From Miltoncostaea oceani (lineage in GTDB: Bacteria; Actinomycetota; Thermoleophilia; Miltoncostaeales; Miltoncostaeaceae), in NCBI RefSeq assembly GCF_018141545.1, contig NZ_CP064356.1, positions 992,001 through 1,056,000 of the forward strand: a DNA stretch of 64,000 nt, read 5' to 3'. The notes under the pieces were generated by a model. That model did not search any database, had not been told where the DNA came from, and worked only from the letters and a program-made list of their open reading frames with translations. Positions 1-64,000 of the stretch are shown here, in pieces. Made by a program: the position numbers and the translations under genes. How positions within the stretch are numbered: position 1 is the stretch's first letter; every line of letters begins with the position of its first letter.

Positions 1-1
1 C

Positions 2-1861
2 GGGTCCGGGGAGCAGCTCGTCACCGCCGTCGGCGCCGAGAGCTTCGCGGAGCGCCTCGCCGCGGAGGCCCGCGGCACGCGCGCCGTGCGGAGCCCCCTG
101 CAGGCCGACATCGACCGCATCCTGCGCCTCACCGTCGCCGTCATGCCGGTGCTCGCCACCGCCCTCGTGGTGTCGCTGTGGGCCCGCGACGTGCCCCTCA
201 CCGAGGGGGCGCGCACGGTGGTGGCGGCGCTGGTCCCCCTCGTCCCGGAGGGCCTGGTGCTGCTCACGAGCCTCACCTTCGCGGTCGCGGCGGTGCGGCT
301 CGCGCGCCTCGGGACGCTGGCGCAGCGCCTCAACGCCGTCGAGAGCCTCGCGTCCGTCGACACGCTGTGCGTCGACAAGACCGGAACCCTCACCGAGAAC
401 CGCATCCGGGTGGTCGCCGTCCACCCCGTGGGCGACGCCACCGCCGACGCGGTCCACGACGACCTCGCCGTCCTCGCGGCGTCCGCGGGGAGCCGCAACG
501 GCACGATGACGGCGATCGCGGAGTGGGCCCCGGGCGACCCCCGGGAGGTGCGCTCCGAGGTGCCGTTCTCGTCGGCGCGCAAGTGGAGCGGGGTGACGCT
601 GGCCGGCGGCGGGACGCTGATGCTCGGGGCGCCGGACATGCTCGCCCGGGCGGGGGTCGCCGTCGACGCCGCGACGCGCGACCGCGTCGCCGCGCACGCG
701 GCGGAGGGCCTGCGGGTGGTGCTCCTCGCGGGGTCCGCGGAGCCGCTCGGCGGCGGCGACGACGTCGCGGCGCCGGCGGGCGCGGCGGCGCGGGCCATCG
801 TCCTGCTGGCGGAGGCGATCCGGCCCGACGCCGCCGAGACCCTCGCGTTCCTCACCCGCGAGGGCGTGACCACCCGCGTCATCTCCGGGGACGACCCGCT
901 GACGGTGTCGGCCGTCGCGCGCGCCACCGGCGTGCCGGACGCCGGCGCCCTCGTCGCGGGCCCGGACCTCCCCGCCGACGGGCCGGAGCTGGAGGAGCTC
1001 GTCGAGCGCACCGCCGTCTACGGCCGCATCACCCCCGAGCAGAAGCGCGACCTGGTGCGCGCGATGACGCGCAACGGCCGCTACGTCGCCATGACCGGCG
1101 ACGGCGTGAACGACGTCCTCGCCCTCAAGGAGGCCCGGCTCGGCATCGCGATGGGCAACGGCAGCCAGATGGCGAAGGGCGTCGCCGACGTGGTGCTCCT
1201 GACGAACGCGTTCGCCACGGTGCCGCGCGCCGTCGAGGAGGGGCGGCGGATCCTGCGCAACACCCACCGCGTGGCGAAGCTCTTCGTGGCGAAGACGGTG
1301 TACTCCGCCGTCATCCTCGCCACCCTCGGCCTCGCACCGATCGCGTACCCCTTCCTGCCGCGGCACATCACGATCGCGTCGACCCTCACCATCGGCATCC
1401 CCGCGTTCGTGCTGGCGCTCGCGCCGTCGGAGGGGCCGGTGCGCCGGGAGGGGTTCTTCGCGAGCCTGCTGGCGTTCGTGGTGCCGGCCGGGGTCCTCAG
1501 CGCCCTCACGATCGACGCCGCCTACCTCCTCGCGCGCGGCCCCCTCGACGCCGGCGTCGTCGAGGGACGCACCGCGGCGGTGCTCGTCACCACCGGCATG
1601 GGGCTCGCGATCGTCGTGGAGGTCGAGCGGGGGCTGGAGGGGCGGCGCGTGCGTCCGTGGTTGTGGGGCATGGTCGCCGGGTTCGCGCTCGCCCTCGTCG
1701 GGGGCCTGCAGGTCCCGTGGCTCCGCGACTTCTTCGAGCTCGAGGTCCCCGGCCCCGACGTCTGGGCGCTGACCGCCGCGTGCCTCGTGGTGGGCGTCGT
1801 GCTGCTCGCGTCCGTGCGGAGGGTGCCGTGGCTCGCGCGCATCGAAGCCCGCGGGTCCTAG
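2..1861 (+). CDS. CtpE-like cation-transporting P-type ATPase (5' truncated)
   Basis: This is the C-terminal two thirds of a P-type ATPase; the frame is open from base 2, so the start lies before the window. A membrane segment carries PEGLVLLTS (around 247-273), in place of the CPx motif of heavy-metal pumps. It is followed by the phosphorylation motif DKTGTLTE, with the aspartate codon at 374-376. The hinge motif TGDGVND lies at about 1097-1114, and the last 450 bases encode several hydrophobic helices. The PEGL sequence and layout resemble mycobacterial CtpE, a Ca2+ pump of the cytoplasmic membrane, so Ca2+ or another divalent cation is the likely substrate (inferred). It converges on the Nramp gene, and the two stop codons share one CTAG. 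Confidence 0.88.
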   Translation, partial: GSGEQLVTAVGAESFAERLAAEARGTRAVRSPLQADIDRILRLTVAVMPVLATALVVSLWARDVPLTEGARTVVAALVPLVPEGLVLLTSLTFAVAAVRLARLGTLAQRLNAVESLASVDTLCVDKTGTLTENRIRVVAVHPVGDATADAVHDDLAVLAASAGSRNGTMTAIAEWAPGDPREVRSEVPFSSARKWSGVTLAGGGTLMLGAPDMLARAGVAVDAATRDRVAAHAAEGLRVVLLAGSAEPLGGGDDVAAPAGAAARAIVLLAEAIRPDAAETLAFLTREGVTTRVISGDDPLTVSAVARATGVPDAGALVAGPDLPADGPELEELVERTAVYGRITPEQKRDLVRAMTRNGRYVAMTGDGVNDVLALKEARLGIAMGNGSQMAKGVADVVLLTNAFATVPRAVEEGRRILRNTHRVAKLFVAKTVYSAVILATLGLAPIAYPFLPRHITIASTLTIGIPAFVLALAPSEGPVRREGFFASLLAFVVPAGVLSALTIDAAYLLARGPLDAGVVEGRTAAVLVTTGMGLAIVVEVERGLEGRRVRPWLWGMVAGFALALVGGLQVPWLRDFFELEVPGPDVWALTAACLVVGVVLLASVRRVPWLARIEARGS

Positions 1862-3153
1862 CCTGCGAGGCCGAGCGCGAGCAGCAGGCCGCAGGACGCG
1901 GCGACCGCGAGGATCACCGCGACGCACACGGCGACGCCCGGGCGGGTGAGGCGGTGGGCGCCGAGCACCGCGGGGTCGCGCCCCAGGCGCACCATCACGG
2001 GGAGGATCGCGAGGAGCAGGACGGCGTTCAGCACCTGCGTGAGGTAGAGCACCGGGATCAGGGGGACGCCGGGGAGCATCACGATGCCGGCCCCCACGAC
2101 CATGGCCCCCAGGTACGTCCCGTGGAACAGCGGGGCCTGGCGGGGCCGCTGGTCGAGGCCCGCGGGGTGGCCGGCGGCCTCGCACACCGAGTACGCGGTC
2201 GAGATCGGGACCACGGCGAGCGCCAGGAGGCCCGCGCCGACGATGCCGAGGCCGAAGAGGACCGACGCCGCGGGCCCGGCGAGCGGCTCGAGGGCACGCG
2301 CCGCGTCGCCGCCGTCCTCGATCGCGATCCCCGCCGGGTGGAGCGTCGCGGCGCACGCGACCACCACGAAGAACCCGATCACCCCGGTCAGCAGCGCGCC
2401 GACCGCGACATCGACCCGCTCGAACCGCAGGTCGCCCGCCGTCAGCTTCTTGTCGACCGCGTAGCTCTGCATGAACGCGAGGCCCCACGGGGCGAGGGTG
2501 GTGCCGAGCGTGGCGACGGCGATGAGCAGGGCGTCCCGGGAGGCGGGGAGGCGCGGATCGACGAGGCCCCGCCCGGCGGCCCCCCAGTCGGGGGCCGCGA
2601 GGATGCCCGCCGCGACGTAGGAGACGAACACCAGGCTCAGCGCGAGCAGCACGTGCTCGACCCGGTGGAACCCGCTCGACAGCACCAGCGCGGCGACGAC
2701 CACGACGGCGACGGGGACGGCCACCGCCCGCGCCGTCCCGAGCAGGAGGTCGGCGCCGATCGCGATGCCCGCGAGCTCGGCGCAGACCGTCCCCACGTTC
2801 GCGACGACCAGCGCCCCCACCGCCAGGCCCGCGGCCGACCGGCCGTGGCGCTCGCGCACCAGCAGCACCAGGCCCTTGCCCGTCACCACCCCGAGGCGGG
2901 CCGCGAGCTCGTGGAAGACGACGAGGGCGCCGGTCGAGAGCACCAGCACCCAGAGCAGCCGGTACCCGTGGTCGGCGCCGAGGATCGAGTAGGTGGTGAT
3001 GCCGGCGGGGTCGTCGTCGGAGAGGCCGGCGAGCAGTCCGGGGCCGAGCACGGCCAGCACCCCCACGAGCCCCGCGGGCCGCGCCAGGCGGAGGCGGTGG
3101 GCGCGGTGGGCGGTGACGCGCCCGGGCGGCGGCCGGCGCGGCGTGCGCCTCAC
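1858..3153 (-). CDS. Nramp-family divalent metal transporter
   Basis: A 431-residue polytopic membrane protein of the Nramp family, proton-coupled importers of Mn2+, Fe2+ or, in side branches, Mg2+. The first membrane helix reads GLLAGLSDDDPAG (residues 39-51), where classical Nramps have DPGN. The sixth-helix region reads LAFMQSYAVDKK rather than the usual MPH motif. These changes lie at the metal site, so substrate specificity cannot be assigned from the family name. About eleven hydrophobic segments are visible. The GTG start at 3153 gives a short basic N-terminus before helix 1. The neighbouring P-type ATPase on the other strand suggests a metal-handling locus. Confidence 0.85.
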   Translation of the reverse strand: MRRTPRRPPPGRVTAHRAHRLRLARPAGLVGVLAVLGPGLLAGLSDDDPAGITTYSILGADHGYRLLWVLVLSTGALVVFHELAARLGVVTGKGLVLLVRERHGRSAAGLAVGALVVANVGTVCAELAGIAIGADLLLGTARAVAVPVAVVVVAALVLSSGFHRVEHVLLALSLVFVSYVAAGILAAPDWGAAGRGLVDPRLPASRDALLIAVATLGTTLAPWGLAFMQSYAVDKKLTAGDLRFERVDVAVGALLTGVIGFFVVVACAATLHPAGIAIEDGGDAARALEPLAGPAASVLFGLGIVGAGLLALAVVPISTAYSVCEAAGHPAGLDQRPRQAPLFHGTYLGAMVVGAGIVMLPGVPLIPVLYLTQVLNAVLLLAILPVMVRLGRDPAVLGAHRLTRPGVAVCVAVILAVAASCGLLLALGLAG

Positions 3154-3164
3154 CGGGCGCCCTC

Positions 3165-3201
3165 GTGCGGGATCCCCCGCCCCCGTGCGGGTGGGAAACC
3201 C
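3165..3201. promoter_or_regulatory. G-rich palindromic elements upstream of the first USP unit
   Basis: GTGCGGGATCCCCCGC (3165-3180) is an imperfect palindrome, and GGGAAACCC (3193-3201) follows closely. Related elements occur at 4433-4449 and 7581-7593, in front of other units of the stress cluster. They lie between the divergent Nramp gene and the 31-residue membrane peptide/USP pair, so they could serve either side. The binding protein is unknown. Confidence 0.35.
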
Positions 3202-3292
3202 GAGGCGGGCGTTGCGGGGGCCCGCCGATGGCGCGGGCCGGTCACGGGGCGAGCGTGGAGGGCGACATCACCGTGGACCGAGGGAGGGCGAG

Positions 3293-3388
3293 ATGCTCGT
3301 CGGCGTGATCTTCCTGTACCTGCTGTGGGGCCTCATCGCGATCGGCGCCGTGATCGCCACGGCCATGGTGCTGCACGACGGGGACTGA
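3293..3388 (+). CDS. 31-residue single-span membrane peptide
   Basis: A very short ORF with a good ribosome site (GAGGGAGGG at about 3280-3288) ahead of the ATG at 3293. The peptide is almost entirely one hydrophobic helix (LVGVIFLYLLWGLIAIGAV) with an acidic C-terminal tail ending in HDGD. Its stop lies 4 bases before the GTG of the next USP gene, so the two are probably cotranslated. I do not recognise the family. By size and topology it resembles accessory peptides of membrane transporters such as KdpF, but that is only analogy. The upstream G-rich palindromes would be its promoter region. Confidence 0.55.
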   Translation: MLVGVIFLYLLWGLIAIGAVIATAMVLHDGD

Positions 3389-3392
3389 CGAC

Positions 3393-3860
3393 GTGGGCGC
3401 CTTCCGCCACGTCGCCTGCTGCATCGACGCCTCCCGCTCCGGGGGGGCCGCCCTCGAGGAGGCGCGGGGGCTGAGCGACGCGGTCGGCGGGCGGTTGAGC
3501 CTGGTCCACGCCGGCCCGTACACGCTGACCTTCGAGGAGGTCGACGGCCGCCGGGTGCCGGTCCGCGAGGACCTCAACGCCGCCGCGCGCGACTGGCTCC
3601 GCCGCCGCGCCGGCGAGATCCCCGGCGCCGAGCCGGTCTTCCTGCAGGGCGAGCGGGGACCGGCGGCGTGCGCATGGGCGGAGGAGGCCGGGGCCGACCT
3701 GATCGTCGTCGGGGCCGGGTCGGGTCGCCTGCCGGGCCTCGTGCCCGGCGGCTTCGTGCACCACCTGCTCGAGCACGCCCCCTGCCCGGTGCTCGTCGTC
3801 CGCCCGCGGGTGCGCGGCGGCGCCGCGCCGTCGCCCGCCGGCGGGGTCGCCGGTCGCTGA
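3393..3860 (+). CDS. universal stress protein, single domain
   Basis: A 155-residue UspA-fold protein. It begins GAFRHVACCIDAS, where strand 1 carries an adjacent cysteine pair and the conserved aspartate. The segment ending strand 4 is LIVVGAGSG, and the last strand is APCPVLVVRP. The ATP-binding signature G-2X-G-9X-G-(S/T) is incomplete, because no Ser/Thr follows the third glycine, so nucleotide binding is doubtful. The GTG start follows the small membrane peptide by 4 bases. It is one of four related genes here sharing the ACC(I/V)D start. Cytoplasmic stress role inferred from family. Confidence 0.85.
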   Translation: MGAFRHVACCIDASRSGGAALEEARGLSDAVGGRLSLVHAGPYTLTFEEVDGRRVPVREDLNAAARDWLRRRAGEIPGAEPVFLQGERGPAACAWAEEAGADLIVVGAGSGRLPGLVPGGFVHHLLEHAPCPVLVVRPRVRGGAAPSPAGGVAGR

Positions 3861-3891
3861 CGGGCGGGGCCGACGCTGCGACGCCGGGGCC

Positions 3892-4335
3892 CTAGCCGGC
3901 AGCGGCCGCGGTGCGGGCGGGGTGGACGAGCAGCACCGAGCAGGGCGCGCGGTACGCGAGGTACGAGGCGAACCCGCCGAGCATCGCGCGCTCGACGAGG
4001 CCGCGGTGCGCCGCCGCGACGACCAGGCCGGCGCCCTCCCGGGCCGCCCACGCGCACACCTCGCGGGCGGGCATGCCGTCGAGCAGCGCCGTCCTCACCC
4101 CCGGGTGGGCCTCCGCCAGCTCCCCCAGCCAGGCGGCGGCGGCGTCGCGGGTCTCGGACTGCGGCGGGACGTACGCGAAGGGTCCGGCGACCATCGCCGC
4201 CGGCGGCGCCACCACGTGCACGAGCGTCACGCGGCCGGGTGCGTCGCCGGCCAGCGCGAGCGCCTCCGCGACGATGGCGTCGGCCGCGTCGTCACGGTCG
4301 ACGCAGCACGCGATCCGGTCGTAGGGGCTGCTCAT
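3892..4335 (-). CDS. universal stress protein, single domain
   Basis: A 147-residue UspA-fold protein starting SSPYDRIACCVDRDD. I chose the ATG at 4335 because GAGGAGGT lies just upstream on the minus strand and homology begins at once; the longer open frame upstream is Arg/Gly-rich and not protein-like. The last strand reads APCSVLLVHP. As in the neighbouring genes, strand 1 has a cysteine pair and the final strand has one cysteine. The loop that would bind ATP (AAHRGLVERAMLGGFAS) lacks a full consensus. It converges on the USP gene ending at 3860 and is divergent from the USP at 4537, sharing a 200-base intergenic region. Confidence 0.84.
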   Translation of the reverse strand: MSSPYDRIACCVDRDDAADAIVAEALALAGDAPGRVTLVHVVAPPAAMVAGPFAYVPPQSETRDAAAAWLGELAEAHPGVRTALLDGMPAREVCAWAAREGAGLVVAAAHRGLVERAMLGGFASYLAYRAPCSVLLVHPARTAAAAG

Positions 4336-4432
4336 CGGTGACCTCCTCGTCCCACGGCGGCGTCCGCGGCCGCTCACCCCCCGACCCTCCGCCCGCCGCC
4401 GCCGGCGGCCATCGGTGGCGCCGACACCGGCC

Positions 4433-4449
4433 GTGCGGGAATCCCGCAC
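4433..4449. promoter_or_regulatory. perfect 8+1+8 palindrome between divergent USP genes
   Basis: GTGCGGGAATCCCGCAC has two 8-base arms around one base. It lies about 100 bases from the starts of both flanking USP genes (4335 minus, 4537 plus). A sequence GGTCCTAGGGTG at 4488-4499 matches 9 of 12 positions of the motif found upstream of the sensor kinase and the secreted proteins, and its TAGGGT could instead be a -10 box. Operator function is inferred from symmetry and recurrence. Confidence 0.45.
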
Positions 4450-4536
4450 CCGGCGGGGGGTCCCCAACGGTGACGCGGCCCCGCACCGGTCCTAGGGTGG
4501 GAGGGAGAGGTCGTGTCCGACGAGGGGGGTGCCGGC

Positions 4537-5007
4537 ATGAGCGCAACGTTCCGCCACATCGCGTGCTGCATCGACGACTCGCCGTCGGCGGACGCCGCGG
4601 TGGCCCGCGCACGGGAGCTCCAGGAGGCGGGGCACGGCCGCCTGTCGCTCGTGCACGTCGCGCCGCACGCCCTGCTCGTCGACTACATCGACGGCACCCC
4701 CGTTCCGTCGCCCGCGGACATCAACGTCCGCCAGCGCGAATGGCTCGAGGCGCGCGCCGCCGCCGTCCCCGGCGCCACCCCCGTCTTCCTGGAGGGGCTT
4801 CCGGGTCCCGAGATCTGCCGCTGGGCGGCCGAGGCGGGCGTCGGCCTGCTCGTCGCCGGCGCGCACGGGGGCGGCTGGCCGACGGCGGTGCTCGGCAGCA
4901 CCACGCGGCGCCTCGTCGACCACGCGCCCTGCTCGGTCATGGTGGTCCGCGACGCGTCCCGCCGGAGCGCGGAGACCGGGACCGTGGTGACGGAGGCCGG
5001 CGGATGA
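4537..5007 (+). CDS. universal stress protein, single domain
   Basis: A 156-residue UspA-fold protein that opens SATFRHIACCIDDS and ends its last strand APCSVMVVRD. An in-frame GTG at 4513 also has a purine-rich leader, but the ATG at 4537 has GAGGGGGG upstream and gives the same N-terminal spacing as the paralogue at 3393, so I prefer it. The ACC(I/V)D cysteine pair and the final-strand cysteine are both present. Its stop overlaps the ATG of the CBS-GTPase gene by 4 bases, so the two should be translationally coupled and functionally linked. Confidence 0.85.
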   Translation: MSATFRHIACCIDDSPSADAAVARARELQEAGHGRLSLVHVAPHALLVDYIDGTPVPSPADINVRQREWLEARAAAVPGATPVFLEGLPGPEICRWAAEAGVGLLVAGAHGGGWPTAVLGSTTRRLVDHAPCSVMVVRDASRRSAETGTVVTEAGG

Positions 5008-5888
5008 GGGCGCGCGACGTCATGAGCGGCCACCCCGTCACCGTCACGGCCGACGAGGTCGACACCGCGGCGATCGCGGGTCTCATGGACGACGCCGGCA
5101 CCCGCCACCTGCCGATCCTCGACGGGGACCGGCTCGCGGGGGCGTGGATCGCCGACCCCGACGCCGGCGTGGCGCGGATCGGCGCCGACCGCGTCGCGGA
5201 GGTCGCGCCCGACGCCGACGCCGAGGAGCCGGTGCGGATGCTGCTGGAGGGCGCCGAGGTGGTGGTCGTCCGCGGGGACGCCGGGCCCCTCGGCGTCATC
5301 ACCCGCACCGACGTGATGTCGATGGTGCGCGCCGCGATGGCCCAGGGGGCCGGGCGCCGCCATCCGCGGCCGACGGTCGTCCGGGTCGCGGGCGTCGCCG
5401 GGGCGGGCAAGTCGAGGCTCATCCGGCGGACCGCGGCCGCGCTGTCCGGTTACGAGACGGTGGTCGTCCAGGCGAACCCGTCCGGGTCCGCCGCCGCGGG
5501 GGACGTGCGCGAGGTCCGTGACACGTCCGCCCACTGGAGGGCGGGACTCGCCCGCGTCGTGCGCGAACTCGCCGACGCCGAGCTCGTCCTGCTGGAGGAC
5601 CGCGACGAGGACATCGATCTCGCACGGGGCATCGGGGAGGACGTGCAGGTCGCCGTGACGCGCCTCGACGCCGCCGGGTCCCTGACGCCGGAGCGCCTCG
5701 GCGACGCCCAGGCGGTCGTCCTCACCCGCGCGGACGAGGCCGGCGCCGACGCCGTCCGCGACGCCGTGGAGGCCGTCGCGGCGCGCTGCCCCGGCCTCGC
5801 GGTGATGGCCGTCGGGTCGTCCGACGACGAGGCGTTCGCCGCCTGGGTGCGGTGGGTCGGGCGTCAGGTGCTCCGCCGCCGCGGGTAG
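5004..5888 (+). CDS. CBS-domain pair fused to a P-loop (HypB/UreG-like) GTPase
   Basis: A 294-residue two-part protein. Residues 1-112 are a CBS pair: RARDVMSGHPVTVTADE starts the first and GVITRTDVMSMV ends the second. Residues 124-290 are a P-loop domain with Walker A VAGVAGAGKS (128-137), a LVLLEDRDED segment (194-203) and VVLTRADEA (238-246) at the position of the guanine-specificity motif. The arrangement recalls the SIMIBI metallochaperone GTPases HypB and UreG, but their metal-binding Cys/His cluster is not obvious. CBS pairs usually sense adenine nucleotides, so the protein may couple adenylate state to GTP hydrolysis (inference). It follows the upstream USP with an ATGA overlap and converges on the USP at 5892. 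Confidence 0.72.
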   Translation: MRARDVMSGHPVTVTADEVDTAAIAGLMDDAGTRHLPILDGDRLAGAWIADPDAGVARIGADRVAEVAPDADAEEPVRMLLEGAEVVVVRGDAGPLGVITRTDVMSMVRAAMAQGAGRRHPRPTVVRVAGVAGAGKSRLIRRTAAALSGYETVVVQANPSGSAAAGDVREVRDTSAHWRAGLARVVRELADAELVLLEDRDEDIDLARGIGEDVQVAVTRLDAAGSLTPERLGDAQAVVLTRADEAGADAVRDAVEAVAARCPGLAVMAVGSSDDEAFAAWVRWVGRQVLRRRG

Positions 5889-5891
5889 GCC

Positions 5892-6617
5892 TCAGCGGGT
5901 CACGAGCACCGGGCAGCGGGCGTGGCGCGCGAGCCGCCAGGCCACGCTCCCGTGCCGTGCACGCTCCAGCGGGCCGTCGTGGGCCGCGGCGACGATCAGG
6001 TCCGGCGCGGCCGTCTCCGCCCAGGCCAGGATCTCGGCGTCGGGTGTGCCGTCGTCCACGGCGTGGACGAGGGAGATGCGGCACGGCCCCCCCGCATCGG
6101 CGACGCGCCGCGCGAGGCGCGCCGCGCGGACCGACGACGCCGACGGGTCGACGCAGCACGCGATGTGCGCGAAGCCGGCCCCGGGCCGGGCCCAGGACCC
6201 CGCCCCGTCCGGGCAGCCAGGCGGGACGACCAGCACCGGGCAGGGCGCGTCGACGACGAGCCGGCGGGTGACCCCGCCGAGCAGGCGGTCGATGGGCCCC
6301 GGGTGCGACGCGAGCACCATCAGGTCCGGCTCCTCGCGGGCGGCCCAGGCGATCAACGCGTCCGCGGGGTCCCCCCACAGCAGGACGGGCACCGCGCCCG
6401 GCACCGCGGCCGCGCGCCCGTCGAGCCACTCCTCCGCCCGGCGATGGGCGAGCTGGCGGTCGACGCCCCACCGGCTGTAGCCGGCGACGGCCCCCGGCGG
6501 GGCGACGTGCACCAGGTCGATCCGCCGGGGCGCGAGGCGGGTGACCGCCGCGATGCCGCGGTCGTCCGCCGGGGAGTGGTCGATGCACACCGCGACCCGC
6601 GCGAAGGGCCCGGTCAC
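5892..6617 (-). CDS. tandem universal stress protein, two domains
   Basis: A 241-residue protein with two USP domains. The first begins TGPFARVAVCIDHS and ends APCPVLVVPP. The second begins GAGFAHIACCVDPS and ends ARCPVLVTR. The GTG at 6617 is chosen because coding similarity starts there and it lies just past the stop of the upstream USP gene (6619). The second domain is shorter than usual, having lost part of the middle of the fold. The family cysteine pair is kept in domain 2 and reduced to VCID in domain 1. It is cotranscribed with the two-domain USP at 6619-7482. Confidence 0.82.
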   Translation of the reverse strand: MTGPFARVAVCIDHSPADDRGIAAVTRLAPRRIDLVHVAPPGAVAGYSRWGVDRQLAHRRAEEWLDGRAAAVPGAVPVLLWGDPADALIAWAAREEPDLMVLASHPGPIDRLLGGVTRRLVVDAPCPVLVVPPGCPDGAGSWARPGAGFAHIACCVDPSASSVRAARLARRVADAGGPCRISLVHAVDDGTPDAEILAWAETAAPDLIVAAAHDGPLERARHGSVAWRLARHARCPVLVTR

Positions 6618-6618
6618 G

Positions 6619-7482
6619 TCACCCGGCCTCCGCGGGCCGCACCACGAGCACGGACGAGGGGGCGCGGTGGGCGACGCGCTCGCTGACGCTGCCGAGCGCC
6701 CGAGCGCCGTGCAGGCCGCGCGAGCCCACCACCAGCAGGTCGGCGGTCTGGGCCGCCTCGACCAGCGCCTCGACGGGGCGGTCGGCGCTCGCGACCACCT
6801 CGACGGGCCCCTCGACGCCCGCCAGGTCGTCCGCCGCGTCCACGACGGGTGACGCCGTGACGGCGACGAGCCGTCCACCCGCCGCGGTGCGCAGCCGGAC
6901 CGCCTCGCGCAGGGCGGCCCGCGACCCCTCGGAGCCGTCGAGGCCGACCACGATCCGCGCGGGGAACCCGGTGGGGTCGATCGGCGGGCGGGCGACCAGC
7001 ACCGACACCGGCGAGTCGTGGATCACCATCGACGTCGTCGCCCCCAGCGCGGCGCCGCTCAGGCGGCCCCGCCCGTGGGTGCCGACGACGACCAGCGTGG
7101 CGCCCTCCGTGGCGACGGCCTCGAGCAGGCGCTCGTCGGGGTCGCCGTCGACCACCCGCGTGGTGACCCGGCCGGCCACGCCGTCCGCCTGGCGCGCCGC
7201 CTCCTCGAGCGACGCCCGCGCGCGGGCCCGCAGGTCGTCGAAGCACTGGTCGACGGTCCGCTCCGACTCGCCGGTCATCCGCCACCGCGGGGCCTCGGAC
7301 CCCCACCGGCCGGCGAGCGCGGCGTAGAGCCCGGCGACGGCCACCAGCACGAGGTGGCCCCCGGCGCCCGCCAGGCGGGCGGCCTGGCGCGCCGCCTCGA
7401 AGCCCTCCCGCGTACCGTCGACCCCGCAGACCACGACCGCGTGGCCCCCGCCGGCCGCATCCGCCGCCGCGTCCCCCGTCAT
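6619..7482 (-). CDS. tandem universal stress protein, two ATP-type domains
   Basis: A 287-residue double USP. The first domain has VVGTHGRGRLSGAALGATTS, which fits the G-2X-G-9X-G ATP-binding pattern. The second has VVGSRGLHGARALGSVSE, a shorter version. It therefore belongs to the ATP-binding USP branch, like mycobacterial Rv2623-type proteins, unlike the cysteine-paired USPs beside it. The ATG at 7482 has GAGGGGGCG upstream. It is the first gene of a two-gene unit with 5892-6617 and is divergent from the DUF6544-like gene across a 169-base spacer containing a palindrome. Role: stress or dormancy adaptation (family knowledge). Confidence 0.87.
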   Translation of the reverse strand: MTGDAAADAAGGGHAVVVCGVDGTREGFEAARQAARLAGAGGHLVLVAVAGLYAALAGRWGSEAPRWRMTGESERTVDQCFDDLRARARASLEEAARQADGVAGRVTTRVVDGDPDERLLEAVATEGATLVVVGTHGRGRLSGAALGATTSMVIHDSPVSVLVARPPIDPTGFPARIVVGLDGSEGSRAALREAVRLRTAAGGRLVAVTASPVVDAADDLAGVEGPVEVVASADRPVEALVEAAQTADLLVVGSRGLHGARALGSVSERVAHRAPSSVLVVRPAEAG

Positions 7483-7580
7483 CCGCGCCCCCTCCGGTCG
7501 CGCCCCCGGTCCGGGGGTCGTCGCCCACAGGGTCCCCGCGCGCGTGCGGACGCGGCATCGGGGACCGGGCCCGCCGCGCC

Positions 7581-7593
7581 GCGGGAAATCCGC
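7581..7593. promoter_or_regulatory. GCGG(GAAAT)CCGC palindrome in divergent promoter region
   Basis: The palindrome GCGGGAAATCCGC sits between the divergent double-USP gene and the DUF6544-like gene. It is similar in core sequence (GGGAAnCC) to the elements at 3193-3201 and 4433-4449, and I infer a shared regulator of the stress cluster. Confidence 0.35.
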
Positions 7594-7651
7594 AGGGCCC
7601 CGTGTGGGCCGCGCGGTCGCCGCAGCCCGCCGCCGTCGCGAGCATCCGCCC

Positions 7652-8452
7652 ATGTGCGCGATCCACGTGGCCCCCGCCGCGCCCGCGACCCCCCGGCCCC
7701 CGCCGCGCGACCTCCCCGCACGGGTCCAGCTCGACTGGGACGCCCTCGGCGCCGTCACGCACCCGCCCCCGCCCACGACGGAGCGCGACGACCTGCCGCC
7801 CGCCGCGCGCCGGTGGCTCGACCACGTCCTGCCGCCCGGCGCCGAGGGGCTGCGCCACGCCGAGCTGTGGACGCACGGCGAGATCCGCATCGGCCGCTGG
7901 CGGCCGTTCCGCGCGCGGCAGGTGATCGTGCCGGACCGGGGGTACGTGTGGTGGGCGCGGGCCGGCCGCGGTCCCCTGGCCGTCCGCGGGTTCGACCGGC
8001 TCATCGACGGCGTGGGGGAGATGCGCTGGCGCCTCGCGGGCCTCGTGCCCGTCATGTCCGCGACCGGCCCCGACGTGACGCGCAGCGCCGCCGGGCGCCT
8101 CGCCGCCGAGATGGTGCTCTGCCCGCCGGGGGCGCTCGCGCCGTCGGTCCGGTGGTGGGGGTGCGACGACGACGACCACGCCGTCGCCGAGGCCGCGATC
8201 CTCGGCCACCCGCACCGCATGACGATCGCCGTCACCCGGGGCGGCCGGATGACGGGGCTCGACCTGGAGCGCTGGGGGGACCCCGACGGCGCGGGCGCCG
8301 CGCTGCACACGTTCGCCGTCCGATTCGCGGGCGAGGTCCGGACGGGGGGCGTCGCCGTCCCCGCCGTGATGCGGGCGGGATGGGTCACCGCGGACGGACG
8401 CGACCTGGGGGAGTCGTTCCGCGCGACGATCGACGGGATCGTCCTCCGGTGA
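7652..8452 (+). CDS. DUF6544-like conserved protein
   Basis: A 266-residue protein with no signal peptide or membrane span. The arrangement resembles the DUF6544/DUF6920 group: ARRWLDHVLPPGAEG near the N-terminus, a short Trp/Arg-rich WTHGEIRIGRWRPF strand, then ARQVIVPDRGYVWWAR. Function is unknown. The ATG at 7652 was chosen over an upstream in-frame start at 7544 whose product would begin with Arg/Pro-rich sequence. It shares a divergent promoter with the USP pair, so it may belong to the same stress response. Confidence 0.7.
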   Translation: MCAIHVAPAAPATPRPPPRDLPARVQLDWDALGAVTHPPPPTTERDDLPPAARRWLDHVLPPGAEGLRHAELWTHGEIRIGRWRPFRARQVIVPDRGYVWWARAGRGPLAVRGFDRLIDGVGEMRWRLAGLVPVMSATGPDVTRSAAGRLAAEMVLCPPGALAPSVRWWGCDDDDHAVAEAAILGHPHRMTIAVTRGGRMTGLDLERWGDPDGAGAALHTFAVRFAGEVRTGGVAVPAVMRAGWVTADGRDLGESFRATIDGIVLR

Positions 8453-8545
8453 CGGTCCCCGGGGCCTGACCCGCCGGGTCGACGGGCGCCGCGCCGGGGA
8501 CGTATCGTGCGGGTCGCCCAGCGCCCCCGACCCCGCGAGGACGAG

Positions 8546-9043
8546 ATGAGCGAGACGACACACGAGGTGCGGGTGCACCTCACCCGTGAGCGGCCCCCCG
8601 TGCGGAAGGCCGTCCTGGAGATGACCGGTGAGGAGGTCGTGTTCGGCACCCCCGGCTGGCAGGGCGAGCACTACGGCTTCGCCCCCGGCACGGTCCCCGA
8701 GCACCCCGGCACCCTCGACTACCTCGTCGCGTCCGTCGCGGGCTGCCTGATCGGGACGTACGGCGGCGCCCTCAAGGCGCGCGGCATCGACTCCACCGGC
8801 GACCGCCTCGTCGCGGACGCCGTCGGCGAGGTCGTCGTCGACCCGGACGGGGTGCTGCGTCTGCGGTCCATCGAGGTGCGGTACACCCTGCAGGCGCCCG
8901 AGGACAAGCGGGAGGCGGCGGAGCGGGCGAACACGCACCACGCGGCCCACTGCCCCAACGCGCGCTCGGTCGCCGCGGCCATCGACATCACCACCGTGCT
9001 CGACTTCGTGCCGCTGCGCGAGACGGCGGACGCGGGGGCCTGA
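8546..9043 (+). CDS. OsmC/Ohr-family peroxiredoxin-like protein
   Basis: A 165-residue OsmC-fold protein. The two reactive cysteines are visible: VAGCLIGTYGGAL holds the peroxidatic one at the start of a helix, and AAHCPNARS holds the resolving one. OsmC/Ohr proteins reduce organic hydroperoxides in the cytoplasm using lipoyl or thiol donors (family knowledge). The ATG at 8546 follows GCGAGGACGAG. The gene stands just upstream of the two-component system with a 77-base gap containing a regulatory motif, and fits the oxidative/redox theme of the region. Confidence 0.85.
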   Translation: MSETTHEVRVHLTRERPPVRKAVLEMTGEEVVFGTPGWQGEHYGFAPGTVPEHPGTLDYLVASVAGCLIGTYGGALKARGIDSTGDRLVADAVGEVVVDPDGVLRLRSIEVRYTLQAPEDKREAAERANTHHAAHCPNARSVAAAIDITTVLDFVPLRETADAGA

Positions 9044-9063
9044 GTCGGCCCGGGGCCGCCACC

Positions 9064-9083
9064 GGGACATAGGTCGTAGGACC
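9064..9083 (+). promoter_or_regulatory. GGTCGTAGGACC box upstream of the sensor kinase
   Basis: GGTCGTAGGACC (9072-9083) is present in identical form at 11567-11578 and with one change at 11080-11091. It overlaps GGGAC-ATAG-GTC (9064-9075), which has the same half-site and 4-base spacing as the DosR/DevR box. It lies 38 bases ahead of the kinase start. Autoregulation by the downstream NarL-type regulator is the likely reading (inference). Confidence 0.5.
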
Positions 9084-9120
9084 GTCGCCGGGCCTCCGGA
9101 CCCGGTGTAGCCTCGACGGC

Positions 9121-10443
9121 ATGAGCGACACGACGGCCGGCGGGGGGCGGGGCCCCTCGGTGCGGGGCGCCGTCGCCCGCTTCATGATCGCCGGCCTCGT
9201 CGCGCTGGCGGCCCTCGCCGTCGGCGGCCTGCTGGTGCTGCGGCCGCTCGGCGAGCGCGAGGCCGTCGACGACGCCCGCCGCCTGGCGACCCTCGCCGGG
9301 CGCGGCGTCGTCGAGCCGGCGCTCACCGACGCCGCCCTCGCCGGGGACCCCGCGGCCCTCGCGCGGCTCGACACGGTGGTGCAGGAGCGGGTGCTCGGCG
9401 ACGACGTCGTCCGCGTCAAGATCTGGACGCCGGAGGGCCGCATCGCCTACTCCGACGAGCCCCGGCTGATCGGCCGCCGGTACACGCTCGGCGAGGACGA
9501 GCGGGGGGTGCTGCGCAGCGGCGAGACGGAGGCGGAGGTCAGCGACCTCGGCGAGCCGGAGAACGTCTTCGAGCGCGACCAGGGGTCCCTGCTCGAGGTG
9601 TACCTGCCGATCCGCAGCCCCGGCGGCGAGCTCGCCCTGTTCGAGACCTACCGCCGCCAGAGCGCCATCGACGCGAGCGGCCGGGAGATCATCACGGCGT
9701 TCATGCCGGTGATCGGCGGCGCCCTCCTGCTGCTGTGGCTCGTCCAGGTCCCCCTCGCGTGGTCGATGGCGCGCAAGCTCGGCGAGGGGAGCCGCGAGCG
9801 CCAGGCGCTGCTCGAGACGGCCCTCGCGTCGTCGGCCCTGGAGCGGCGTCGCGTCGCGGCCGACCTCCACGACGGGCCTCTGCAGGACCTCGCCGGGCTG
9901 GCCTTCGGCCTGGCCGGCGCCGCGCGGGCGGCGCCGGAGGGCACCGACCCCGCGACGGTCGCCGCCCTCCGCGACGGCGCCGACGCCGCGCGCGAGGGCA
10001 CCCGCCGCCTGCGCGCCGCCGTCGTCGACATCACCCCGGGGCGGCTCCACGACGAGGGGCTCGAGGCGGCGCTCGCGGACCTCGCCGCCCCCCTGCGGGC
10101 CCGGGGGGTCACGGTGGGGATCGACGTCGCGCCGGGGCCGGCGCTCTCCCCGGCGACCGAGGAGCTGCTCTACCGCGCCGCCGCGGAGGGGCTGCGCAAC
10201 GCGCGCGCCCACTCCGGCGCGGAGCGCGTCGACGTGGCGGTCGCGGTCGCCGACGGACGGGCCCGCCTGCGGGTCGCGGACGACGGCTCCGGGTTCGACG
10301 CCGCCACCCGCGCCCGCCGCCGCGCCGACGGCCACGTCGGCCTGGAGCTGCTGGAGGACCTGGCGCGGCACCTCGGCGGCCACGCCGAGGTGCGATCCTC
10401 GCCGGGGGAGGGGACCGTGCTCGAGGTGGAGGTGCCGGCGTGA
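9121..10443 (+). CDS. NarL-type sensor histidine kinase, membrane-bound
   Basis: A 440-residue kinase with membrane segments at about residues 20-40 and 192-212 enclosing a roughly 150-residue extracytoplasmic sensor domain. A HisKA_3 dimerisation helix follows with the phospho-acceptor in AADLHDGPLQDLAG (His250). A GHKL ATPase domain with RVADDGSGFD ends the protein. No haem-binding GAF domain as in DevS is present, so the signal is probably extracytoplasmic. The ATG at 9121 opens the gene and the stop overlaps the GTG of the response regulator (GTGA), a typical cognate pair. Confidence 0.9.
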   Translation: MSDTTAGGGRGPSVRGAVARFMIAGLVALAALAVGGLLVLRPLGEREAVDDARRLATLAGRGVVEPALTDAALAGDPAALARLDTVVQERVLGDDVVRVKIWTPEGRIAYSDEPRLIGRRYTLGEDERGVLRSGETEAEVSDLGEPENVFERDQGSLLEVYLPIRSPGGELALFETYRRQSAIDASGREIITAFMPVIGGALLLLWLVQVPLAWSMARKLGEGSRERQALLETALASSALERRRVAADLHDGPLQDLAGLAFGLAGAARAAPEGTDPATVAALRDGADAAREGTRRLRAAVVDITPGRLHDEGLEAALADLAAPLRARGVTVGIDVAPGPALSPATEELLYRAAAEGLRNARAHSGAERVDVAVAVADGRARLRVADDGSGFDAATRARRRADGHVGLELLEDLARHLGGHAEVRSSPGEGTVLEVEVPA

Positions 10444-11087
10444 TCCGCGTGATCCTGTGCGACGACCACGCCGTGGTGCGCGCCGGCCTCGGCCAGCTCA
10501 TCGGCGCGTTCGACGGGGTGGAGGTCGTCGCCCAGGCGGGCGGCACGGCCGAGGCCCTGGAGGCGCTCGCCGCGACGGGCGCGGACGTGGTGCTGATGGA
10601 CCTCGAGATGCCGCCGCCCGACGGCATCGAGGCGACCCGCATGATCCACGAGGCGCATCCCGGGGTGGCCGTCGTGATCCTCACGTCGTTCTCGGACCGT
10701 CCCCGCATCCTGCGCGCCCTCGACGCGGGGGCCGTCGGCTACCTGCTGAAGGACGCCGAGCCGGACGAGGTGGAGCGCGGCATCCGCGCCGCCGCGCGCG
10801 GCGAGTCGCCGATCGACCCGCGGGCGGCACGTGCGCTGCTGACCCGCCCGCCCGCGCCGGCCGCCCCGCCGGCGGCGGAGCTGTCGGGACGCGAGCGCGA
10901 GGTGCTCGCCCTCGTCGCGGAGGGCCTGCCCAACAAGCTCATCGCCCGCCGCCTCGGCATCAGCGAGAAGACGGTGAAGGCGCACCTCACCAGCGTCTTC
11001 CGCGCGATCGGCGTGGACGACCGCACGCAGGCCGCGTTGTGGGCCGTCCGCAACGGCGTCGCGGAGGCCCCGCCCGGGGGGTCCTAG
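10440..11087 (+). CDS. NarL/FixJ-family response regulator
   Basis: A 215-residue regulator. The receiver domain has the acidic pair CDDH (residues 7-10), the phospho-acceptor in VLMDLEMP (Asp54) and the conserved lysine in YLLKDAEP. A LuxR-type helix-turn-helix follows: LSGREREVLALVAEG and ISEKTVKAHLTSVF. It is translationally coupled to the kinase through a GTGA overlap. The GGAC-N4-GTCC boxes ahead of the kinase and the two secreted proteins match the DosR-class recognition pattern, so these genes are its probable targets (inferred). Confidence 0.92.
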   Translation: MIRVILCDDHAVVRAGLGQLIGAFDGVEVVAQAGGTAEALEALAATGADVVLMDLEMPPPDGIEATRMIHEAHPGVAVVILTSFSDRPRILRALDAGAVGYLLKDAEPDEVERGIRAAARGESPIDPRAARALLTRPPAPAAPPAAELSGREREVLALVAEGLPNKLIARRLGISEKTVKAHLTSVFRAIGVDDRTQAALWAVRNGVAEAPPGGS

Positions 11088-11098
11088 GACCGATGTCC
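11080..11098 (+). promoter_or_regulatory. GGTCCTAGGACC palindrome upstream of first secreted paralogue
   Basis: GGTCCTAGGACC (11080-11091) is a perfect 12-base palindrome, overlapping GGAC-CGAT-GTCC (11087-11098). It includes the stop codon of the response regulator, so the site is embedded in the end of the regulator gene. Over 24 bases it matches the site at 11567-11590 at 21 positions, which strongly suggests a shared operator. Confidence 0.55.
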
Positions 11099-11136
11099 GA
11101 TTGCCCGGCGGGCCGCCGGGCACCAGTCTCCCCACG

Positions 11137-11574
11137 GTGGACACGGCACCCCCACGCCCCCGGACCGCCGCCGCGCTCCTGGCGGCGGCGCTGCTGTCGG
11201 CGCTCGTGTGGGCGGGCCCGGCCGACGCCCGCGACGGCGACGACAGCGGCGGCGATCACGGCGAGCGCGTGGAGGTGCGCGTCACGGGCACCTGCGGCCG
11301 GTCCAGCACCGCCCGGCTGCGCCTGCGCGCCGAGGATGGTGGGATCCGCGTCGACCTGACCGTCCGCACCCCGTCGGCGGGGGCGTGGCGGGTGTCGGTG
11401 CTGCACGAACGCCGTCTCGTGCGCCGCGCCCGGGTGCGGGCGACCCGGGGGGCGCGGGGCTTCGAGTACCGCGTCGTGCTGCCGGACTACGCCGGGCCCG
11501 ACGCCGTCGGCGTCCGCGCCGTCGCCCCCCGCGGCGAGACGTGCTCGGCGGCGGCGACCGTCGCCGGGTCGTAG
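11137..11574 (+). CDS. small secreted protein (paralogue 1)
   Basis: A 145-residue protein with an N-terminal signal peptide (TAAALLAAALLSALVWAG, cleavage after ADA expected). The mature domain has two cysteines, one in VTGTCGRSSTARLRL and one in RGETCSAAA near the end, probably a disulfide. It is paralogous to the protein at 11663, sharing the VRV-GTC-ST-A-L-L-EDGG pattern. The GTG at 11137 is chosen because it directly precedes the signal peptide; the ribosome site is poor, so an upstream TTG at 11101 cannot be excluded. Function unknown; regulated by the adjacent two-component system if the upstream box is real. Confidence 0.65.
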   Translation: MDTAPPRPRTAAALLAAALLSALVWAGPADARDGDDSGGDHGERVEVRVTGTCGRSSTARLRLRAEDGGIRVDLTVRTPSAGAWRVSVLHERRLVRRARVRATRGARGFEYRVVLPDYAGPDAVGVRAVAPRGETCSAAATVAGS

Positions 11575-11590
11575 GACCCATGTCGGATTG
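11567..11590 (+). promoter_or_regulatory. GGTCGTAGGACC box upstream of second secreted paralogue
   Basis: GGTCGTAGGACC (11567-11578) repeats exactly the box ahead of the sensor kinase and overlaps GGAC-CCAT-GTC (11574-11584). It includes the stop codon of the upstream gene and ends about 70 bases before the ATG at 11663. Confidence 0.5.
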
Positions 11591-11662
11591 AGACCGCGAC
11601 CCGCCCCCCGGCACGGTGATGGAGGACGGCGCCACAGGGGCGTCGCGATCAAGGAGCAGGCG

Positions 11663-12154
11663 ATGCCCAGCACCCTCACCCGCGTGGCCGCCACGGCCGT
11701 CACCCTCGGAGTCCTCGCCACGGCGCCCGTGGCCCTCGCGCGCAACGGCGCCGACGACCCGGTCCGGCCCGGCTCGGACGACGGCGGTTCGGTGCGCCCC
11801 GGCGGCGACGACTCGACCGCGCGCGGCGACCGGCGCGGTGGCGACCGCACCGACGTCCGCGTGCGCGGCACGTGCAGCGCGACCAGCACGGCCAAGCTGA
11901 AGCTGAGCCCCGAGGACGGGGGCGTCGAGGTCGAGTTCGAGGTCGACCAGAACCGCAACGGCAAGCGCTGGGGCGTGGTGCTCACGCGCAACGGCACGCG
12001 CGTCCTGTCGCGATCGGCCGTCACCCGCGCGCCGAGCGGGTCGTTCGAGGTCCGCGACGTCGTGTCGCCCGGCTCCCCGCGCACCCGCGTCACCGCCGTC
12101 GCACGCGCCGCCGGCACCGGCGAGGTCTGCCGGGCGGTCGCCGTCCTCGGGTGA
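11663..12154 (+). CDS. small secreted protein (paralogue 2)
   Basis: A 163-residue protein with a signal peptide (RVAATAVTLGVLATAPVALA), an Asp/Gly/Arg-rich linker (about residues 28-62) and a C-terminal domain paralogous to the preceding gene. That domain has VRVRGTCSATSTAKLKL and a final cysteine in TGEVCRAVAVLG. The ATG at 11663 follows AAGGAGC. The two secreted proteins probably arose by duplication and are both preceded by the GGTCSTAGGACC box. I do not recognise a described family; an extracellular structural or stress-related role is a guess. Confidence 0.72.
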   Translation: MPSTLTRVAATAVTLGVLATAPVALARNGADDPVRPGSDDGGSVRPGGDDSTARGDRRGGDRTDVRVRGTCSATSTAKLKLSPEDGGVEVEFEVDQNRNGKRWGVVLTRNGTRVLSRSAVTRAPSGSFEVRDVVSPGSPRTRVTAVARAAGTGEVCRAVAVLG

Positions 12155-12163
12155 CCCCGGCGC

Positions 12164-12201
12164 GACGTCCCCGCCCCGGCACGGGCCGGGGCGGGGACGT
12201 C
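12164..12201. terminator. bidirectional hairpin terminator
   Basis: A 17-base perfect stem (12164-12180 with 12185-12201) closes a 4-base loop between the secreted paralogue and the convergent RecQ gene; its right arm touches the RecQ stop codon. With no long U-tract, it is best read as a shared, GC-only actinobacterial terminator. Confidence 0.7.
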
Positions 12202-14296
12202 AGGGGCGCTTGTGCAGGACCAGCGGCATCACGGCCTCGGCGCCCGCCTCGCGCAGCATCGCGGCGGCGAGCGTCACCGGCCAGAGCGTCGAGGTGGCGT
12301 CGACCACCAGCAGCACGACGCGCCGCACGAGGGGGGCGTCGCCGTCGGGGGGCAGGGTCAGCGCGTCGCGCCAGTGCACGGCCTCGTCGGCGGACGCCAG
12401 GTCGGGACCGGGCAGGGCCGAGACGCCCATCTCGGCGTGGGGCAGGCGCCCCGCCCCGGCGATCGCCTCGACGACGCTCCGCACCATCCGGGGGCGGCCC
12501 GCCGCCGCCAGGCCGATCACGACCCCGGGGCGCGCGAGCCACTCCCGGCTCCAGCGGGTCAGCAGCGCGACGCAGCCGTCGATCATCTCCGGGGGCGCCG
12601 GGGCGTCCTCGGCGAACGCGGCGGCGACGACCTCCCGCCACTCCGGCGCGTCGGCGAACACCAGGGCGCGGCCGGGCGCGGCCTGCGCCGCCGGCGGGAT
12701 CCGGCCCCGCGAGCCGTAGACGCCCCCGGGCCACATCCGCCGGGGCTCGACGACGTGCGACTCGCGGCGGAGGGCGGCTGCCACGGCGCGCACCACGTCG
12801 TCCGATGCGGTCGCCGACAGCCCGTCGGGCAGGCGGTCGAGGCACACGGAGCACCGCCCGCACGGCTGCGCGGTCGGGTCGTCGAGGGCCTCCTGCAGCA
12901 GCTGCATGAGGCACCGCTCGCCCCGGGTGTAGGCGCGCATGATCTCCGCCTCCCGCCGCCGGGTGGCGATCACGGCGTCGTAGTGGGCGCGGGGGAACAC
13001 GTAGGGCTCGCCCGTGGCGATCCAGCCCTTCTCGAGGCGCTCCACGACCTCGTCGACGGCGAGCTGCTTCAGCATCAGCTCGACCCGGGTGCGCCGGAGC
13101 CCCGTCCCCGCCTCGAGCGCGGGGACGGTGACGGCGTTGGCGCGGTCGCGGGGCAGCGCCGCCATGAGGCGCTGCACCTGACCGGGGTCGGGGATGGTCG
13201 CCGTCGCGAAGTAGTCCCAGATGCCGGCGTCCGCGCCGGAGTGCAGCAGCACCACGGGGGCGTGGCCGATGGCCCGGCCGGCACGGCCGACCTGCTGGTA
13301 GTAGGCGACGGGGGACGGCGGCGACCCGACGTGCACGCAGAAGCCGAGGTCGGGCTTGTCGTACCCCATGCCGAGGGCCGACGTCGCGACGAGGGCCTTC
13401 AGCTCGTTGCGCCGCAGCGCGTCCTCGAGGCGCTCCCGCTCGGCTGCGTCGAGGGCGCCGGTGTACGCGCCGACGGGCACGGCGTCCCCGTGGTGGTCGG
13501 CGATCGCCGCCGCCAGGCGGTCCGCGTCGGCGACGGTGAGGGTGTAGACGATGCCCGAGCCCGGTAGCGACGGCAGGTGCTCCACCACCCACGCGAACCG
13601 CTCGAGCGGCGACAGCCCGCCGAGCACCGCGAGCTGCAGGCTCGACCGCGCGAGCGGGCCGCGCAGCACGAGGGCGGACGCGCCGAGCTGGGCCGCGACG
13701 TCGTCGGTGACCCGGGCGTTGGCCGTCGCGGTCGTCGCCAGGATCGGCGTGCCCGGGTGCAGGCGCCGCACCATGTCGGCGACGCGCCGGTAGTCGGGGC
13801 GGAAGTCGTGGCCCCAGTCGGAGATCGCGTGCGCCTCGTCGATCACGAGCAGCCCGAGGCGGCCGACGAGGGCGTCGAGCACCCGTCGCCCGAAGCCGGG
13901 GTTGGCGAGGCGCTCGGGCGACACCAGCAGGACGTCGAGGTCCCCGTCGAGCAGGGCGCGCTCGACCGGCTCCCAGTCGGAGATGTTCGACGAGTTCAGG
14001 GTGGCGGCCCGCAGCCCGGCCCGCTCCGCCGCCGCGACCTGGTCGCGCATCAGCGACAGGAGGGGCGACACCACCAGCGTCGGGCCGGCGCCCTCGGACC
14101 GGCGGATGGCGGTCGCGGCCCAGTAGACCGCCGACTTCCCCCAGCCGGTCGCCTGCACGACCAGCACCCGGGCGTCGGCCTCGCAGAGCGCCGCGACCGC
14201 GGCCCGCTGGTCGTCGCGCAGGTGCGCGCCGGCGCCGGCGATGCGGGTGATGACGTCGTCGGCGGTCCGGGCGCGGTCCTCGGTGAGTGCGGGCAT
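12200..14296 (-). CDS. RecQ-family ATP-dependent DNA helicase with PRT-like tail
   Basis: A 698-residue superfamily 2 helicase. Visible motifs are the Walker A variant VQATGWGKSAVYW, the DEAH box in LLVIDEAHAISDW, SATA-type motif LATTATAN and motif VI QQVGRAGRA. A zinc-binding CGRCSVCLDRLP follows the helicase core. No HRDC domain is seen. The last 110 residues contain RRVVLLVVDATSTLWPVTLA, which resembles a degenerate PRPP loop of phosphoribosyltransferases, a tail seen in some actinobacterial RecQ-like proteins. It unwinds DNA 3'-5' in repair or recombination (family knowledge). The ATG at 14296 gives a normal helicase N-terminus. Confidence 0.88.
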   Translation of the reverse strand: MPALTEDRARTADDVITRIAGAGAHLRDDQRAAVAALCEADARVLVVQATGWGKSAVYWAATAIRRSEGAGPTLVVSPLLSLMRDQVAAAERAGLRAATLNSSNISDWEPVERALLDGDLDVLLVSPERLANPGFGRRVLDALVGRLGLLVIDEAHAISDWGHDFRPDYRRVADMVRRLHPGTPILATTATANARVTDDVAAQLGASALVLRGPLARSSLQLAVLGGLSPLERFAWVVEHLPSLPGSGIVYTLTVADADRLAAAIADHHGDAVPVGAYTGALDAAERERLEDALRRNELKALVATSALGMGYDKPDLGFCVHVGSPPSPVAYYQQVGRAGRAIGHAPVVLLHSGADAGIWDYFATATIPDPGQVQRLMAALPRDRANAVTVPALEAGTGLRRTRVELMLKQLAVDEVVERLEKGWIATGEPYVFPRAHYDAVIATRRREAEIMRAYTRGERCLMQLLQEALDDPTAQPCGRCSVCLDRLPDGLSATASDDVVRAVAAALRRESHVVEPRRMWPGGVYGSRGRIPPAAQAAPGRALVFADAPEWREVVAAAFAEDAPAPPEMIDGCVALLTRWSREWLARPGVVIGLAAAGRPRMVRSVVEAIAGAGRLPHAEMGVSALPGPDLASADEAVHWRDALTLPPDGDAPLVRRVVLLVVDATSTLWPVTLAAAMLREAGAEAVMPLVLHKRP

Positions 14297-14418
14297 CGGG
14301 CCAGTCTGACGGACCGCCGTGCGCCGCCGGTCGCCCCCGGTGTGCCGTGACTGGACGCACATGCGCGCCGGGGGGGATCATCGGGGTGTCCCGGGTCCGC
14401 GACGCGGAAGGGGGGCGG

Positions 14419-14697
14419 GTGGTGGCCGGTCACCGGCGAGGGCTCTTCCGCATGCGCGGGAGGTCCGCGCGAGCGCGGCCGGCGACGTCGGTGCGGACCG
14501 CCGCCGACGGCGCGATCGTCGTCGAGGGCGACCTCGCCGTCCGGGTCGCCGAGCGCCGCCTGGTGCTCGACATCGACGGACCGGGGGAGCGCGACCTGGC
14601 CGACGTCGTCCGCGAGGCGGCCGCGGGACTCGGGATGGGCGGCGTCGTCCACGTCGGCCCGGTGCGCATCGAGATCACGCCCCTCGAGGAGCCGTGA
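14419..14697 (+). CDS. small hypothetical protein
   Basis: A roughly 92-residue ORF divergent from recQ. I place the start at the GTG at 14419 because GGAAGGGGGGC precedes it; ATG 14452 and GTG 14386 are alternatives. The N-terminal third is Arg/Ala-rich. The C-terminal 60 residues look globular (IVVEGDLAVRVAERRLVLDI, then GGVVHVGPVRIEIT), suggesting a small beta-rich domain. No family is recognised and coding status rests on codon pattern and ribosome site only. Confidence 0.4.
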   Translation: MVAGHRRGLFRMRGRSARARPATSVRTAADGAIVVEGDLAVRVAERRLVLDIDGPGERDLADVVREAAAGLGMGGVVHVGPVRIEITPLEEP

Positions 14698-14709
14698 CCC
14701 GCCCCCGGG

Positions 14710-15186
14710 TCACCCGTGGTGCGCGTGCACCACGGCGTGGCCGCGACCGCGGGCGATGAGCCAGCGGTTCACGGGGACGGCCGCCGCGAACGCCACGGCG
14801 AGCGCGACGGCGAGGCTCAGCCAGAAGCGGGCGTCCCCCAGGCCGGCGTCCATCGCGCCGGGGATGGCGAGCATCATGGCGTTGTCCACGATCTCCATCA
14901 CGGCGATCGAGAACGTGTCGGCGGCCAGCGCCAGCGGCAGGACGGTGCCGAGGGCCAGGCCGGAGCGCAGCAGCGGGACCGCGGTGAACGAGTAGCCGAA
15001 CAGGAAGGCGAGGCCGACCGCCAGGGCGATGGTCGGCACGTTCCCCCAGCCGAGGGCGGTGCCGATCGCGAGCCCGAGGATCTCGCCGATCGCGCAGCCG
15101 GTGAGGCAGTGGGCGGTGGCGACGACGGCCAGCCGGTTCAGTCCGGCCGGGTCACGGTGGCCCGGGTGCGCGTGCGCGTGCTGCAT
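14710..15186 (-). CDS. DUF4396 membrane protein with His-rich ends
   Basis: A 158-residue integral membrane protein with four hydrophobic helices, matching the DUF4396 layout (NRLAVVATAHCLTGCAIGE in helix 1, then a METIVDN-like MEIVDNAMM segment). Both ends are histidine-rich: HAHAHPGHRD at the N-terminus and HAVVHAHHG at the C-terminus. The promoter region holds two 17-base CsoR-like palindromes, so copper control is likely. The protein would therefore handle or sense copper at the membrane, an inference from operator type and histidines. The ATG at 15186 is well placed. Confidence 0.78.
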   Translation of the reverse strand: MQHAHAHPGHRDPAGLNRLAVVATAHCLTGCAIGEILGLAIGTALGWGNVPTIALAVGLAFLFGYSFTAVPLLRSGLALGTVLPLALAADTFSIAVMEIVDNAMMLAIPGAMDAGLGDARFWLSLAVALAVAFAAAVPVNRWLIARGRGHAVVHAHHG

Positions 15187-15209
15187 GGTCCCTCCCGACG
15201 ACGACGTGA

Positions 15210-15260
15210 ATACTCGGGGGGAGTATATGCCGCACCGGGCAGGATACTCAATGGGGGTAT
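15210..15260 (-). promoter_or_regulatory. paired CsoR-like operators
   Basis: ATACTCGGGGGGAGTAT (15210-15226) and ATACTCAATGGGGGTAT (15244-15260) are 17-base elements with G/C tracts flanked by ATAC/GTAT, spaced 34 bases centre to centre. CsoR-family copper repressors bind TACCC-type palindromes with this architecture (family knowledge). The pair sits 24 bases ahead of the His-rich DUF4396 gene. Confidence 0.6.
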
Positions 15261-15261
15261 G

Positions 15262-16503
15262 TCAGAGGGCGTCGGCGCGGTCGCGCAGCAGCCGCTGCTC
15301 GCGGGTGTTCGCGGTGAGGGACGCCGCCCGCTCCAGCTCGGCGCGGGCCGCGTCGCGCCGGCCGAGGCGGGCGAGCAGGTCGGCCCGCACCGCGGGGAGC
15401 AGGTGGTAGGAGGCGAGCGAGCCCGCCGCGATGAGGGCGTCGACGATCTCCAGGCCGGCGGCCGGTCCGTCGGCCATGCCGACCGCCACCGCCCGGTTCA
15501 GCTCCACGACCGGGGAGGGGGTGAGCGCGGCGAGCCGCTCGTAGAGCGACGCGATGCGCGCCCAGTCGGTGTCCGCGCCCGTCGGCGCGCGGGCGTGGCA
15601 GGCCGCGATCGCCGCCTGCAGCGCGTACGGGCCGCCCGCCCCGCCGAGGGCCTCGGCGCGGGCGAGGGCGTCGAGGCCGCGGCGGATCAGCAGGCCGTCC
15701 CAGCGTCCGCGGTCCTGGTCCAGCAGCAGCACCGGCTCGCCGCGACGGTCGACCCGCGCCCGCAGCCGCGACGCCTGGATCTCCATGAGCGACACCAGGC
15801 CGTGGGCCTCGGGCTCCTGCGGCGCGAGCCCCGTCAGGATCCGCCCGAGGCGGAGCGCCTCGTCGCAGAGGGCGGGCCGGATCCAGTCGTCGCCGGCGGT
15901 GGCCGAGTAGCCCTCGTTGAAGATCAGGTAGACCACCGCGAGGACGGAGCCGAGCCGCACCCCGAGCTCGGTCCCGCCCGGCACCTCGAACGGCACCTCC
16001 GCCGCGGCGAGCGTGCGCTTGGCGCGCACGATGCGCTGGGCGACCGTCGCCTCGGGCACGAGGTACGCGCGGGCGATCTCCGACGTCGTCAGGCCGCCGA
16101 GCAGGCGCAGCGTCAGCGCCACCCGCGCGTCGGTCGACAGCACCGGGTGGCAGCACGTGAACATGAGGCCGAGCAGGTCGTCGCCGATCACGTCGTCCAT
16201 CGCCGCCGCGAGGTCGGGCTCCTCGGCCTCGTCCATCCACCGGCCGATCTCCTCGCGGCCGCGCCGGAGGGTGCGGTCGCGGCGCGCCAGGTCGATCGCC
16301 CGGTTCTTCGCGACGGCGGTCAGCCAGGCGCCGGGGTTGTCCGGGACGCCGGACCGCGGCCACCGCTCCAGCGCGGCGACGAGCGCGTCCTGCGCGACGT
16401 CCTCGGCCACGCCGACGTCGCCCGTCATGCGGGCGACGGCGGCGATGACCCGGGCCGACTCGATCCTCCAGACGGCCTCGATCGCGCGTGTCGCCGAGGA
16501 CAC
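15262..16503 (-). CDS. ECF sigma factor, ECF42 type
   Basis: A 413-residue sigma factor. Region 2 appears as GVAEDVAQDALVAALERWP and WLTAVAKNRAIDLARRD. Region 4 appears as GLTTSEIARAYLVPEATVAQ. A roughly 200-residue C-terminal extension of TPR-like helices (NEGYSATAGDD, HALARAPTGADTDW-like segments) is characteristic of ECF42. These sigmas have no anti-sigma factor; the extension is thought to act in its place. The GTG at 16503 follows the stop of the DGPF gene by 13 bases, and DGPF genes are the usual genomic partners and targets of ECF42. Confidence 0.9.
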   Translation of the reverse strand: MSSATRAIEAVWRIESARVIAAVARMTGDVGVAEDVAQDALVAALERWPRSGVPDNPGAWLTAVAKNRAIDLARRDRTLRRGREEIGRWMDEAEEPDLAAAMDDVIGDDLLGLMFTCCHPVLSTDARVALTLRLLGGLTTSEIARAYLVPEATVAQRIVRAKRTLAAAEVPFEVPGGTELGVRLGSVLAVVYLIFNEGYSATAGDDWIRPALCDEALRLGRILTGLAPQEPEAHGLVSLMEIQASRLRARVDRRGEPVLLLDQDRGRWDGLLIRRGLDALARAEALGGAGGPYALQAAIAACHARAPTGADTDWARIASLYERLAALTPSPVVELNRAVAVGMADGPAAGLEIVDALIAAGSLASYHLLPAVRADLLARLGRRDAARAELERAASLTANTREQRLLRDRADAL

Positions 16504-16516
16504 GCCGCGCCCCCGG

Positions 16517-16933
16517 CTAGCCGAGGCCCTCGGTCTGGGCGCGGAGGCGCTCCTCCTGCTCGCGGAGCTCGGGGGTGAGCGCGTCGCCGAAGTCCTCGGT
16601 CTCGAAGACCTGGCGGATCTCCACGTGGTCCTCACGGAACGGGGCCCGCTTGATCCACTCGACGGCCTCGTCGAGCGACCGCGTCTGGAGGATCCAGAAG
16701 CCCGCGATCAGCTCCTTCGACTCCGTGAACGGACCGTCCACGACCGTCCGGTCGGAGCCGTCGAAGTGCACGCGGGCGCCCTTCGCGCTCGGGTGCAGGC
16801 CCTCGCCCGCGACCATCACGCCGGCCTTGACGAGCTCCTCGTTGAACGCGCCCATCTCGGCCAGCTCCGCCTCGGTCGGCATCCGGCCGGCCTCGGTCTC
16901 GGGGGTGGCCTTCACCAGGACCATGAAACGCAT
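16517..16933 (-). CDS. YCII/DGPF-domain protein
   Basis: A 138-residue protein of the YCII-related DGPF family. The diagnostic motif occurs in VVDGPFTESKELIAGFWI, and the N-terminus MRFMVLVKATPETEAG is typical. The fold is ferredoxin-like and the biochemical role is not established. The ATG at 16933 has GAGGAGGCGACG upstream. It is the promoter-proximal gene of a unit with the ECF42 sigma factor, which probably directs transcription of this pair. Confidence 0.9.
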   Translation of the reverse strand: MRFMVLVKATPETEAGRMPTEAELAEMGAFNEELVKAGVMVAGEGLHPSAKGARVHFDGSDRTVVDGPFTESKELIAGFWILQTRSLDEAVEWIKRAPFREDHVEIRQVFETEDFGDALTPELREQEERLRAQTEGLG

Positions 16934-17023
16934 CGTCGCCTCCTCGTGTGTGTGGTGCCGTCACTCACGCGACGAACGGGGACCGCCCGGATCGACACGC
17001 CGCCCGGAGAAAACTTCCACGCC

Positions 17024-17050
17024 ACCCGGCGCGGGTCTCCCGCGCCGGGT
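17024..17050 (-). terminator. terminator downstream of the ABC-F gene
   Basis: A 12-base perfect stem (17024-17035 with 17039-17050) with a TCT loop lies 4 bases beyond the ABC-F stop on the minus strand. A TTTTC run follows about 10 bases later. Confidence 0.7.
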
Positions 17051-17054
17051 CCGG

Positions 17055-18848
17055 TCACGCCTCGAGCAGCTCCGCCGCGGCGAGCCACGCGGCCTCGGCG
17101 CGTTCCCGGTCGGCGGCGATCGCGGCCCCCTCGGCCGTCAGCTCGCGCAGGCGCGCGTGGTCGGTGGCGTGCTCGGCCATCCGCGCGTGGAGGGCCGCCT
17201 CACGGGCGTCGAGGCGCTCCATCTCGCGCTCGAGGCGCTGCACCTCCTTGCGGGCGGCGCGGATCGCGGCGCCCGGCGGCGGCGCCCCGGCCCCGGGGGC
17301 GGGCCGGGCGGGTGCCCCGGCCTCCTCCGCCGCCCGGCGGATCGCCATGTACTGGTCGACCCCGCCCGGCAGGTGCCGCAGGCCGCCGTCGCCCATCAGG
17401 CCGTGGACGTCGTCGCAGACGCGCTCCACGAACCAGCGGTCGTGGCTGACGACGACGAGCGTCCCCGGCCACCCGTCGAGGAGGTCCTCCAGCGCCGTGA
17501 GCGTGTCGATGTCCAGGTCGTTGGTCGGCTCGTCGAGCAGCAGCACGTTCGGCTCGTCCATCAGCAGGCGCATGAGCTGCAGCCGGCGGCGCTCGCCGCC
17601 CGACAGGTCGCGCACCAGGGTGCGCCCGCGCGGCCCGCGGAAGCCGAAGCGCTCGGCCATCTGCCCCGCGGTGACCTCGCGCCCGTCGCCGAGGCGGGTG
17701 CGGAGGCGCACCTGCTCGAGCGACTCGATGACGCGCAGGCCCTCGTCGAGCTCGACGGTGTCCTGGGAGAGGTGGGCGAGCCGCACCGTGGCGCCGCGGG
17801 TGACCGTGCCCTCGTCGGGGGCGACGGAGCCCTCCAGCACGCGCACGAGGGTCGTCTTGCCGGACCCGTTGACGCCGACGACGGCGACCCGGTCGCCGGG
17901 GCCGAGGCGCCACGTGACGTGGTCGAGCAGTCGGCGCCCGCCGCGGGTGACGGTGACGTCCTCGGCGTCGAGGACCCGGGAGCCCAGGCGGGCGGTGGCG
18001 AAGCGCAGCAGCTCGGCGCGGTCGCGCACCTCCGGCTCGTCCGCGATGAGGGCGTTGGCGGCCTCGATGCGGAACCGGGGCTTCGACGTCCGCGCCGGGG
18101 GCCCCCGGCGCAGCCAGGCCAGCTCCTTGTGCAGGAGCTGGCGGCGCCGGTCCTCGTGGACCGCCGCGAGGCGCTCCCGCTCGGCGCGCGCGAGCACGTA
18201 CGCGGCGTAGCCGCCCTCGTACTGGTGGACGGCGCCGTCGGCGACCTCCCACGTGGCGGTGCAGACGGCGTCGAGGAACCAGCGGTCGTGGGTCACGACC
18301 ACCAGCGACCCCCGCCGCCCGGCGAGGTGGCGGGCGAGCCAGTCGACGCCCTCCAGGTCGAGGTGGTTGGTCGGCTCGTCCAGCAGGAGCAGCTCGGGCC
18401 CGTCGATCAGCAGCCGGGCGAGCGCCACCCGGCGCCGCTCGCCGCCCGACAGGACGCCGACGGGGGTGTCGAGGCCCTGGGAGAAGCGCGTCAGCCCCAC
18501 GCCCCCGAGCAGGCCGTCGAGGACGACCCGGAACGCGGGGTCGCCCGCCCACTCGTGGTCGGCCCGTCCGCCGACGAGCTCCTGGCGGACCGTCCGCGCC
18601 GGGTCGAGGTCGTCGCCCTGCCCGATGAGCGCGAGGCCGAGCCCGCCGGCGTGCGTCACCCGCCCGGCGTCGGGCTCCTGCCGCTTCGCGATGAGGCGCA
18701 GCAGCGTCGACTTGCCGTCACCGTTGCGGCCGACGACGCCGATGCGGTCGCCGGCGGCGACGCCGAGGGAGACGTCGGCGAGCACCGTGCGCCCCGCGTA
18801 GCCGGTGCCGACGCCGTCGAGGTTGACCAGGTTGCGGGGGAGGGCCAC
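17055..18848 (-). CDS. ABC-F family ATPase (Uup-like)
   Basis: A 597-residue soluble protein with two ABC domains and no membrane region. The first has Walker A GRNGDGKST, signature LSGGERRRVALARLL and LLLLDEPTNHLD. The second has GVNGSGKTT, LSGGERRRLQLMRLL and LLLDEPTNDLD. The linker between them is basic and helical. The C-terminal 90 residues (AARKEVQRLEREMERLDAR) form a coiled coil as in Uup. ABC-F proteins act on the ribosome E site or on DNA/ribosome intermediates (family knowledge); which role applies is unknown. Start is the GTG at 18848. Confidence 0.93.
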   Translation of the reverse strand: MALPRNLVNLDGVGTGYAGRTVLADVSLGVAAGDRIGVVGRNGDGKSTLLRLIAKRQEPDAGRVTHAGGLGLALIGQGDDLDPARTVRQELVGGRADHEWAGDPAFRVVLDGLLGGVGLTRFSQGLDTPVGVLSGGERRRVALARLLIDGPELLLLDEPTNHLDLEGVDWLARHLAGRRGSLVVVTHDRWFLDAVCTATWEVADGAVHQYEGGYAAYVLARAERERLAAVHEDRRRQLLHKELAWLRRGPPARTSKPRFRIEAANALIADEPEVRDRAELLRFATARLGSRVLDAEDVTVTRGGRRLLDHVTWRLGPGDRVAVVGVNGSGKTTLVRVLEGSVAPDEGTVTRGATVRLAHLSQDTVELDEGLRVIESLEQVRLRTRLGDGREVTAGQMAERFGFRGPRGRTLVRDLSGGERRRLQLMRLLMDEPNVLLLDEPTNDLDIDTLTALEDLLDGWPGTLVVVSHDRWFVERVCDDVHGLMGDGGLRHLPGGVDQYMAIRRAAEEAGAPARPAPGAGAPPPGAAIRAARKEVQRLEREMERLDAREAALHARMAEHATDHARLRELTAEGAAIAADRERAEAAWLAAAELLEA

Positions 18849-18873
18849 GGCCCCATCCTGCCCGGCCGGCCGC

Positions 18874-19878
18874 TCAGCCGCCGGTGACGAGGACCGCCGC
18901 GCCGTCGACCTCGCCGGCGCGCAGTCGGGCCAGGGCGTGGTTGGCGTCGGCCAGCGGATGGACCTCGGACCGCGTGACGACGGGGATGCGGGTGGCGAGG
19001 TCCAGGAACCCCGCCGCGTCGGCGCGGGTGACGTTCGCGACGCTCCGCAGGGTCCGCTCCCCCCACAGCAGCTCGTACGGGAACGAGGGCACGCGGTCGA
19101 GGTGGATCGCGTTGACGACGACGGTGCCGCCCCGGTCGACGGCCCGCAGGGCGGCGACCACCACGTCGCCGGAGGGGGCGAAGGTGATCGCCGCGTCGAG
19201 CGGGACCGGGGGCGCGTCGTCGTAGCCGCCGGTCCACGCGGCGCCGAGGTCGCGCGCCCGCTCCCGCTCGCGGGGCGAGCGGGTGCAGACGTGCACCTCG
19301 CAGCCCAGGTGGCGGGCGACCTGCGCCACGCAGAGCGCCGACGCGCCGAAGCCGTAGAGCCCGAGACGCGAGCCGCGACCGGCGCCGCTCAGGCGCAGCG
19401 CCCGGTGGCCGATCACGCCGCCGCAGAGCAGCGGCGCCACCGCCACGGGGTCGGCGTCGGCGGGCAGCCGCGCCGCCACGTCGGCGCGCACCGTCATCAG
19501 CTCCGCGAACCCGCCGTCGCGGTCCCACCCGGTGAACGTCGCGTCGGCGCACAGGTTCTCGCGGCCCTCGCGGCAGCGGCGGCACCGCCCGCAGGCCCCG
19601 GCCAGCCAGTAGGCGCCGGCGCGGTCGCCCTCCCGCCACCCCGTGACGCCCGGCCCGAGCCCGACGACGGTGCCGACCGCCTGGTGCCCCGGCACGACCG
19701 GCAGGAGGTGGGCGCCGAGGTCGCCCTCGGCGATCTGGAGGTCGGTCCGGCAGACGGCGCACGCCGCGACCGCGATCAGCAGCTCACCCGGTCCCGGGAC
19801 CGGGTCGGGGCGGTCCTCGGCGCGCAGCGGGCCGGCCCCGTCGGCGGGTCCGGGACGGTGCAGCACCATCGCCCTCAC
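18874..19878 (-). CDS. zinc-dependent alcohol dehydrogenase family protein
   Basis: A 334-residue medium-chain dehydrogenase. The catalytic zinc ligand is in [10 protein letters not shown] and the following [14 protein letters not shown] has Gln where the usual GHE has Glu. The structural zinc lobe has [15 protein letters not shown]. The nucleotide-binding region is [20 protein letters not shown]. The GTG at 19878 is preceded by GGGAGGGCC; a nearby ATG at 19869 is possible. The substrate is unknown. It is divergent from isocitrate lyase across a 262-base spacer, so the two may share regulatory sequence. Confidence 0.88.
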
Positions 19879-20059
19879 GCGGCCCTCCCGGGGGTCGTCG
19901 TCGCGGTCCGGCGCCCCCCGCGGGGGGTCGTGGGGGCAGTATCCCGCGCCGGTGCGATCGGATGTGCGGACGACCTCACCGGTCGTGACGATCGGCACGA
20001 ATCCCGTGGCGGGGGGCATCCGGGCGCGCCCGGCCCGAAACCCCGCTCGCCACGCGGGT

Positions 20060-20108
20060 CCTCGTGCCGTTCGTCACGAGGGATCGGGGCTCGGGTGCCG
20101 CGTATGCT
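20060..20108 (+). promoter_or_regulatory. candidate promoter and operator of isocitrate lyase
   Basis: An inverted repeat CCTCGTG-N8-CACGAGG (20060-20081) lies upstream of TATGCT (20103-20108), a plausible -10 box 33 bases before the ATG. The repeat would cover the -35 zone, so a regulator of the glyoxylate pathway could bind here (inference). Confidence 0.4.
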
Positions 20109-20140
20109 CCCCTGTGCCGAAGTCGACTGGGGGGCAGGAC

Positions 20141-22405
20141 ATGGGGGCTTTCGAAGAGGACATCGCACAGATCCAGGAGTTCATGGACGGGGACCGTTTC
20201 TCCGCCGTGACCCGGGTCTACAGCGCGCGTCAGGTCGCCGAGCAGCGCGGGACGGTGCCGCAGGACTACACCGTGGCGCGCGACGCCGCGGCCGCGTTCT
20301 ACGACCTGCTGCGGGAGAAGTTCTCGCGCGGCGCGTCGATCACCAGCTTCGGGCCGTACTCGCCGGGGCAGGCCGTGCAGATGAAGCGGGCGGGCATCGA
20401 GGGGATCTACCTCGGCGGCTGGGCCACCTCCGCGAAGGGCTCCACCGACGAGGACCCGGGCCCCGACCTGGCGAGCTACCCCCTGAGCCAGGTGCCCGAC
20501 GAGGCCGCCGGCCTGGTCCGCGGCCTGCTCACGGCCGACAAGAACCAGCGCTTCGCGCGTGCCCGGATGACCGAGGCGGAGCGCGCCGCGACGCCCGAGG
20601 TCGACTTCCGGCCGTTCATCATCGCCGACGCCGACACCGGCCACGGCGGTGACGCGCACGTCCGCAACCTGATCCGCCGCTTCGTCGAGGCCGGCGTCCC
20701 CGGGTACCACATCGAGGACCAGAAGCCCGGCGCCAAGAAGTGCGGCCACCAGGGCGGCAAGGTGCTCGTGCCGTCCGACGAGCAGATCAAGCGCCTCGTC
20801 GCGGCCCGCTTCCAGCTCGACATCATGGGCGTCGGCGGCATCATCGTCGCCCGGACCGACGCCGAGGCGGCGAACCTCCTCGACAGCGCCGGCGACGAGC
20901 GGGACCAGCCGTTCATCCTCGGCGTCACCAAGACCTCGGTGCCGAGCTACAAGGCGGCGTTCCTCGCGATCATCCGCCACCTCCACTCGAAGGGCGTCGA
21001 GGAGCTCAACGGCCACCTGATCTACGCCGTCTCCGACGACGAGTACGCCCACGCCGACGCCTGGCTCGCCAGCTCGGGCGTGGCCGCCGCCGCCGACGAG
21101 GCCGCCGCCGCGTACCTCAAGGGCGAGGCCGGCACCTCCGAGGACGTCCTCGACCACGTCGGCGACCGCTTCCTCGCCGCGTGGCAGGCCGACGCCGGGC
21201 TCAAGACCCTCGGCCAGGCCGTCGCCGACCAGATCGCGTTCCGCAGCGACGAGGAGTCGGCCCCCGACATCTCCGTCGAGGAGTGGAACGCCTTCGCGTC
21301 CCGCGCCTCCTGGTGGGACATCCGCGCGAAGGCGCGGTCGCTCGGCGTGGACGTCGTCTGGGACGCGGAGCTCGCCCAGACCCCCGAGGGCTACTACCAG
21401 ATCCAGGGCGGCATCCCGTACGCGATCGCGAAGTCGCTCGCGGCCGCGCCGTACGCCGACCTGCTCTGGATGGAGACGAAGACCGCGGACCTGGCGGACG
21501 CGAAGGAGTTCGCGGACGCCATCCACGAGGTCTTCCCCGACCAGATGCTCGCCTACAACCTGTCGCCGTCCTTCAACTGGGACACGACCGGCATGAGCGA
21601 CGAGGAGATGCGCAACTTCCCGATCGAGCTGGGGAAGATGGGCTTCGTCTTCAACTTCATGACGTACGGCGGTCACCAGATCGACGGCCTCGCGGCCGAG
21701 GAGTTCACGACGGCCCTGCGCGAGGACGGCATGCTCGCCCTGGCGCGCCTGCAGCGGAAGTTCCGCCTGCTGGAGTCGCCGTACCGGACGCCGCAGACCC
21801 TGGTCGGCGGCCCGCGCGCGGACGCCGCCCTCATGTCGGTGTCCGGCCAGACCTCCACCACGAAGGCCATGGGCGAGGGCTCGACGCAGAGCCAGCACCT
21901 GGTCCAGACGGAGGTCCCGCCGAAGACGCTCGCCGGCTGGCTCGATGAGTGGGCCGCCTACAACAAGGTGGACAAGACCCTCACGGTCCGCCTGCGTCCC
22001 CACACCGCCGGCACCGACCTGCTGGAGCTCGCGATCGTGGGCGACGGCGACGAGAAGCTGGCCAACATCGTGTTCAACACGATCCAGGACCGGCGTGGCC
22101 GTCAGATCCTGTCGGTGCGCGACCAGAACACGTTCGACACGTCCCTGCGCCGCAAGCGCCTGATGACGCTGCTGCACCTGTTCCTGATCCACCGCTACAA
22201 GGTCGACGCGATCCACTACCTCACCCCGACCGAGGACAACCACGGCGCGGCGGCGAGCATGAAGAACCGCGGCATCTTCTCCACCACGCAGGACGAGGTC
22301 GGCGACATCATCGTCGCGGACATCGACACCGCGTTCGTGGCGAAGCTCGTCGCGCCCGACAGCCCGGAGCGCGAGGCCCTGATCACCACCTCCGGCCAGA
22401 ACTGA
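20141..22405 (+). CDS. aceA: isocitrate lyase, long (ICL2) type
   Basis: A 754-residue isocitrate lyase, matching the long form (Mycobacterium AceA2, about 766 residues) rather than the 430-residue ICL1. It splits isocitrate to succinate and glyoxylate in the glyoxylate bypass. The catalytic loop is [11 protein letters not shown], with Cys201. The metal-binding [13 protein letters not shown] and the [12 protein letters not shown] segment are present. The C-terminal 150 residues form the extra domain of ICL2, which binds acetyl-CoA or propionyl-CoA as an allosteric activator in the mycobacterial enzyme (literature). The ATG at 20141 follows GGGGGGCAGG. No malate synthase is nearby in this window. 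Confidence 0.95.
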
Positions 22406-22429
22406 CCCACCGGAGGGCATGAGGGACCC

Positions 22430-22456
22430 GGAGGCCCCGCATCGCGCGGGGCCTCC
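22430..22456 (+). terminator. terminator after isocitrate lyase
   Basis: An 11-base perfect stem GGAGGCCCCGC/GCGGGGCCTCC (22430-22440, 22446-22456) with a 5-base loop, 25 bases past the stop. Confidence 0.7.
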
Positions 22457-22513
22457 GCCGTTCCGGGGCGGGATCCACGGCGCGGGGCGCGGGCCGTCTG
22501 CGACGCTCGGGGG

Positions 22514-23743
22514 GTGGAGATCGCCCCGCCCCCGCCCGGTGACCCCGAGGCCGCCGTCGCCTGGGTCGGCGCCCACCTCGACGGCCTCTACGGCGGCGCG
22601 CTGCGCGCGTCCCCACGGTTCCGCGGCGGCCAGCCCGCCGCCGACGCCGCCCTCGCGGCCGCGCCGCTCGCGGGGTACGCCGCCCGCCGCAACGAGGTCT
22701 GGCCGCCGGAGCGCCGCGGCGCGACCGCGTTGTCGCCCTACATCCGCCACGGCCTGATCACGCTGCGCCGCGCCTGGGACGCCGCCGATGACGCCCCCGC
22801 CCGCGACGCGCGCAGGTTCCGCGACGAGCTGCTCTGGCAGGAGTACGCACGCCACCTCTACGCGCGGATCGGGGCCCGCCTCGGCCGGCCGCTGCGGGCC
22901 GCCCCCGCCCCCGGCCGCGGCTCCGCGCCCGAGGACGCCTGGGACCGCGGGATGGCCTGCATCGACCTGACCACCGGCGAGCTCCAGCGCGACGGCTGGC
23001 TGGTGAACCAGACCCGCATGTGGCTCGCGAGCCAGTGGTCCGTGCGTCACGGCCTCGACCCCCGCGACGGCGAGCGCCGCTTCTTCCGGCACCTCCTCGA
23101 CGGCTCCGCCGCGGCGAACCAGCTCGGGTGGCAGTGGGTGTCCGGCACGGCCACCGGGCGCGCCTACGGCTTCTCGCGGTCGCAGGTGCGCCGCCGCGCC
23201 CCCGGGCTCTGCGCCACCTGCCCCCGCGAGCACGACTGCCCGATCGCCGGCTGGCCCCCGTCGCACGCCTCCGTGCGCATCACCCCGCCCGCCCTGCTGC
23301 GCGCCGACCCCGACCCCGGCCGCACGGCGGGTCCGGCGTCCCCCGAGGTCGCCGGCGACCCGCGGGCCGTGTGGCTGACGGCCGAGTCCCTCGGCGACGC
23401 CGACCCCGCCCTCGCCGCCCACCCCGACCTGCCGGTGTTCTTCGTGATGGACGCCCCCATGCTCCGCCGGCTCGGGCTCGCCGCCCCCCGGCTGGTCTTC
23501 CTCGCGGAGGCGCTCGCGGCCCTCGGGGCGCGCCGCACCGTGCGGGTGCGGGTCGGCGACCCCGTCGCCGAGCTCGCCGGCACGCCGCTCGCCGTGACCC
23601 ACGCCCCGGTGCCCGGCTTCGCGCGCCGCGCCGCCCGCCTCGACGTCGCCGTCCGGCACCCGTGGCCATGGCTGACGCGGCCGCACGGGGGCAGCGTCGC
23701 GTCGTTCTCGGCGTGGGTGCGGCCCGCCCGGGCGGGGGTCTGA
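22514..23743 (+). CDS. photolyase/cryptochrome-like FAD protein with swapped domain order
   Basis: A 409-residue protein. Residues about 60-230 match the FAD-binding helical domain of class I photolyases: TALSPYIRHGLITL, ELLWQEYARHLY, LQRDGWLVNQTRMWLASQ and DGSAAANQLGWQWVSG. No alpha/beta domain precedes it. Instead residues 285-400 look like that domain: VWLTAESLGDADPALAAH, LPVFFVMDAPMLRRLG, LVFLAEALAALG and VRVGDPVAELAG align in order with the start of normal photolyases. A cysteine cluster CATCPREHDC lies between. The order is thus FAD domain first. Repair activity is unproven. It is followed 5 bases later by a DNA glycosylase gene, supporting a DNA-damage role. GTG start at 22514. Confidence 0.75.
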   Translation: MEIAPPPPGDPEAAVAWVGAHLDGLYGGALRASPRFRGGQPAADAALAAAPLAGYAARRNEVWPPERRGATALSPYIRHGLITLRRAWDAADDAPARDARRFRDELLWQEYARHLYARIGARLGRPLRAAPAPGRGSAPEDAWDRGMACIDLTTGELQRDGWLVNQTRMWLASQWSVRHGLDPRDGERRFFRHLLDGSAAANQLGWQWVSGTATGRAYGFSRSQVRRRAPGLCATCPREHDCPIAGWPPSHASVRITPPALLRADPDPGRTAGPASPEVAGDPRAVWLTAESLGDADPALAAHPDLPVFFVMDAPMLRRLGLAAPRLVFLAEALAALGARRTVRVRVGDPVAELAGTPLAVTHAPVPGFARRAARLDVAVRHPWPWLTRPHGGSVASFSAWVRPARAGV

Positions 23744-23748
23744 CGGGA

Positions 23749-24540
23749 TTGCCCGAGGGCCACACCGTCCACCGCGCCGCCCGCCGCCAGACCGCCCTCG
23801 TCGCCGGCGGGCCGGTGTCCGCCAGCTCCCCGCAGGGCCGCTTCACCGAGGGCGCCGCCCTCATCGACGGCCTGACACTGCACGGCGTCGAGGCGGCCGG
23901 CAAGCACCTCTTCTACCGCTTCGGCGGCGACGAGGTGCTCCACGTGCACCTCGGGTTGTTCGGGAGGTTCCGCGAGCACGCCGGGGTGCCGCCCCCCGCA
24001 CCGCGCGGGGCCGTCCGCCTGCGGCTGGTGGGGGGGACGGGCGCGGTCGACCTGGCCGGGCCGACGGCCTGCGCCCTCGTCGGGGAGGAGGGCCGCGCCG
24101 CCATCCTCGCCCGCCTCGGCCCGGACCCGCTGCGCGCCGACGCCGACCCCGAGCGGGCCGTCGACGACCTCGCCCGCCGCCGGCTGCCGATCGGCGCGGC
24201 CCTGCTCGACCAGCGGATCATCGCGGGCCTCGGCAACGTCTACCGCGCCGAGATCCTCTTCGTCTGCGGCGTCGCCCCCGGGCGGGAGGCGCGGACGGTC
24301 CCCCGCGAGCGCCTGCGCGCCATCTGGGACACCTCCGCGCGGATGCTGCGCGACGGCGTCCGGCGGGGACGGATCGTCACGGTCGACCCGGCGGAGGTGG
24401 GCCGGCCCGTCAGCCGGATGCGCCGCCACGAGCGGACCTACGTCTACAAGCAGGACCTCTGCAAGCGCTGCGGCACGCCGATCCAGGCCGTCGTGCTCGC
24501 CGCCCGCCCCTGCTACTGGTGCCCCGTGTGCCAGACCTGA
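23749..24540 (+). CDS. Fpg/Nei-family DNA glycosylase
   Basis: A 263-residue base-excision glycosylase/AP lyase. The mature N-terminus PEGHTVHRAARRQ gives the catalytic Pro and Glu and the PEGHTVHR form typical of Nei-type enzymes for oxidised pyrimidines. RIIAGLGNVYRAEIL is the helix-two-turn-helix. The C-terminal zinc finger reads CKRCGTPIQ and CYWCPVCQT. The start is TTG at 23749, 5 bases after the stop of the photolyase-like gene; no other start allows the catalytic proline at position 2. The two genes likely form a DNA-repair operon. Confidence 0.92.
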   Translation: MPEGHTVHRAARRQTALVAGGPVSASSPQGRFTEGAALIDGLTLHGVEAAGKHLFYRFGGDEVLHVHLGLFGRFREHAGVPPPAPRGAVRLRLVGGTGAVDLAGPTACALVGEEGRAAILARLGPDPLRADADPERAVDDLARRRLPIGAALLDQRIIAGLGNVYRAEILFVCGVAPGREARTVPRERLRAIWDTSARMLRDGVRRGRIVTVDPAEVGRPVSRMRRHERTYVYKQDLCKRCGTPIQAVVLAARPCYWCPVCQT

Positions 24541-24594
24541 CCGGGATGGAGCGGGCCCTCGCCCGCCTCCTCGACGCCCGCGGGCCGATCCGCC

Positions 24595-25263
24595 TCAGGC
24601 GTCCGCGGGGGGATCCGCCTCCGCGATGAGCCGCCCGATGCCGGCGAGCAGCATCTCGAGGCCGAACGTGAACTGGGGGTCGTCGGACTCCGGGCCGAGG
24701 GAGCGCATCAGCGCGCCGACGAGGGGACGGGACGTCGCGAGCGCCTCCATCTCCTCGGGCGGCACCGGCGGCGGGGCGTCCTCGGCCGCGCGCTCCAGCA
24801 GGCTCGTGCCGAGCACGTAGCGGATGACGCTCCGCTGGGCGCGGATCGCCGTCTCGCGGTCGAGCCCCGCGTCCACCAGTCGCTGCAGTCCCGGCTCCGC
24901 GATGTCGCCGCCGGCCACGTAGGCGCGGCCGGGGGCGGACGCCAGCAGGCCGAACGCCTCCGGGTGGGCCCGGCCGAGGGCGCGGTAGGCCCGCGCGAAC
25001 CGGGTCAGGTCGTCGCGCCAGCCGGCGCCCGGGTCGGACGGCAGGGACTCCGCGAAGTCGGCGAGCAGCAGCTCGCGCACCCCGTCGAGGATCGCGTCCT
25101 TGTTCGCGACGTGCTTGTAGAGGGACATCGCCTCGACGCCGAGGGCCGACCCGAGCCGCCGCATCGTCAACGCGCCGAGCCCCTCCTCGTCGATCAGCTC
25201 CAGCGCGGCCCGCACGATCCGCTCGCGCGTGAGCGGCTGGCGGGGGGGCGGTGGAGTTGACAC
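24595..25263 (-). CDS. TetR-family transcriptional regulator
   Basis: A 222-residue repressor. The N-terminal helix-turn-helix reads LTRERIVRAALELIDEEG, ALTMRRLGSALGVEAMSLYK and HVANKDAILDGV, the AcrR/TetR type with the tetracycline-repressor style C-terminal domain. The GTG start at 25263 is 65 bases from the divergent nitroreductase gene, and a palindrome TGCGG-AGC-CCGCA lies between them. It most likely represses the nitroreductase/hydrolase/ligase operon in response to an acyl-CoA or aromatic ligand (inference from arrangement). Confidence 0.9.
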   Translation of the reverse strand: MSTPPPPRQPLTRERIVRAALELIDEEGLGALTMRRLGSALGVEAMSLYKHVANKDAILDGVRELLLADFAESLPSDPGAGWRDDLTRFARAYRALGRAHPEAFGLLASAPGRAYVAGGDIAEPGLQRLVDAGLDRETAIRAQRSVIRYVLGTSLLERAAEDAPPPVPPEEMEALATSRPLVGALMRSLGPESDDPQFTFGLEMLLAGIGRLIAEADPPADA

Positions 25264-25286
25264 GGCTCGGGTCGTCCTTCTAGCGT

Positions 25287-25299
25287 TGCGGAGCCCGCA
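25287..25299. promoter_or_regulatory. candidate TetR operator
   Basis: TGCGGAGCCCGCA is a 5-3-5 palindrome midway in the 65-base spacer between the divergent TetR gene and the nitroreductase operon, followed by ACATAGT (25305-25311), a possible -10 region for the plus strand. Confidence 0.4.
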
Positions 25300-25328
25300 G
25301 GATTACATAGTAAGCCGACGCAGGAGCG

Positions 25329-26369
25329 ATGTCGATGTCCCAGAGCCCGGCAGGACCCCCGCCCGCCAGCGAGATCGAGGACGTCCCGCTCCTCCGCGCC
25401 CTCGGCAACCGTCGCAGCATCCGGTACTTCGACGAGTCGCGCACCGTCGAGGACTGGAAGCTCGAGACGATGCTGCAGGCGGCGCGCTTCGCCTCCTGCC
25501 AGGGCAACATCAACTGCACCGAGGCGATCGTCGTCACGCGCGACGACGACGTCTGGGACGAGCTCGAGGAGTGCGTCAGCGGGTTCAACGTCCAGATCAT
25601 CAACCAGGCGTCGCACCTCGTCATCTGGCTGACGAACCTGAACGCCTGGTATGGGCGTGCGGTGGACGGCATCTCGACGGTCAGCCTGGCGGGCGCGACG
25701 ACCAAGTACCACGGGTGGAACTACGAGTTCTCGATGACCCAGACGATCCCGCGGCTGATGAGCTTCCCGACCGAGCGCACCGAGAACCTGCTGCGCTTCG
25801 AGACCGGGCAGGCCGTGGCGAACGCGATCGCGGCGGGCGTGGCGCTCGACGTCGGCAACATCCTGATCGCGTTCGGCCGCAAGCCGGGCGGCGTCGAGAA
25901 GGCCTTCGGGCTCCCCCCGCACTACCGCTTCACGTGGGGCCACGCGATCGGCTACCCCCTCGAGAACCCGAACGCCGGCGGCCAGCGCCCCCGCCTCAAG
26001 TACGAGAAGCTGTTCCACAAGGGCACGTTCGGGACCCCGCTGCCGTCCGACCCGGCGACCGTGGAGATGCTGCGGGAGAAGGGCCTGATCCAGGAGCAGG
26101 CCCCGCTCGAGGGACGCTTCGAGGAGATCATCGGCATCGCGGAGCGCCACGGCCGCGACCCCGGGATGCTCTACTTCCCGGCCCGCGAGATCCGCCGCCT
26201 GATGGACGACGGCGACTGGGACCTCGGCCCCCGGCTGCGCGCGCACGCCGAGCACGTCATCGCGACGGAGGACCTGCCGGACTACCCCGACGAGATGCGG
26301 GAGACGTTCCAGAAGCTGATGGCGGAGCACGGCATCGACGCCACCAAGTTCCTGCCGGCCGAGGGCTGA
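25329..26369 (+). CDS. nitroreductase-family protein (long)
   Basis: A 346-residue flavoprotein of the nitroreductase fold. The FMN-phosphate contact NRRSIRYFDES appears near residue 27, and LQAARFASCQGNINCTEA is the usual second motif. The protein is about 130 residues longer than typical, with extra sequence (SLAGATTKYHGWNYEF) in the middle and an extended C-terminus. Such members often act on CoA thioesters or cofactors rather than nitro compounds. It heads an operon with a BadI-like hydrolase and an acyl-CoA ligase, so a reduction step on a CoA-linked substrate is plausible (inference). Confidence 0.82.
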   Translation: MSMSQSPAGPPPASEIEDVPLLRALGNRRSIRYFDESRTVEDWKLETMLQAARFASCQGNINCTEAIVVTRDDDVWDELEECVSGFNVQIINQASHLVIWLTNLNAWYGRAVDGISTVSLAGATTKYHGWNYEFSMTQTIPRLMSFPTERTENLLRFETGQAVANAIAAGVALDVGNILIAFGRKPGGVEKAFGLPPHYRFTWGHAIGYPLENPNAGGQRPRLKYEKLFHKGTFGTPLPSDPATVEMLREKGLIQEQAPLEGRFEEIIGIAERHGRDPGMLYFPAREIRRLMDDGDWDLGPRLRAHAEHVIATEDLPDYPDEMRETFQKLMAEHGIDATKFLPAEG

Positions 26370-26376
26370 CGGCCCG

Positions 26377-27188
<812 letters not shown>

Positions 27189-27189
<1 letters not shown>

Positions 27190-28856
27190 TGCCCGCCGCC
27201 GAGTGGAGCGACTGGTACGCCCGGGAGGACCCGACGGAGTGGGTGCTCCCGCGGATCCTGCGGGCACGCGCCGAGGAGCACCCCGACCGCGAGTACCTGC
27301 GGTACGCCGACGGCCCCTGGGTGTCGTACGGCGAGGTCGACGCCCGCGCCAACCGCGTCGCCAACGGGCTGATCGCCCGCGGGGTGCGGCCCGGCGAATC
27401 GGTGAGCGTGCTGCTGCCGAACTGCGAGTGGTTCGTGCCCGTCTGGTACGGGATCCTCGCCGCCGGTGCCGTCATGAGCCCGATCAACACGGCGTACAAG
27501 GGCGACTTCCTCTCGTGGACGATCAACCTGGTCGAGTCGCGCGTGCTGGTGATCGCCGACGTCTACCTCGACCGGCTCGCGTTCGTCGCGGCCGACCTGC
27601 CGCGCCTGGAGCGGGTCGTCGTGATGCGCACCGGGGCCGACGCCGGCCCCGACCCGTCCCTGCCGTGGGAGGACCTCGACGCGCTCGCCGACGGGCCCGC
27701 CACCCCGCCGGACGGGATCGACCACTCCTGGACCGACGACGCGCGGATCATGTTCACCTCCGGCACGACGGGCCGCTCGAAGGGCGTCGTCAAGCAGCAC
27801 GCCGCCGACTACTTCTCGGCCCGTAGCGCGATCGAGTCGATGGCCGTCCTGCGGGGCGTGGCGCCCGGGGACCTGCGCGACGAGACCTACTTCTCGTGCC
27901 TGCCCCTGTTCCACTCGAACGCCCAGGTGCTGTGCGCCTACCCGGCGCTGCTGGCGGGCGCGCGGGTCGCGTACACCGAGCGGTTCTCCGGCACGCGCTT
28001 CTGGCAGCAGGTGATCGACGCCGGCGCCACGACGTTCAACGGGATCGGCGCGATCCTCTACTTCCTCTGGAACCAGCCGCCGTCGCCCCTCGACCGCGCC
28101 CACCGCGTCCACACGATCTCGGCGGCCCCCGCCCCGAAGGACATCTACCACGCCTTCGAGGAGCGCTTCGGGGTGCGCCTCACCGAGGGGTACGGCCTCA
28201 CGGAGACCGGCGTCGCGACCCTGATGGACCCCACCCGGCCCCCGCGCCTCGGCTCGTGCGGCACCGCGAACCCCGGCTACGAGGTGACGATCGTGGAGCC
28301 CGGCACCGACCGGCCGCTCCCGCCGGACACGCCGGGGGAGATCGTCGTGGACATGAAGGTCCCGAACATCGTGATGCGCGCCTACTACGGGATGCCGGAG
28401 AAGACCGCCGAGGACTTCCGCAACCTGAAGCTCCACACCGGCGACCTCGGCCGCATGGACGAGGACGGCTACGTCTACTTCATGGACCGCGTGAAGGACT
28501 ACATCCGCCGGCGCGGCGAGAACGTCTCGTCGATGGAGGTCGAGAAGCAGGTCGCCGACCACCCGTCGGTGAAGGAGGCGGCGGCCATCGGCGTGAAGGC
28601 CGGCGAAGGGGCCTCCTCGGAGGACGAGATCATGATCGTGTGCGTCGCCGAGGCCGGTGCGACGCCCGACCCCGTCGCCCTGACGCACTGGCTCGCGGAG
28701 CGGATGCCGTACTTCATGGTCCCCCGCTACATCCGGTTCGTCGCGGCGTTGCCGAAGACGCCGACCGAGCGCGTGCAGAAGGTGAAGCTCCGCGACGAGG
28801 GCGTCACGCCGGACACCTTCGACCGCGAGGCGGCGGGCATCACGATCGCGCGCTGA
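27189..28856 (+). CDS. AMP-dependent acyl-CoA ligase
   Basis: A 555-residue adenylate-forming enzyme. The phosphate-binding loop is IMFTSGTTGRSKGVVKQH. The motif YGLTETG follows, then LHTGDLGRMDEDGYVYF and the C-terminal lysine region TPTERVQKVKLRDEG. The sequence resembles CaiC/long-chain fatty acid ligases. It activates a carboxylic acid to its CoA thioester with ATP, and here would feed the upstream BadI-like hydrolase and nitroreductase-like protein. The ATG overlaps the previous stop by one base. Confidence 0.93.
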
Positions 28857-28861
28857 GCCGG

Positions 28862-28890
28862 GGGGCGGGGCGCGCGTCGCGCCCCGCCCC
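28862..28890. terminator. bidirectional terminator
   Basis: A 13-base GC-only perfect stem (28862-28874 with 28878-28890) with a CGT loop sits between the convergent ligase and pspAA genes. Confidence 0.7.
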
Positions 28891-28901
28891 GCCCGGCGGG
28901 G

Positions 28902-29186
28902 TCAGCCGGGGATGAGTCCCTCGTCGCCGGTGGCGCCCATCGCCACGGCCTCCTCCAGCGTGGTGTCGGCGTCCGGCACGATCACGTCGGAGGTGACGAA
29001 CTCGTCGTCGGAGACGGGGTCCCCGATCTCCCGGATCCTGTCGATGAGGCCGGCCAGCGCCGACGCGAACGACGTCGCGTCACCCGCGGCGATCGCCGCC
29101 TCGACGGCGTCGTCGGCCGTCTCGACCAGGGCGATGTCGCCGTCCTCGAGGCGGTACTGACCGAGGCCCAGCAGCCGCACGATCAC
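28902..29186 (-). CDS. pspAA: PspA-associated protein PspAA
   Basis: A 94-residue protein matching PspAA: RLLGLGQYRLEDGD at the N-terminus and TLEEAVAMGATGDEGLIPG at the end, with the DAVEAAI and SDVIVPDADTT segments between. PspAA proteins partner PspA in membrane-stress systems of actinobacteria and archaea. The GTG start overlaps the stop of pspA by 4 bases (GTGA), so translation is coupled. No catalytic motif is visible. Confidence 0.88.
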   Translation of the reverse strand: MIVRLLGLGQYRLEDGDIALVETADDAVEAAIAAGDATSFASALAGLIDRIREIGDPVSDDEFVTSDVIVPDADTTLEEAVAMGATGDEGLIPG

Positions 29187-29923
29187 GACGCACCCCCCGA
29201 GGAGATCTGACCGGAGGAGGACGGACCGGCGCCGATCTCGCCCTTCAGGCGGGCGAGGTCGGCGTCGACGGCGCTCTGCGAGGCGATCTGGGAGAGCTCG
29301 CGGTCGATCGCGTCGCCGCCGGCGCTGAGGTCGTCGAGGGCGCCCGACTCCAGCAGCTCGTCGATCGCCCCGGCGCGGGCGCGCATCGTCTCGACCTTGC
29401 CCTCGGCGCGCTCCATCGCCATGCCGACGTCGGCCATGTCCTCCGAGATGCCGCTGAACGCCTCGCCGATCTTGGCCTGCGCCTCGGCGGCGGTGTACTG
29501 CGCCTTGATCGTCTCCTTGCGGACCCGGAACGACTCGATCTTCGACGACAGCTTCTGCTCCGCGGCGACGAGCTTGTCCTGCTCGCCCTGCAGCTGCTCC
29601 TTCTGGGCGGTGATGCTCTCGAGCTGGGCCTGGATGCCGGCCTTGCGCTCGAGGGCGGTGCGCGCGAGGTCCTCGCGGCCCTGGCGCAGCGCCTCGGCGG
29701 CCTGCCCCTCCAGCTTCGTCGCGCTGGCCTGCAGCTTGTCGGCCTGCAGCTCCAGCCGCTTCTTGCTCGTCGCGACGTCCGCGACGCCGCGCCGCACCTG
29801 GGTGAGCAGCTCCGTCTGCTTCTCGTACGAGTAGTCGAGCATCTCGTCCGGCTTCTCGGCCGCGTCGAGCGCCTTGCTTGCCTTCGCCTGGAAGATGGCC
29901 TTCAGGCGGCTGAAGAACGACAC
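29183..29923 (-). CDS. pspA: PspA/Vipp1/IM30 membrane-stress protein
   Basis: A 246-residue almost fully helical, coiled-coil protein starting SFFSRLKAIFQAKASKALDA, the amphipathic membrane-binding helix of the ESCRT-III-like PspA family. The remainder (LLTQVRRGVADVATSKKRLE, then long Gln/Glu/Lys-rich helices) matches the usual length. It protects or reshapes the cytoplasmic membrane under stress. The GTG at 29923 has GGGAGG upstream. The C-terminus ends in a Ser/Gly-rich tail. Its promoter region is shared with the divergent TPM gene. Confidence 0.93.
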   Translation of the reverse strand: MSFFSRLKAIFQAKASKALDAAEKPDEMLDYSYEKQTELLTQVRRGVADVATSKKRLELQADKLQASATKLEGQAAEALRQGREDLARTALERKAGIQAQLESITAQKEQLQGEQDKLVAAEQKLSSKIESFRVRKETIKAQYTAAEAQAKIGEAFSGISEDMADVGMAMERAEGKVETMRARAGAIDELLESGALDDLSAGGDAIDRELSQIASQSAVDADLARLKGEIGAGPSSSGQISSGGAS

Positions 29924-29950
29924 GCCGCGCCTCCCTTGTGTCTCCGGTGT

Positions 29951-29969
29951 GTACCGCTGCGGACGGTAC
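29951..29969. promoter_or_regulatory. GTACCG-N7-CGGTAC palindrome upstream of pspA
   Basis: A perfect 6-7-6 palindrome in the 134-base spacer between pspA and the divergent TPM-domain gene, 28 bases ahead of the pspA start. It is well placed to repress or activate pspA; the regulator is not in the window as far as I can tell. Confidence 0.4.
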
Positions 29970-30057
29970 CCCCCGGGGAGGGGATGGGGGAAGGGTCCCG
30001 GCCGCGGCCCGGAGCGGTCGTGTTGTACGGCGCCTCCCCCCGTGCGACATTCGGCGG

Positions 30058-31413
30058 ATGAGACGACCCCGCGCGCTGCTCACCGCCCTCCTCGCCGTCG
30101 TGGCCTGCCTCGCCGGCGCGGCCCCGGCCGTCGCGCTGGTCGACCTCGCCGACGTGGCGGCGTCCGACGTCGCGGTGGAGCCGGGCGCCCCGCTCACCGC
30201 GAACGGCCGCGACCGGTTCACGACGGCCGCACGCGACCTGCGCGCCGCGGGGACGCCCGTCAAGTTCGTCGTCCTCGACGCCCGCCCCGGGGAGCCCGTC
30301 CGGTACGCCCGGTCGCTGCGCTCGCGGCTGTCCTTCGCAGGGGACGTGCTGGTGCTGTCCGCGCGACCCCGGAACCTGTCGATCGCGTCGGGGCTCTCCT
30401 CCGCCGACGTCCAGCGGATCTACGACGGGCGCCTGCCCGACCTGCGCGCCGACCCCGTCGCCGGCACGATCGCCGTTGCCCGCGACCTGGCGGCCGAGCG
30501 GCCCGCGTCCGGCGGGTCGTCCGGCGCCGGCGCCCCCGTCGCCCCGGCCGCCGAGGACGACGGCGGCTCCGCGGCCGGCGGCTTCGTGATCCTGCTGGTG
30601 CTCGTCGGCGCCGTGGTGCTGCTGATCGTGTTCGTGCGGCGCCGGTCCACCGCGCGGCGGGCGGTCACGGCCGCGGCGGACGCCCGGTCGCTCGACCCCC
30701 TCGTGGACGCCCTCGCCGCCCAGATCGCCGACCTCGACGACGACGTCCAGGTGGCGGGCGACCGCACGGCGGCGGTGCGCGAGCACTACGACGTCGCGGT
30801 GCTGTCCTACGGCGAGGCCCGGCAGATGCTCGACACCCCGTCGCCCACCGCCGCCCAGGTGGAGGCCGCCGGGACGACGCTGGAGCGGGGGCTGCGGGCG
30901 GCGCGCCGCACCCGCGCCGTGCTCGAGGGGCGCTCCCCGGCGGAGGCCGACCAGGAGCCGCTCCTCGAGGGGATGTGCGCGTTCGACCCCAAGCACGGGC
31001 GCGCGACGGCCGAGGTCGAGATCCGCACGCCGACCGGCGACCGCGCCGAGCTGCCGGCCTGCGCCGACTGCGCCGCCCAGATGGCCCGCGGCGAGCAGCC
31101 GCAGTTCCGCGAGGTCGAGCAGCAGGGCGGACGGCGGGTGCCGTACTGGCAGACCGGTGGCATGGGCATGGGCGGCCGCGGGATGGGCGGCGGCGGGTTC
31201 GGCCCGGTGCTCGGCGGGGCGCTCGCCGGGGTGATCCTCGGCGGCATGTTCGGCGGCGGAGCCGCGCAGGGCGCGGACGGCGGCGACGGCGGCTTCGGCG
31301 ACATCGGCGGGGGCTTCGGCGACGGCGGGGGCGGAGGGGACTTCGGCGGCGGCGGGGGTGGCGACTTCGGCGGCGGAGGGGACTTCGGCGGCGGCGGGGG
31401 CGGCGACTTCTAG
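30058..31413 (+). CDS. TPM-domain membrane protein with Gly-rich tail
   Basis: A 451-residue exported protein: signal peptide (LLTALLAVVACLAGAAPAVA), a TPM_phosphatase-like extracytoplasmic domain (about 40-160), one membrane helix (GGFVILLVLVGAVVLLIVFV), a cytoplasmic helical segment and a cysteine-bearing region (LEGMCAFDPK, ACADCAAQ). The last 80 residues are glycine-rich repeats of GGGGDFGGG type. TPM-domain proteins are membrane-associated and linked to envelope repair and photosystem maintenance. It is divergent from pspA, supporting an envelope-stress role. The ATG at 30058 begins the signal peptide. Confidence 0.82.
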   Translation: MRRPRALLTALLAVVACLAGAAPAVALVDLADVAASDVAVEPGAPLTANGRDRFTTAARDLRAAGTPVKFVVLDARPGEPVRYARSLRSRLSFAGDVLVLSARPRNLSIASGLSSADVQRIYDGRLPDLRADPVAGTIAVARDLAAERPASGGSSGAGAPVAPAAEDDGGSAAGGFVILLVLVGAVVLLIVFVRRRSTARRAVTAAADARSLDPLVDALAAQIADLDDDVQVAGDRTAAVREHYDVAVLSYGEARQMLDTPSPTAAQVEAAGTTLERGLRAARRTRAVLEGRSPAEADQEPLLEGMCAFDPKHGRATAEVEIRTPTGDRAELPACADCAAQMARGEQPQFREVEQQGGRRVPYWQTGGMGMGGRGMGGGGFGPVLGGALAGVILGGMFGGGAAQGADGGDGGFGDIGGGFGDGGGGGDFGGGGGGDFGGGGDFGGGGGGDF

Positions 31414-31423
31414 CGCCGCGGCG

Positions 31424-31466
31424 GGCCCCCGCACGCCCCGCGGCTCACGCGGCGCGGGCGGGGGCC
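31424..31466 (+). terminator. candidate terminator after the TPM gene
   Basis: GGCCCCCGC (31424-31432) pairs with GCGGGGGCC (31458-31466) around a GC-rich loop that can itself fold. It ends the TPM transcript before the DEAD-box leader. Confidence 0.45.
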
Positions 31467-31495
31467 GATGTGCATCCCACGGAAAGACGGCTATG

Positions 31496-31640
31496 CTGGC
31501 CGCCAGTCTGTCGACGAACCTCGTCGAAGCAGGGCGGCAATCCGGTCGCCCGTGGGAGAGCGTCTCAACCACGAGATCCAGGTTGGACGGTCGAGAGTGG
31601 TCTCCCGTCCGAACCGCGGCCCGATGCCGCAAGGAGTCTC
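31496..31640 (+). ncRNA. structured 5' leader of the DEAD-box helicase
   Basis: Between a possible -10 (TATGCT, 31492-31497) and the GTG start lie four consecutive hairpins. They are 31511-31527 (TCGACG/CGTCGA), 31551-31573 (9 pairs, GCG loop, 2-base bulge), 31581-31615 (about 14 pairs in three blocks) and 31616-31630 (GCGGC/GCCGC) immediately before the AAGGAG ribosome site at 31631. The last hairpin would hide or expose the ribosome site. I know no Rfam family matching it; leaders that sense RNA folding are known for other DEAD-box helicase mRNAs. Confidence 0.5.
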
Positions 31641-31645
31641 GAATA

Positions 31646-32923
31646 GTGTCCGTTTCCTTCGCCGATCTCGGCGTGAGCGACCGCGTGGCCGCGGTGCTCG
31701 CCGCCAAGGGGATCACGTCCCCGTTCCCGGTCCAGTCGCTGGTCCTGCCCGTCGCCCTCACCGGCCGCGACGTGCTCGTCAGCTCGCCGACCGGCTCGGG
31801 CAAGACCCTCGCCTTCGGCCTGCCGATCCTCGAGCGGCTCGAGCGCAGCAACGGCCGCCCCGTCGCCCTCGTGCTCGCCCCGACCCGTGAGCTCGCCTCG
31901 CAGATCGACGAGGAGCTCTCGCCCCTCGCCGACGCCCGCGGCCTGAAGATGGCCGTCTGCTACGGCGGCGTCGGCCTCGAGGCCCAGGCCAAGCGCGCCG
32001 AGAAGGCCGACATCCTGATCGCGACGCCGGGCCGCCTGCTCGACCTCGCCCGCCAGAAGCGCGTCTCGCTGAAGGGCATCACGACCCTCGTCCTCGACGA
32101 GGCCGACCGCATGTTGGACATGGGCTTCCTGCCCCAGGTCCAGGCGATCGTCCGCCAGATCCCGCGCGAGCGCCACACCATGTTCTTCTCGGCCACGCTC
32201 GACGGGGCCGTCGGCTCCCTCGCCGCCGAGTTCACCACGGGCGCCGAGCGCCTGCGGATGCGCGACAGCAGCATCGCCGAGGGCGAGAAGCTGTCGGAGC
32301 GGCTCGACCAGGTCTTCCTGGCCTGCAGCCCCTCCACCCGCACCGACGAGCTGCTCGAGCTGATCCGCAACGAGGACGAGCTGACCCTCGTCTTCTGCCG
32401 CACCCGCCGTGGCGCCGGCCGCCTCGCGGAGCGCCTCGACAAGCAGGGCATCACCGCCACCGCGATGCACGGCGACCTCACGCAGGCCGCCCGCGAGAAG
32501 GCCCTCAAGCGCTTCTCCAGCGGCCGCGCCCGCGTGCTCGTGGCGACCGACGTCGCGGCCCGCGGCATCGACCTGGACGACATCGGCCTGGTCGTCAACT
32601 TCGACCCGCCGGAGGACCAGGACGCCTACACGCACCGCGTGGGGCGCACCGCCCGCGCCGGCCGCACCGGCCGCGCCGTCACGATGGTCATGCCCGAGCA
32701 CGCCGACCAGATGTCCCGCCTCGCCGCGAACCTCGGCCTGGCCGAGCGGTGGGAGGCCACGGGCTACGGCGTCGCCGCCCCGCGCGTCGTCTACGGCTCG
32801 CGCCGCCGCGGCTCGGCGTTCGCGCCGTCCCGCCCGGCCCGCACGCCCCGCGTCGCGCCGACCACCGAGGCCGCCCCGCCCCGCACGAACCGCGTCAAGC
32901 GCGGCACCCGGACCCCGGTCTGA
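31646..32923 (+). CDS. DEAD-box RNA helicase
   Basis: A 425-residue helicase with motifs in order: Q-motif region FPVQSLVLP, Walker A SSPTGSGKTLAFG, PTRELASQ, TPGRLLDLA, LVLDEADRMLDMGF, FFSATLDG, VFCRTRRG, ATDVAARGIDLDDI and THRVGRTARAGRTG. It ends in a basic, Pro/Arg-rich tail of about 50 residues (RRRGSAFAPSRPARTPRVAP). It unwinds RNA in ribosome assembly or mRNA turnover (family knowledge). Start is GTG 31646 with AAGGAG 9 bases upstream. The 150-base structured leader suggests post-transcriptional self-control or cold induction. Confidence 0.93.
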   Translation: MSVSFADLGVSDRVAAVLAAKGITSPFPVQSLVLPVALTGRDVLVSSPTGSGKTLAFGLPILERLERSNGRPVALVLAPTRELASQIDEELSPLADARGLKMAVCYGGVGLEAQAKRAEKADILIATPGRLLDLARQKRVSLKGITTLVLDEADRMLDMGFLPQVQAIVRQIPRERHTMFFSATLDGAVGSLAAEFTTGAERLRMRDSSIAEGEKLSERLDQVFLACSPSTRTDELLELIRNEDELTLVFCRTRRGAGRLAERLDKQGITATAMHGDLTQAAREKALKRFSSGRARVLVATDVAARGIDLDDIGLVVNFDPPEDQDAYTHRVGRTARAGRTGRAVTMVMPEHADQMSRLAANLGLAERWEATGYGVAAPRVVYGSRRRGSAFAPSRPARTPRVAPTTEAAPPRTNRVKRGTRTPV

Positions 32924-32993
32924 TGCCGCCGGCCGGGCGTCCGGAGGTCCCCCCCGGGGCCGCCGGGCGCTCCGGCCGATAGCCTCCACCGCC

Positions 32994-33473
32994 ATGGACA
33001 GCGTCTCCGAGCGGGAGTTCCGCGACGCACTGGCCCGGTGGGCCAGTGGCGTCACCGTGGTCACCGCCCGTCACGCGGGCGAGCCGATCGGCATGACGGC
33101 CGCGTCGTTCTCGTCGCTGTCGCTCGACCCCCCGCTGATCCTGATCTGCGTGGCGCGGTCGGCCTACTCCCACGACGGCCTCGTGGGTGCGGAGGGCTTC
33201 GCCGTCCACGTCCTCGGCGGCGAGCAGCAGGAGATGTCCTCGCTCTTCGCCCGGCCCGGGGCCGACAAGTTCGCCGGCTTCCCCGACGCGCGCGGCCCGT
33301 TCGACGTGCCGCTGCTGCCCTACGGGGTGGCCCGCCTCGTCTGCGAGCGGCACGCCCTGCTCGACGGCGGCGACCACACCATCCTCGTCGGCCGCGTCGT
33401 CAGCGCCGAGCTGGCCGGGACGGACCCGCTGCTCTACTGCAACCGCGCGTACGGGCGGCTCGAGACGCGCTAG
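32994..33473 (+). CDS. flavin reductase-like FMN-binding protein
   Basis: A 159-residue member of the flavin reductase/HpaC-like family: EFRDALARWASGVTVVTARH, AASFSSLSLDPPLILICVA and GFAVHVLGGEQQ. The C-terminal HALLDGGDHTILVGRVV strand is typical. It reduces FMN or FAD with NAD(P)H for a partner monooxygenase, but none is adjacent. The ATG at 32994 is unambiguous. It converges on the thioredoxin-like gene and their stops share CTAG. Confidence 0.88.
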   Translation: MDSVSEREFRDALARWASGVTVVTARHAGEPIGMTAASFSSLSLDPPLILICVARSAYSHDGLVGAEGFAVHVLGGEQQEMSSLFARPGADKFAGFPDARGPFDVPLLPYGVARLVCERHALLDGGDHTILVGRVVSAELAGTDPLLYCNRAYGRLETR

Positions 33474-34015
33474 CCCCCGGTCCCCGCCCGGGACCACTTG
33501 ATGGTGCAGCCGACCGCGGGCGTCTCCGCCGTGGCCGGGGTGCGGCCGCCGAGCACGGCGTCGAGGGCGTCGCGCAGGTACGGCGTCCTCACGGCGTCGG
33601 GGTCCGACGCGTCGTCGATCGCGCCGTGGTACGCGACCCGGCCGTCGCCGTCGATCACGAAGACCTCGGGTGTGCGCTCCGCGCCGTAGGCCCGCGCGAC
33701 CTCCTGTGTCAGGTCCTGCGCGTAGGCGAACCCGTACCGCCGCTCGGCGGCGCGGGCGACCATCGCCTCGAAGGAGTCGCCGGGGTGGCTCACCGGGTCG
33801 TTCGCGCAGATCGCGACCGTCGCGACGCCGCGGTCGGAGTACACCCGGGCGATGTCGTCGAAGCGCTCCTCCCACGCGCGGACGTAGGGGCAGTGGTTGC
33901 ACCAGAAGGCCACCACCGTCGCCGGGCCGCCGGCGAACTCGTCGAGCGCGACCTCGCCGCCGTCGGTGGTGGGCAGGCGGAAGCCGGGGGCGGTGTCGCC
34001 GATGGCGGGGCTCAT
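33470..34015 (-). CDS. thioredoxin-like (AhpC/TSA-type) redoxin
   Basis: A 181-residue thioredoxin-fold protein with the active-site CXXC in VVAFWCNHCPYVRAW. The segment APGFRLPTTDGGEVALDEFAG precedes it as in peroxiredoxin-like redoxins, and TPEVFVIDGDG follows with the cis-proline. It probably performs thiol-disulfide exchange; peroxidase activity is uncertain. The ATG at 34015 overlaps the stop of the upstream thioredoxin-like gene by 4 bases, so they are co-translated. Confidence 0.88.
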   Translation of the reverse strand: MSPAIGDTAPGFRLPTTDGGEVALDEFAGGPATVVAFWCNHCPYVRAWEERFDDIARVYSDRGVATVAICANDPVSHPGDSFEAMVARAAERRYGFAYAQDLTQEVARAYGAERTPEVFVIDGDGRVAYHGAIDDASDPDAVRTPYLRDALDAVLGGRTPATAETPAVGCTIKWSRAGTGG

Positions 34016-34365
34016 GCGGGCGCCTTTCCGGCGACCGCGTCGCGCACGGCCGCGACGAGGTCGTCGAGGTGGGGGAGGGGGCCGATGCGGCCGCCGGGGC
34101 GGGCGTAGGCGCGGCAGGCGTCGTGCACGGGGGCGTGCCCGGGGCCCTCCTGGGGGAAGGGGTCCCGTCCGTCCAGCAGGTACGTCGGCGAGCCGGTGAA
34201 CGCCCGCTCCCGGGCCTCCGCGTCGGTGGTCACCTCGACCTCCGCGACGTCGAGGGCGACGCCCGCGGCGGACGCCGCGTCGCGCAGCAGCGCCAGCCCC
34301 TCCTCGTGCGAGGGGCAGGACCGGCTGAAGAGGTACGTGACGCGGATCCGGTCGGGCGGCGGCAC
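34012..34365 (-). CDS. small thioredoxin-fold-like protein
   Basis: A 117-residue protein with RIRVTYLFSRSCPSHEEGL at its start, in which Cys-Pro-Ser sits where a thioredoxin CXXC motif would be, and AFTGSPTYLLDGRDPF providing a thioredoxin-style Ser-Pro. A second cysteine lies in HDACRAYARP. It resembles alkylmercury-lyase or DsbA-type relatives seen in actinobacteria, but exact function is unknown. The GTG at 34365 fits a TACGAT -10 region about 6 bases upstream, which would make a nearly leaderless mRNA. It overlaps the downstream redoxin gene. Confidence 0.7.
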   Translation of the reverse strand: MPPPDRIRVTYLFSRSCPSHEEGLALLRDAASAAGVALDVAEVEVTTDAEARERAFTGSPTYLLDGRDPFPQEGPGHAPVHDACRAYARPGGRIGPLPHLDDLVAAVRDAVAGKAPA

Positions 34366-34422
34366 GCGGGCTATCGTACCGCCGTGCCGCACCCTGACGC
34401 CGCCGCACCGGGACGCTGACGG

Positions 34423-35319
34423 GTGCCGGTCGACCGCCGACTGGTGACCCTCACCGCCGAGGACGGCGAGGTCCACGACGCCCTCTTCGAGATCGACGAG
34501 CGCGCCGCCCGCACCCGGGCCCGGGGGACGGGCCGCCGGACCGCCGTCATCCACATCCACGGGATCATGGGCAACTTCCTGGTGGGGACGTTGCGCTTCT
34601 ACCCGGCCCCGCTCGCCCGGGCGGGGTTCCCGGTGCTGGTGCTCGAGACCCGCATGGGCAACGTGGGGCAGCTCTTCGGCTCGGCGATCTTCGAGGAGGC
34701 GATCCGCGACGTCGACGCCGCGGTGCGCTGGCTGCGCGACCAGGGGTACGACACGATCGTCCTGTCGGGGTACTCGAGCGGCGCGACCCTCGCGACCCGG
34801 TACGCCGCGACGCAGCACGTCCCCGACCTGCGCGGCCTCGTCTGCCTCGGCAACCCGTGGGGGCTTCCCCAGTCGATGCAGCGCCGCGCCGACCACTTCG
34901 GCGCCCGGCCCGACTACCAGGAGCTCGTCGGCATGGTCCGGCGGGCGATCGGCGGCAACCCCGACGCCCCCGAGGACGACCGCCTGTTCGTGGTCGAGAG
35001 CAGCCGCGGGCCGTCGTCGCGCCCGGCGGACAGCGAGGTCTACACGTACCGCACGTGGTGGCACTCGCGCGGGCCGGCGGCGACCTCGGCGATGGCGTTC
35101 CGCCAGATCGGGCAGGTGTGGGCGCCGATCCTGCTGGTGCAGGGCACCGACGACGAGGTCGTGCAGTTCGAGGAGGCCGTCGCCCTCGCCGCGGTCGCGC
35201 GCGCCGCGGGCAACCGCGACGTCACGGTGATCCGCATCGACGGCATCGGGCATTCGTTCAAGGGCGGCGAGATCCCCACCCTCGACGCGGTCACCTCGTG
35301 GCTGCGGGAGCACGCGTGA
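34423..35319 (+). CDS. alpha/beta hydrolase (tandem copy 1)
   Basis: A 298-residue alpha/beta hydrolase. The nucleophile elbow is VLSGYSSGATLA with Ser in GYSSG, the oxyanion loop IHIHGIMGNF, an acid in VQGTDDEVVQFEE and the histidine in IDGIGHSFKGGE. Residues EVYTYRTWWHSRGP form a signature repeated in the next gene. Start GTG 34423. Stop overlaps the next start by GTGA, so the two paralogues are coupled. Substrate unknown; the shape suggests a dienelactone-hydrolase or esterase type enzyme. Confidence 0.82.
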   Translation: MPVDRRLVTLTAEDGEVHDALFEIDERAARTRARGTGRRTAVIHIHGIMGNFLVGTLRFYPAPLARAGFPVLVLETRMGNVGQLFGSAIFEEAIRDVDAAVRWLRDQGYDTIVLSGYSSGATLATRYAATQHVPDLRGLVCLGNPWGLPQSMQRRADHFGARPDYQELVGMVRRAIGGNPDAPEDDRLFVVESSRGPSSRPADSEVYTYRTWWHSRGPAATSAMAFRQIGQVWAPILLVQGTDDEVVQFEEAVALAAVARAAGNRDVTVIRIDGIGHSFKGGEIPTLDAVTSWLREHA

Positions 35320-36269
35320 CCCGCGTCGTCCACCGCGGCGGCCGGCGGCGGGTCCCCGTCTTCGGACGCGACGACCGCGGGCTCGCGATCGACCTGGTGA
35401 TGACGCACACCGAGGACGGCCAGAACTGGGACGGCATGCTCTTCCGGCCCGCCGACGTCGAGGACGCCCGCCGCCGCCGCCTCGCGGTCCTCGTCATCCA
35501 CGGCTCCGTCGGCAACTACCTGACCGGCGTGCCGCGGCGGGTTTCCTTCGGCCTCGCGAACGCCGGCTTCTCGGTGATGTCCGTCAACACCCGCATGGCG
35601 AACTACGGCGTCTTCTTCGGCGGCGGCCTGATGCACCGGACGCCCCTCGACCTGGACGCCGCCCTGCAGGTGCTCCGCCGCCGGGGCTTCCGCCGCATCG
35701 TCCTGCTCGGGTTCAGCATGGGCTCCACGATCGTGACCCACTACCAGGCACTGCGCCTCCCCCCCGACGTCGTCGGGGTCTGCACGCTCGCGCACCCCGC
35801 GTCGCTGCCGGCGGCGCTGCGCCTGCGGTGGGACCACTTCGGCGCGGAACCCGGGTACCAGGAGGTCGCCGAGACCGTCCACAACCGCCTCGCGCCCGAC
35901 TTCGAGGACGCGAGCCGCGACCGGATCTTCCTGGTGCGCCGCGCCCGCGGGTTCGGCGACCGCCCCCTCGACTGCGAGATCTGGACCTACCGCACCTGGT
36001 GGCACGCCCGGGGGCCGCGGGCGCCGCACGCCGAGTCGCGCCTGCGGGTCGGCCACGTCACCGTCCCCCTCGCGATCATCCAGGCGGGCGAGGACGAGCT
36101 GGTCCGGGAGGGGGAGGGCCCGGAGCTCGAGGCCCTGGCGCGCCAGGGCGACTGCCCGAGCGTCTACCGCACCACCATCCCCGACGCCGACCACGTCTTC
36201 ACGGGCCTCGACGCCGAGCTCATCGACGCGGTCGTCGGCTGGCTCGACCTGCGCCTGCCGGGCGGCTGA
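35316..36269 (+). CDS. alpha/beta hydrolase (tandem copy 2)
   Basis: A 317-residue paralogue of the preceding gene. Motifs: LVIHGSVGNYL (oxyanion loop), IVLLGFSMGSTIVTH (nucleophile Ser), IIQAGEDELVREGE (acid) and IPDADHVFTG (His). It shares EIWTYRTWWHARGP with copy 1. The N-terminal 25 residues are extra. The two hydrolases probably arose by duplication and may act as a heteromer or on related substrates (inference). It converges directly on the HDAC-family gene with no gap. Confidence 0.82.
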   Translation: MTRVVHRGGRRRVPVFGRDDRGLAIDLVMTHTEDGQNWDGMLFRPADVEDARRRRLAVLVIHGSVGNYLTGVPRRVSFGLANAGFSVMSVNTRMANYGVFFGGGLMHRTPLDLDAALQVLRRRGFRRIVLLGFSMGSTIVTHYQALRLPPDVVGVCTLAHPASLPAALRLRWDHFGAEPGYQEVAETVHNRLAPDFEDASRDRIFLVRRARGFGDRPLDCEIWTYRTWWHARGPRAPHAESRLRVGHVTVPLAIIQAGEDELVREGEGPELEALARQGDCPSVYRTTIPDADHVFTGLDAELIDAVVGWLDLRLPGG

Positions 36270-37424
36270 TCAGACCCCCGCGGCCGCCTTCGCCGCGTCC
36301 ACGGCGGCGTCGCCCTCCTCGTCGCCGCGGCGGCGGCTCTCCTCGTCGACCACGAACGGCGTGTCCCCCGACAGGACCGGGGTGAACGCCATCCCCGCCC
36401 GCTCGCGCGCCATGTCGAGCCAGGCGGGCGGCAGCTCCTCCGGCAGGGTCACCTCGAGCATCGCGGCGAGCTGGTACGCCCACAGCCGCGCCAGCAGGTC
36501 GATGTTGTACCCGCCCCCGGTGACCACCAGCCAGCGACCCTGCGCGGCGTCGAAGGCCAGGTCCCGCAGGATCCCGTAGAGGCGGGGGAACGCGGCGGTC
36601 GTGACCTGGAGGTGCGCCATCGGATCGGTGTGGTGCGGGTCGACGCCGGTCATCGTGACGACGACGTCGGGGCGGAAGCGGCGGACGACGGGCCCGACGA
36701 CCTCCTCCATCGCCCGCAGGTACGGGCCGTCGCCGCTGTACGGCGGCAGCGGCACGTTCACCGACGTCCCCTCGCCCGCGCCGACGCCGCGCTCGGCGAT
36801 GCCGCCGGTGCCGGGGTAGAGGTGGCGTCCCGTCTCGTGCACGGAGACGGTGAGGACCCGCGGGTCCTCGTAGAAGATCCACTGGACGCCGTTGCCGTGG
36901 TGCGCGTCGACGTCGATGTAGGCGATGCGCTCCGCGCCGCGCTCCAGCAGCGACCGGATCGCGACGGCGGCGTCGTTGTAGATGCACATCCCGGACGCGC
37001 GGTTCGCCATCGCGTGGTGCAGGCCGGCGGGCGCGGGGCAGAACGCCTGGACGGCGCGGCCCTCCCAGATCTCGATCGCCCCGGTGACGGCCGAGCCGCA
37101 CGCCGCGGCGGCGGCCTCGTGCATGCCCGGGCGGGCGCGGGTGTCGCCGTCCTGGAAGCCCCACATGCGGGCCTCCGGCTCGGCCGCCAGCGCCGGGTTC
37201 GCGCTGTACCGCTTCACCGCGTTCACGTACGCCGGCGCGTGCACCTCGATCAGCTCCGCCTCGGTCGCGAGGCGCGGGTCGTGGCAGGTCACGTCCGGGT
37301 GGTCGAGCAGGCCGTAGGCGCGCAGCAGCTCGATGCCGAGCTCGCGGCGCAGGGGCCGTTCGGCGTCGTCGCTCGGGTTGTAGGCCTGGAGGTGGGGTCC
37401 GTAGACGAAGGCGGTGGCGGGCAT
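36270..37424 (-). CDS. HDAC/AcuC-family deacetylase
   Basis: A 384-residue zinc hydrolase of the histone deacetylase superfamily. The active site residues appear in GLHHAMANRASGMC, AYIDVDAHHGNG (metal ligands Asp and His) and TGVDPHHTDPMA, with a final GGGYN loop (VVTGGGYNIDLLA). It removes acetyl or related acyl groups from lysine or small molecules; the bacterial AcuC relatives act on acetyl-CoA synthetase. The length and motif spacing are normal. The ATG at 37424 is clear. Confidence 0.9.
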   Translation of the reverse strand: MPATAFVYGPHLQAYNPSDDAERPLRRELGIELLRAYGLLDHPDVTCHDPRLATEAELIEVHAPAYVNAVKRYSANPALAAEPEARMWGFQDGDTRARPGMHEAAAAACGSAVTGAIEIWEGRAVQAFCPAPAGLHHAMANRASGMCIYNDAAVAIRSLLERGAERIAYIDVDAHHGNGVQWIFYEDPRVLTVSVHETGRHLYPGTGGIAERGVGAGEGTSVNVPLPPYSGDGPYLRAMEEVVGPVVRRFRPDVVVTMTGVDPHHTDPMAHLQVTTAAFPRLYGILRDLAFDAAQGRWLVVTGGGYNIDLLARLWAYQLAAMLEVTLPEELPPAWLDMARERAGMAFTPVLSGDTPFVVDEESRRRGDEEGDAAVDAAKAAAGV

Positions 37425-37522
37425 GGGCGGATCGTACCCACGGGTCCCGCGGGGAGGCCACCGCGGGGCGGCGGCCGCCGCCCTCGCCTAACGTCGACGT
37501 GAATCGAACGACGAGGAGCCCC

Positions 37523-38401
37523 GTGCCGCCGATCTCCGCCACCCTCCACACCGACCCGGGCTGCCCGTGGGCGTACTCGGCGCTGCCCGCCCTGCGGGTC
37601 ATCGACTGGCGGTACGGGTCCCAGATCACGTGGCGCCTCGTCGTGATCGGGTTGACGGAGGACGCCGCGCAGTACGCGGCCCGCGGGTACACCGTCGCCC
37701 GGAACCTCCGGGGCAACCTCGCGTTCCGCGACCGCTTCGGCATGCCGTTCGGCCTGCCCGCGAAGGAGCGCATCGCGGCGACCGGCCGCGGGTGCCGCGC
37801 GATCGTCGCGGCGCGCCTTGCCGACCCGGGGAGCGAGTGGCGCGTGCTGCGTGCCCTGCAGCTCGCCAACTTCACCACCCCGCTGCTGCTCGACGACGAC
37901 GATTCGGTGGTGGAGGCGCTGCGCGGCGTCGCGGGCGTCGACGTGGAGGCGATCCGGGCCGGGTTGTCCGACCCCGCGGTCGAGGCCGCCTACCAGGCCG
38001 ACCGCGCCGAGGCGCGCACCGCCGCGGGGTCCCCGGCCGAGCTGCAGGGCAAGACGGCGGCGACGGACGGGCCCGTGCGCTTCACGGCGCCGTCGGTGGT
38101 GTTCGAGGCGGGCGGCACCCGGCTGGTCGCCGGGGGCTGGCAGACGGTCGAGGCGTACGACGTCCTCGTCGCGAACCTCGGCCCCGGCCTGCGCCGCGCC
38201 GCCCCGCCGGCCGACCCGGCGCCCCTGCTCGACCGCTACCCCGAGGGGCTCGTCACCCGCGAGGTCGCCGCCCTCATGACGGAGGGCAACGACGACATCG
38301 ACGTCCCCACCGCGGAGCGGGCGCTCCTCGACCTGGTCGCCGCCGGACGGGCGCGCCGCACGCCGCTCGGCCAGGACGCCCTCTGGACGCCCGTGGCCTG
38401 A
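37523..38401 (+). CDS. DsbA-family thioredoxin-fold protein
   Basis: A 292-residue FrnE/DsbA-type protein. The thioredoxin fold begins ISATLHTDPGCPWAYSALPA, where CPWA occupies the active-site position but the second cysteine is missing, as in 2-hydroxychromene-2-carboxylate isomerase relatives. A helical insertion follows, and VVFEAGGTRLVAGGWQ contains the cis-proline-type strand. The GTG at 37523 has GAGGAG upstream; an in-frame GTG at 37499 lacks one. It is divergent from the HDAC gene. Function is inferred from fold only. Confidence 0.78.
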   Translation: MPPISATLHTDPGCPWAYSALPALRVIDWRYGSQITWRLVVIGLTEDAAQYAARGYTVARNLRGNLAFRDRFGMPFGLPAKERIAATGRGCRAIVAARLADPGSEWRVLRALQLANFTTPLLLDDDDSVVEALRGVAGVDVEAIRAGLSDPAVEAAYQADRAEARTAAGSPAELQGKTAATDGPVRFTAPSVVFEAGGTRLVAGGWQTVEAYDVLVANLGPGLRRAAPPADPAPLLDRYPEGLVTREVAALMTEGNDDIDVPTAERALLDLVAAGRARRTPLGQDALWTPVA

Positions 38402-38424
38402 GCGGCGCCGCGCGGGGCCGCGGG

Positions 38425-39045
38425 TCAGCCCGCGTCGGCCTCGGCCCGGTCCGCGGCGGTGTAGCAGGCGACGGTCAGCGCCTTCCCCGCCTCGCCCTCG
38501 TCGAGGAACGCGCGGGTGAGGTCCTGCGCGCGCTGGCCGGCGGCGGTGATCCGGTCGCCCGCCCCGGCCTCGCCGCGTCCGTACGCGTTCCACAGGTCGA
38601 GGGTGCGCTGCCAGGCGGCCGCCATCCGGGTGACGGTCGCGCGGTAGCGCCCGAGCTCGGCGACGCACTCGGCGCGGAAGTCGCCCTCGACGCCGCGCGC
38701 GGCGACCCGCACGTCGCGGCTCGCGTCGCGCATGGCGGTGGTGAGCCGGAGGTGGCAGGCGATCGCCTTCCGGGGCGTCGCCCCCGCCTCGAAGAGGCGG
38801 GTGGCCGTGTCGTTGCAGGCGTCGCCGTCGGCGACCCACGTGCGGTCCGCCTCGACGAGGGCGGTGAGCGCGGGGTTGAGGGCCGCGGACTGCTCCTCCC
38901 CGAAGTAGCCGGCGCGGGGATCGGCCGCGGTCGTGGCCGGCGTCGTCGCGCCGGCGGAGTCGTCGCCGCCGCCGCAGGCGGTGGCCGTCGCGCCGAGCAG
39001 CGCGACGAGGAGGAGGAGGGGCAGGAGGCGGGGGTGTCTGTTCAT
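38425..39045 (-). CDS. lipoprotein of unknown function
   Basis: A 206-residue exported lipoprotein. The signal peptide is RLLPLLLLVALLGATATAC with the lipobox ATAC, so the cysteine would be lipidated and the rest anchored outside. A Thr/Ala-rich linker follows, then a helical domain with four cysteines (DACNDTA, AIACHLR, AECVAEL, VACYTAAD). I recognise no domain. It is separated by about 100 bases from the GNAT gene upstream and has its own ATG at 39045. Confidence 0.78.
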   Translation of the reverse strand: MNRHPRLLPLLLLVALLGATATACGGGDDSAGATTPATTAADPRAGYFGEEQSAALNPALTALVEADRTWVADGDACNDTATRLFEAGATPRKAIACHLRLTTAMRDASRDVRVAARGVEGDFRAECVAELGRYRATVTRMAAAWQRTLDLWNAYGRGEAGAGDRITAAGQRAQDLTRAFLDEGEAGKALTVACYTAADRAEADAG

Positions 39046-39152
39046 GCCGGGATCCTCCCGGCGGCGGACCGCGACGACGCCATCCCCCCGGTCAGTACGC
39101 GCGGACGGAGTCGCGCGGGCCCCACCCGTCGACCGGGGGGGCCCCGCCACCC

Positions 39153-39632
39153 TCACCCGAGGTCCTTCTCCATGGCGAAGTTGTGGATCGCCACCCCGTC
39201 GATATCGAGGTCGCGGCGGTGCAGCTCGCGGAAGCCCCGCCGCGCGAAGAAGCGCCGGGCGGCCTCGCTCGCCTCGGTGTGCAGGCGCGCGACGCCGGCG
39301 GCGCGGGCGGCCTCCTCCAGCCGGTCGTAGACCGCCGCGGCGGCGCCGCGCCCCGCGAACTCGGGGGCGCAGTACAGGAAGTCGATGTGGCCGTCGGGCT
39401 CGACGTCGCCGAACGCGACGGGGCGGTCGTCGGCGTCGACGGCGACGACGACGGTGCGCCCGTCGGCGTTGCGGGCCGCGACCGCCTCGGCCGACGGGGC
39501 CCGCGCGGCCCACGCCGCCACCTGGTCGGCTGCGTAGTCGCGCGGGCCGAGGACCGTCACCGAGCGCCGGTACAGGTCGGCGATCGCCGCGGCGTCGCCG
39601 GGGCGCGCGGGACGGGTGCGCGGAGCCGTCAC
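39153..39632 (-). CDS. GNAT-family N-acetyltransferase
   Basis: A 159-residue acetyltransferase. The acetyl-CoA binding segment is LYCAPEFAGRGAAAAVYDRL, with HTEASEAARRFFARRGFREL following as motif B. It resembles ElaA/PhnO-type small GNATs. The substrate is unknown. The GTG at 39632 overlaps the SDR stop by 4 bases, making a three-gene unit of sirtuin, SDR and GNAT: an acetyltransferase co-expressed with a deacetylase, which may control the same acyl-lysine marks (inference). Confidence 0.85.
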   Translation of the reverse strand: MTAPRTRPARPGDAAAIADLYRRSVTVLGPRDYAADQVAAWAARAPSAEAVAARNADGRTVVVAVDADDRPVAFGDVEPDGHIDFLYCAPEFAGRGAAAAVYDRLEEAARAAGVARLHTEASEAARRFFARRGFRELHRRDLDIDGVAIHNFAMEKDLG

Positions 39633-40426
39633 ACGATCGAGCGGAGGAGGCCCCCGTCGACGCGCAGGGCGGCGCCGGTCGTGGCGGACGCCTGCTCCGA
39701 CGCGAGGTAGACGACGAGCGCGGCGACCTCGTCGGGGCTCGCGAGGCGCCCGATCAGCGACGTCGGGCGGTTCTCGGCGACGAAGGCGCGCCCCGCGTCG
39801 GTCATCGCGGCCTCGTCCATCGTCCCGTCCGGGTCGAGCATCGCGCGCAGCCCCTCGGTGAGGGTCGGGCCCGGGAGGATGCTGTTGACCGTCACGCCGC
39901 TGCCGGGCACCGCCTCCGCCATGCCGCGCGACACCGCGAGCTGGGCGGTCTTGGTCATGCCGTAGTGGACCATCTCGACGGGGATCTGCAGGGCCGACTC
40001 GCTCGACACGAAGACCACCCGGCCCCAGCCCCGCTCCACCATCCGCGGGACGTGGTGGCGGGCGAGGCGGACGCCCGACATGACGTTGACGTCGAAGTGG
40101 CGCGTCCACTCCTCGTCGGGGATGTCGAACACCGGCTGCGGCGTGAAGACGCCCGCGTTGTTCACGAGGACGTCCACGTCGGGGACGGCCTCGATCAGCG
40201 CCGCGCACCCATCGGCGGTCCCGACGTCGGCGCCGACGCCGCGCAGGTCCGTCGCGACGCCGTGCCGCTGGCCGATGACGCGCGCGACCTCCTCCGCCCG
40301 CTCCGGGTCGCGTCCGTTGACGACGACCGAGGTCCCCGCCTCCGCGAGGGCGGCGGCGACCGCGAGCCCGATCCCCGACGTCGACCCCGTCACGAGCGCC
40401 GTGCGCCCGCGCAGGTCGATCCTCAC
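39629..40426 (-). CDS. SDR-family oxidoreductase
   Basis: A 265-residue short-chain dehydrogenase. The cofactor motif is ALVTGSTSGIGLA, VDVLVNNAGV follows and the active site is VSSESALQIPVEMVHYGMTK with Ser, Tyr and Lys in place. The length and order match FabG-like enzymes. The GTG at 40426 overlaps the sirtuin stop and its own stop overlaps the GNAT start, so all three genes are translationally coupled. The substrate cannot be told. Confidence 0.9.
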   Translation of the reverse strand: MRIDLRGRTALVTGSTSGIGLAVAAALAEAGTSVVVNGRDPERAEEVARVIGQRHGVATDLRGVGADVGTADGCAALIEAVPDVDVLVNNAGVFTPQPVFDIPDEEWTRHFDVNVMSGVRLARHHVPRMVERGWGRVVFVSSESALQIPVEMVHYGMTKTAQLAVSRGMAEAVPGSGVTVNSILPGPTLTEGLRAMLDPDGTMDEAAMTDAGRAFVAENRPTSLIGRLASPDEVAALVVYLASEQASATTGAALRVDGGLLRSIV

Positions 40427-41190
40427 CCGTGGACCTCCATGGCGTCGATCGCCTCGATGACCTCGACGAGCTGCACCCCGGCGAGGCCGTGCAGGCGGAC
40501 GTCGGCGCGGTGGTCCCAGGGGGTCTCGCTCTGCGTCAGGATCGCCAGCTTCCCCCCGCCGTCCACGACGATCCCGGGGAGCTGGCTGACGGGGGCGACG
40601 ACGAGCGAGCTGCCGACGACGAGCATCACGTCGGCCCGGATCGCGTGGTCGTGGGCCGCCTCGATCGCCTCCGCCGGGAGGGGCTCGCCGAACAGGACGA
40701 CGCCGCTCTTCATCTGGAAGCCGCACGCCGAGCAGCGGGGCACGCCGTCCTCGGCGTCGTCGGCGCGGGCCTTCAGCTCGTCGCCGCTGATGCGGGCGTC
40801 GCACCGCAGGCACACCCCGTGCCCGAGGGAGCCGTGCACCTCGATCAGCTCCTGGGTGCCGGCCCGGGCGTGGAGGCGATCGATGTTCTGGGTGATGACG
40901 GCCTTCACCAGCCCGCGGCGCTCCAGCTCGGCGACCGCCTCGTGGGCGGGGTTCGGCGCGATGCCGTCGACCATGTCCATGCGGGGACGGTGGAAGCGCC
41001 AGAAGCGCTCCGGCTCGGTCACGAACGTCGCCATGGAGCCGACCTCCATCGGGTCGTTCTCCTCCCAGACGCCCCCCGCGGAGCGGAAGTCGGGGATCCC
41101 GCTCTCGGTGGAGATGCCGGCGCCGGTGAGGACCACGGCGTGCTCGGCGCCCATCAGCAGGCGGGCGAGGTCGGCGGGTGTGTCGGCCAC
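40423..41190 (-). CDS. NAD-dependent protein deacylase (sirtuin)
   Basis: A 255-residue sirtuin. NAD-binding GAGISTESGIPDFRS, the catalytic TQNIDRLHARAG and VHGSLGH, and the zinc cluster CLRCDARIS and CSACGFQ are all present. It removes acetyl (or longer acyl) groups from lysine using NAD+. The GTG at 41190 heads an operon with an SDR and a GNAT enzyme; sirtuin and acetyltransferase could work on the same proteins, such as acetyl-CoA synthetases, as known in other bacteria. Confidence 0.93.
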   Translation of the reverse strand: MADTPADLARLLMGAEHAVVLTGAGISTESGIPDFRSAGGVWEENDPMEVGSMATFVTEPERFWRFHRPRMDMVDGIAPNPAHEAVAELERRGLVKAVITQNIDRLHARAGTQELIEVHGSLGHGVCLRCDARISGDELKARADDAEDGVPRCSACGFQMKSGVVLFGEPLPAEAIEAAHDHAIRADVMLVVGSSLVVAPVSQLPGIVVDGGGKLAILTQSETPWDHRADVRLHGLAGVQLVEVIEAIDAMEVHG

Positions 41191-41233
41191 GACCTCACCC
41201 TACCCGGGCGGCGGCCCACTAAGCTGACCCCCG

Positions 41234-41950
41234 ATGCGAGCCGACGGACGACGCGCGGACCAGCTGCGCCCGATCGAGATCCTGCCGGGGTTCGTCGAGA
41301 CGGCGGACGGCAGCGCCCTCATCTCCGTGGGGCGCACCCGCGTCATCTGCACCGCCTCGGTCGACGAGAACGTCCCCGCCTGGATGCGCGGCCGCGGCCG
41401 CGGCTGGGTGACCGCCGAGTACGGGATGCTCCCCGCGTCGACGGGCGACCGCAAGGCGCGCGACATCAGCAAGGGGCGCCTCGACGGCCGCACCACCGAG
41501 ATCCAGCGCCTCATCGGCCGCTCGGTGCGCGCGGTGGTCGACATGCAGGGCCTCGGGGAGCGGACGGTCTGGCTCGACTGCGACGTCCTCCAGGCCGACG
41601 GCGGCACCCGCTGCGCCTCGATCTGCGGCGCCTGGGTGGCGTTGCGGCTCGCGCTCGGCGCCCTCGTGGAGAAGGGCGCCCTCGAGGCGCTGCCGCTGCG
41701 CGACTCCCTCGCCGCGGTGAGCGTCGGGATGGTCGACGGCGTCCCGCTGCTCGACCTCGCCTACGTCGAGGACTCCCGCGCCGAGTCGGACATGAACGTC
41801 GTCATGACGGGGTCGGGCCGCCTGGTCGAGGTGCAGGCGACCGCGGAGGGCCAGACCTTCTCGCGCCCCGAGCTCGACGTGCTGCTCGACCTGGCCGAGG
41901 CCGGCGTGACGCGCCTCACGGAGGCGCAGCAGGCGGCGGTCGCGCCGTGA
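41234..41950 (+). CDS. rph: ribonuclease PH
   Basis: A 238-residue phosphorolytic exoribonuclease that trims tRNA 3' ends. Diagnostic segments are GGAL-type [49 protein letters not shown] and [13 protein letters not shown]. The length is standard. The GTG of rdgB overlaps its stop by 4 bases, a conserved rph-rdgB operon arrangement. Confidence 0.95.
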
Positions 41951-42519
41951 GGATCGTGCTCGCCACCGGCAACAGCGACAAGGTCGCGGAGCTGCGCCCA
42001 CTGCTCGCGCCCCGCCGGGTCGACGGCGCGCCGGAGGGCTTCGACCCCGAGGAGACCGGGGTGACGCTGCTGCAGAACGCGTGGATCAAGGCCGCCGCCC
42101 TGCGCGACGCGGTCGACGACGACGCGATCGTGCTCGCCGACGACTCCGGCCTCGTCGTCCACGCGCTGGGCGGCCGGCCGGGTGTGTTCAGCGCCCGCTA
42201 CGCCGGTCCCGACGCGACGTACGCCGACAACTGCCGGCGGCTCCTCGACGAGATGGAGGGGGTCGACGACCGCTCCGCCGCGTTCGTCTGCGTGTTGGTG
42301 GGGCTCGGCCCCTGCGACATGATGCTGGTGTCCTGCGGGACGCTCCCCGGCACGATCGCCCCCGCGATGCGCGGCGGCGGCGGGTTCGGCTACGACCCCG
42401 TCTTCCTGCCCGCGGGCGACCCCCGGTCGCTGGCGGAGCTCACCCAGGACGAGAAGGCCGTCATCTCGCACCGCGGCCGGGCGGCGCGCCGGATGGCCGC
42501 GATGCTCCCCGCGGCGTGA
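41947..42519 (+). CDS. rdgB: dITP/XTP pyrophosphatase
   Basis: A 190-residue HAM1-like nucleotidase that removes dITP, ITP and XTP. Motifs: [13 protein letters not shown] at the start, [34 protein letters not shown] and [15 protein letters not shown]. The GTG start overlaps the rph stop, and the stop overlaps the downstream SDR start, so the whole set is coupled. Housekeeping function, soluble. Confidence 0.95.
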
Positions 42520-43259
42520 GCAGCCACCTCGCGGGCCGGCGGGCCCTCGTCACGGGCGGCGCGATCCGCGTCGGCCGCGCGCTCAGCCTCGAGCTCGCCG
42601 GGATGGGCCTCGACGTCGCCGTGCACTACCGCTCGTCGGAGGCGCCGGCCGAGGAGACCGCCGCCGACTGCCGCGCCCGCGGCGTGCGCGCCGCCGCGGT
42701 GGGGGGCGACCTCGTCACCGCCGCCGGGTGCCGCGACCTGGTCTCCGCCGCGGAGGGTGCGCTCGGCGGCGGCATCGACGTGCTCGTCAACTCCGCCGCG
42801 AACTTCCTGTCGGCCCCGTTCGCCGAGACGACCGAGGACGACTTCGACCTGGCGCTGGCCGTGAACCTGAAGGCGCCGTTCTTCTGCTCCCAGGCCGTCG
42901 CGCCGGGGATGACGGAGCGGGGCTTCGGCCGGATCGTGAACATGGCCGACGTCGCGGGGCTGGAGCCGTGGCCGCGCTTCACCGCCCACTCGGTGGCGAA
43001 GGCCGGGATCGTGATGCTGACCGAGAGCCTCGCCCAGGCCCTCGCGCCCGCCGTCACGGTGAACGCGATCGCGCCGGGGACGGTGCTGATGCCCGACGGC
43101 TCCTCGGAGGACGCGGTGCGGCGGGCGCGGGAGAAGAGCGTCCTCGACCGGATAGGGTCACCCGACGACGTGGCGGGCGCGCTCCGCTACCTGCTGGAGG
43201 CGGACTACGTGACGGGTCACACCCTGGTGGTGGACGGCGGGCGACTGGTGAGGCCGTGA
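42516..43259 (+). CDS. SDR, pteridine-reductase-like
   Basis: A 247-residue short-chain dehydrogenase. The glycine motif is TGGAIRVGRA, the TGxxxRxG form seen in PTR1/FolM pteridine reductases instead of TGxxxGxG. Where the catalytic Tyr should be, the sequence is FTAHSVAKAG, so Tyr is replaced by His with Lys kept; NMADVAG replaces the usual NSS. Dihydropterin or a related reduction is possible, but the substitution makes that uncertain. It follows rdgB with a GTGA overlap and precedes a membrane protein gene in the same way. Confidence 0.85.
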   Translation: MSSHLAGRRALVTGGAIRVGRALSLELAGMGLDVAVHYRSSEAPAEETAADCRARGVRAAAVGGDLVTAAGCRDLVSAAEGALGGGIDVLVNSAANFLSAPFAETTEDDFDLALAVNLKAPFFCSQAVAPGMTERGFGRIVNMADVAGLEPWPRFTAHSVAKAGIVMLTESLAQALAPAVTVNAIAPGTVLMPDGSSEDAVRRAREKSVLDRIGSPDDVAGALRYLLEADYVTGHTLVVDGGRLVRP

Positions 43260-43972
43260 CGGTGGGGCACCCCCCGGCGCCGCCCCTGTCGCGTGTGCTG
43301 TCGTGGCTCGTCGGCTGCGTCGTCGTCGCCTGGCTCGTCGTCTACAACGTCATGCGGATCACGGGGTCCAACCCGTCCGACGCGGCGTTGCCGTCGCTCG
43401 GCATCGGCGTCGTCGTGGGCGCGGTGGTCTTCGCCGTCGGACTCGTCGCCGTCCGCCGTCTCGCGGCCGCGGGGCGCGTCGTCACGCCCGGCCCCGTCGA
43501 GATCCCCGGACCGGCGCAGCTCGAGCCGGCCCAGCGGGACGCGCTGAACCTGGCCTGGCCGGCCCTCGGCGCGATGGCCCTGGTGGCGCTCGGCCTGGGC
43601 GCCTACCTCGGGCTCGACTGGCTCGGCACCGACAGCGACGCGCGGGCGACGACCACCCTGATCCTCGCCGTGTGGAACGTGCTGGTGGGCCTCTGGCTCG
43701 GCGACGAGGCCCTGCGGCTGCGGCGCGGCGAGGCGGACGGCATCGAGTCGATCGTGCTCGGCTGCGGCCTGACGGCGGTGCTCGCCGGCGTCGGCCTGTC
43801 GCGCGACCTCGCGGGCCCGGCGCAGATGGTGCTGATCGTGCTCGCCGGCGCCGCGGGCCTGCTCGTCGCCCTCGCGGTCTGGCGCCTGCGCGGCGCCCGC
43901 GGCGTCCCGGTGGGTGCCGTCGGCGTGGTGGTCGCCGCGGCGTTGTCGCTGATCCTGCCCCTCGTCCTCTAG
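43256..43972 (+). CDS. polytopic membrane protein, unknown
   Basis: A 238-residue membrane protein with about seven hydrophobic segments (LSWLVGCVVVAWLVVYNVM, ALPSLGIGVVVGAVVFAVGL and others) and no recognisable motif. It starts at a GTG overlapping the SDR stop, so it is the last tightly coupled member of the rph operon. No transport or enzymatic signature is visible. It could be a lineage-specific gene; I assign no function. Confidence 0.78.
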   Translation: MTVGHPPAPPLSRVLSWLVGCVVVAWLVVYNVMRITGSNPSDAALPSLGIGVVVGAVVFAVGLVAVRRLAAAGRVVTPGPVEIPGPAQLEPAQRDALNLAWPALGAMALVALGLGAYLGLDWLGTDSDARATTTLILAVWNVLVGLWLGDEALRLRRGEADGIESIVLGCGLTAVLAGVGLSRDLAGPAQMVLIVLAGAAGLLVALAVWRLRGARGVPVGAVGVVVAAALSLILPLVL

Positions 43973-43978
43973 CCCGGC

Positions 43979-44314
43979 GTGAGCGCGACGCTCGTCTGCC
44001 CGCTCGACGGGACGGTGGTCGCCGACGCGGCCGAGCCCGCCCCCGGCACCTGCCCCGGCTGCGGGGCCGTGTTCGCGGGCGGGGGGACGTCCCCGCCGGA
44101 GGCCGTCGCCCGCGCGCTCGCCGACTGGGGCGTCGAGGGCGACGCCGACGTCGTCGCGCGCCGCCTGTTCGAGACCGACCCCGGCGACCCGCCGGCGCCG
44201 GCGCTCGCCATCACCTCGGACCGCCGCGACGGCTTCTACCTGTGGTGGGTCTTCGCCCGCGGCGGCCCCGCCGCCGCCGTCGCCCACCTGACCGGGGCCG
44301 CCCCACCGGCCTGA
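43979..44314 (+). CDS. small zinc-ribbon-like protein
   Basis: A 111-residue soluble protein with a Cys pattern TLVCPLDG then GTCPGCGAVF, resembling a zinc ribbon at its N-terminus, and a following acidic domain (ALADWGVEGDADVVARRLFE). It starts at GTG 43979, 6 bases past the membrane protein stop, so it may belong to that operon. No family recognised. Confidence 0.6.
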   Translation: MSATLVCPLDGTVVADAAEPAPGTCPGCGAVFAGGGTSPPEAVARALADWGVEGDADVVARRLFETDPGDPPAPALAITSDRRDGFYLWWVFARGGPAAAVAHLTGAAPPA

Positions 44315-44370
44315 GCGCGGCCGCGGGACGTGTGACGCGGCGGGTACTGGCACGCCCGCCGGCATACGGG

Positions 44371-44406
44371 TAACCTGCTCTGGCACTCTTGTCCCGTGAG
44401 TGCCAG
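44371..44406 (+). promoter_or_regulatory. CIRCE element and -10 of groESL
   Basis: CTGGCACTC-N9-GAGTGCCAG (44380-44406) matches the CIRCE operator of HrcA, whose core is GCACTC-N9-GAGTGC. A -10-like TAACCT lies at 44371-44376, just upstream of the operator, so HrcA binding would cover the transcription start. A further GAGTGCC half-site occurs near 44455. hrcA itself is not in the window. Confidence 0.88.
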
Positions 44407-44484
44407 ACGCGCGAACCGCCCGCGGCGACACCGTCGTCCCGGAGCCGCGCATGAGAGTGCCACTACTCGACCCCGGGAGGGCCG

Positions 44485-44829
44485 ATGAATCTGAAGCCCC
44501 TGGGCGATCGCGTGATCGTCAAGGCCGTGGAGCAGGAAGAGGTCACCGCCAGCGGACTGGTGCTGCCGGACACGGCCAAGGAGAAGCCGCAGCGCGGCAT
44601 CGTCGTCGCTGTCGGTGAGGGTCGTTGGGTGGACGGCGCGCGCGTCGCGCTCGAGGTGTCCGACGGCGATGAGGTCATCTACTCCAAGTACGGCGGCACC
44701 GAGGTGAAGCTCGAGGGTGAGGACGTCCTGATCCTCTCCGAGCACGACATCCTCGCCCGTGTCGCCGCGACGCCGAAGGCGCCCGCGAAGCGCGCCTCGT
44801 CCCGCAAGCCCGCCGCGAAGAAGAAGTAA
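44485..44829 (+). CDS. groES: co-chaperonin GroES with basic tail
   Basis: A 114-residue co-chaperonin. The core is standard ([12 protein letters not shown] at the start, [20 protein letters not shown] mobile-loop region, [13 protein letters not shown] at the end). It is extended by about 20 residues of Lys/Ala/Arg ([16 protein letters not shown]) absent from typical 95-97-residue GroES. The core acts as a heptameric lid on GroEL. Repression by HrcA through the CIRCE element is expected. The ATG at 44485 follows GGGAGGGCC. Confidence 0.95.
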
Positions 44830-44865
44830 CCCGCGGCACCCACCGACATTTCGGAACGACGCTAA

Positions 44866-46530
<1,665 letters not shown>

Positions 46531-46535
46531 GTCGC

Positions 46536-46596
46536 CTCCCCCCTCGGGGGGAGCCGGTCCCGCTCGACCGACGGGCGCCCCTCACGGGGCGCCCGT
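46536..46596 (+). terminator. groESL terminator
   Basis: The first hairpin, CTCCCCCC/GGGGGGAG (46536-46553), is followed by an 11-base perfect stem (46571-46581 with 46586-46596) with a TCAC loop. Two hairpins in tandem end the operon. Confidence 0.75.
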
Positions 46597-46695
46597 CCTC
46601 GTCGACGGCGGCGTCGCCGCCCGGGGTCGGCGACGCGGGGGACCGGGGGACGGCGCGGTTGTCGACTCCCGGGTCGCCCGACCGATAGGTCACTG

Positions 46696-48330
46696 ATGCC
46701 ATTGGAGCTCCGTTACCGCGACGGCGTGTTCGCCGTCGACTCGACCCGGGGGCGGACGGGTGCGCGGGCGGCTCCGCTGCGCGCCGTGGAGGCGCCGACG
46801 GCGGCGGCGCTGCTCGCCGACTGGCGGGACGCGGGTCGTCGCATCGCGCGTGTCCGGCGTCTGCAGGGCGCGCTGCTCGGGGGCCTCGGCGTCGCCGGCA
46901 TCGGCGGGTCCGCGGCGACCCTCCAGCTCGGGGTCGGTGGCGAGGGCGCGGTGGTGGCGTTGCTGTCGGTGCTGCTGGCGGCGGCGGTCGGCGTGTGGGC
47001 GTCCCTCGGGCGTGCCCTGAGCCGGGCGATCGGCGCCCTCGAGTTGTCGGCGGGCCTGCTGGCGGACCTCGCGGCGACGGATCCCCTGACGGAGCTGCCG
47101 AACCACCGTGCGTTCCACGAGCGTCTGCTGCAGGAGGTGGCGCTGGCGGAGCGGTCGGGACGTCCCCTGTCGCTGGTCCTGCTCGACCTCGACCACTTCA
47201 AGCGCATCAACGACTCGTTCGGGCACCCGGCGGGCGACGCGGTGGTGACGGAGGTCGCCCGCCGCCTCGCCTCCTGCGCGCGGCGTGGTGAGGTGGTGGC
47301 GCGGGTCGGCGGCGAGGAGTTCGGGTGGCTGCTGCCGGGCGCCGACGCGATGGATGCGTGGCAGGCGGCGGAGCGGGCGCGTGTCGAGGTGTCCGCGACG
47401 CCCCTGTTGTCGTACGGGTCGTTGACGATCTCCGCCGGTGTCTGCGAGTTGTCGCAGGCGGGTGGGGCGGGGGAGCTGCACCGCCTCGCCGACGGGGCGT
47501 TGTACTGGGCGAAGGCGCACGGCCGCGACCGCTGCATCCGGTACTCGCCGGAGGTGGTGGAGGAGCTCTCCGCGGGGGAGCGCGCGGCCCGGCTCGAGCA
47601 CCAGCAGGCGCTGAACGCCGTGCACGCGCTGGCGCGGGCGGTGGACGCGAAGGACCCGTACACGCAGCGCCATTCGGAGCGGGTCGCGGACATCGCGGTG
47701 CGGTTGGCGCTGGAGCTCGGCTGGCCGGCGGAGCGCCTGCGGGAGCTGCGGGAGGCGGCGGTGCTGCACGACGTCGGGAAGATCGCCGTCCCCGACGCGA
47801 TCCTGACGAAGCCGGGCGCGTTGACGCCGGACGAGTTCGCGCTCGTCCGGGAGCACCCGGCCCGTGGCGCGGAGATCGTGGCGGAGGCCCTGACGCCGGA
47901 GCAGGCGTCGTGGGTGCGGGGCCACCACGAACGCGTCGACGGCGGCGGCTACCCGGACGGCATCGCAGGTGACGCGATCCCCGACGGCGCGCGGGTGATG
48001 GCGCTCGCGGACGCGTGGGACGCGATGACGAGCGACCGCCCGTACCGCGCGGGCCTCGCCGCCCGGAGGGCCCTCGACATCTGCCGGGCGGAGGCGGGCG
48101 CCCAGTTCGCCCCGGAGGTGGTCGATGCGCTGCAGGCGTTGTGGGAGCAGTCGGCGATCCCGCACTCCCTCCCCGCCGTCCCGGAGGACGACCCCGACCT
48201 GGCGCAGGAGCTGCAGTACCGGGGTGCGGGGGCGGTCCCCGTCGCCCGCCGCGAACGCCGTCCCGCCGCCGGCCCCGGCCTGGTGTACCGCGGCCTCCGC
48301 GTCCCCGACGAGGACGTCCCCGAGGCCTGA
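46696..48330 (+). CDS. GGDEF / HD-GYP cyclic-di-GMP protein
   Basis: A 544-residue membrane protein. Two hydrophobic segments (residues 58-75, 84-104) anchor it. The GGDEF domain has LVLLDLDHFKRINDSFGH and GGEEF (205-209), active type; an RxxD I-site is not evident. The HD-GYP domain has HDVGKIAVPD (358-367) and HHERVDGGGYPDG (410-422), the last two bases of the HD/GYP signature kept. It could both make and hydrolyse c-di-GMP, or one domain may regulate the other. The ATG at 46696 is unambiguous. The 66-bp repeat array begins just after its stop. Confidence 0.9.
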   Translation: MPLELRYRDGVFAVDSTRGRTGARAAPLRAVEAPTAAALLADWRDAGRRIARVRRLQGALLGGLGVAGIGGSAATLQLGVGGEGAVVALLSVLLAAAVGVWASLGRALSRAIGALELSAGLLADLAATDPLTELPNHRAFHERLLQEVALAERSGRPLSLVLLDLDHFKRINDSFGHPAGDAVVTEVARRLASCARRGEVVARVGGEEFGWLLPGADAMDAWQAAERARVEVSATPLLSYGSLTISAGVCELSQAGGAGELHRLADGALYWAKAHGRDRCIRYSPEVVEELSAGERAARLEHQQALNAVHALARAVDAKDPYTQRHSERVADIAVRLALELGWPAERLRELREAAVLHDVGKIAVPDAILTKPGALTPDEFALVREHPARGAEIVAEALTPEQASWVRGHHERVDGGGYPDGIAGDAIPDGARVMALADAWDAMTSDRPYRAGLAARRALDICRAEAGAQFAPEVVDALQALWEQSAIPHSLPAVPEDDPDLAQELQYRGAGAVPVARRERRPAAGPGLVYRGLRVPDEDVPEA

Positions 48331-48365
48331 CGGGGGGCGGTTGGGCCCGGCTCGAGCACCTCGGG

Positions 48366-48756
48366 GGGACAGGGAGCCGGGGCGCCGCGTCGTTCCCCGG
48401 AGAGGGTTCCCGATGGACGAACACCTCCGGGGACATGGGAGCCGGGGGCGCTGCGTGGTTCTCCGGGATGGGTTCGACCGGATGAACCCGTCGGGGGGAC
48501 AAGGGAGCCGGGGGCGCGGCGTCGTTCCCCGGAAGGGTTTCTCGATGGACGAACACCTCCGGGGAACAAGGGAGCCGGGGGCGCCGCGTGGTTCCCCGGA
48601 TGGGGTTCGTGCGGATGAACCGGTCTGGGGGACAAGGGAGCCGGGGGCGCTGCGTCGTTCCCTGGAAGGGTTTCTCGATGGACGAACACCTCCGGGGACA
48701 AGGGAGCCGGAGGCGCCGCGTGGGTTCCCGGAGGGGGTTCGTCCGGCGGGGCCCCG
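48366..48756. repeat. 66-bp tandem repeat, six copies, two alternating subtypes
   Basis: The boundary GACAGGGAGCC or GACAAGGGAGCC recurs with the same C at 48370, 48434, 48500, 48567, 48633 and 48699, giving intervals of 64, 66, 67, 66 and 66 bases. Odd copies have TTCTCGATGGACGAACACC (first copy TTCCCGATGG), even copies a different middle (GTTCGTGCGGATGAACC in copy 4), so the array is really three 132-base pairs. Each copy could fold CCGGGG...CCCCGG. Read on the minus strand a copy is 22 codons. The 64- and 67-base steps break the frame. It fills the space between the HD-GYP stop and the C-terminal limit of the Zn-finger gene. Confidence 0.85.
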
Positions 48757-49302
48757 TTCAATGACGGGGTCCGCGGGGCCCGCGGGCTGCGGCGGTGGCC
48801 CGGGGGCGCGCGGTCCCCGTGGCGGGGGTGGCTCGTCCATCCAGCGTCCGTCGCCGAACCAGCGGCGCATGGTCCGGTCGCTCGGGGGGCGTGCGGTCCC
48901 GCGGGATTCCCGTTCCCGGAGGCGCGCGATGACCTCGTGGGGTGGCTCGCCGGCGGCGAAGGCGCGTTCCGCCTCGGCGCGGAGGGTCGGCCAGGCGTAG
49001 GAGCCGGGGAGGTCGCGGGGTGACCGCCGCGACCCGGCGAGCCGCGCCTGGTGGAGCGACAGGGCGCGGGACCGGGTGGACGTGAGGCATCCCGCGGCCC
49101 GCCACACGTGGAGGAGGCTCGCGACGAGGTCCCGTCCGGCGCGGCGGGTGAGGAAGCCGGGGGACCGGTGCGCCGCGCACAGCCACACCCGCACGCCGCA
49201 CGGCAGGTGCAGCTCCGCCCGCGGGCCCTCACCCGCACCGACGCAGATCGCGCACGCCGGGGTGCTCCCGAGTCGTTCCCCCTTGTAGAAGCTCCGCGCC
49301 AT
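48757..49302 (-). CDS. zinc-finger and helix-turn-helix protein (3' end unresolved)
   Basis: A minus-strand ORF starting ATG 49302. The first 50 residues have a CAIC (17-20) and LCAAH (41-45) pair, a CXXC...CXXH zinc site, and a middle Cys. A conserved-looking core follows, FLTRRAGRDLVASLLHVWRA, and then TARPPSDRTMRRWFGDGRWM, which looks like a helix-turn-helix. No in-frame stop exists at the end shown: the frame runs through the 66-bp repeats, in frame for copies 6-4 (22-residue repeats with GSLVP) and out of frame after that, and on through the opposite-strand HD-GYP gene. I give only the unique part. The family is unknown to me. Confidence 0.5.
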
Positions 49303-49384
49303 GGGGGGGATGTTGGCGAACCGATCCCGACCCGGAGCCCCCCGGCTGTGCCGGAACGGCGACGCCCCCGTGTCCGTTTCCGTC

Positions 49385-49464
49385 GCGATCGACCGCCCGT
49401 CCGTCGGCCAAGTGACCGGGGACCCGGGGTCGATCGGCCGGACACCGCCCGGTCAATCGACCGA
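49385..49464. promoter_or_regulatory. repeated ATCGACC half-sites upstream of the Zn-finger gene
   Basis: Three copies of ATCGACC or its complement occur in the 235-base spacer between the Zn-finger gene and the nitrilase: CGATCGACCG near 49386-49395, GGTCGATCGG near 49431-49440 and CAATCGACCG near 49453-49462. The last two form an inverted pair. They could be autoregulatory sites (weak). Confidence 0.3.
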
Positions 49465-49537
49465 CCACCGACGCACCCGGGGGAGGGGACCCGGACCGAC
49501 CACGACCACCCCGGCCCCCGCCGCCGCGCAGGGCTCC

Positions 49538-50443
49538 TCAGACGGGCTCGAGGTCGGGGCGGGAGTAATGGCCGGCGACGTCGAAGACGCGGCGGGCGGC
49601 GAGGATCGCGGCGTGGTCGCAGTCGGCGTAGAGGATCTCCTCCCGCCCGGCGACGGGGCCCGCGACGATCGTCCCGCCCGGGTCGACGATGACACTGTTG
49701 CCCACCAGGAGCTCGTCGGGGCAGGCGGCGAGCTCGTCGGGGAACGGGAAGTCGTCGGGGAAGGCGTCGCGGCGGAGGTACTGGACGGGGGACAGCACGT
49801 ACGCGCCGGCCTCGAAGGCGAAGGTGCGCATCGCCGCCACCCAGATGTCCCGGTCGTCCGCCGTCGGGGCGAGGTGGAAGTCGCAGCCGCCGCGGTGGAG
49901 CCGGGCGCGGGCGGCGGGCATGAAGTTCTCCCAGCAGATCAGGCCGCCGAGGCGCCCGATCTCCGTCGCGATCGGGTCGAGGTCGTCGCCGGCGCCCTGC
50001 CCCCAGAACACCCGCTCGTGCAGCGTCGGGATCAGCTTGCGGTGCCGGTGCGCCAGCCGCCCGTCCGGGCCGAACCACAGGAGCGAGTTCCACAACGTCC
50101 CGGGGCGGGCGGGGTCGCGTTCGTTCACGCCCACCGCCACCCACGCGCCCGCCCGCCGGGCGGCCGCACCGAGCCGGGCGGTGAGGGGACCGGGGACGTC
50201 CACCGCCCCCTCCCACATCCGCCGGTGCAGCTCCGTCGCCGCCGCCGACCAGCGCGCCGACGCGTACGCCCAGCGGGAACTCGGGTACAGCGACACGAAC
50301 GCCTCCGGCAACGCCACCAGGCGGGCGCCGCCGTCCCCCGCCTCCTCGATCAGGCGGCACGCCTTCGCGACCGTCGCGTCGGCGTCCAGCACCACCGGCG
50401 TCGCCTGCACCAACGCGACCCGGACCACGCCGGGCCCCGTCAT
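49538..50443 (-). CDS. nitrilase/amidohydrolase
   Basis: A 301-residue carbon-nitrogen hydrolase with the catalytic triad in place: Glu47 in VALPEAFVSLYP, Lys136 in HRHRKLIPTLHE and Cys170 in GGLICWENF. The C-W-E form and HERVFWGQG segment match true nitrilases, which hydrolyse nitriles to acids. The ATG at 50443 overlaps the CoA transferase stop by 4 bases. It probably works downstream of, or alongside, that transferase in a degradation pathway. Confidence 0.9.
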   Translation of the reverse strand: MTGPGVVRVALVQATPVVLDADATVAKACRLIEEAGDGGARLVALPEAFVSLYPSSRWAYASARWSAAATELHRRMWEGAVDVPGPLTARLGAAARRAGAWVAVGVNERDPARPGTLWNSLLWFGPDGRLAHRHRKLIPTLHERVFWGQGAGDDLDPIATEIGRLGGLICWENFMPAARARLHRGGCDFHLAPTADDRDIWVAAMRTFAFEAGAYVLSPVQYLRRDAFPDDFPFPDELAACPDELLVGNSVIVDPGGTIVAGPVAGREEILYADCDHAAILAARRVFDVAGHYSRPDLEPV

Positions 50444-51552
50444 CGCCCGCCCCCCGCGCCGACGGAGACGCCGACGACCTCGGCGGTGTGCTCGCCGAGG
50501 CGGGGCGCCGGACCACCCGGCCGCGGGGGCGTCCGGGAGAACCTCAGCGGCGGTCCCGTCGCCCGCTCCCTCCCCAACGTCGGGTCATCGACCTCCACCA
50601 CGAGGCCGATCGCCGCCGCATCGGGGTGGTCGAGCAGGGAGAACGGGCGGTCCGCCACCTCGCCGTGGGGGAGGCCGGCGGCGTCGAGGGCGGTCAGCCA
50701 ATTGGCCGACGGCTCCGCGGCCAATCGCTCCCCGATCAGCACGGCGAGCTCGTCCGAGTGCCGCGCCCGGGAGGGGAGGTCGGCGAAGCGGGGGTCGTCG
50801 AGGAGGTGGCCGAGGCCGAGGGCGGTGAGCGCGCGGGCGTGGAGGCGGGGGGCGTAGCAGGCGAGGGCGACCGCCCCGTCGGCGGTGCGGTACGTCCGGT
50901 ACAGCGCCCCGACGAAGCGGTTGAAGAGCGGCTCGCCGGAGTCCTCCTCGATGAGGCGGTGCGCGGCGAGGGCGGCGGAGGCCTCGAGGAGGGACGTCTC
51001 CACCACCTGGCCGCGGCCGCTCCGCTCGCGTTCGAGGAGGGCGGCGAGGATCCCGGACACCATGATCCACGGGGCGACGGTGTCGTGGGCGGGGACCGGC
51101 ATCACCCGGCCGCCGTTCGCCGCGACGAGGCCGCTCTCCGACTGGAGGGCGACGTCCGTCCCCCGCCGCCCGCCCGGCCCGAACGCCGACAGGCTGCAGT
51201 GCACGAGCCGCGGGTTCCGCCCCGTCAGCTCCGCCGCGCCCGCGCCCAGGCGCTCCGCGACGCCGGGGGCGAAGGAGTGGACGAGGACGTCGGCGCCGTC
51301 GACGAGGCGGTGGAGCGCCGCGCGCCCCTCCTCCGTCCCCAGGTCGAGGACGACGCCGCGCTTGCCCCGGTTCACGGCGTGGAAGACCCGGCTCTCGCCG
51401 CGCACGTCGTCGACGGCGCGCCACTGGTCCCCCTCGGGCGGCTCGACCTTCACCACGTCCGCCCCCAGCTGCGCCAACGCCATCGTCGCGAGCGGCCCGC
51501 CGAGGTGGTGGGTCAGGTCGATCACCCGGACCCCCTCCAGCGGCGCGCTCAC
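50440..51552 (-). CDS. class III (CaiB/BaiF) CoA transferase
   Basis: A 370-residue family III CoA transferase. Typical segments are LEGVRVIDLTHHLGGPLATM, GADVVKVEPPEGDQWR, NRGKRGVVLDLGTEEGRAAL and DVLVHSFAPGVAERLGAG. These enzymes swap CoA between acids such as carnitine, formate or benzylsuccinate. The GTG at 51552 overlaps the NTF2-like stop; the stop overlaps the nitrilase start. The substrate is unknown; the neighbouring nitrilase suggests an acid formed from a nitrile. Confidence 0.92.
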   Translation of the reverse strand: MSAPLEGVRVIDLTHHLGGPLATMALAQLGADVVKVEPPEGDQWRAVDDVRGESRVFHAVNRGKRGVVLDLGTEEGRAALHRLVDGADVLVHSFAPGVAERLGAGAAELTGRNPRLVHCSLSAFGPGGRRGTDVALQSESGLVAANGGRVMPVPAHDTVAPWIMVSGILAALLERERSGRGQVVETSLLEASAALAAHRLIEEDSGEPLFNRFVGALYRTYRTADGAVALACYAPRLHARALTALGLGHLLDDPRFADLPSRARHSDELAVLIGERLAAEPSANWLTALDAAGLPHGEVADRPFSLLDHPDAAAIGLVVEVDDPTLGRERATGPPLRFSRTPPRPGGPAPRLGEHTAEVVGVSVGAGGGR

Positions 51553-51947
51553 GACGCCGACCCCGCGTACACGGCGGCCAGCTCGGCCGTCCCCTCCCGC
51601 GGGCCGCAGCAGTACACCCGGTGGTCCGTGATGCCGGCCGGCCCGACGCGCATCACGTGCGCCTGGCGCGACACCCACGGGTTCCCCTCGTAGGTGCTGG
51701 TGCGCTCGAACTCCACCACGGCGCGCTCGCCGTCGCGGACGGTGCCGAGGAACGCGAACGACGGGTCCTCCTCCCACGTCGTGAACCACTCCGCCACCTT
51801 CGCCGCGACCGCCTCCGCGCCGTCGGCACGCTGGAACGTGTTCGGCGTCATCCCCACGAACCGCGCCTCCGGCGCGTAGACGGCGCGGATCCCGGCGGCG
51901 TCCTTCATGTCGATCGCCTCGACGAGGCGTGAGACGGGGTCGGTCAT
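51549..51947 (-). CDS. SnoaL/NTF2-like protein
   Basis: A 132-residue cone-shaped NTF2-fold protein: VSRLVEAIDMKDAAGIRAVY then FVGMTPNTFQRADGAE and the end YEGNPWVSRQAHVMRVGP. Such proteins act as small isomerases, dehydratases or ligand-binding chaperones. It is the first gene of the three-gene operon with the CoA transferase and nitrilase, with a GTGA overlap. No catalytic residues can be named. The ATG at 51947 is clear. Confidence 0.8.
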   Translation of the reverse strand: MTDPVSRLVEAIDMKDAAGIRAVYAPEARFVGMTPNTFQRADGAEAVAAKVAEWFTTWEEDPSFAFLGTVRDGERAVVEFERTSTYEGNPWVSRQAHVMRVGPAGITDHRVYCCGPREGTAELAAVYAGSAS

Positions 51948-52088
51948 GGTGAGCTCCTCACTCGCGGGCTGCGTGACGTGACCGAGCCTGCCCCGCCCCC
52001 GTCAACGCTCCGTCAACGCCGCGTCCCCCGGCCGTCACGGAGCGGCGGGCGCGTTGATCGGCGGGCGCCGGGGGTGTCTGATGGGCCC

Positions 52089-55000
52089 ATGCTCACCGCC
52101 CGGCTCTTCGGGGGACTGCGCGTCTGGATCGACGAACGGCCGCTGCCGCCGCTTCCGGGCCTCCGACCGCGCGCGCTGCTCGCCCAGCTCCTCCTCGACC
52201 CGACGCCTCAGCCGCGGGCGCGCCTCGCCGGGCGGTTCTGGCCGGACGTCCTCGACACCAGCGCCCGCGCGTCGCTGCGCAGCGCCCTCTGGACGGTGCG
52301 GGAGGCCCTCGACGCCGTCGGCGGCTCCGCCTACCTCGACGCCGGCCGCGCCCACGTCGGCATCGCCGGTGACCTGCCCCGCGACGTCGACACCGAGCGC
52401 TTCGCCGACCTCGCCGCCCGCCGTGACGACCCGGCGGCGCTGGAGGAGGCCGTCGCCCTCGCCGCGGGGCCCCTGCTCGCCGACCTCGCCGACGAATGGG
52501 TGCTCGACGCCCAGGACGCCCACCGGGCCGCGCTCGTCGACGTCCTGCGCCGCCTCGCCCGCCTCGCCGAGGACGCGGGCGACCTGCCCGCCGCGGTCCG
52601 CTGGACACGCGCCGTCGTCGCCGAGGAGCGCTTCGACGAGGGGGCGCACCGCGACCTCATGCGACTCCTCGACGCGTGCGGGGAGCGGGCGCAGGCCCTC
52701 GACGGGTACGACCGCCTCCGGCGGCTGCTCGCCTCCGACCTCGGCATCGTCCCGTCGCCCGCCACCCGGGAGCTCGCCCGCGCACTCCGCGGCGACGGGC
52801 CCCCCGCACCGGCCGCGCCGGCCCCCGCACCGGCGTCGCGGCGGCCGCCGCCGCCGCGGTCGGCGCCCGTCGGCCGCCGGCACGAGCGGGCGGTCCTGCG
52901 CGGGGCGTGGGAGGCCGCGGCGTCCGGCGCCGGCGGCCTCGCGGTGGTGGCGGGCCACGGCGGCATCGGCAAGTCGTGCCTCGTCGACGACCTCGCCGCC
53001 GCGGCCCGGGCGGAGGGTGCGCTCGTCGCCCGCGGCGACGCGCTCGACATCGAGGGCGCCCCGCCGCTCGCGCCCTGGTCGGAGGCCGTCCGCACCCTCG
53101 TCGAGGCGGTGCCCGCCCCGGACGGCGCGGCGTGGCCGGGTGACCTCGCGCGGCTCAGCCCCGCCGTCGCGACCGCGTGGGGCCGGCCGCCCGGTGACGC
53201 GGCGCCCGCCCCCGGGCTCGAGCGGATCCTGGTGTTCGAGGCGGTCGCCGAGCTCGTCGCGTGGGCCGCGCGCCGGGCGCCGGTGCTCCTGGTGCTGGAG
53301 GACCTCCACACCGCCGACCCGGCCACGTGCGCGCTGCTCGCCCACGTCGCCCGCCGGCTCGCGGGCGTCCCCGCCCTCATCGTCGCCACGCGGCGCCCCG
53401 CGCCGGACGCCGGCGGCCTCGACGCGGCGGTCGACGCGGTCCGCCCCCGGCTGCGCGTCGATGACGTCGCGCTCGGCCCGCTCGACCCGGAGGCCACCGC
53501 CGCCGTCGTCGCCGGGCACGCCCCGGGGCTCGCCGCGGACGCCGTCGACCGGGTCGCCCGGGCGGCGGGAGGCAACCCGCTGCTCGCGCGGGAGGCGGCA
53601 CGGGCCGCCGCCGCGGGCCGCGACCCCGCCGAGGGCCTGCGCGCCGCCGTCCGCCGGCCCCTCGCCCGCCTCGCCCCGTCGTCGCGCCCGCTCGTCGATG
53701 CCGTCGCCGCCGCGGGCCGGGCCCTCCCCGCCGAGGAGGCCGGGCGGGTCGCGCCCGGTGGGCTCGGGGAGGCCCTCGCCGACGCGCAGGCGCAGGGCCT
53801 GCTCGTCCGCGACGACGACGGGCGCGTCCGGTTCGCCCACGACCTGCTCCGCGACGCCTGCTACGCCGAGATCGGCGACGCCCGCCGCGCCGCCGCGCAC
53901 CGGCGGCTCGCGGCGGCCCTCGGCGCGCACAGCGGCCGCCGGGCGGGCGAGGTCGCCCGCCACCACCTGCGGGGCGGCGACCCCGAGACGGCGCGGCGGT
54001 ACCTCGCCGAGGCCGCGCGCGACGCCCGGGCGCTCGGCGCCCTGGACGAGGCCGCCGCGTACCTCACCGAGGCGGCCGCCATGGCGGGCGGCGACGCCGT
54101 CGGCCGCGCCGAGCTGTGGCTCGCGCTCGCCGAGGTCCACGCGTGGCGGGCCGACCGCCCGGCGATGGACGCGGCGTTCGCACGCGCCGAGGCGCGGCTG
54201 TCGGAGGCCGGCGACGCCCGCGGCCTCGCGTACGCCCACGCCTCGCGTGGACGCTGGCTGCACACCACCCTCTGCCACCCCGCGGAGGCCCTCGCCGCGA
54301 GCCGCCGGGCGCTCGCCGTCATCGACGGCGGCCGCCTCCCGGTGCCGGAGGTGCGGCTGCTGGCCCTCACCGGCGCGGCCTGGGCGGAGGCCGTCGCCGG
54401 CGACCCCGCCGAGGCGGCCCGGCTCGCCGACGCCGCCCGCGCGATGCCCGAGGCCGACGGCGACGTCGCGCTGGAGGCCGAGCTGGAGCACGCACGCGGG
54501 ACGGCGCTCCTGCGCGCCGGCGACGCCGTCGCCGCGGGGGAGGTGTGCGAACGGGCCGCGTCGCTCGCCCACGCCGCCGGGCGCGCCGACATGGCCGCGC
54601 TCTGCCTGCTGACCGCCTCGACGGCCGCGGCCTGCGCCGGGCAGGTGGAGCGGGTCCTGGCGCTCGCCGACCGCCTCGACGGCTGGGCGTGGCCGGGCGT
54701 CGGGCTGCAGGCCCAGATGGCGGCGGCCCGCGCGCACGCCCTCGCCCGCCTCGGCCGCCACGGGGAGGCCGTCGCCGCCGCGCGCGAGGCCGTCGCGGCG
54801 GCCGACCGGGCGGGGGACGCGATCAACCGTCCCCTCGCGGCGCTCGACCTCGGCCTGGTGCTGCTCGAGTCCGGGGATCCCGACGCGGCGGCCGCGTCCC
54901 TGCGCGAGGCGCTCGACGCCCCCGCGGCGCCCGTGCCCCGCGCCCTCGCCCGCCTGCGGCTCGCCGAGGCGCTCGTGCGCGCCGGAGACCCGGCGGCCGC

Positions 55001-55316
55001 GCGGACGGCGCTCGACGAGGTGCCCTTCGAGCCGGCCCGCGCCGCCGACATGGTCGAGTCGCTCGTGCCGCGCATCGCCCACGTCCGGGCGCTGCTGGCG
55101 GCGGGCGGCGGCGACGCGACCGAGGCGGCGCGCCGCCTCGACGAGGCGGAGGCGGGCTGGCGGCGCCTCGCGGCGTCGCCGCGGGCCGGTGAGGCGGTCG
55201 CCGCGGTGCTGGTCGACCTCGGCCGCCCGCCCGTCGCGGGGCTCGTCGACCCGGTCCACGAGTTGGCGCGCGTCGCGGCCGACCGCGCGCCCACCCCCGT
55301 GGCAGGATCCGTCTGA
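52089..55316 (+). CDS. BTAD / AAA-ATPase / TPR transcriptional regulator
   Basis: A 1075-residue LuxR/AfsR/SARP-related regulator. Residues 1-90 are a winged helix of the OmpR type (ARLFGGLRVWIDERPLPPLP, LRSALWTVREALDAVG), followed by the bacterial transcriptional activation domain (AHRDLMRLLDACGERAQALD). The AAA domain has Walker A VVAGHGGIGKSCLVDD and Walker B LLVLEDLHTADP. The C-terminal half is alpha-helical TPR repeats rich in alanine. ATP binding and an effector seen by the repeats likely control DNA binding. The target is unknown. The ATG at 52089 and the TGATG junction with the SRPBCC gene are clear. Confidence 0.88.
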   Translation: MLTARLFGGLRVWIDERPLPPLPGLRPRALLAQLLLDPTPQPRARLAGRFWPDVLDTSARASLRSALWTVREALDAVGGSAYLDAGRAHVGIAGDLPRDVDTERFADLAARRDDPAALEEAVALAAGPLLADLADEWVLDAQDAHRAALVDVLRRLARLAEDAGDLPAAVRWTRAVVAEERFDEGAHRDLMRLLDACGERAQALDGYDRLRRLLASDLGIVPSPATRELARALRGDGPPAPAAPAPAPASRRPPPPRSAPVGRRHERAVLRGAWEAAASGAGGLAVVAGHGGIGKSCLVDDLAAAARAEGALVARGDALDIEGAPPLAPWSEAVRTLVEAVPAPDGAAWPGDLARLSPAVATAWGRPPGDAAPAPGLERILVFEAVAELVAWAARRAPVLLVLEDLHTADPATCALLAHVARRLAGVPALIVATRRPAPDAGGLDAAVDAVRPRLRVDDVALGPLDPEATAAVVAGHAPGLAADAVDRVARAAGGNPLLAREAARAAAAGRDPAEGLRAAVRRPLARLAPSSRPLVDAVAAAGRALPAEEAGRVAPGGLGEALADAQAQGLLVRDDDGRVRFAHDLLRDACYAEIGDARRAAAHRRLAAALGAHSGRRAGEVARHHLRGGDPETARRYLAEAARDARALGALDEAAAYLTEAAAMAGGDAVGRAELWLALAEVHAWRADRPAMDAAFARAEARLSEAGDARGLAYAHASRGRWLHTTLCHPAEALAASRRALAVIDGGRLPVPEVRLLALTGAAWAEAVAGDPAEAARLADAARAMPEADGDVALEAELEHARGTALLRAGDAVAAGEVCERAASLAHAAGRADMAALCLLTASTAAACAGQVERVLALADRLDGWAWPGVGLQAQMAAARAHALARLGRHGEAVAAAREAVAAADRAGDAINRPLAALDLGLVLLESGDPDAAAASLREALDAPAAPVPRALARLRLAEALVRAGDPAAARTALDEVPFEPARAADMVESLVPRIAHVRALLAAGGGDATEAARRLDEAEAGWRRLAASPRAGEAVAAVLVDLGRPPVAGLVDPVHELARVAADRAPTPVAGSV

Positions 55317-55705
55317 TGCCCGGCTTCACCGTCACCAGCGTGTGCCCCGCGCCGGCGCTCGACGTCTTCGCCCTGCTCCACGACCCGGCGCGCATCGCCG
55401 AGTGGTGGGCCGACACCGACCGCGTCGAGGCGGGCGACGACGGCGTCGTCACCCGCTACGCGAGCGCGTGGCCCGACTTCCCCTACCCGCTCGGCGTCGC
55501 CCGGGGGGAGGGGGCCGTGACCATCTCGTGCCTGATGTCGGACATCGTCTACGAGTGGCGCCTCGCGCCGCACCCCGACGGGTGCGAGATCCGGGCGCGG
55601 GTGGAGCTGCCGGAGGCCGAGGCCGGGAAGCTCGAGGCCCAGCGCGACGAGGTCGGCCGCTCCATGGGGCGGCTCATCGCGCTGGCGGCGGCCACCCCGG
55701 GCTGA
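55316..55705 (+). CDS. SRPBCC-family protein
   Basis: A 129-residue START-like/SRPBCC protein: VTSVCPAPALDVFALLHDPARIAEWWADTDRVE is the usual N-terminal beta strand and helix, with the YEWRLAPHPDGCEIRARVEL strands following. It likely binds a hydrophobic ligand, as in polyketide cyclase or AHSA1-like proteins. Its ATG shares TGATG with the upstream regulator gene. The last 32 bases overlap the convergent zwf gene. Confidence 0.82.
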   Translation: MPGFTVTSVCPAPALDVFALLHDPARIAEWWADTDRVEAGDDGVVTRYASAWPDFPYPLGVARGEGAVTISCLMSDIVYEWRLAPHPDGCEIRARVELPEAEAGKLEAQRDEVGRSMGRLIALAAATPG

Positions 55706-57056
55706 CGGGCCCGTCGGAGCCGGCGGTGTAGTCCCGGAGCCCGGGGACGCCGGTGCGCCACGCGTCGAGGATCGGGCCGACGATGCGCCAGCACTCCTCC
55801 GCCTCGTCGCCGCGGATGGAGAGGGTGGGGTCGCCCGCGAGCACGTCGAGGATCACCCGGCCGTAGGCGGACACGTCCTGCGGGGCGAGGTGGGCGGCGA
55901 GCGTGACCTCCTCCACCGTGAACGGCTCCCCGGGGCCGTTGACCGTCACCGACAGCTCCAGGCGGTCCGGGGCGAGCCCGAGGAGCAGCACGTTCGGCTC
56001 GGGGTGCTGGCCCTGCCCGAAGGCGAGGTGGGGGACGGGCCGGAACCGGATGGCGACCTCCTGCCGCAACGCCCCCAAGGCCTTCCCGCTGCGCAACGTG
56101 AACGGCACGCCCGACCAGCGCCACGTGTCCACCCAGAGGGTGACGGCGGCGAACGTCTCCGTGCCCCGCGCCGGGTCGACGCCCTCCTCCGACGCGTAGT
56201 CGGGGACCGGGCCGCCGACGGCGTCACCCGCCGTGTACCGGGCCCGCACCGTCTGGGCGGCGACGTCGTCGGGTGTCCGGATCGACCGCAGCAGGTCGAC
56301 CTTGCGGTCCCGCAGGTCCCGTTCGTGGAGGGTCGGCGGCGGCTCCATCGCCACCAGCGTCAGCACCTGCAGCAGGTGGTTCTGGATCATGTCCCGCAGC
56401 GCGCCCGCGCGGTCGTAGTACCCGGCGCGCCCCTCCAGGGCGAGGGTCTCGTCCCACACCACGTCGACGCGCTCGATGTGCTCGCGGTTCCAGATCGGCT
56501 CGAACAGGCGGTTCGCGAACCGCAGGCCCAGCAGGTTCTGCACCGTCTGCTTGCCGAGGAAGTGGTCGACGCGGTGGATCGCGTCCTCCGGCAGGACGTC
56601 CCGCAGCAACGCGTTCAGCGCCTGCGCGGACGCGAGGTCCTCCCCGAACGGCTTCTCGACCACCATGCGGCTGCCCTCCGGCAGGCCCGCCTCGGCGGCG
56701 GCGCGGATGGCGGGCGCGAAGACCGGTGGCGGCAGCGCCAGGTAGACCACCGCGGGCCCCTCCCCGTCGGCGAGCGCCGCACGCAGGGCGTCGGGGTCGG
56801 TCGCGTCGCCGCGCCGGTACGTGCAGGACCCGGCGAGCGCCTCCGCCGCCGACCGCGCCGCCGCGTCGCCGTGCACGCCGACCGCGGTGCGCACGTGGGC
56901 GCGGAACGTCGCGTCGTCCATCGCGGCCCGGTCCACCCCCACGATCGCGAGGTCGTCCGGCAGGCGCCCGTGGGCCCGCAGGCCCGCGAGGGCCGGCAGC
57001 AGCAGGCGGGCCGCCAGGTCGCCGCCGGCACCGAGCACGATCATCCGCGAGATCAC
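55674..57056 (-). CDS. zwf: glucose-6-phosphate dehydrogenase
   Basis: A 460-residue NADP-dependent dehydrogenase starting the oxidative pentose phosphate pathway. The NADP motif is VLGAGGDLAARLLLPAL, with GAGGDLA replacing the common GASGDLA. The active site appears as EKPFGEDL and IHRVDHFLGKQTVQN, with the catalytic His in RVDHFLGK. Length is slightly short. The GTG at 57056 is used; ATG 57044 is an alternative. It ends the minus-strand operon GH15, metallophosphoesterase, membrane protein, zwf. NADPH supply for redox stress is the likely purpose. Confidence 0.93.
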   Translation of the reverse strand: MISRMIVLGAGGDLAARLLLPALAGLRAHGRLPDDLAIVGVDRAAMDDATFRAHVRTAVGVHGDAAARSAAEALAGSCTYRRGDATDPDALRAALADGEGPAVVYLALPPPVFAPAIRAAAEAGLPEGSRMVVEKPFGEDLASAQALNALLRDVLPEDAIHRVDHFLGKQTVQNLLGLRFANRLFEPIWNREHIERVDVVWDETLALEGRAGYYDRAGALRDMIQNHLLQVLTLVAMEPPPTLHERDLRDRKVDLLRSIRTPDDVAAQTVRARYTAGDAVGGPVPDYASEEGVDPARGTETFAAVTLWVDTWRWSGVPFTLRSGKALGALRQEVAIRFRPVPHLAFGQGQHPEPNVLLLGLAPDRLELSVTVNGPGEPFTVEEVTLAAHLAPQDVSAYGRVILDVLAGDPTLSIRGDEAEECWRIVGPILDAWRTGVPGLRDYTAGSDGPVSPGWPPPAR

Positions 57057-57065
57057 GGGGGCAGC

Positions 57066-57404
57066 CTAGTCCCCCGGCGCGGGGGCGGGTCCCGCCCCAC
57101 CGGCCCGCCGGGCCGCGACGGCGCCTGCCACCGCGACGACCTGCAGCACCACGATCCCCGCCGCCGGCACCGCCTGCCACGGCGTCCGCGCGAGGAGCAG
57201 CACCGCGCACGGCACCGTGAGCACCGAGCAGGCCAGCGGCAGCCGTCGCAGCGGCACGGCGTCCGCCGCGATCGCCCCCGCCGCCACCACCAGCGACAGC
57301 AGCGCGCACGACACCGTCACCGCGAGGTTGTCGGGCCGCTCCATCGCGACGGCCGCCGTCAGCGCGGCGCCGCCGAGCAGCAGGAGCAGCGCCCGCAGGG
57401 TCAT
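57066..57404 (-). CDS. small membrane protein, four helices
   Basis: A 112-residue protein with four hydrophobic stretches (LLLLGGAALTAAVA, VSCALLSLVVAAGAIAAD and others) and an Ala/Pro-rich C-terminal tail. No domain is recognised. The ATG overlaps the metallophosphoesterase stop by 4 bases, so it is translated with it and may be its membrane partner (inference). It precedes zwf by 9 bases. Confidence 0.68.
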   Translation of the reverse strand: MTLRALLLLLGGAALTAAVAMERPDNLAVTVSCALLSLVVAAGAIAADAVPLRRLPLACSVLTVPCAVLLLARTPWQAVPAAGIVVLQVVAVAGAVAARRAGGAGPAPAPGD

Positions 57405-58429
57405 CCGCCGGCGCGGTCCAGCACGCGCCCCGTCAGGTCCACGAACCGGTACGCCACGCGGTCGCCCGCGACGTCGATGCGCAGGTGGCCGAAGTCGGTG
57501 AGGGAGAGCTGCGCGCCACGGGTCGGGCGCGTGAACTCGTCCGCCCCGATCGGGCCCCCGCCGGTGCCGACCGTGAACGCCCGCACGCCGTCCACGACCC
57601 GCCGCTCGTACCGGTGCAGGTGGCCGGAGATGACGGCGTCGACGCCCGCCGCCCGCGCGACGGGCAGCAGCGGGTCACCCGGCTGGGGCGGCCGGTGGAC
57701 GACCACGAACCGGTGGCGGAACCCGGGGCGCGCGAGCGCCTCCCGCGCGAAGGCGAGGCCCTCCGCGCCGACGGTGTCGCCCAGCACCACCGCCTGCACC
57801 GGGCCGTGCGCGACCACGTACCGGCCGCCGGGCGGCAGGTCGAAGACGTCGCGGATCGCGCCGTCGCCCGGCGGCGCGGCCTCGTGGTCGCCGAGGCCCA
57901 CGTAGACGGGCGCGACCCGCATGACGTCGCGCATGGGCCGGAAGACGTTGCGGTCGAGCAGCACCTCCGCCGCCGTCAGGTAGCTGTTGTCGCCCGCGGT
58001 GAGCACCAGGTCGGGCTGCCCCGCCGCGATGGTCCGGGCGACGGCCCACTGCTCGTCGCCACCCTGGCCGTAGTCGGCGAGCGCCGCGATGCGGACCGGC
58101 GCGTCCGGGTCGCGCGGCGCCGTCGCGAACGACCCCGACGCCCGCCCGACGCCGTCGATCGACGCGGTCCACACGTGCCGCACCCCGGGGGCGAGGCCCT
58201 CGAGCACGCCGTCGCGGGCCGTCACCTGCCGCCCGGCGGGGTCGACCGCCACGATCGTCACGTCGGGGTCGCCGCCGGCGCGCCAGCGCATCTCGGCGCG
58301 GTCCCCGTCGACGCGGACGACGTACGGCCCGCGCGAGAAGGGGTCGCCCGAGGGCCCCAGCAGGTAGATGCGCCAGTAGACGACGACCGCCGCGACGACG
58401 AGCAGCGCCAGCGCGGCCAGCATCGACAC
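57401..58429 (-). CDS. metallophosphoesterase with N-terminal membrane anchor
   Basis: A 342-residue protein. A single helix (LAALALLVVAAVVVYW) anchors it. Then comes a fibronectin-like strand region and a calcineurin-type phosphoesterase domain: RIAALADYGQGG, LVLTAGDNSYL, GLGDHEAAP, VVVHRPPQPG and SGHLHRYERRV, with metal ligands Asp, Asn and His. Such purple-acid-phosphatase-like enzymes act outside the cell. The GTG at 58429 is chosen, but the upstream frame encodes a basic stretch (LTRRERRLRRAL) that would suit an anchor, so the true start may be further upstream. Confidence 0.78.
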   Translation of the reverse strand: MSMLAALALLVVAAVVVYWRIYLLGPSGDPFSRGPYVVRVDGDRAEMRWRAGGDPDVTIVAVDPAGRQVTARDGVLEGLAPGVRHVWTASIDGVGRASGSFATAPRDPDAPVRIAALADYGQGGDEQWAVARTIAAGQPDLVLTAGDNSYLTAAEVLLDRNVFRPMRDVMRVAPVYVGLGDHEAAPPGDGAIRDVFDLPPGGRYVVAHGPVQAVVLGDTVGAEGLAFAREALARPGFRHRFVVVHRPPQPGDPLLPVARAAGVDAVISGHLHRYERRVVDGVRAFTVGTGGGPIGADEFTRPTRGAQLSLTDFGHLRIDVAGDRVAYRFVDLTGRVLDRAGG

Positions 58430-58488
58430 CGCGATCAGGGCGCGGCGCAGACGCCGCTCGCGGCGTGTCAGGACCGCCGGTCCGGAGG

Positions 58489-60354
58489 TCAGCCCTCCCC
58501 TCCGAGCGCCCGGTCCAGGTCCCACGCGGCCGAGATCAGCCCGAGGTGGGTGAACGCCTGGGGGAAGTTCCCGAGCGACTCGCCGCTGTCGCCGACCTGC
58601 TCGGCGAACAGGCCGATCCCGTTCGCGTACGTCAGCATCTTCTCGAAGACGAGGCGCGCCTCCTCGAGGCGCCCCGCCCGCGTCAGGCACTCGACGAGCC
58701 AGAACGAGCAGAGCGAGAACGACCCCTCGGCGGTGCGCCCCAGGCCGTCGTCGGACGCCGTCTGCGGGTCGTACCGGTAGACGAGGCTGTCGGACACGAG
58801 GTCGCGCTGGGTCGCGTCGAGCGTCGCGAGCATGCGGGGGTCGCGGGGGCCGATGAACTTCACGAGCGGCATCAGCAGGTTGCTGGCGTCGAGGACGGTG
58901 CCGTCGTAGTACTGGACGAACGACTGGCGCTCCTCGCTCCAGCCGCGCTCCATGATCTCCTCGTAGATGCGGTCGCGGACGGAGCGCCACCGCGCCGTGT
59001 CGCCCGGCAGGCCCCGCTGCGACTGCATCCGCATCGCCCGCTCGAACGCGACCCAGCACATCAGCCGCGAGTAGACGAAGTGGCGCCGGCCGCCGCGGAC
59101 CTCCCAGATGCCCTCGTCGGGCTGCTGCCAGTTGTCGGCGAGCCAGTCGAGGAGGCGCCGCAGGCTGGTCCACAGGTCCCAGCTGATCGGCTCGACCTTG
59201 TTCGACAGGTAGACGGCGTCCATCAGCTCGCCGTACACGTCGAGCTGGAGCTGGCCGTGCGCGCCGTTGCCGATCCGCACCGGCGCCGACCCGCGGTAGC
59301 CCTCGAGGTGGGGCAGCTCCCGCTCGGTCAGGTCGCGGCCGCCGTCGACGGCGTAGACGATCTGGAGGCGGGGGTCGCCGGGATCCGTCTCCCGGCAGCG
59401 CTCCTCCAGCCACCCCGCGAAGCGCTGGGCCTCGTCGTCGAACCCGAGCCGCTGGAAGGCGAACGCCGTGAACGCGGAGTCGCGGAGCCAGGCGTAGCGG
59501 TAGTCCCAGTTGCGGTTGCCGCCGATCGCCTCGGGGAGGCTGCAGGTGGGGGCGGCCACCATCGCCCCCGTCGGCGCGTAGGTGCAGAGCTTCAGGGTGA
59601 TCGCGGACCGCTGGACCATCTCGCGCCAGCGGCCGTCGTAGTGGGAGTGCGCGAGCCACCGCCGCCAGAAGTCGCGGGTGGCGGCGAGCGCGTCCGCGAC
59701 GGACGCGTCGCGCCACGCGCCGGCGGCGCCCGCGGGGTGCAGCACGAACCACGTGCTCTCACCCGCCGCGAGGCGGAACCGCGCGGTCGCCGCGGTCCCG
59801 TCGACCTCCATCGGGTGGCGTGACGAGAGCTCGGTGACGCGGCCACCGTCGGCGGTGAAGCGCGCCGTCCGGGGGTCGTCGAGCGCGACGCGGTGCGACC
59901 GGCGGGCGTAGTCGAACCCGGGCCGGCACGCCATGCGGAAGTCGACGGACCCGCGGACCACGTCGACGCGCCGCACCAGCGCGCACGGCTCCGCGCCGAC
60001 CGGCATGAAGTCGGTGACCTCGGCGACGCCCGCCGGCGTGAAGAACCGCGTCAGCAGGATCGCCGTGTCCGGCAGGTAGAGCTGCTTCGACGGGCACGGC
60101 ACGACGGGCGCCACCCGGAAGCTCCCCCCGATGCCGGCGTCGAGCACCGCCGCGAAGAGGCTCGGGGCGTCGAACCGCCCGGGGCAGAACCAGTCGATCG
60201 CCCCGTCCCGGCCGACGAGCGCCGCGGTGCGCAGGTCGCCGATCAGGCCGTAGCTCTCGATCGGCCGGTACCGGGGCTCGTGCGGCTCGCCCCACCCGGG
60301 CTCGTCGGTGACCCGCGCGTGGTCGTGGGCGGGGGACGCGGATCCACGGGTCAT
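58489..60354 (-). CDS. glycoside hydrolase family 15 enzyme
   Basis: A 621-residue GH15 protein (glucoamylase/trehalase type). The N-terminal beta-sandwich has [24 protein letters not shown] and the (alpha/alpha)6 domain carries [18 protein letters not shown]. The two catalytic Glu are in EGIWEVRGG and [16 protein letters not shown]. Absence of a signal peptide suggests a cytoplasmic trehalase-like role, as known for actinobacterial GH15 trehalases. It leads the minus-strand operon with zwf, linking sugar hydrolysis to the pentose phosphate pathway (inference). The ATG is at 60354. Confidence 0.92.
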
Positions 60355-60532
60355 GGACCCACTCTAGTGCGGGTGCCACGGGCCCCATCCGGGACCCGCC
60401 CACGGCGGGTCCGCACGCGTGCGTCAAGCCGCGCGCCCTCCCGGCCGATAAGGGGCCTGCCCTCCCGTAACGCGCCGGCGGACCGCCCGATCGCGGGACG
60501 CGCCGGTGCACGGAGACCATCAGGAGCGCGGT

Positions 60533-62128
60533 GTGACCTCACGGAAGAGACTGCGACAGGCCGGTTTCTCGTACATCGAGGTGCTGGTCGGCATCGTCAT
60601 CCTGGCCATCGTCGCGGGGGGCATCGCGCAGGGCCTGGCGCAGACGAGCAGCGCCCTCGGGACGTCGAAGGTGGAGACGACCGCCAACAAGCTGGCCGCC
60701 GCCGCCCTCGACCGGGCGCACCGCATGCCGTACGAGGACGTCGGCATCACCGGCGGGTCCCCGCCGGGGGTGATCGCGGCGACGACCAACACCGTCGTCG
60801 GCAGCGTCACCTACACCGTCGACACCGAGGTCGACTACGTCGACGACCCGGCCCTCGGCCAGCCGCAGACGTACGTGAACTACAAGAAGGTCACGGTCAC
60901 CGTCACGCCGAAGACGAACCGCGCCCGCCCGACGACGGTCACCACCCTCGTCGCGCCGCCGGCCATCGGCTCGATCGCCGGCAAGTCGACGATCATCGTG
61001 AAGGTCATCGACGCGCTCACCGACGAACCCGTCGCGGGGGCGCCGGTCACCGCCGACCTCAGCACGTCGCCGGCCCAGACCCGGTCGACCGGCGCCGACG
61101 GGAAGGTCGTGTTCGCCGGCCTCGAGCCGAGCGCGATCCCGCTGAACGACCCGAAGTACAACTACCGGCTGACGATCGGGCTCCCGGCCCCGTGGGTGAC
61201 GCACCCCGACAGCGTCCCCTCCATCGCCAAGCAGCACCTCACGGCGTCGCAGACGTGGACGACGACGCTGAAGGTCTTCAAGCGCTCCACGATCAACGTG
61301 AACCTGCGCGACGCCGCGACCGGCCAGCTCATCACCGAGCGGTCGGAGGTGCAGGTCAGCACCCCCGGTCCCGACGTCCTCAGCGAGTCGCAGGTGGGGA
61401 CCACCGGCCAGTTCACGTACCCGACGATCGCGGGCAAGGAGATCCAGCCGAGCGCGTCCGACTTCACCGTCGTGGCGCAGGCCGACTGCTACGTCAACGC
61501 GAGCCAGCAGCGCCCCGTCCCGACGGGGTACCCGGCGAACACCACCGAGACGTTCAACTTCTCGATGACCCGCACGCCGAGCGGCTACCTCGACGTGGTG
61601 GTGCGGACGACCGCGAACGGCAACGCCCCGATCGCGGGCGCCCAGGTGCAGGTCTCCGGCGGCCAGTCGAACATCGCCCCCCGGGTCCGCTCCACCGACG
61701 CGAACGGCGCGGTGCGGTTCTGCCTGCCGCCGTCGGGCACCGCGAGCTACGTCGTCTCGGCGGCCCGGGCGGGTTACGGGGCGGGGTCGATCCTCGCGAA
61801 CGTCGCGGTCGGTCAGACGACGCCGCTGACCATGTACCTCGCGCCGTCGGCGACCACCGGCACGATCCGCCTGAGCGCCGGCTCGTCGAACAAGCTCGTC
61901 CGCCTGCAGGCCGTCTCGGGGACCTACGACGCCTCCCAGACGACCAACAGCCAGTCGGTGGTGGTGAGCGGCCAGACGTACGCCGGCCTCGCCGACTTCA
62001 CCGGGCTCGCCGCCGGCAACTACATGGCGTACATCGCCACCGGCTTCTCGGGCGGCACGCCGACGTGGAGCGCCGGCAAGCTCGTCTCCGCCGCGGGCAA
62101 CACCGTCTCCTACTACCGGGTCCCGTGA
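60533..62128 (+). CDS. type IV prepilin-like protein with large beta-domain ectodomain
   Basis: A 531-residue prepilin. The leader RKRLRQAG is followed by FSYIEVLVGIVILAIVA: cleavage after Gly11, Phe12 methylated and Glu16 at +5. The remainder is much longer than a normal minor pilin (about 150-200). Four beta-rich modules follow: 150-245 (VIDALTDEPVAGAPVTADL), 250-345 (VNLRDAATGQLITERSEVQV), 350-435 (TTANGNAPIAGAQVQVSGG, STDANGAVRFCLPPSG) and 440-531 (TYAGLADFTGLAAGNYMAYI). They resemble carboxypeptidase-regulatory/CNA-B folds, so the tip may be an adhesin. GTG 60533 has AGGAG upstream. Its stop overlaps the next gene. Confidence 0.85.
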   Translation: MTSRKRLRQAGFSYIEVLVGIVILAIVAGGIAQGLAQTSSALGTSKVETTANKLAAAALDRAHRMPYEDVGITGGSPPGVIAATTNTVVGSVTYTVDTEVDYVDDPALGQPQTYVNYKKVTVTVTPKTNRARPTTVTTLVAPPAIGSIAGKSTIIVKVIDALTDEPVAGAPVTADLSTSPAQTRSTGADGKVVFAGLEPSAIPLNDPKYNYRLTIGLPAPWVTHPDSVPSIAKQHLTASQTWTTTLKVFKRSTINVNLRDAATGQLITERSEVQVSTPGPDVLSESQVGTTGQFTYPTIAGKEIQPSASDFTVVAQADCYVNASQQRPVPTGYPANTTETFNFSMTRTPSGYLDVVVRTTANGNAPIAGAQVQVSGGQSNIAPRVRSTDANGAVRFCLPPSGTASYVVSAARAGYGAGSILANVAVGQTTPLTMYLAPSATTGTIRLSAGSSNKLVRLQAVSGTYDASQTTNSQSVVVSGQTYAGLADFTGLAAGNYMAYIATGFSGGTPTWSAGKLVSAAGNTVSYYRVP

Positions 62129-62784
62129 GGCGCGCCCCCGCCAACGGAGGCCGGGCCGCCGCCCGCCGCCGCTCCCAGTCCGGCTTCAGCCTGATGGAGC
62201 TGCTGATGGGGATCGTCCTCACCGGCATCTTCTCCCTCGCGCTGTACGGGTTCTTCTTCTCGGGCGTCGTCTCGGCGCGCACCCACGAGTCGCAGGCCCG
62301 TGCGCAGTCCGAGGCGCGCCTGTCCATCGACCGCTTCGCCCGCGAGGTGCGGCAGGCGGTGAGCCCCGACGACGGCCTCACCGCGCCCGTGATCTCGCTG
62401 TCGCCGACGGTGATCGAGCTCTACATCGACCCCTCGCGCGTCGCGACCGCGACCACCCCGCGCCCCGAGAAGGTGCGGTACTCGATCGTCGCCGACCAGC
62501 TGATCCGCGAGTCGTCGGCGCCGGTCGGCACGACCTGGCCGTTCTCGTACGGCGCGTACGCGAAGCGCACGGTCATGGTCGAGGACCTGCAGCAGGGCGC
62601 GGTCCCCGCGTTCCGCGCCATCACCCGGCAGGGGGTCGGCCTCCCCGCCACGCCCGCGGCGACGCAGATGCGGGACATCGCGCAGGTCTCGGTCCGGCTG
62701 GTCGTCAGCCAGCGGACCGGCAACGCCGCCACGACGCTGGAGCTGAACACCGATGTGGCCCTCCGGAACGCGAACCGTGTCTAG
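62125..62784 (+). CDS. type IV prepilin-like protein
   Basis: A 219-residue minor prepilin. A basic leader ends RRRSQSG and the mature start FSLMELLMGIVLTGIFSLAL has Phe21 and Glu25 at +5. The rest has PilW/PilV-like layout. The GTG at 62125 overlaps the first prepilin stop by 4 bases, so translation is coupled. The stop is in the start region of the next gene (8-base overlap). Confidence 0.88.
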   Translation: MRRAPANGGRAAARRRSQSGFSLMELLMGIVLTGIFSLALYGFFFSGVVSARTHESQARAQSEARLSIDRFAREVRQAVSPDDGLTAPVISLSPTVIELYIDPSRVATATTPRPEKVRYSIVADQLIRESSAPVGTTWPFSYGAYAKRTVMVEDLQQGAVPAFRAITRQGVGLPATPAATQMRDIAQVSVRLVVSQRTGNAATTLELNTDVALRNANRV

Positions 62785-64000
62785 GACCCGCCGCCGCGAC
62801 GGACAGCGCGGGTCGAGCCTGATCACCACGATCGCCCTCACCGGCATCCTCGCCCTGCTCGTGCTCGCGAGCCTCTCGTTCGCGCGCAGCAGCACCCAGA
62901 GCACCGCCCGCCAGGGGCGCGCCGAGATCGCCATCCAGGTGGCCGACGCCGGCGTGAACCGGTACATCTCCCGGCTCGTCGAGGACCCCCGCTACTACGA
63001 GCACTACGTCGACCTCGCGGAGGACCCGCGCGTCGCGCCGAACGGCACCGTCGTGCAGCCGGGGTCGCCGTGGACGGCGGGCGTCTCCTGGACCTACCAG
63101 GCGGGTGGTCCGAAGACCTGGATCGAGCTCCAGGACGAGCGGTACGGCAAGGCCGCGTACTCGCTGCGCATCACGCCGCCCGCCGCCGGCTCGGACATCG
63201 TCACGGTGCTCTCCACCGCGAAGGCGGACCGCACGTCGCCGCAGCCGGTGACGCGGACGATCCAGAGCCAGATCCGCCCGACCTCCATCGCCGACTACCA
63301 GATGATCTCGAACGCGACGATCAAGTACGGGTCGACGGCGACGACGACCGGCAAGCTGTACTCGGCCGTGGACATCAACCACCAGGGCGTGGCGAAGGCC
63401 CCGGCGTACGCGGCGCACTGGACCTGCTCGAGCAACAACTTCGCGTGCCCGAGCGCCTCCGTGCCGCCCGCGGTGTTCACGGCGGGCGCCTACAACGCGA
63501 CCACCGTGCCGTCGTTCCGCGACCAGTTCCCCATGCCGATCGACTTCGGGCAGTTCACCAGCGCGCGCCTCGACGTGAAGGACGCCGCGGCGGCCCAGGG
63601 CACCGCCTTCAACGACCCGTCGGCCAGCGCCTGGATGATCCAGTTCCTCGCCGACGGCCGCGCCCGCGTGTTCCGCATCACCGGCACGTCCGACCCGGGC
63701 GCCTCGATCGCGACCAACGGCATCGGGTGTCCCGTGACCTACACCCTCCCCGCGGGGAAGGCGCCGGCGTACTTCTACTTCGAGCAGCCGGTGATCGTCT
63801 CGGACGGCGGCACCAAGACCGACAACTGCTCGCCGAAGGGCTCCGGCCCCCGTCCGTCGGTCGTGAACGGCCGGGTCACCATCGCGACCAAGTCGAACGT
63901 CTACGTCGGCGGCAACACCACCTACGCACAGCCGGGCGACGACGTGCTCGGCCTGATCGCGGGCGGCGAGGTCATCATCACCGCCTACACCCCGCGCAAC
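62777..64000 (+). CDS. PilX-like pilus assembly protein (3' truncated)
   Basis: An ORF open to the end of the window, 408 codons long, starting at GTG 62777 within the end of the previous gene. After a basic leader (RTRRRDGQRG) comes a hydrophobic helix SLITTIALTGILALLVLASL, matching the PilX N-terminus which lacks the +5 Glu of typical pilins. The mature region has beta-strand and Tyr/Thr-rich sequence with several cysteines (HWTCSSNNFACPSAS). PilX-like proteins aid pilus assembly or tip function. The C-terminal end is beyond the window. Confidence 0.8.
   Translation, partial: MSRTRRRDGQRGSSLITTIALTGILALLVLASLSFARSSTQSTARQGRAEIAIQVADAGVNRYISRLVEDPRYYEHYVDLAEDPRVAPNGTVVQPGSPWTAGVSWTYQAGGPKTWIELQDERYGKAAYSLRITPPAAGSDIVTVLSTAKADRTSPQPVTRTIQSQIRPTSIADYQMISNATIKYGSTATTTGKLYSAVDINHQGVAKAPAYAAHWTCSSNNFACPSASVPPAVFTAGAYNATTVPSFRDQFPMPIDFGQFTSARLDVKDAAAAQGTAFNDPSASAWMIQFLADGRARVFRITGTSDPGASIATNGIGCPVTYTLPAGKAPAYFYFEQPVIVSDGGTKTDNCSPKGSGPRPSVVNGRVTIATKSNVYVGGNTTYAQPGDDVLGLIAGGEVIITAYTPRN

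Follow-up and report, generated by a model that had tools for sequence, protein, structure and literature searches.

A CBS domain pair joined to a HypB-derived domain beside universal stress protein genes in Miltoncostaea oceani and its relatives

Closest described systems and the fusion gene

HypB, a GTPase, is known to deliver nickel. Its CHxnC motif binds metal, the switch I residues D66, D72 and R75 of AfHypB act with K148 in GTP sensing and GTP-dependent dimerisation, and AfHypB functions with NKxA, binding guanine nucleotides despite this non-canonical G4 (PMC3262836). UreG and the COG0523/CobW G3E GTPases have the SIMIBI fold class in common with the protein described here, and MeaB/MMAA and other SIMIBI chaperone GTPases have the G-domain fold in common with it, but all of these resemble it less than HypB does. 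CBS pairs usually dimerise, and GxxTxxD in CBS domains is a ribose-binding motif. A CBS pair of the same fold is found in HRP1 (Rv2626c) of M. tuberculosis, with 24% identity over the pair; unlike our protein, HRP1 has no GTPase-like domain.

In the window (the whole 64,000-nucleotide stretch of Miltoncostaea oceani contig NZ_CP064356.1 analysed here), one gene encodes a CBS pair followed by a domain that derives from HypB, the nickel GTPase (Table 1). An initial annotation, made from the letters alone, had placed this gene at 5004-5888, and its coordinates, strand and frame proved exact: the ATG lies at 5004, the TAG at 5886-5888, and the product has 294 aa. It had also put a CBS module and a SIMIBI-type P-loop (VAGVAGAGKS) on one chain, and we find the CBS pair at residues 1-110, the HypB fold at 118-292 and GVAGAGKS at 130-137. 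AlphaFold2 models the full protein with a mean pLDDT of 82. The gene is real and conserved: two pairs of closely related family members give dN/dS values of 0.10 and 0.24, which record purifying selection on the family.

Both the HypB fold and the CBS pair are known; the re-use of a HypB-derived module beneath a CBS sensor appears to be new. The architecture is apparently undescribed and clade-restricted. That no characterised protein is built this way, as the annotation had supposed, is consistent with the domain libraries and the open-access literature, where neither a described family nor a paper with a CBS-HypB fusion was found, although coverage is incomplete and such absence is not proof. 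In that search, which covered open-access papers, no publication brought a CBS domain and HypB together with fusion/GTPase or with SIMIBI. The one co-mention of CBS, HypB and USP proved to concern separate gene sets near hydrogenases and was set aside.

Table 1. Coordinates of the fusion gene, its domains and motifs, and neighbouring genes in the window.
Feature	Coordinates	Strand	Evidence
CBS-HypB-like fusion gene P0001, 294 aa	5004..5888	+	ORF and translation, homologues, dN/dS, AlphaFold2
CBS pair, residues 1-110	5004..5333	+	Pfam CBS, separate model
CBS2 GVITRTD (GxxTxxD), residues 97-103	5292..5312	+	alignments A1 and A2
HypB-like nucleotide-binding domain, ~residues 122-290	5367..5873	+	profile vs 2wsm, structural match
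P-loop GVAGAGKS, residues 130-137	5391..5414	+	GxxxxGK[ST]
SAHWRA, residues 175-180, at HypB metal-binding CHLDA position	5526..5543	+	alignment
LVLLEDRD, residues 194-201, at HypB ENVGNLVCP position	5583..5606	+	Cys lost in 10/10
TRAD, degenerate G4 (HypB NKxD), residues 241-244	5724..5735	+	alignment
Universal stress protein, ATGA overlap with fusion; alternative ATG 4537	4513..5007	+	Pfam Usp 2.4e-24
Universal stress protein, divergent	3892..4335	-	profile match
Universal stress protein	3393..3860	+	profile match
Universal stress protein, two Usp stretches	5892..6617	-	profile match
Universal stress protein, tandem Usp	6619..7482	-	profile match
Nramp-family metal transporter	1858..3153	-	Pfam Nramp 4.4e-80; NF037982 78 bits vs cut-off 50
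Histidine kinase	9121..10443	+	profile match
LuxR/NarL-type response regulator	10440..11087	+	profile match

Descent of the second half and its residues

The family profile (A1) matches the HypB structure 2wsm at 1.6e-10, spanning residues 117-292. Among 999 chains compared structurally (VIA-align), the same AfHypB entry is the best match (Z 20.3, rmsd 2.5, 172 aligned), with HypB 2hf8 at Z 20.2, UreG at 18.5 and MeaB at 17.2, and Foldseek on the AlphaFold2 model also returns HypB as the best fold (5.1e-9). The HypB/UreG-like GTPase fold first proposed thus stands, with HypB placed above UreG. The fusion and HypB (AfHypB 2WSM, MjHypB 2HF8) have in common the fold, the motif order, a conserved C-terminal Trp/helix and the G4 Asp, together with the P-loop in eight of the ten full-length members; they differ in the added N-terminal CBS pair and in the residues discussed below.

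TIGR00073 (HypB) is matched by 8 of these 10 members, at best with 3e-12, yet all stay far under its curated cut-off of 121.2 bits (best member 46.5 bits, window protein unlisted). Searched alone against Pfam and the family library, the window protein has no HypB or CobW match above noise. A HypB profile ranks each of the ten G domains above 2,000 shuffled sequences, the strongest being L008 at 3.8e-16 and the weakest, at 0.002, the window copy, which is therefore the most diverged member. In the reverse direction, stand-alone HypB proteins of other Actinomycetota and of genomes from two further phyla are matched by the fusion profile with values of 1e-15 to 1e-19. Judged from these profiles, the resemblance to HypB is weak for the window protein taken alone but firm for the family.

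Other SIMIBI assignments fit less well. PF02492 (cobW) matches 7 of 10 members weakly (best E 0.0014) and the window protein not at all; neither a CPH nor a CxCC metal motif of the UreG/CobW type is visible in the fusion, nor does the family alignment contain a Cys cluster of that type. As regards MeaB/MMAA, no gene for a cobalamin mutase was seen within the examined gene context. AAA_16, nSTAND_NTPase5 and Zeta_toxin of Pfam gave sub-cut-off matches centred on the P-loop region, which were not counted as membership.

Alignment of the ten full-length members with nine genuine HypB sequences located the losses. Both Cys of the CHxnC Ni/Zn site are absent in 10/10, in line with the annotation, which saw no metal-binding cluster, and the His is present in 6/10. 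With C262 as its only Cys, the window protein cannot form a thiolate cluster within one chain. The EGD..DA.R segment of switch I, with its Asp and Arg residues, and the KPLKYP loop carrying the dimerisation Lys are missing in all ten. The protein might still be a metallochaperone or metal sensor in the manner of HypB and COG0523 proteins, acting on Zn, Mn or Co through different ligands (the retained His177 or carboxylates are candidates) and supplying or gating the neighbouring transporters; this would draw on the His kept in six members. The complete loss of both Cys ligands speaks against it, as does the loss of the His itself in the other four, which include both ATPase-coupled copies in G001 and G002, and we hold this explanation to be rather doubtful.

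HypB is without a match in the near-complete window genome (G000), urease is absent there and likewise from the other family genomes, and the hydrogenase large-subunit model PF00374 yields only short N-terminal matches (67-68 of 508 model positions) that probably belong to complex I subunits. A role in hydrogenase or urease maturation was rejected for the window genome, where HypB and urease are missing and a convincing [NiFe] hydrogenase is lacking as well; there the fusion is most likely not a nickel insertase.

The nucleotide-binding motifs are partly retained. GxxxxGK[ST] is intact in the window protein and in 7 of its 9 full-length relatives, and the Lys is lost in L014 and L015. The degenerate TRAD specificity motif of the annotation is present: at G4 the Asp is invariant, the Asn is lost in 10/10 and the Lys is present in 3/10. 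Since the G4 of AfHypB is also non-canonical and this protein nevertheless binds guanine nucleotides, TRAD is compatible with GTP binding. The HypB-like half might alternatively be a pseudo-enzyme that binds no nucleotide, the whole protein then being a CBS sensor mounted on an interaction platform of old fold. The two members with Ile or Ala for the P-loop Lys (GCGIST, GCGATT) and a dN/dS of 0.24, as well as the erosion of switch I and of the G4 Asn/Lys, fit such a state; but eight of ten members, the window protein among them, keep the P-loop and none has lost the G4 Asp, which makes it unlikely for the family.

The CBS half and the distribution of the family

Pfam CBS (PF00571) matches the window protein in two stretches with 33.4 bits against a cut-off of 24, and it matches all ten full-length members. 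Modelled alone, this half reaches a pLDDT of 89 and matches CBS pairs including those of OpuCA, MJ0100, CNNM, AcuB and HRP1, many of them ligand-binding. In CBS2 the residues G97, T100 and D103 are invariant across 11 aligned sequences. CBS1 has no [ST]xxD or GxxTxxD motif, which likely leaves one canonical nucleotide site at most; the final helix of CBS1 is replaced by a beta hairpin. The CBS half is also the more constrained one, with 0 nonsynonymous changes over 110 codons between L002 and L003 at a dS of 0.38. The annotation's reading of this part as adenylate-sensing is a possible one.

Besides the window copy, a search of 101 genomes returned nine full-length homologues, with 32-55% identity to the window protein and 27 invariant columns, and two broken or split copies, one frameshifted in a draft genome (G018) and one divided over contigs (G020). 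Among 399 genomes of the class searched with the family profile, 10 carry the fusion, all from the window's own GTDB family. Among 396 genomes of the phylum it occurs only in G000 and G003, the other eight matches covering the G domain alone in frames of stand-alone HypB length, and G-domain matches are all that was found in two further phyla, sampled with 340 genomes (the phylum to which an Anaerolineales genome belongs) and 339 genomes (that of a Rhodanobacter genome). Within the searched genomes the family is thus confined to one GTDB family of Thermoleophilia; these ~1,470 genome draws from three phyla overlap, so rare fusions may exist elsewhere. Plasmids and viral contigs gave no match. 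A profile scan of genome contigs recovered one full-length relative, on the contig already represented by G011; the rest of its matches cover CBS alone. Two partial matches of greater length, L036 and L041, proved on inspection not to be fusions.

The G018 frameshift (L022, 6416-9151) leads from the fusion into the frame of the downstream heavy-metal ATPase, and may be an error of the MAG or a real pseudogene. This copy and the divergence of the window copy could be taken to mean that the fusion is a mere passenger of stress islands, neutral or decaying and with no specific function. That is very improbable given the low dN/dS, the intact frames in ten loci across five genera and the invariant columns, and given that the one frameshift lies in a draft assembly.

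Gene context and a possible switch role

The stop codon of the upstream USP gene (5005-5007) overlaps the start of the fusion by 4 nt (ATGA), in agreement with the translational coupling read from the sequence at the outset. A survey of the fusion beside USPs, which the annotation had proposed, showed that in six loci (G000, G001, G002, G009, G018 and G014) a USP gene of the same strand immediately precedes the fusion, in five of them, all but G014, with the ATGA overlap. As the genomes of the family contain only 3-16 Usp match stretches each, this repeated adjacency exceeds chance expectation. Because common descent accounts for part of it, the six loci with a coupled USP do not count as independent events. 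A histidine kinase and a NarL-type regulator lie near the fusion in most relatives' loci, and richness in USPs together with a two-component system is a feature of the DosR regulon of HRP1 as well. We found no shared operator here and no consistent DosR-like box.

The flanking metal transport genes of the annotation stand only in part. An Nramp gene is indeed nearby, but two further USP genes, in addition to the coupled one, intervene. The orthologue of the P-type ATPase gene at 2-1861 indicates that this ATPase is of a non-heavy-metal class; tight coupling to heavy-metal transport is seen only in relatives. In three of these (G001:C249, G002:C209 and G018) a heavy-metal ATPase of the Zn/Cd P1B class follows immediately downstream with a GTGA overlap, and in G018 USP, fusion and ATPase are consecutive. 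The cases in G001 and G002 involve second copies of the fusion (L014/L026 and L015/L027, respectively), the same two that have lost the P-loop Lys, each with a gene for a TreT-like glycosyltransferase upstream. In G003 it is the fusion that overlaps a TreT gene (ATGA). A ZIP gene lies downstream in G011 and G020, Nramp is near the fusion in the window and in G002, and several loci are without a metal gene, a USP neighbour, or both. Recurrence of metal genes is what the metallochaperone explanation has in its favour; their differing kinds (Nramp, P1B ATPase, ZIP) could mark an island held in common and not a single function.

The loss of the nickel residues and the stress/metal operon setting in one family argue for a switch over a nickel chaperone. 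At roughly even odds (about 0.5), we read the fusion as a switch or adaptor that is gated by a ligand and serves an island of stress and metal-homeostasis genes, and not as a nickel insertase. The CBS2 site would bind an adenosine nucleotide or related ligand. Dimerisation, for which HypB relies on GTP, switch I and the lysine loop, elements lost here, would fall to the CBS pair. In the USP-coupled copies the HypB-like domain would still bind nucleotide through its P-loop, and the signal would pass to a partner from the same operon, the USP or, in some relatives, the Zn/Cd-type P-type ATPase. The switch may link energy to stress or energy to metal. A more specific form, possible if somewhat speculative, is a dual-nucleotide switch in which the CBS pair reads adenylates and the HypB-derived G domain an NTP, controlling the USP and/or the heavy-metal ATPase; it would tie the energy state of the cell to stress dormancy and metal export.

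With the fold kept and nickel binding dropped in every full-length member, a GTPase would have been recruited as a signalling module. To our knowledge the targets of USPs are mostly unknown, and the genes coupled to the fusion point to first candidate partners; a vertically maintained, stress-associated fusion offers a testable link between adenylate sensing, USPs and metal export.

Some further features of these loci may be recorded. Between the divergent USP genes of the window, a perfect 17-bp inverted repeat, GTGCGGGAATCCCGCAC (4433-4449), forms a putative operator; in the window genome GTGCGGGAATCCCGCAC is exact only there, with two further sites elsewhere at 1 mismatch, and the palindrome was not found upstream of the fusion relatives. 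Rfam returned nothing in the window and ARAGORN no tRNA. A DUF4396 protein is encoded at 14710-15186 on the reverse strand (Pfam 7.6e-41). Immediately 5′ of the USP-fusion pair, and overlapping it, lies a gene for a Flavodoxin_5-domain protein in two relatives' loci (L018 10125-10613, L019 7742-8218). Near the second fusion copies, the starts of phosphoketolase-like and acetate kinase-like genes were recognised by eye (L026 14215-17657, L027 6939-10381), suggesting a possibly fermentative or anoxic setting. Finally, a protein with a C-terminal AAA_33 domain, assigned by a profile match from the L018 copy, recurs in the islands (L018 11459-12883, L019 5670-7076, L025 17139-17999, L029 1578-3068); it presumably resembles proteins of the Rv2004c type, which in mycobacteria belong to the DosR regulon.
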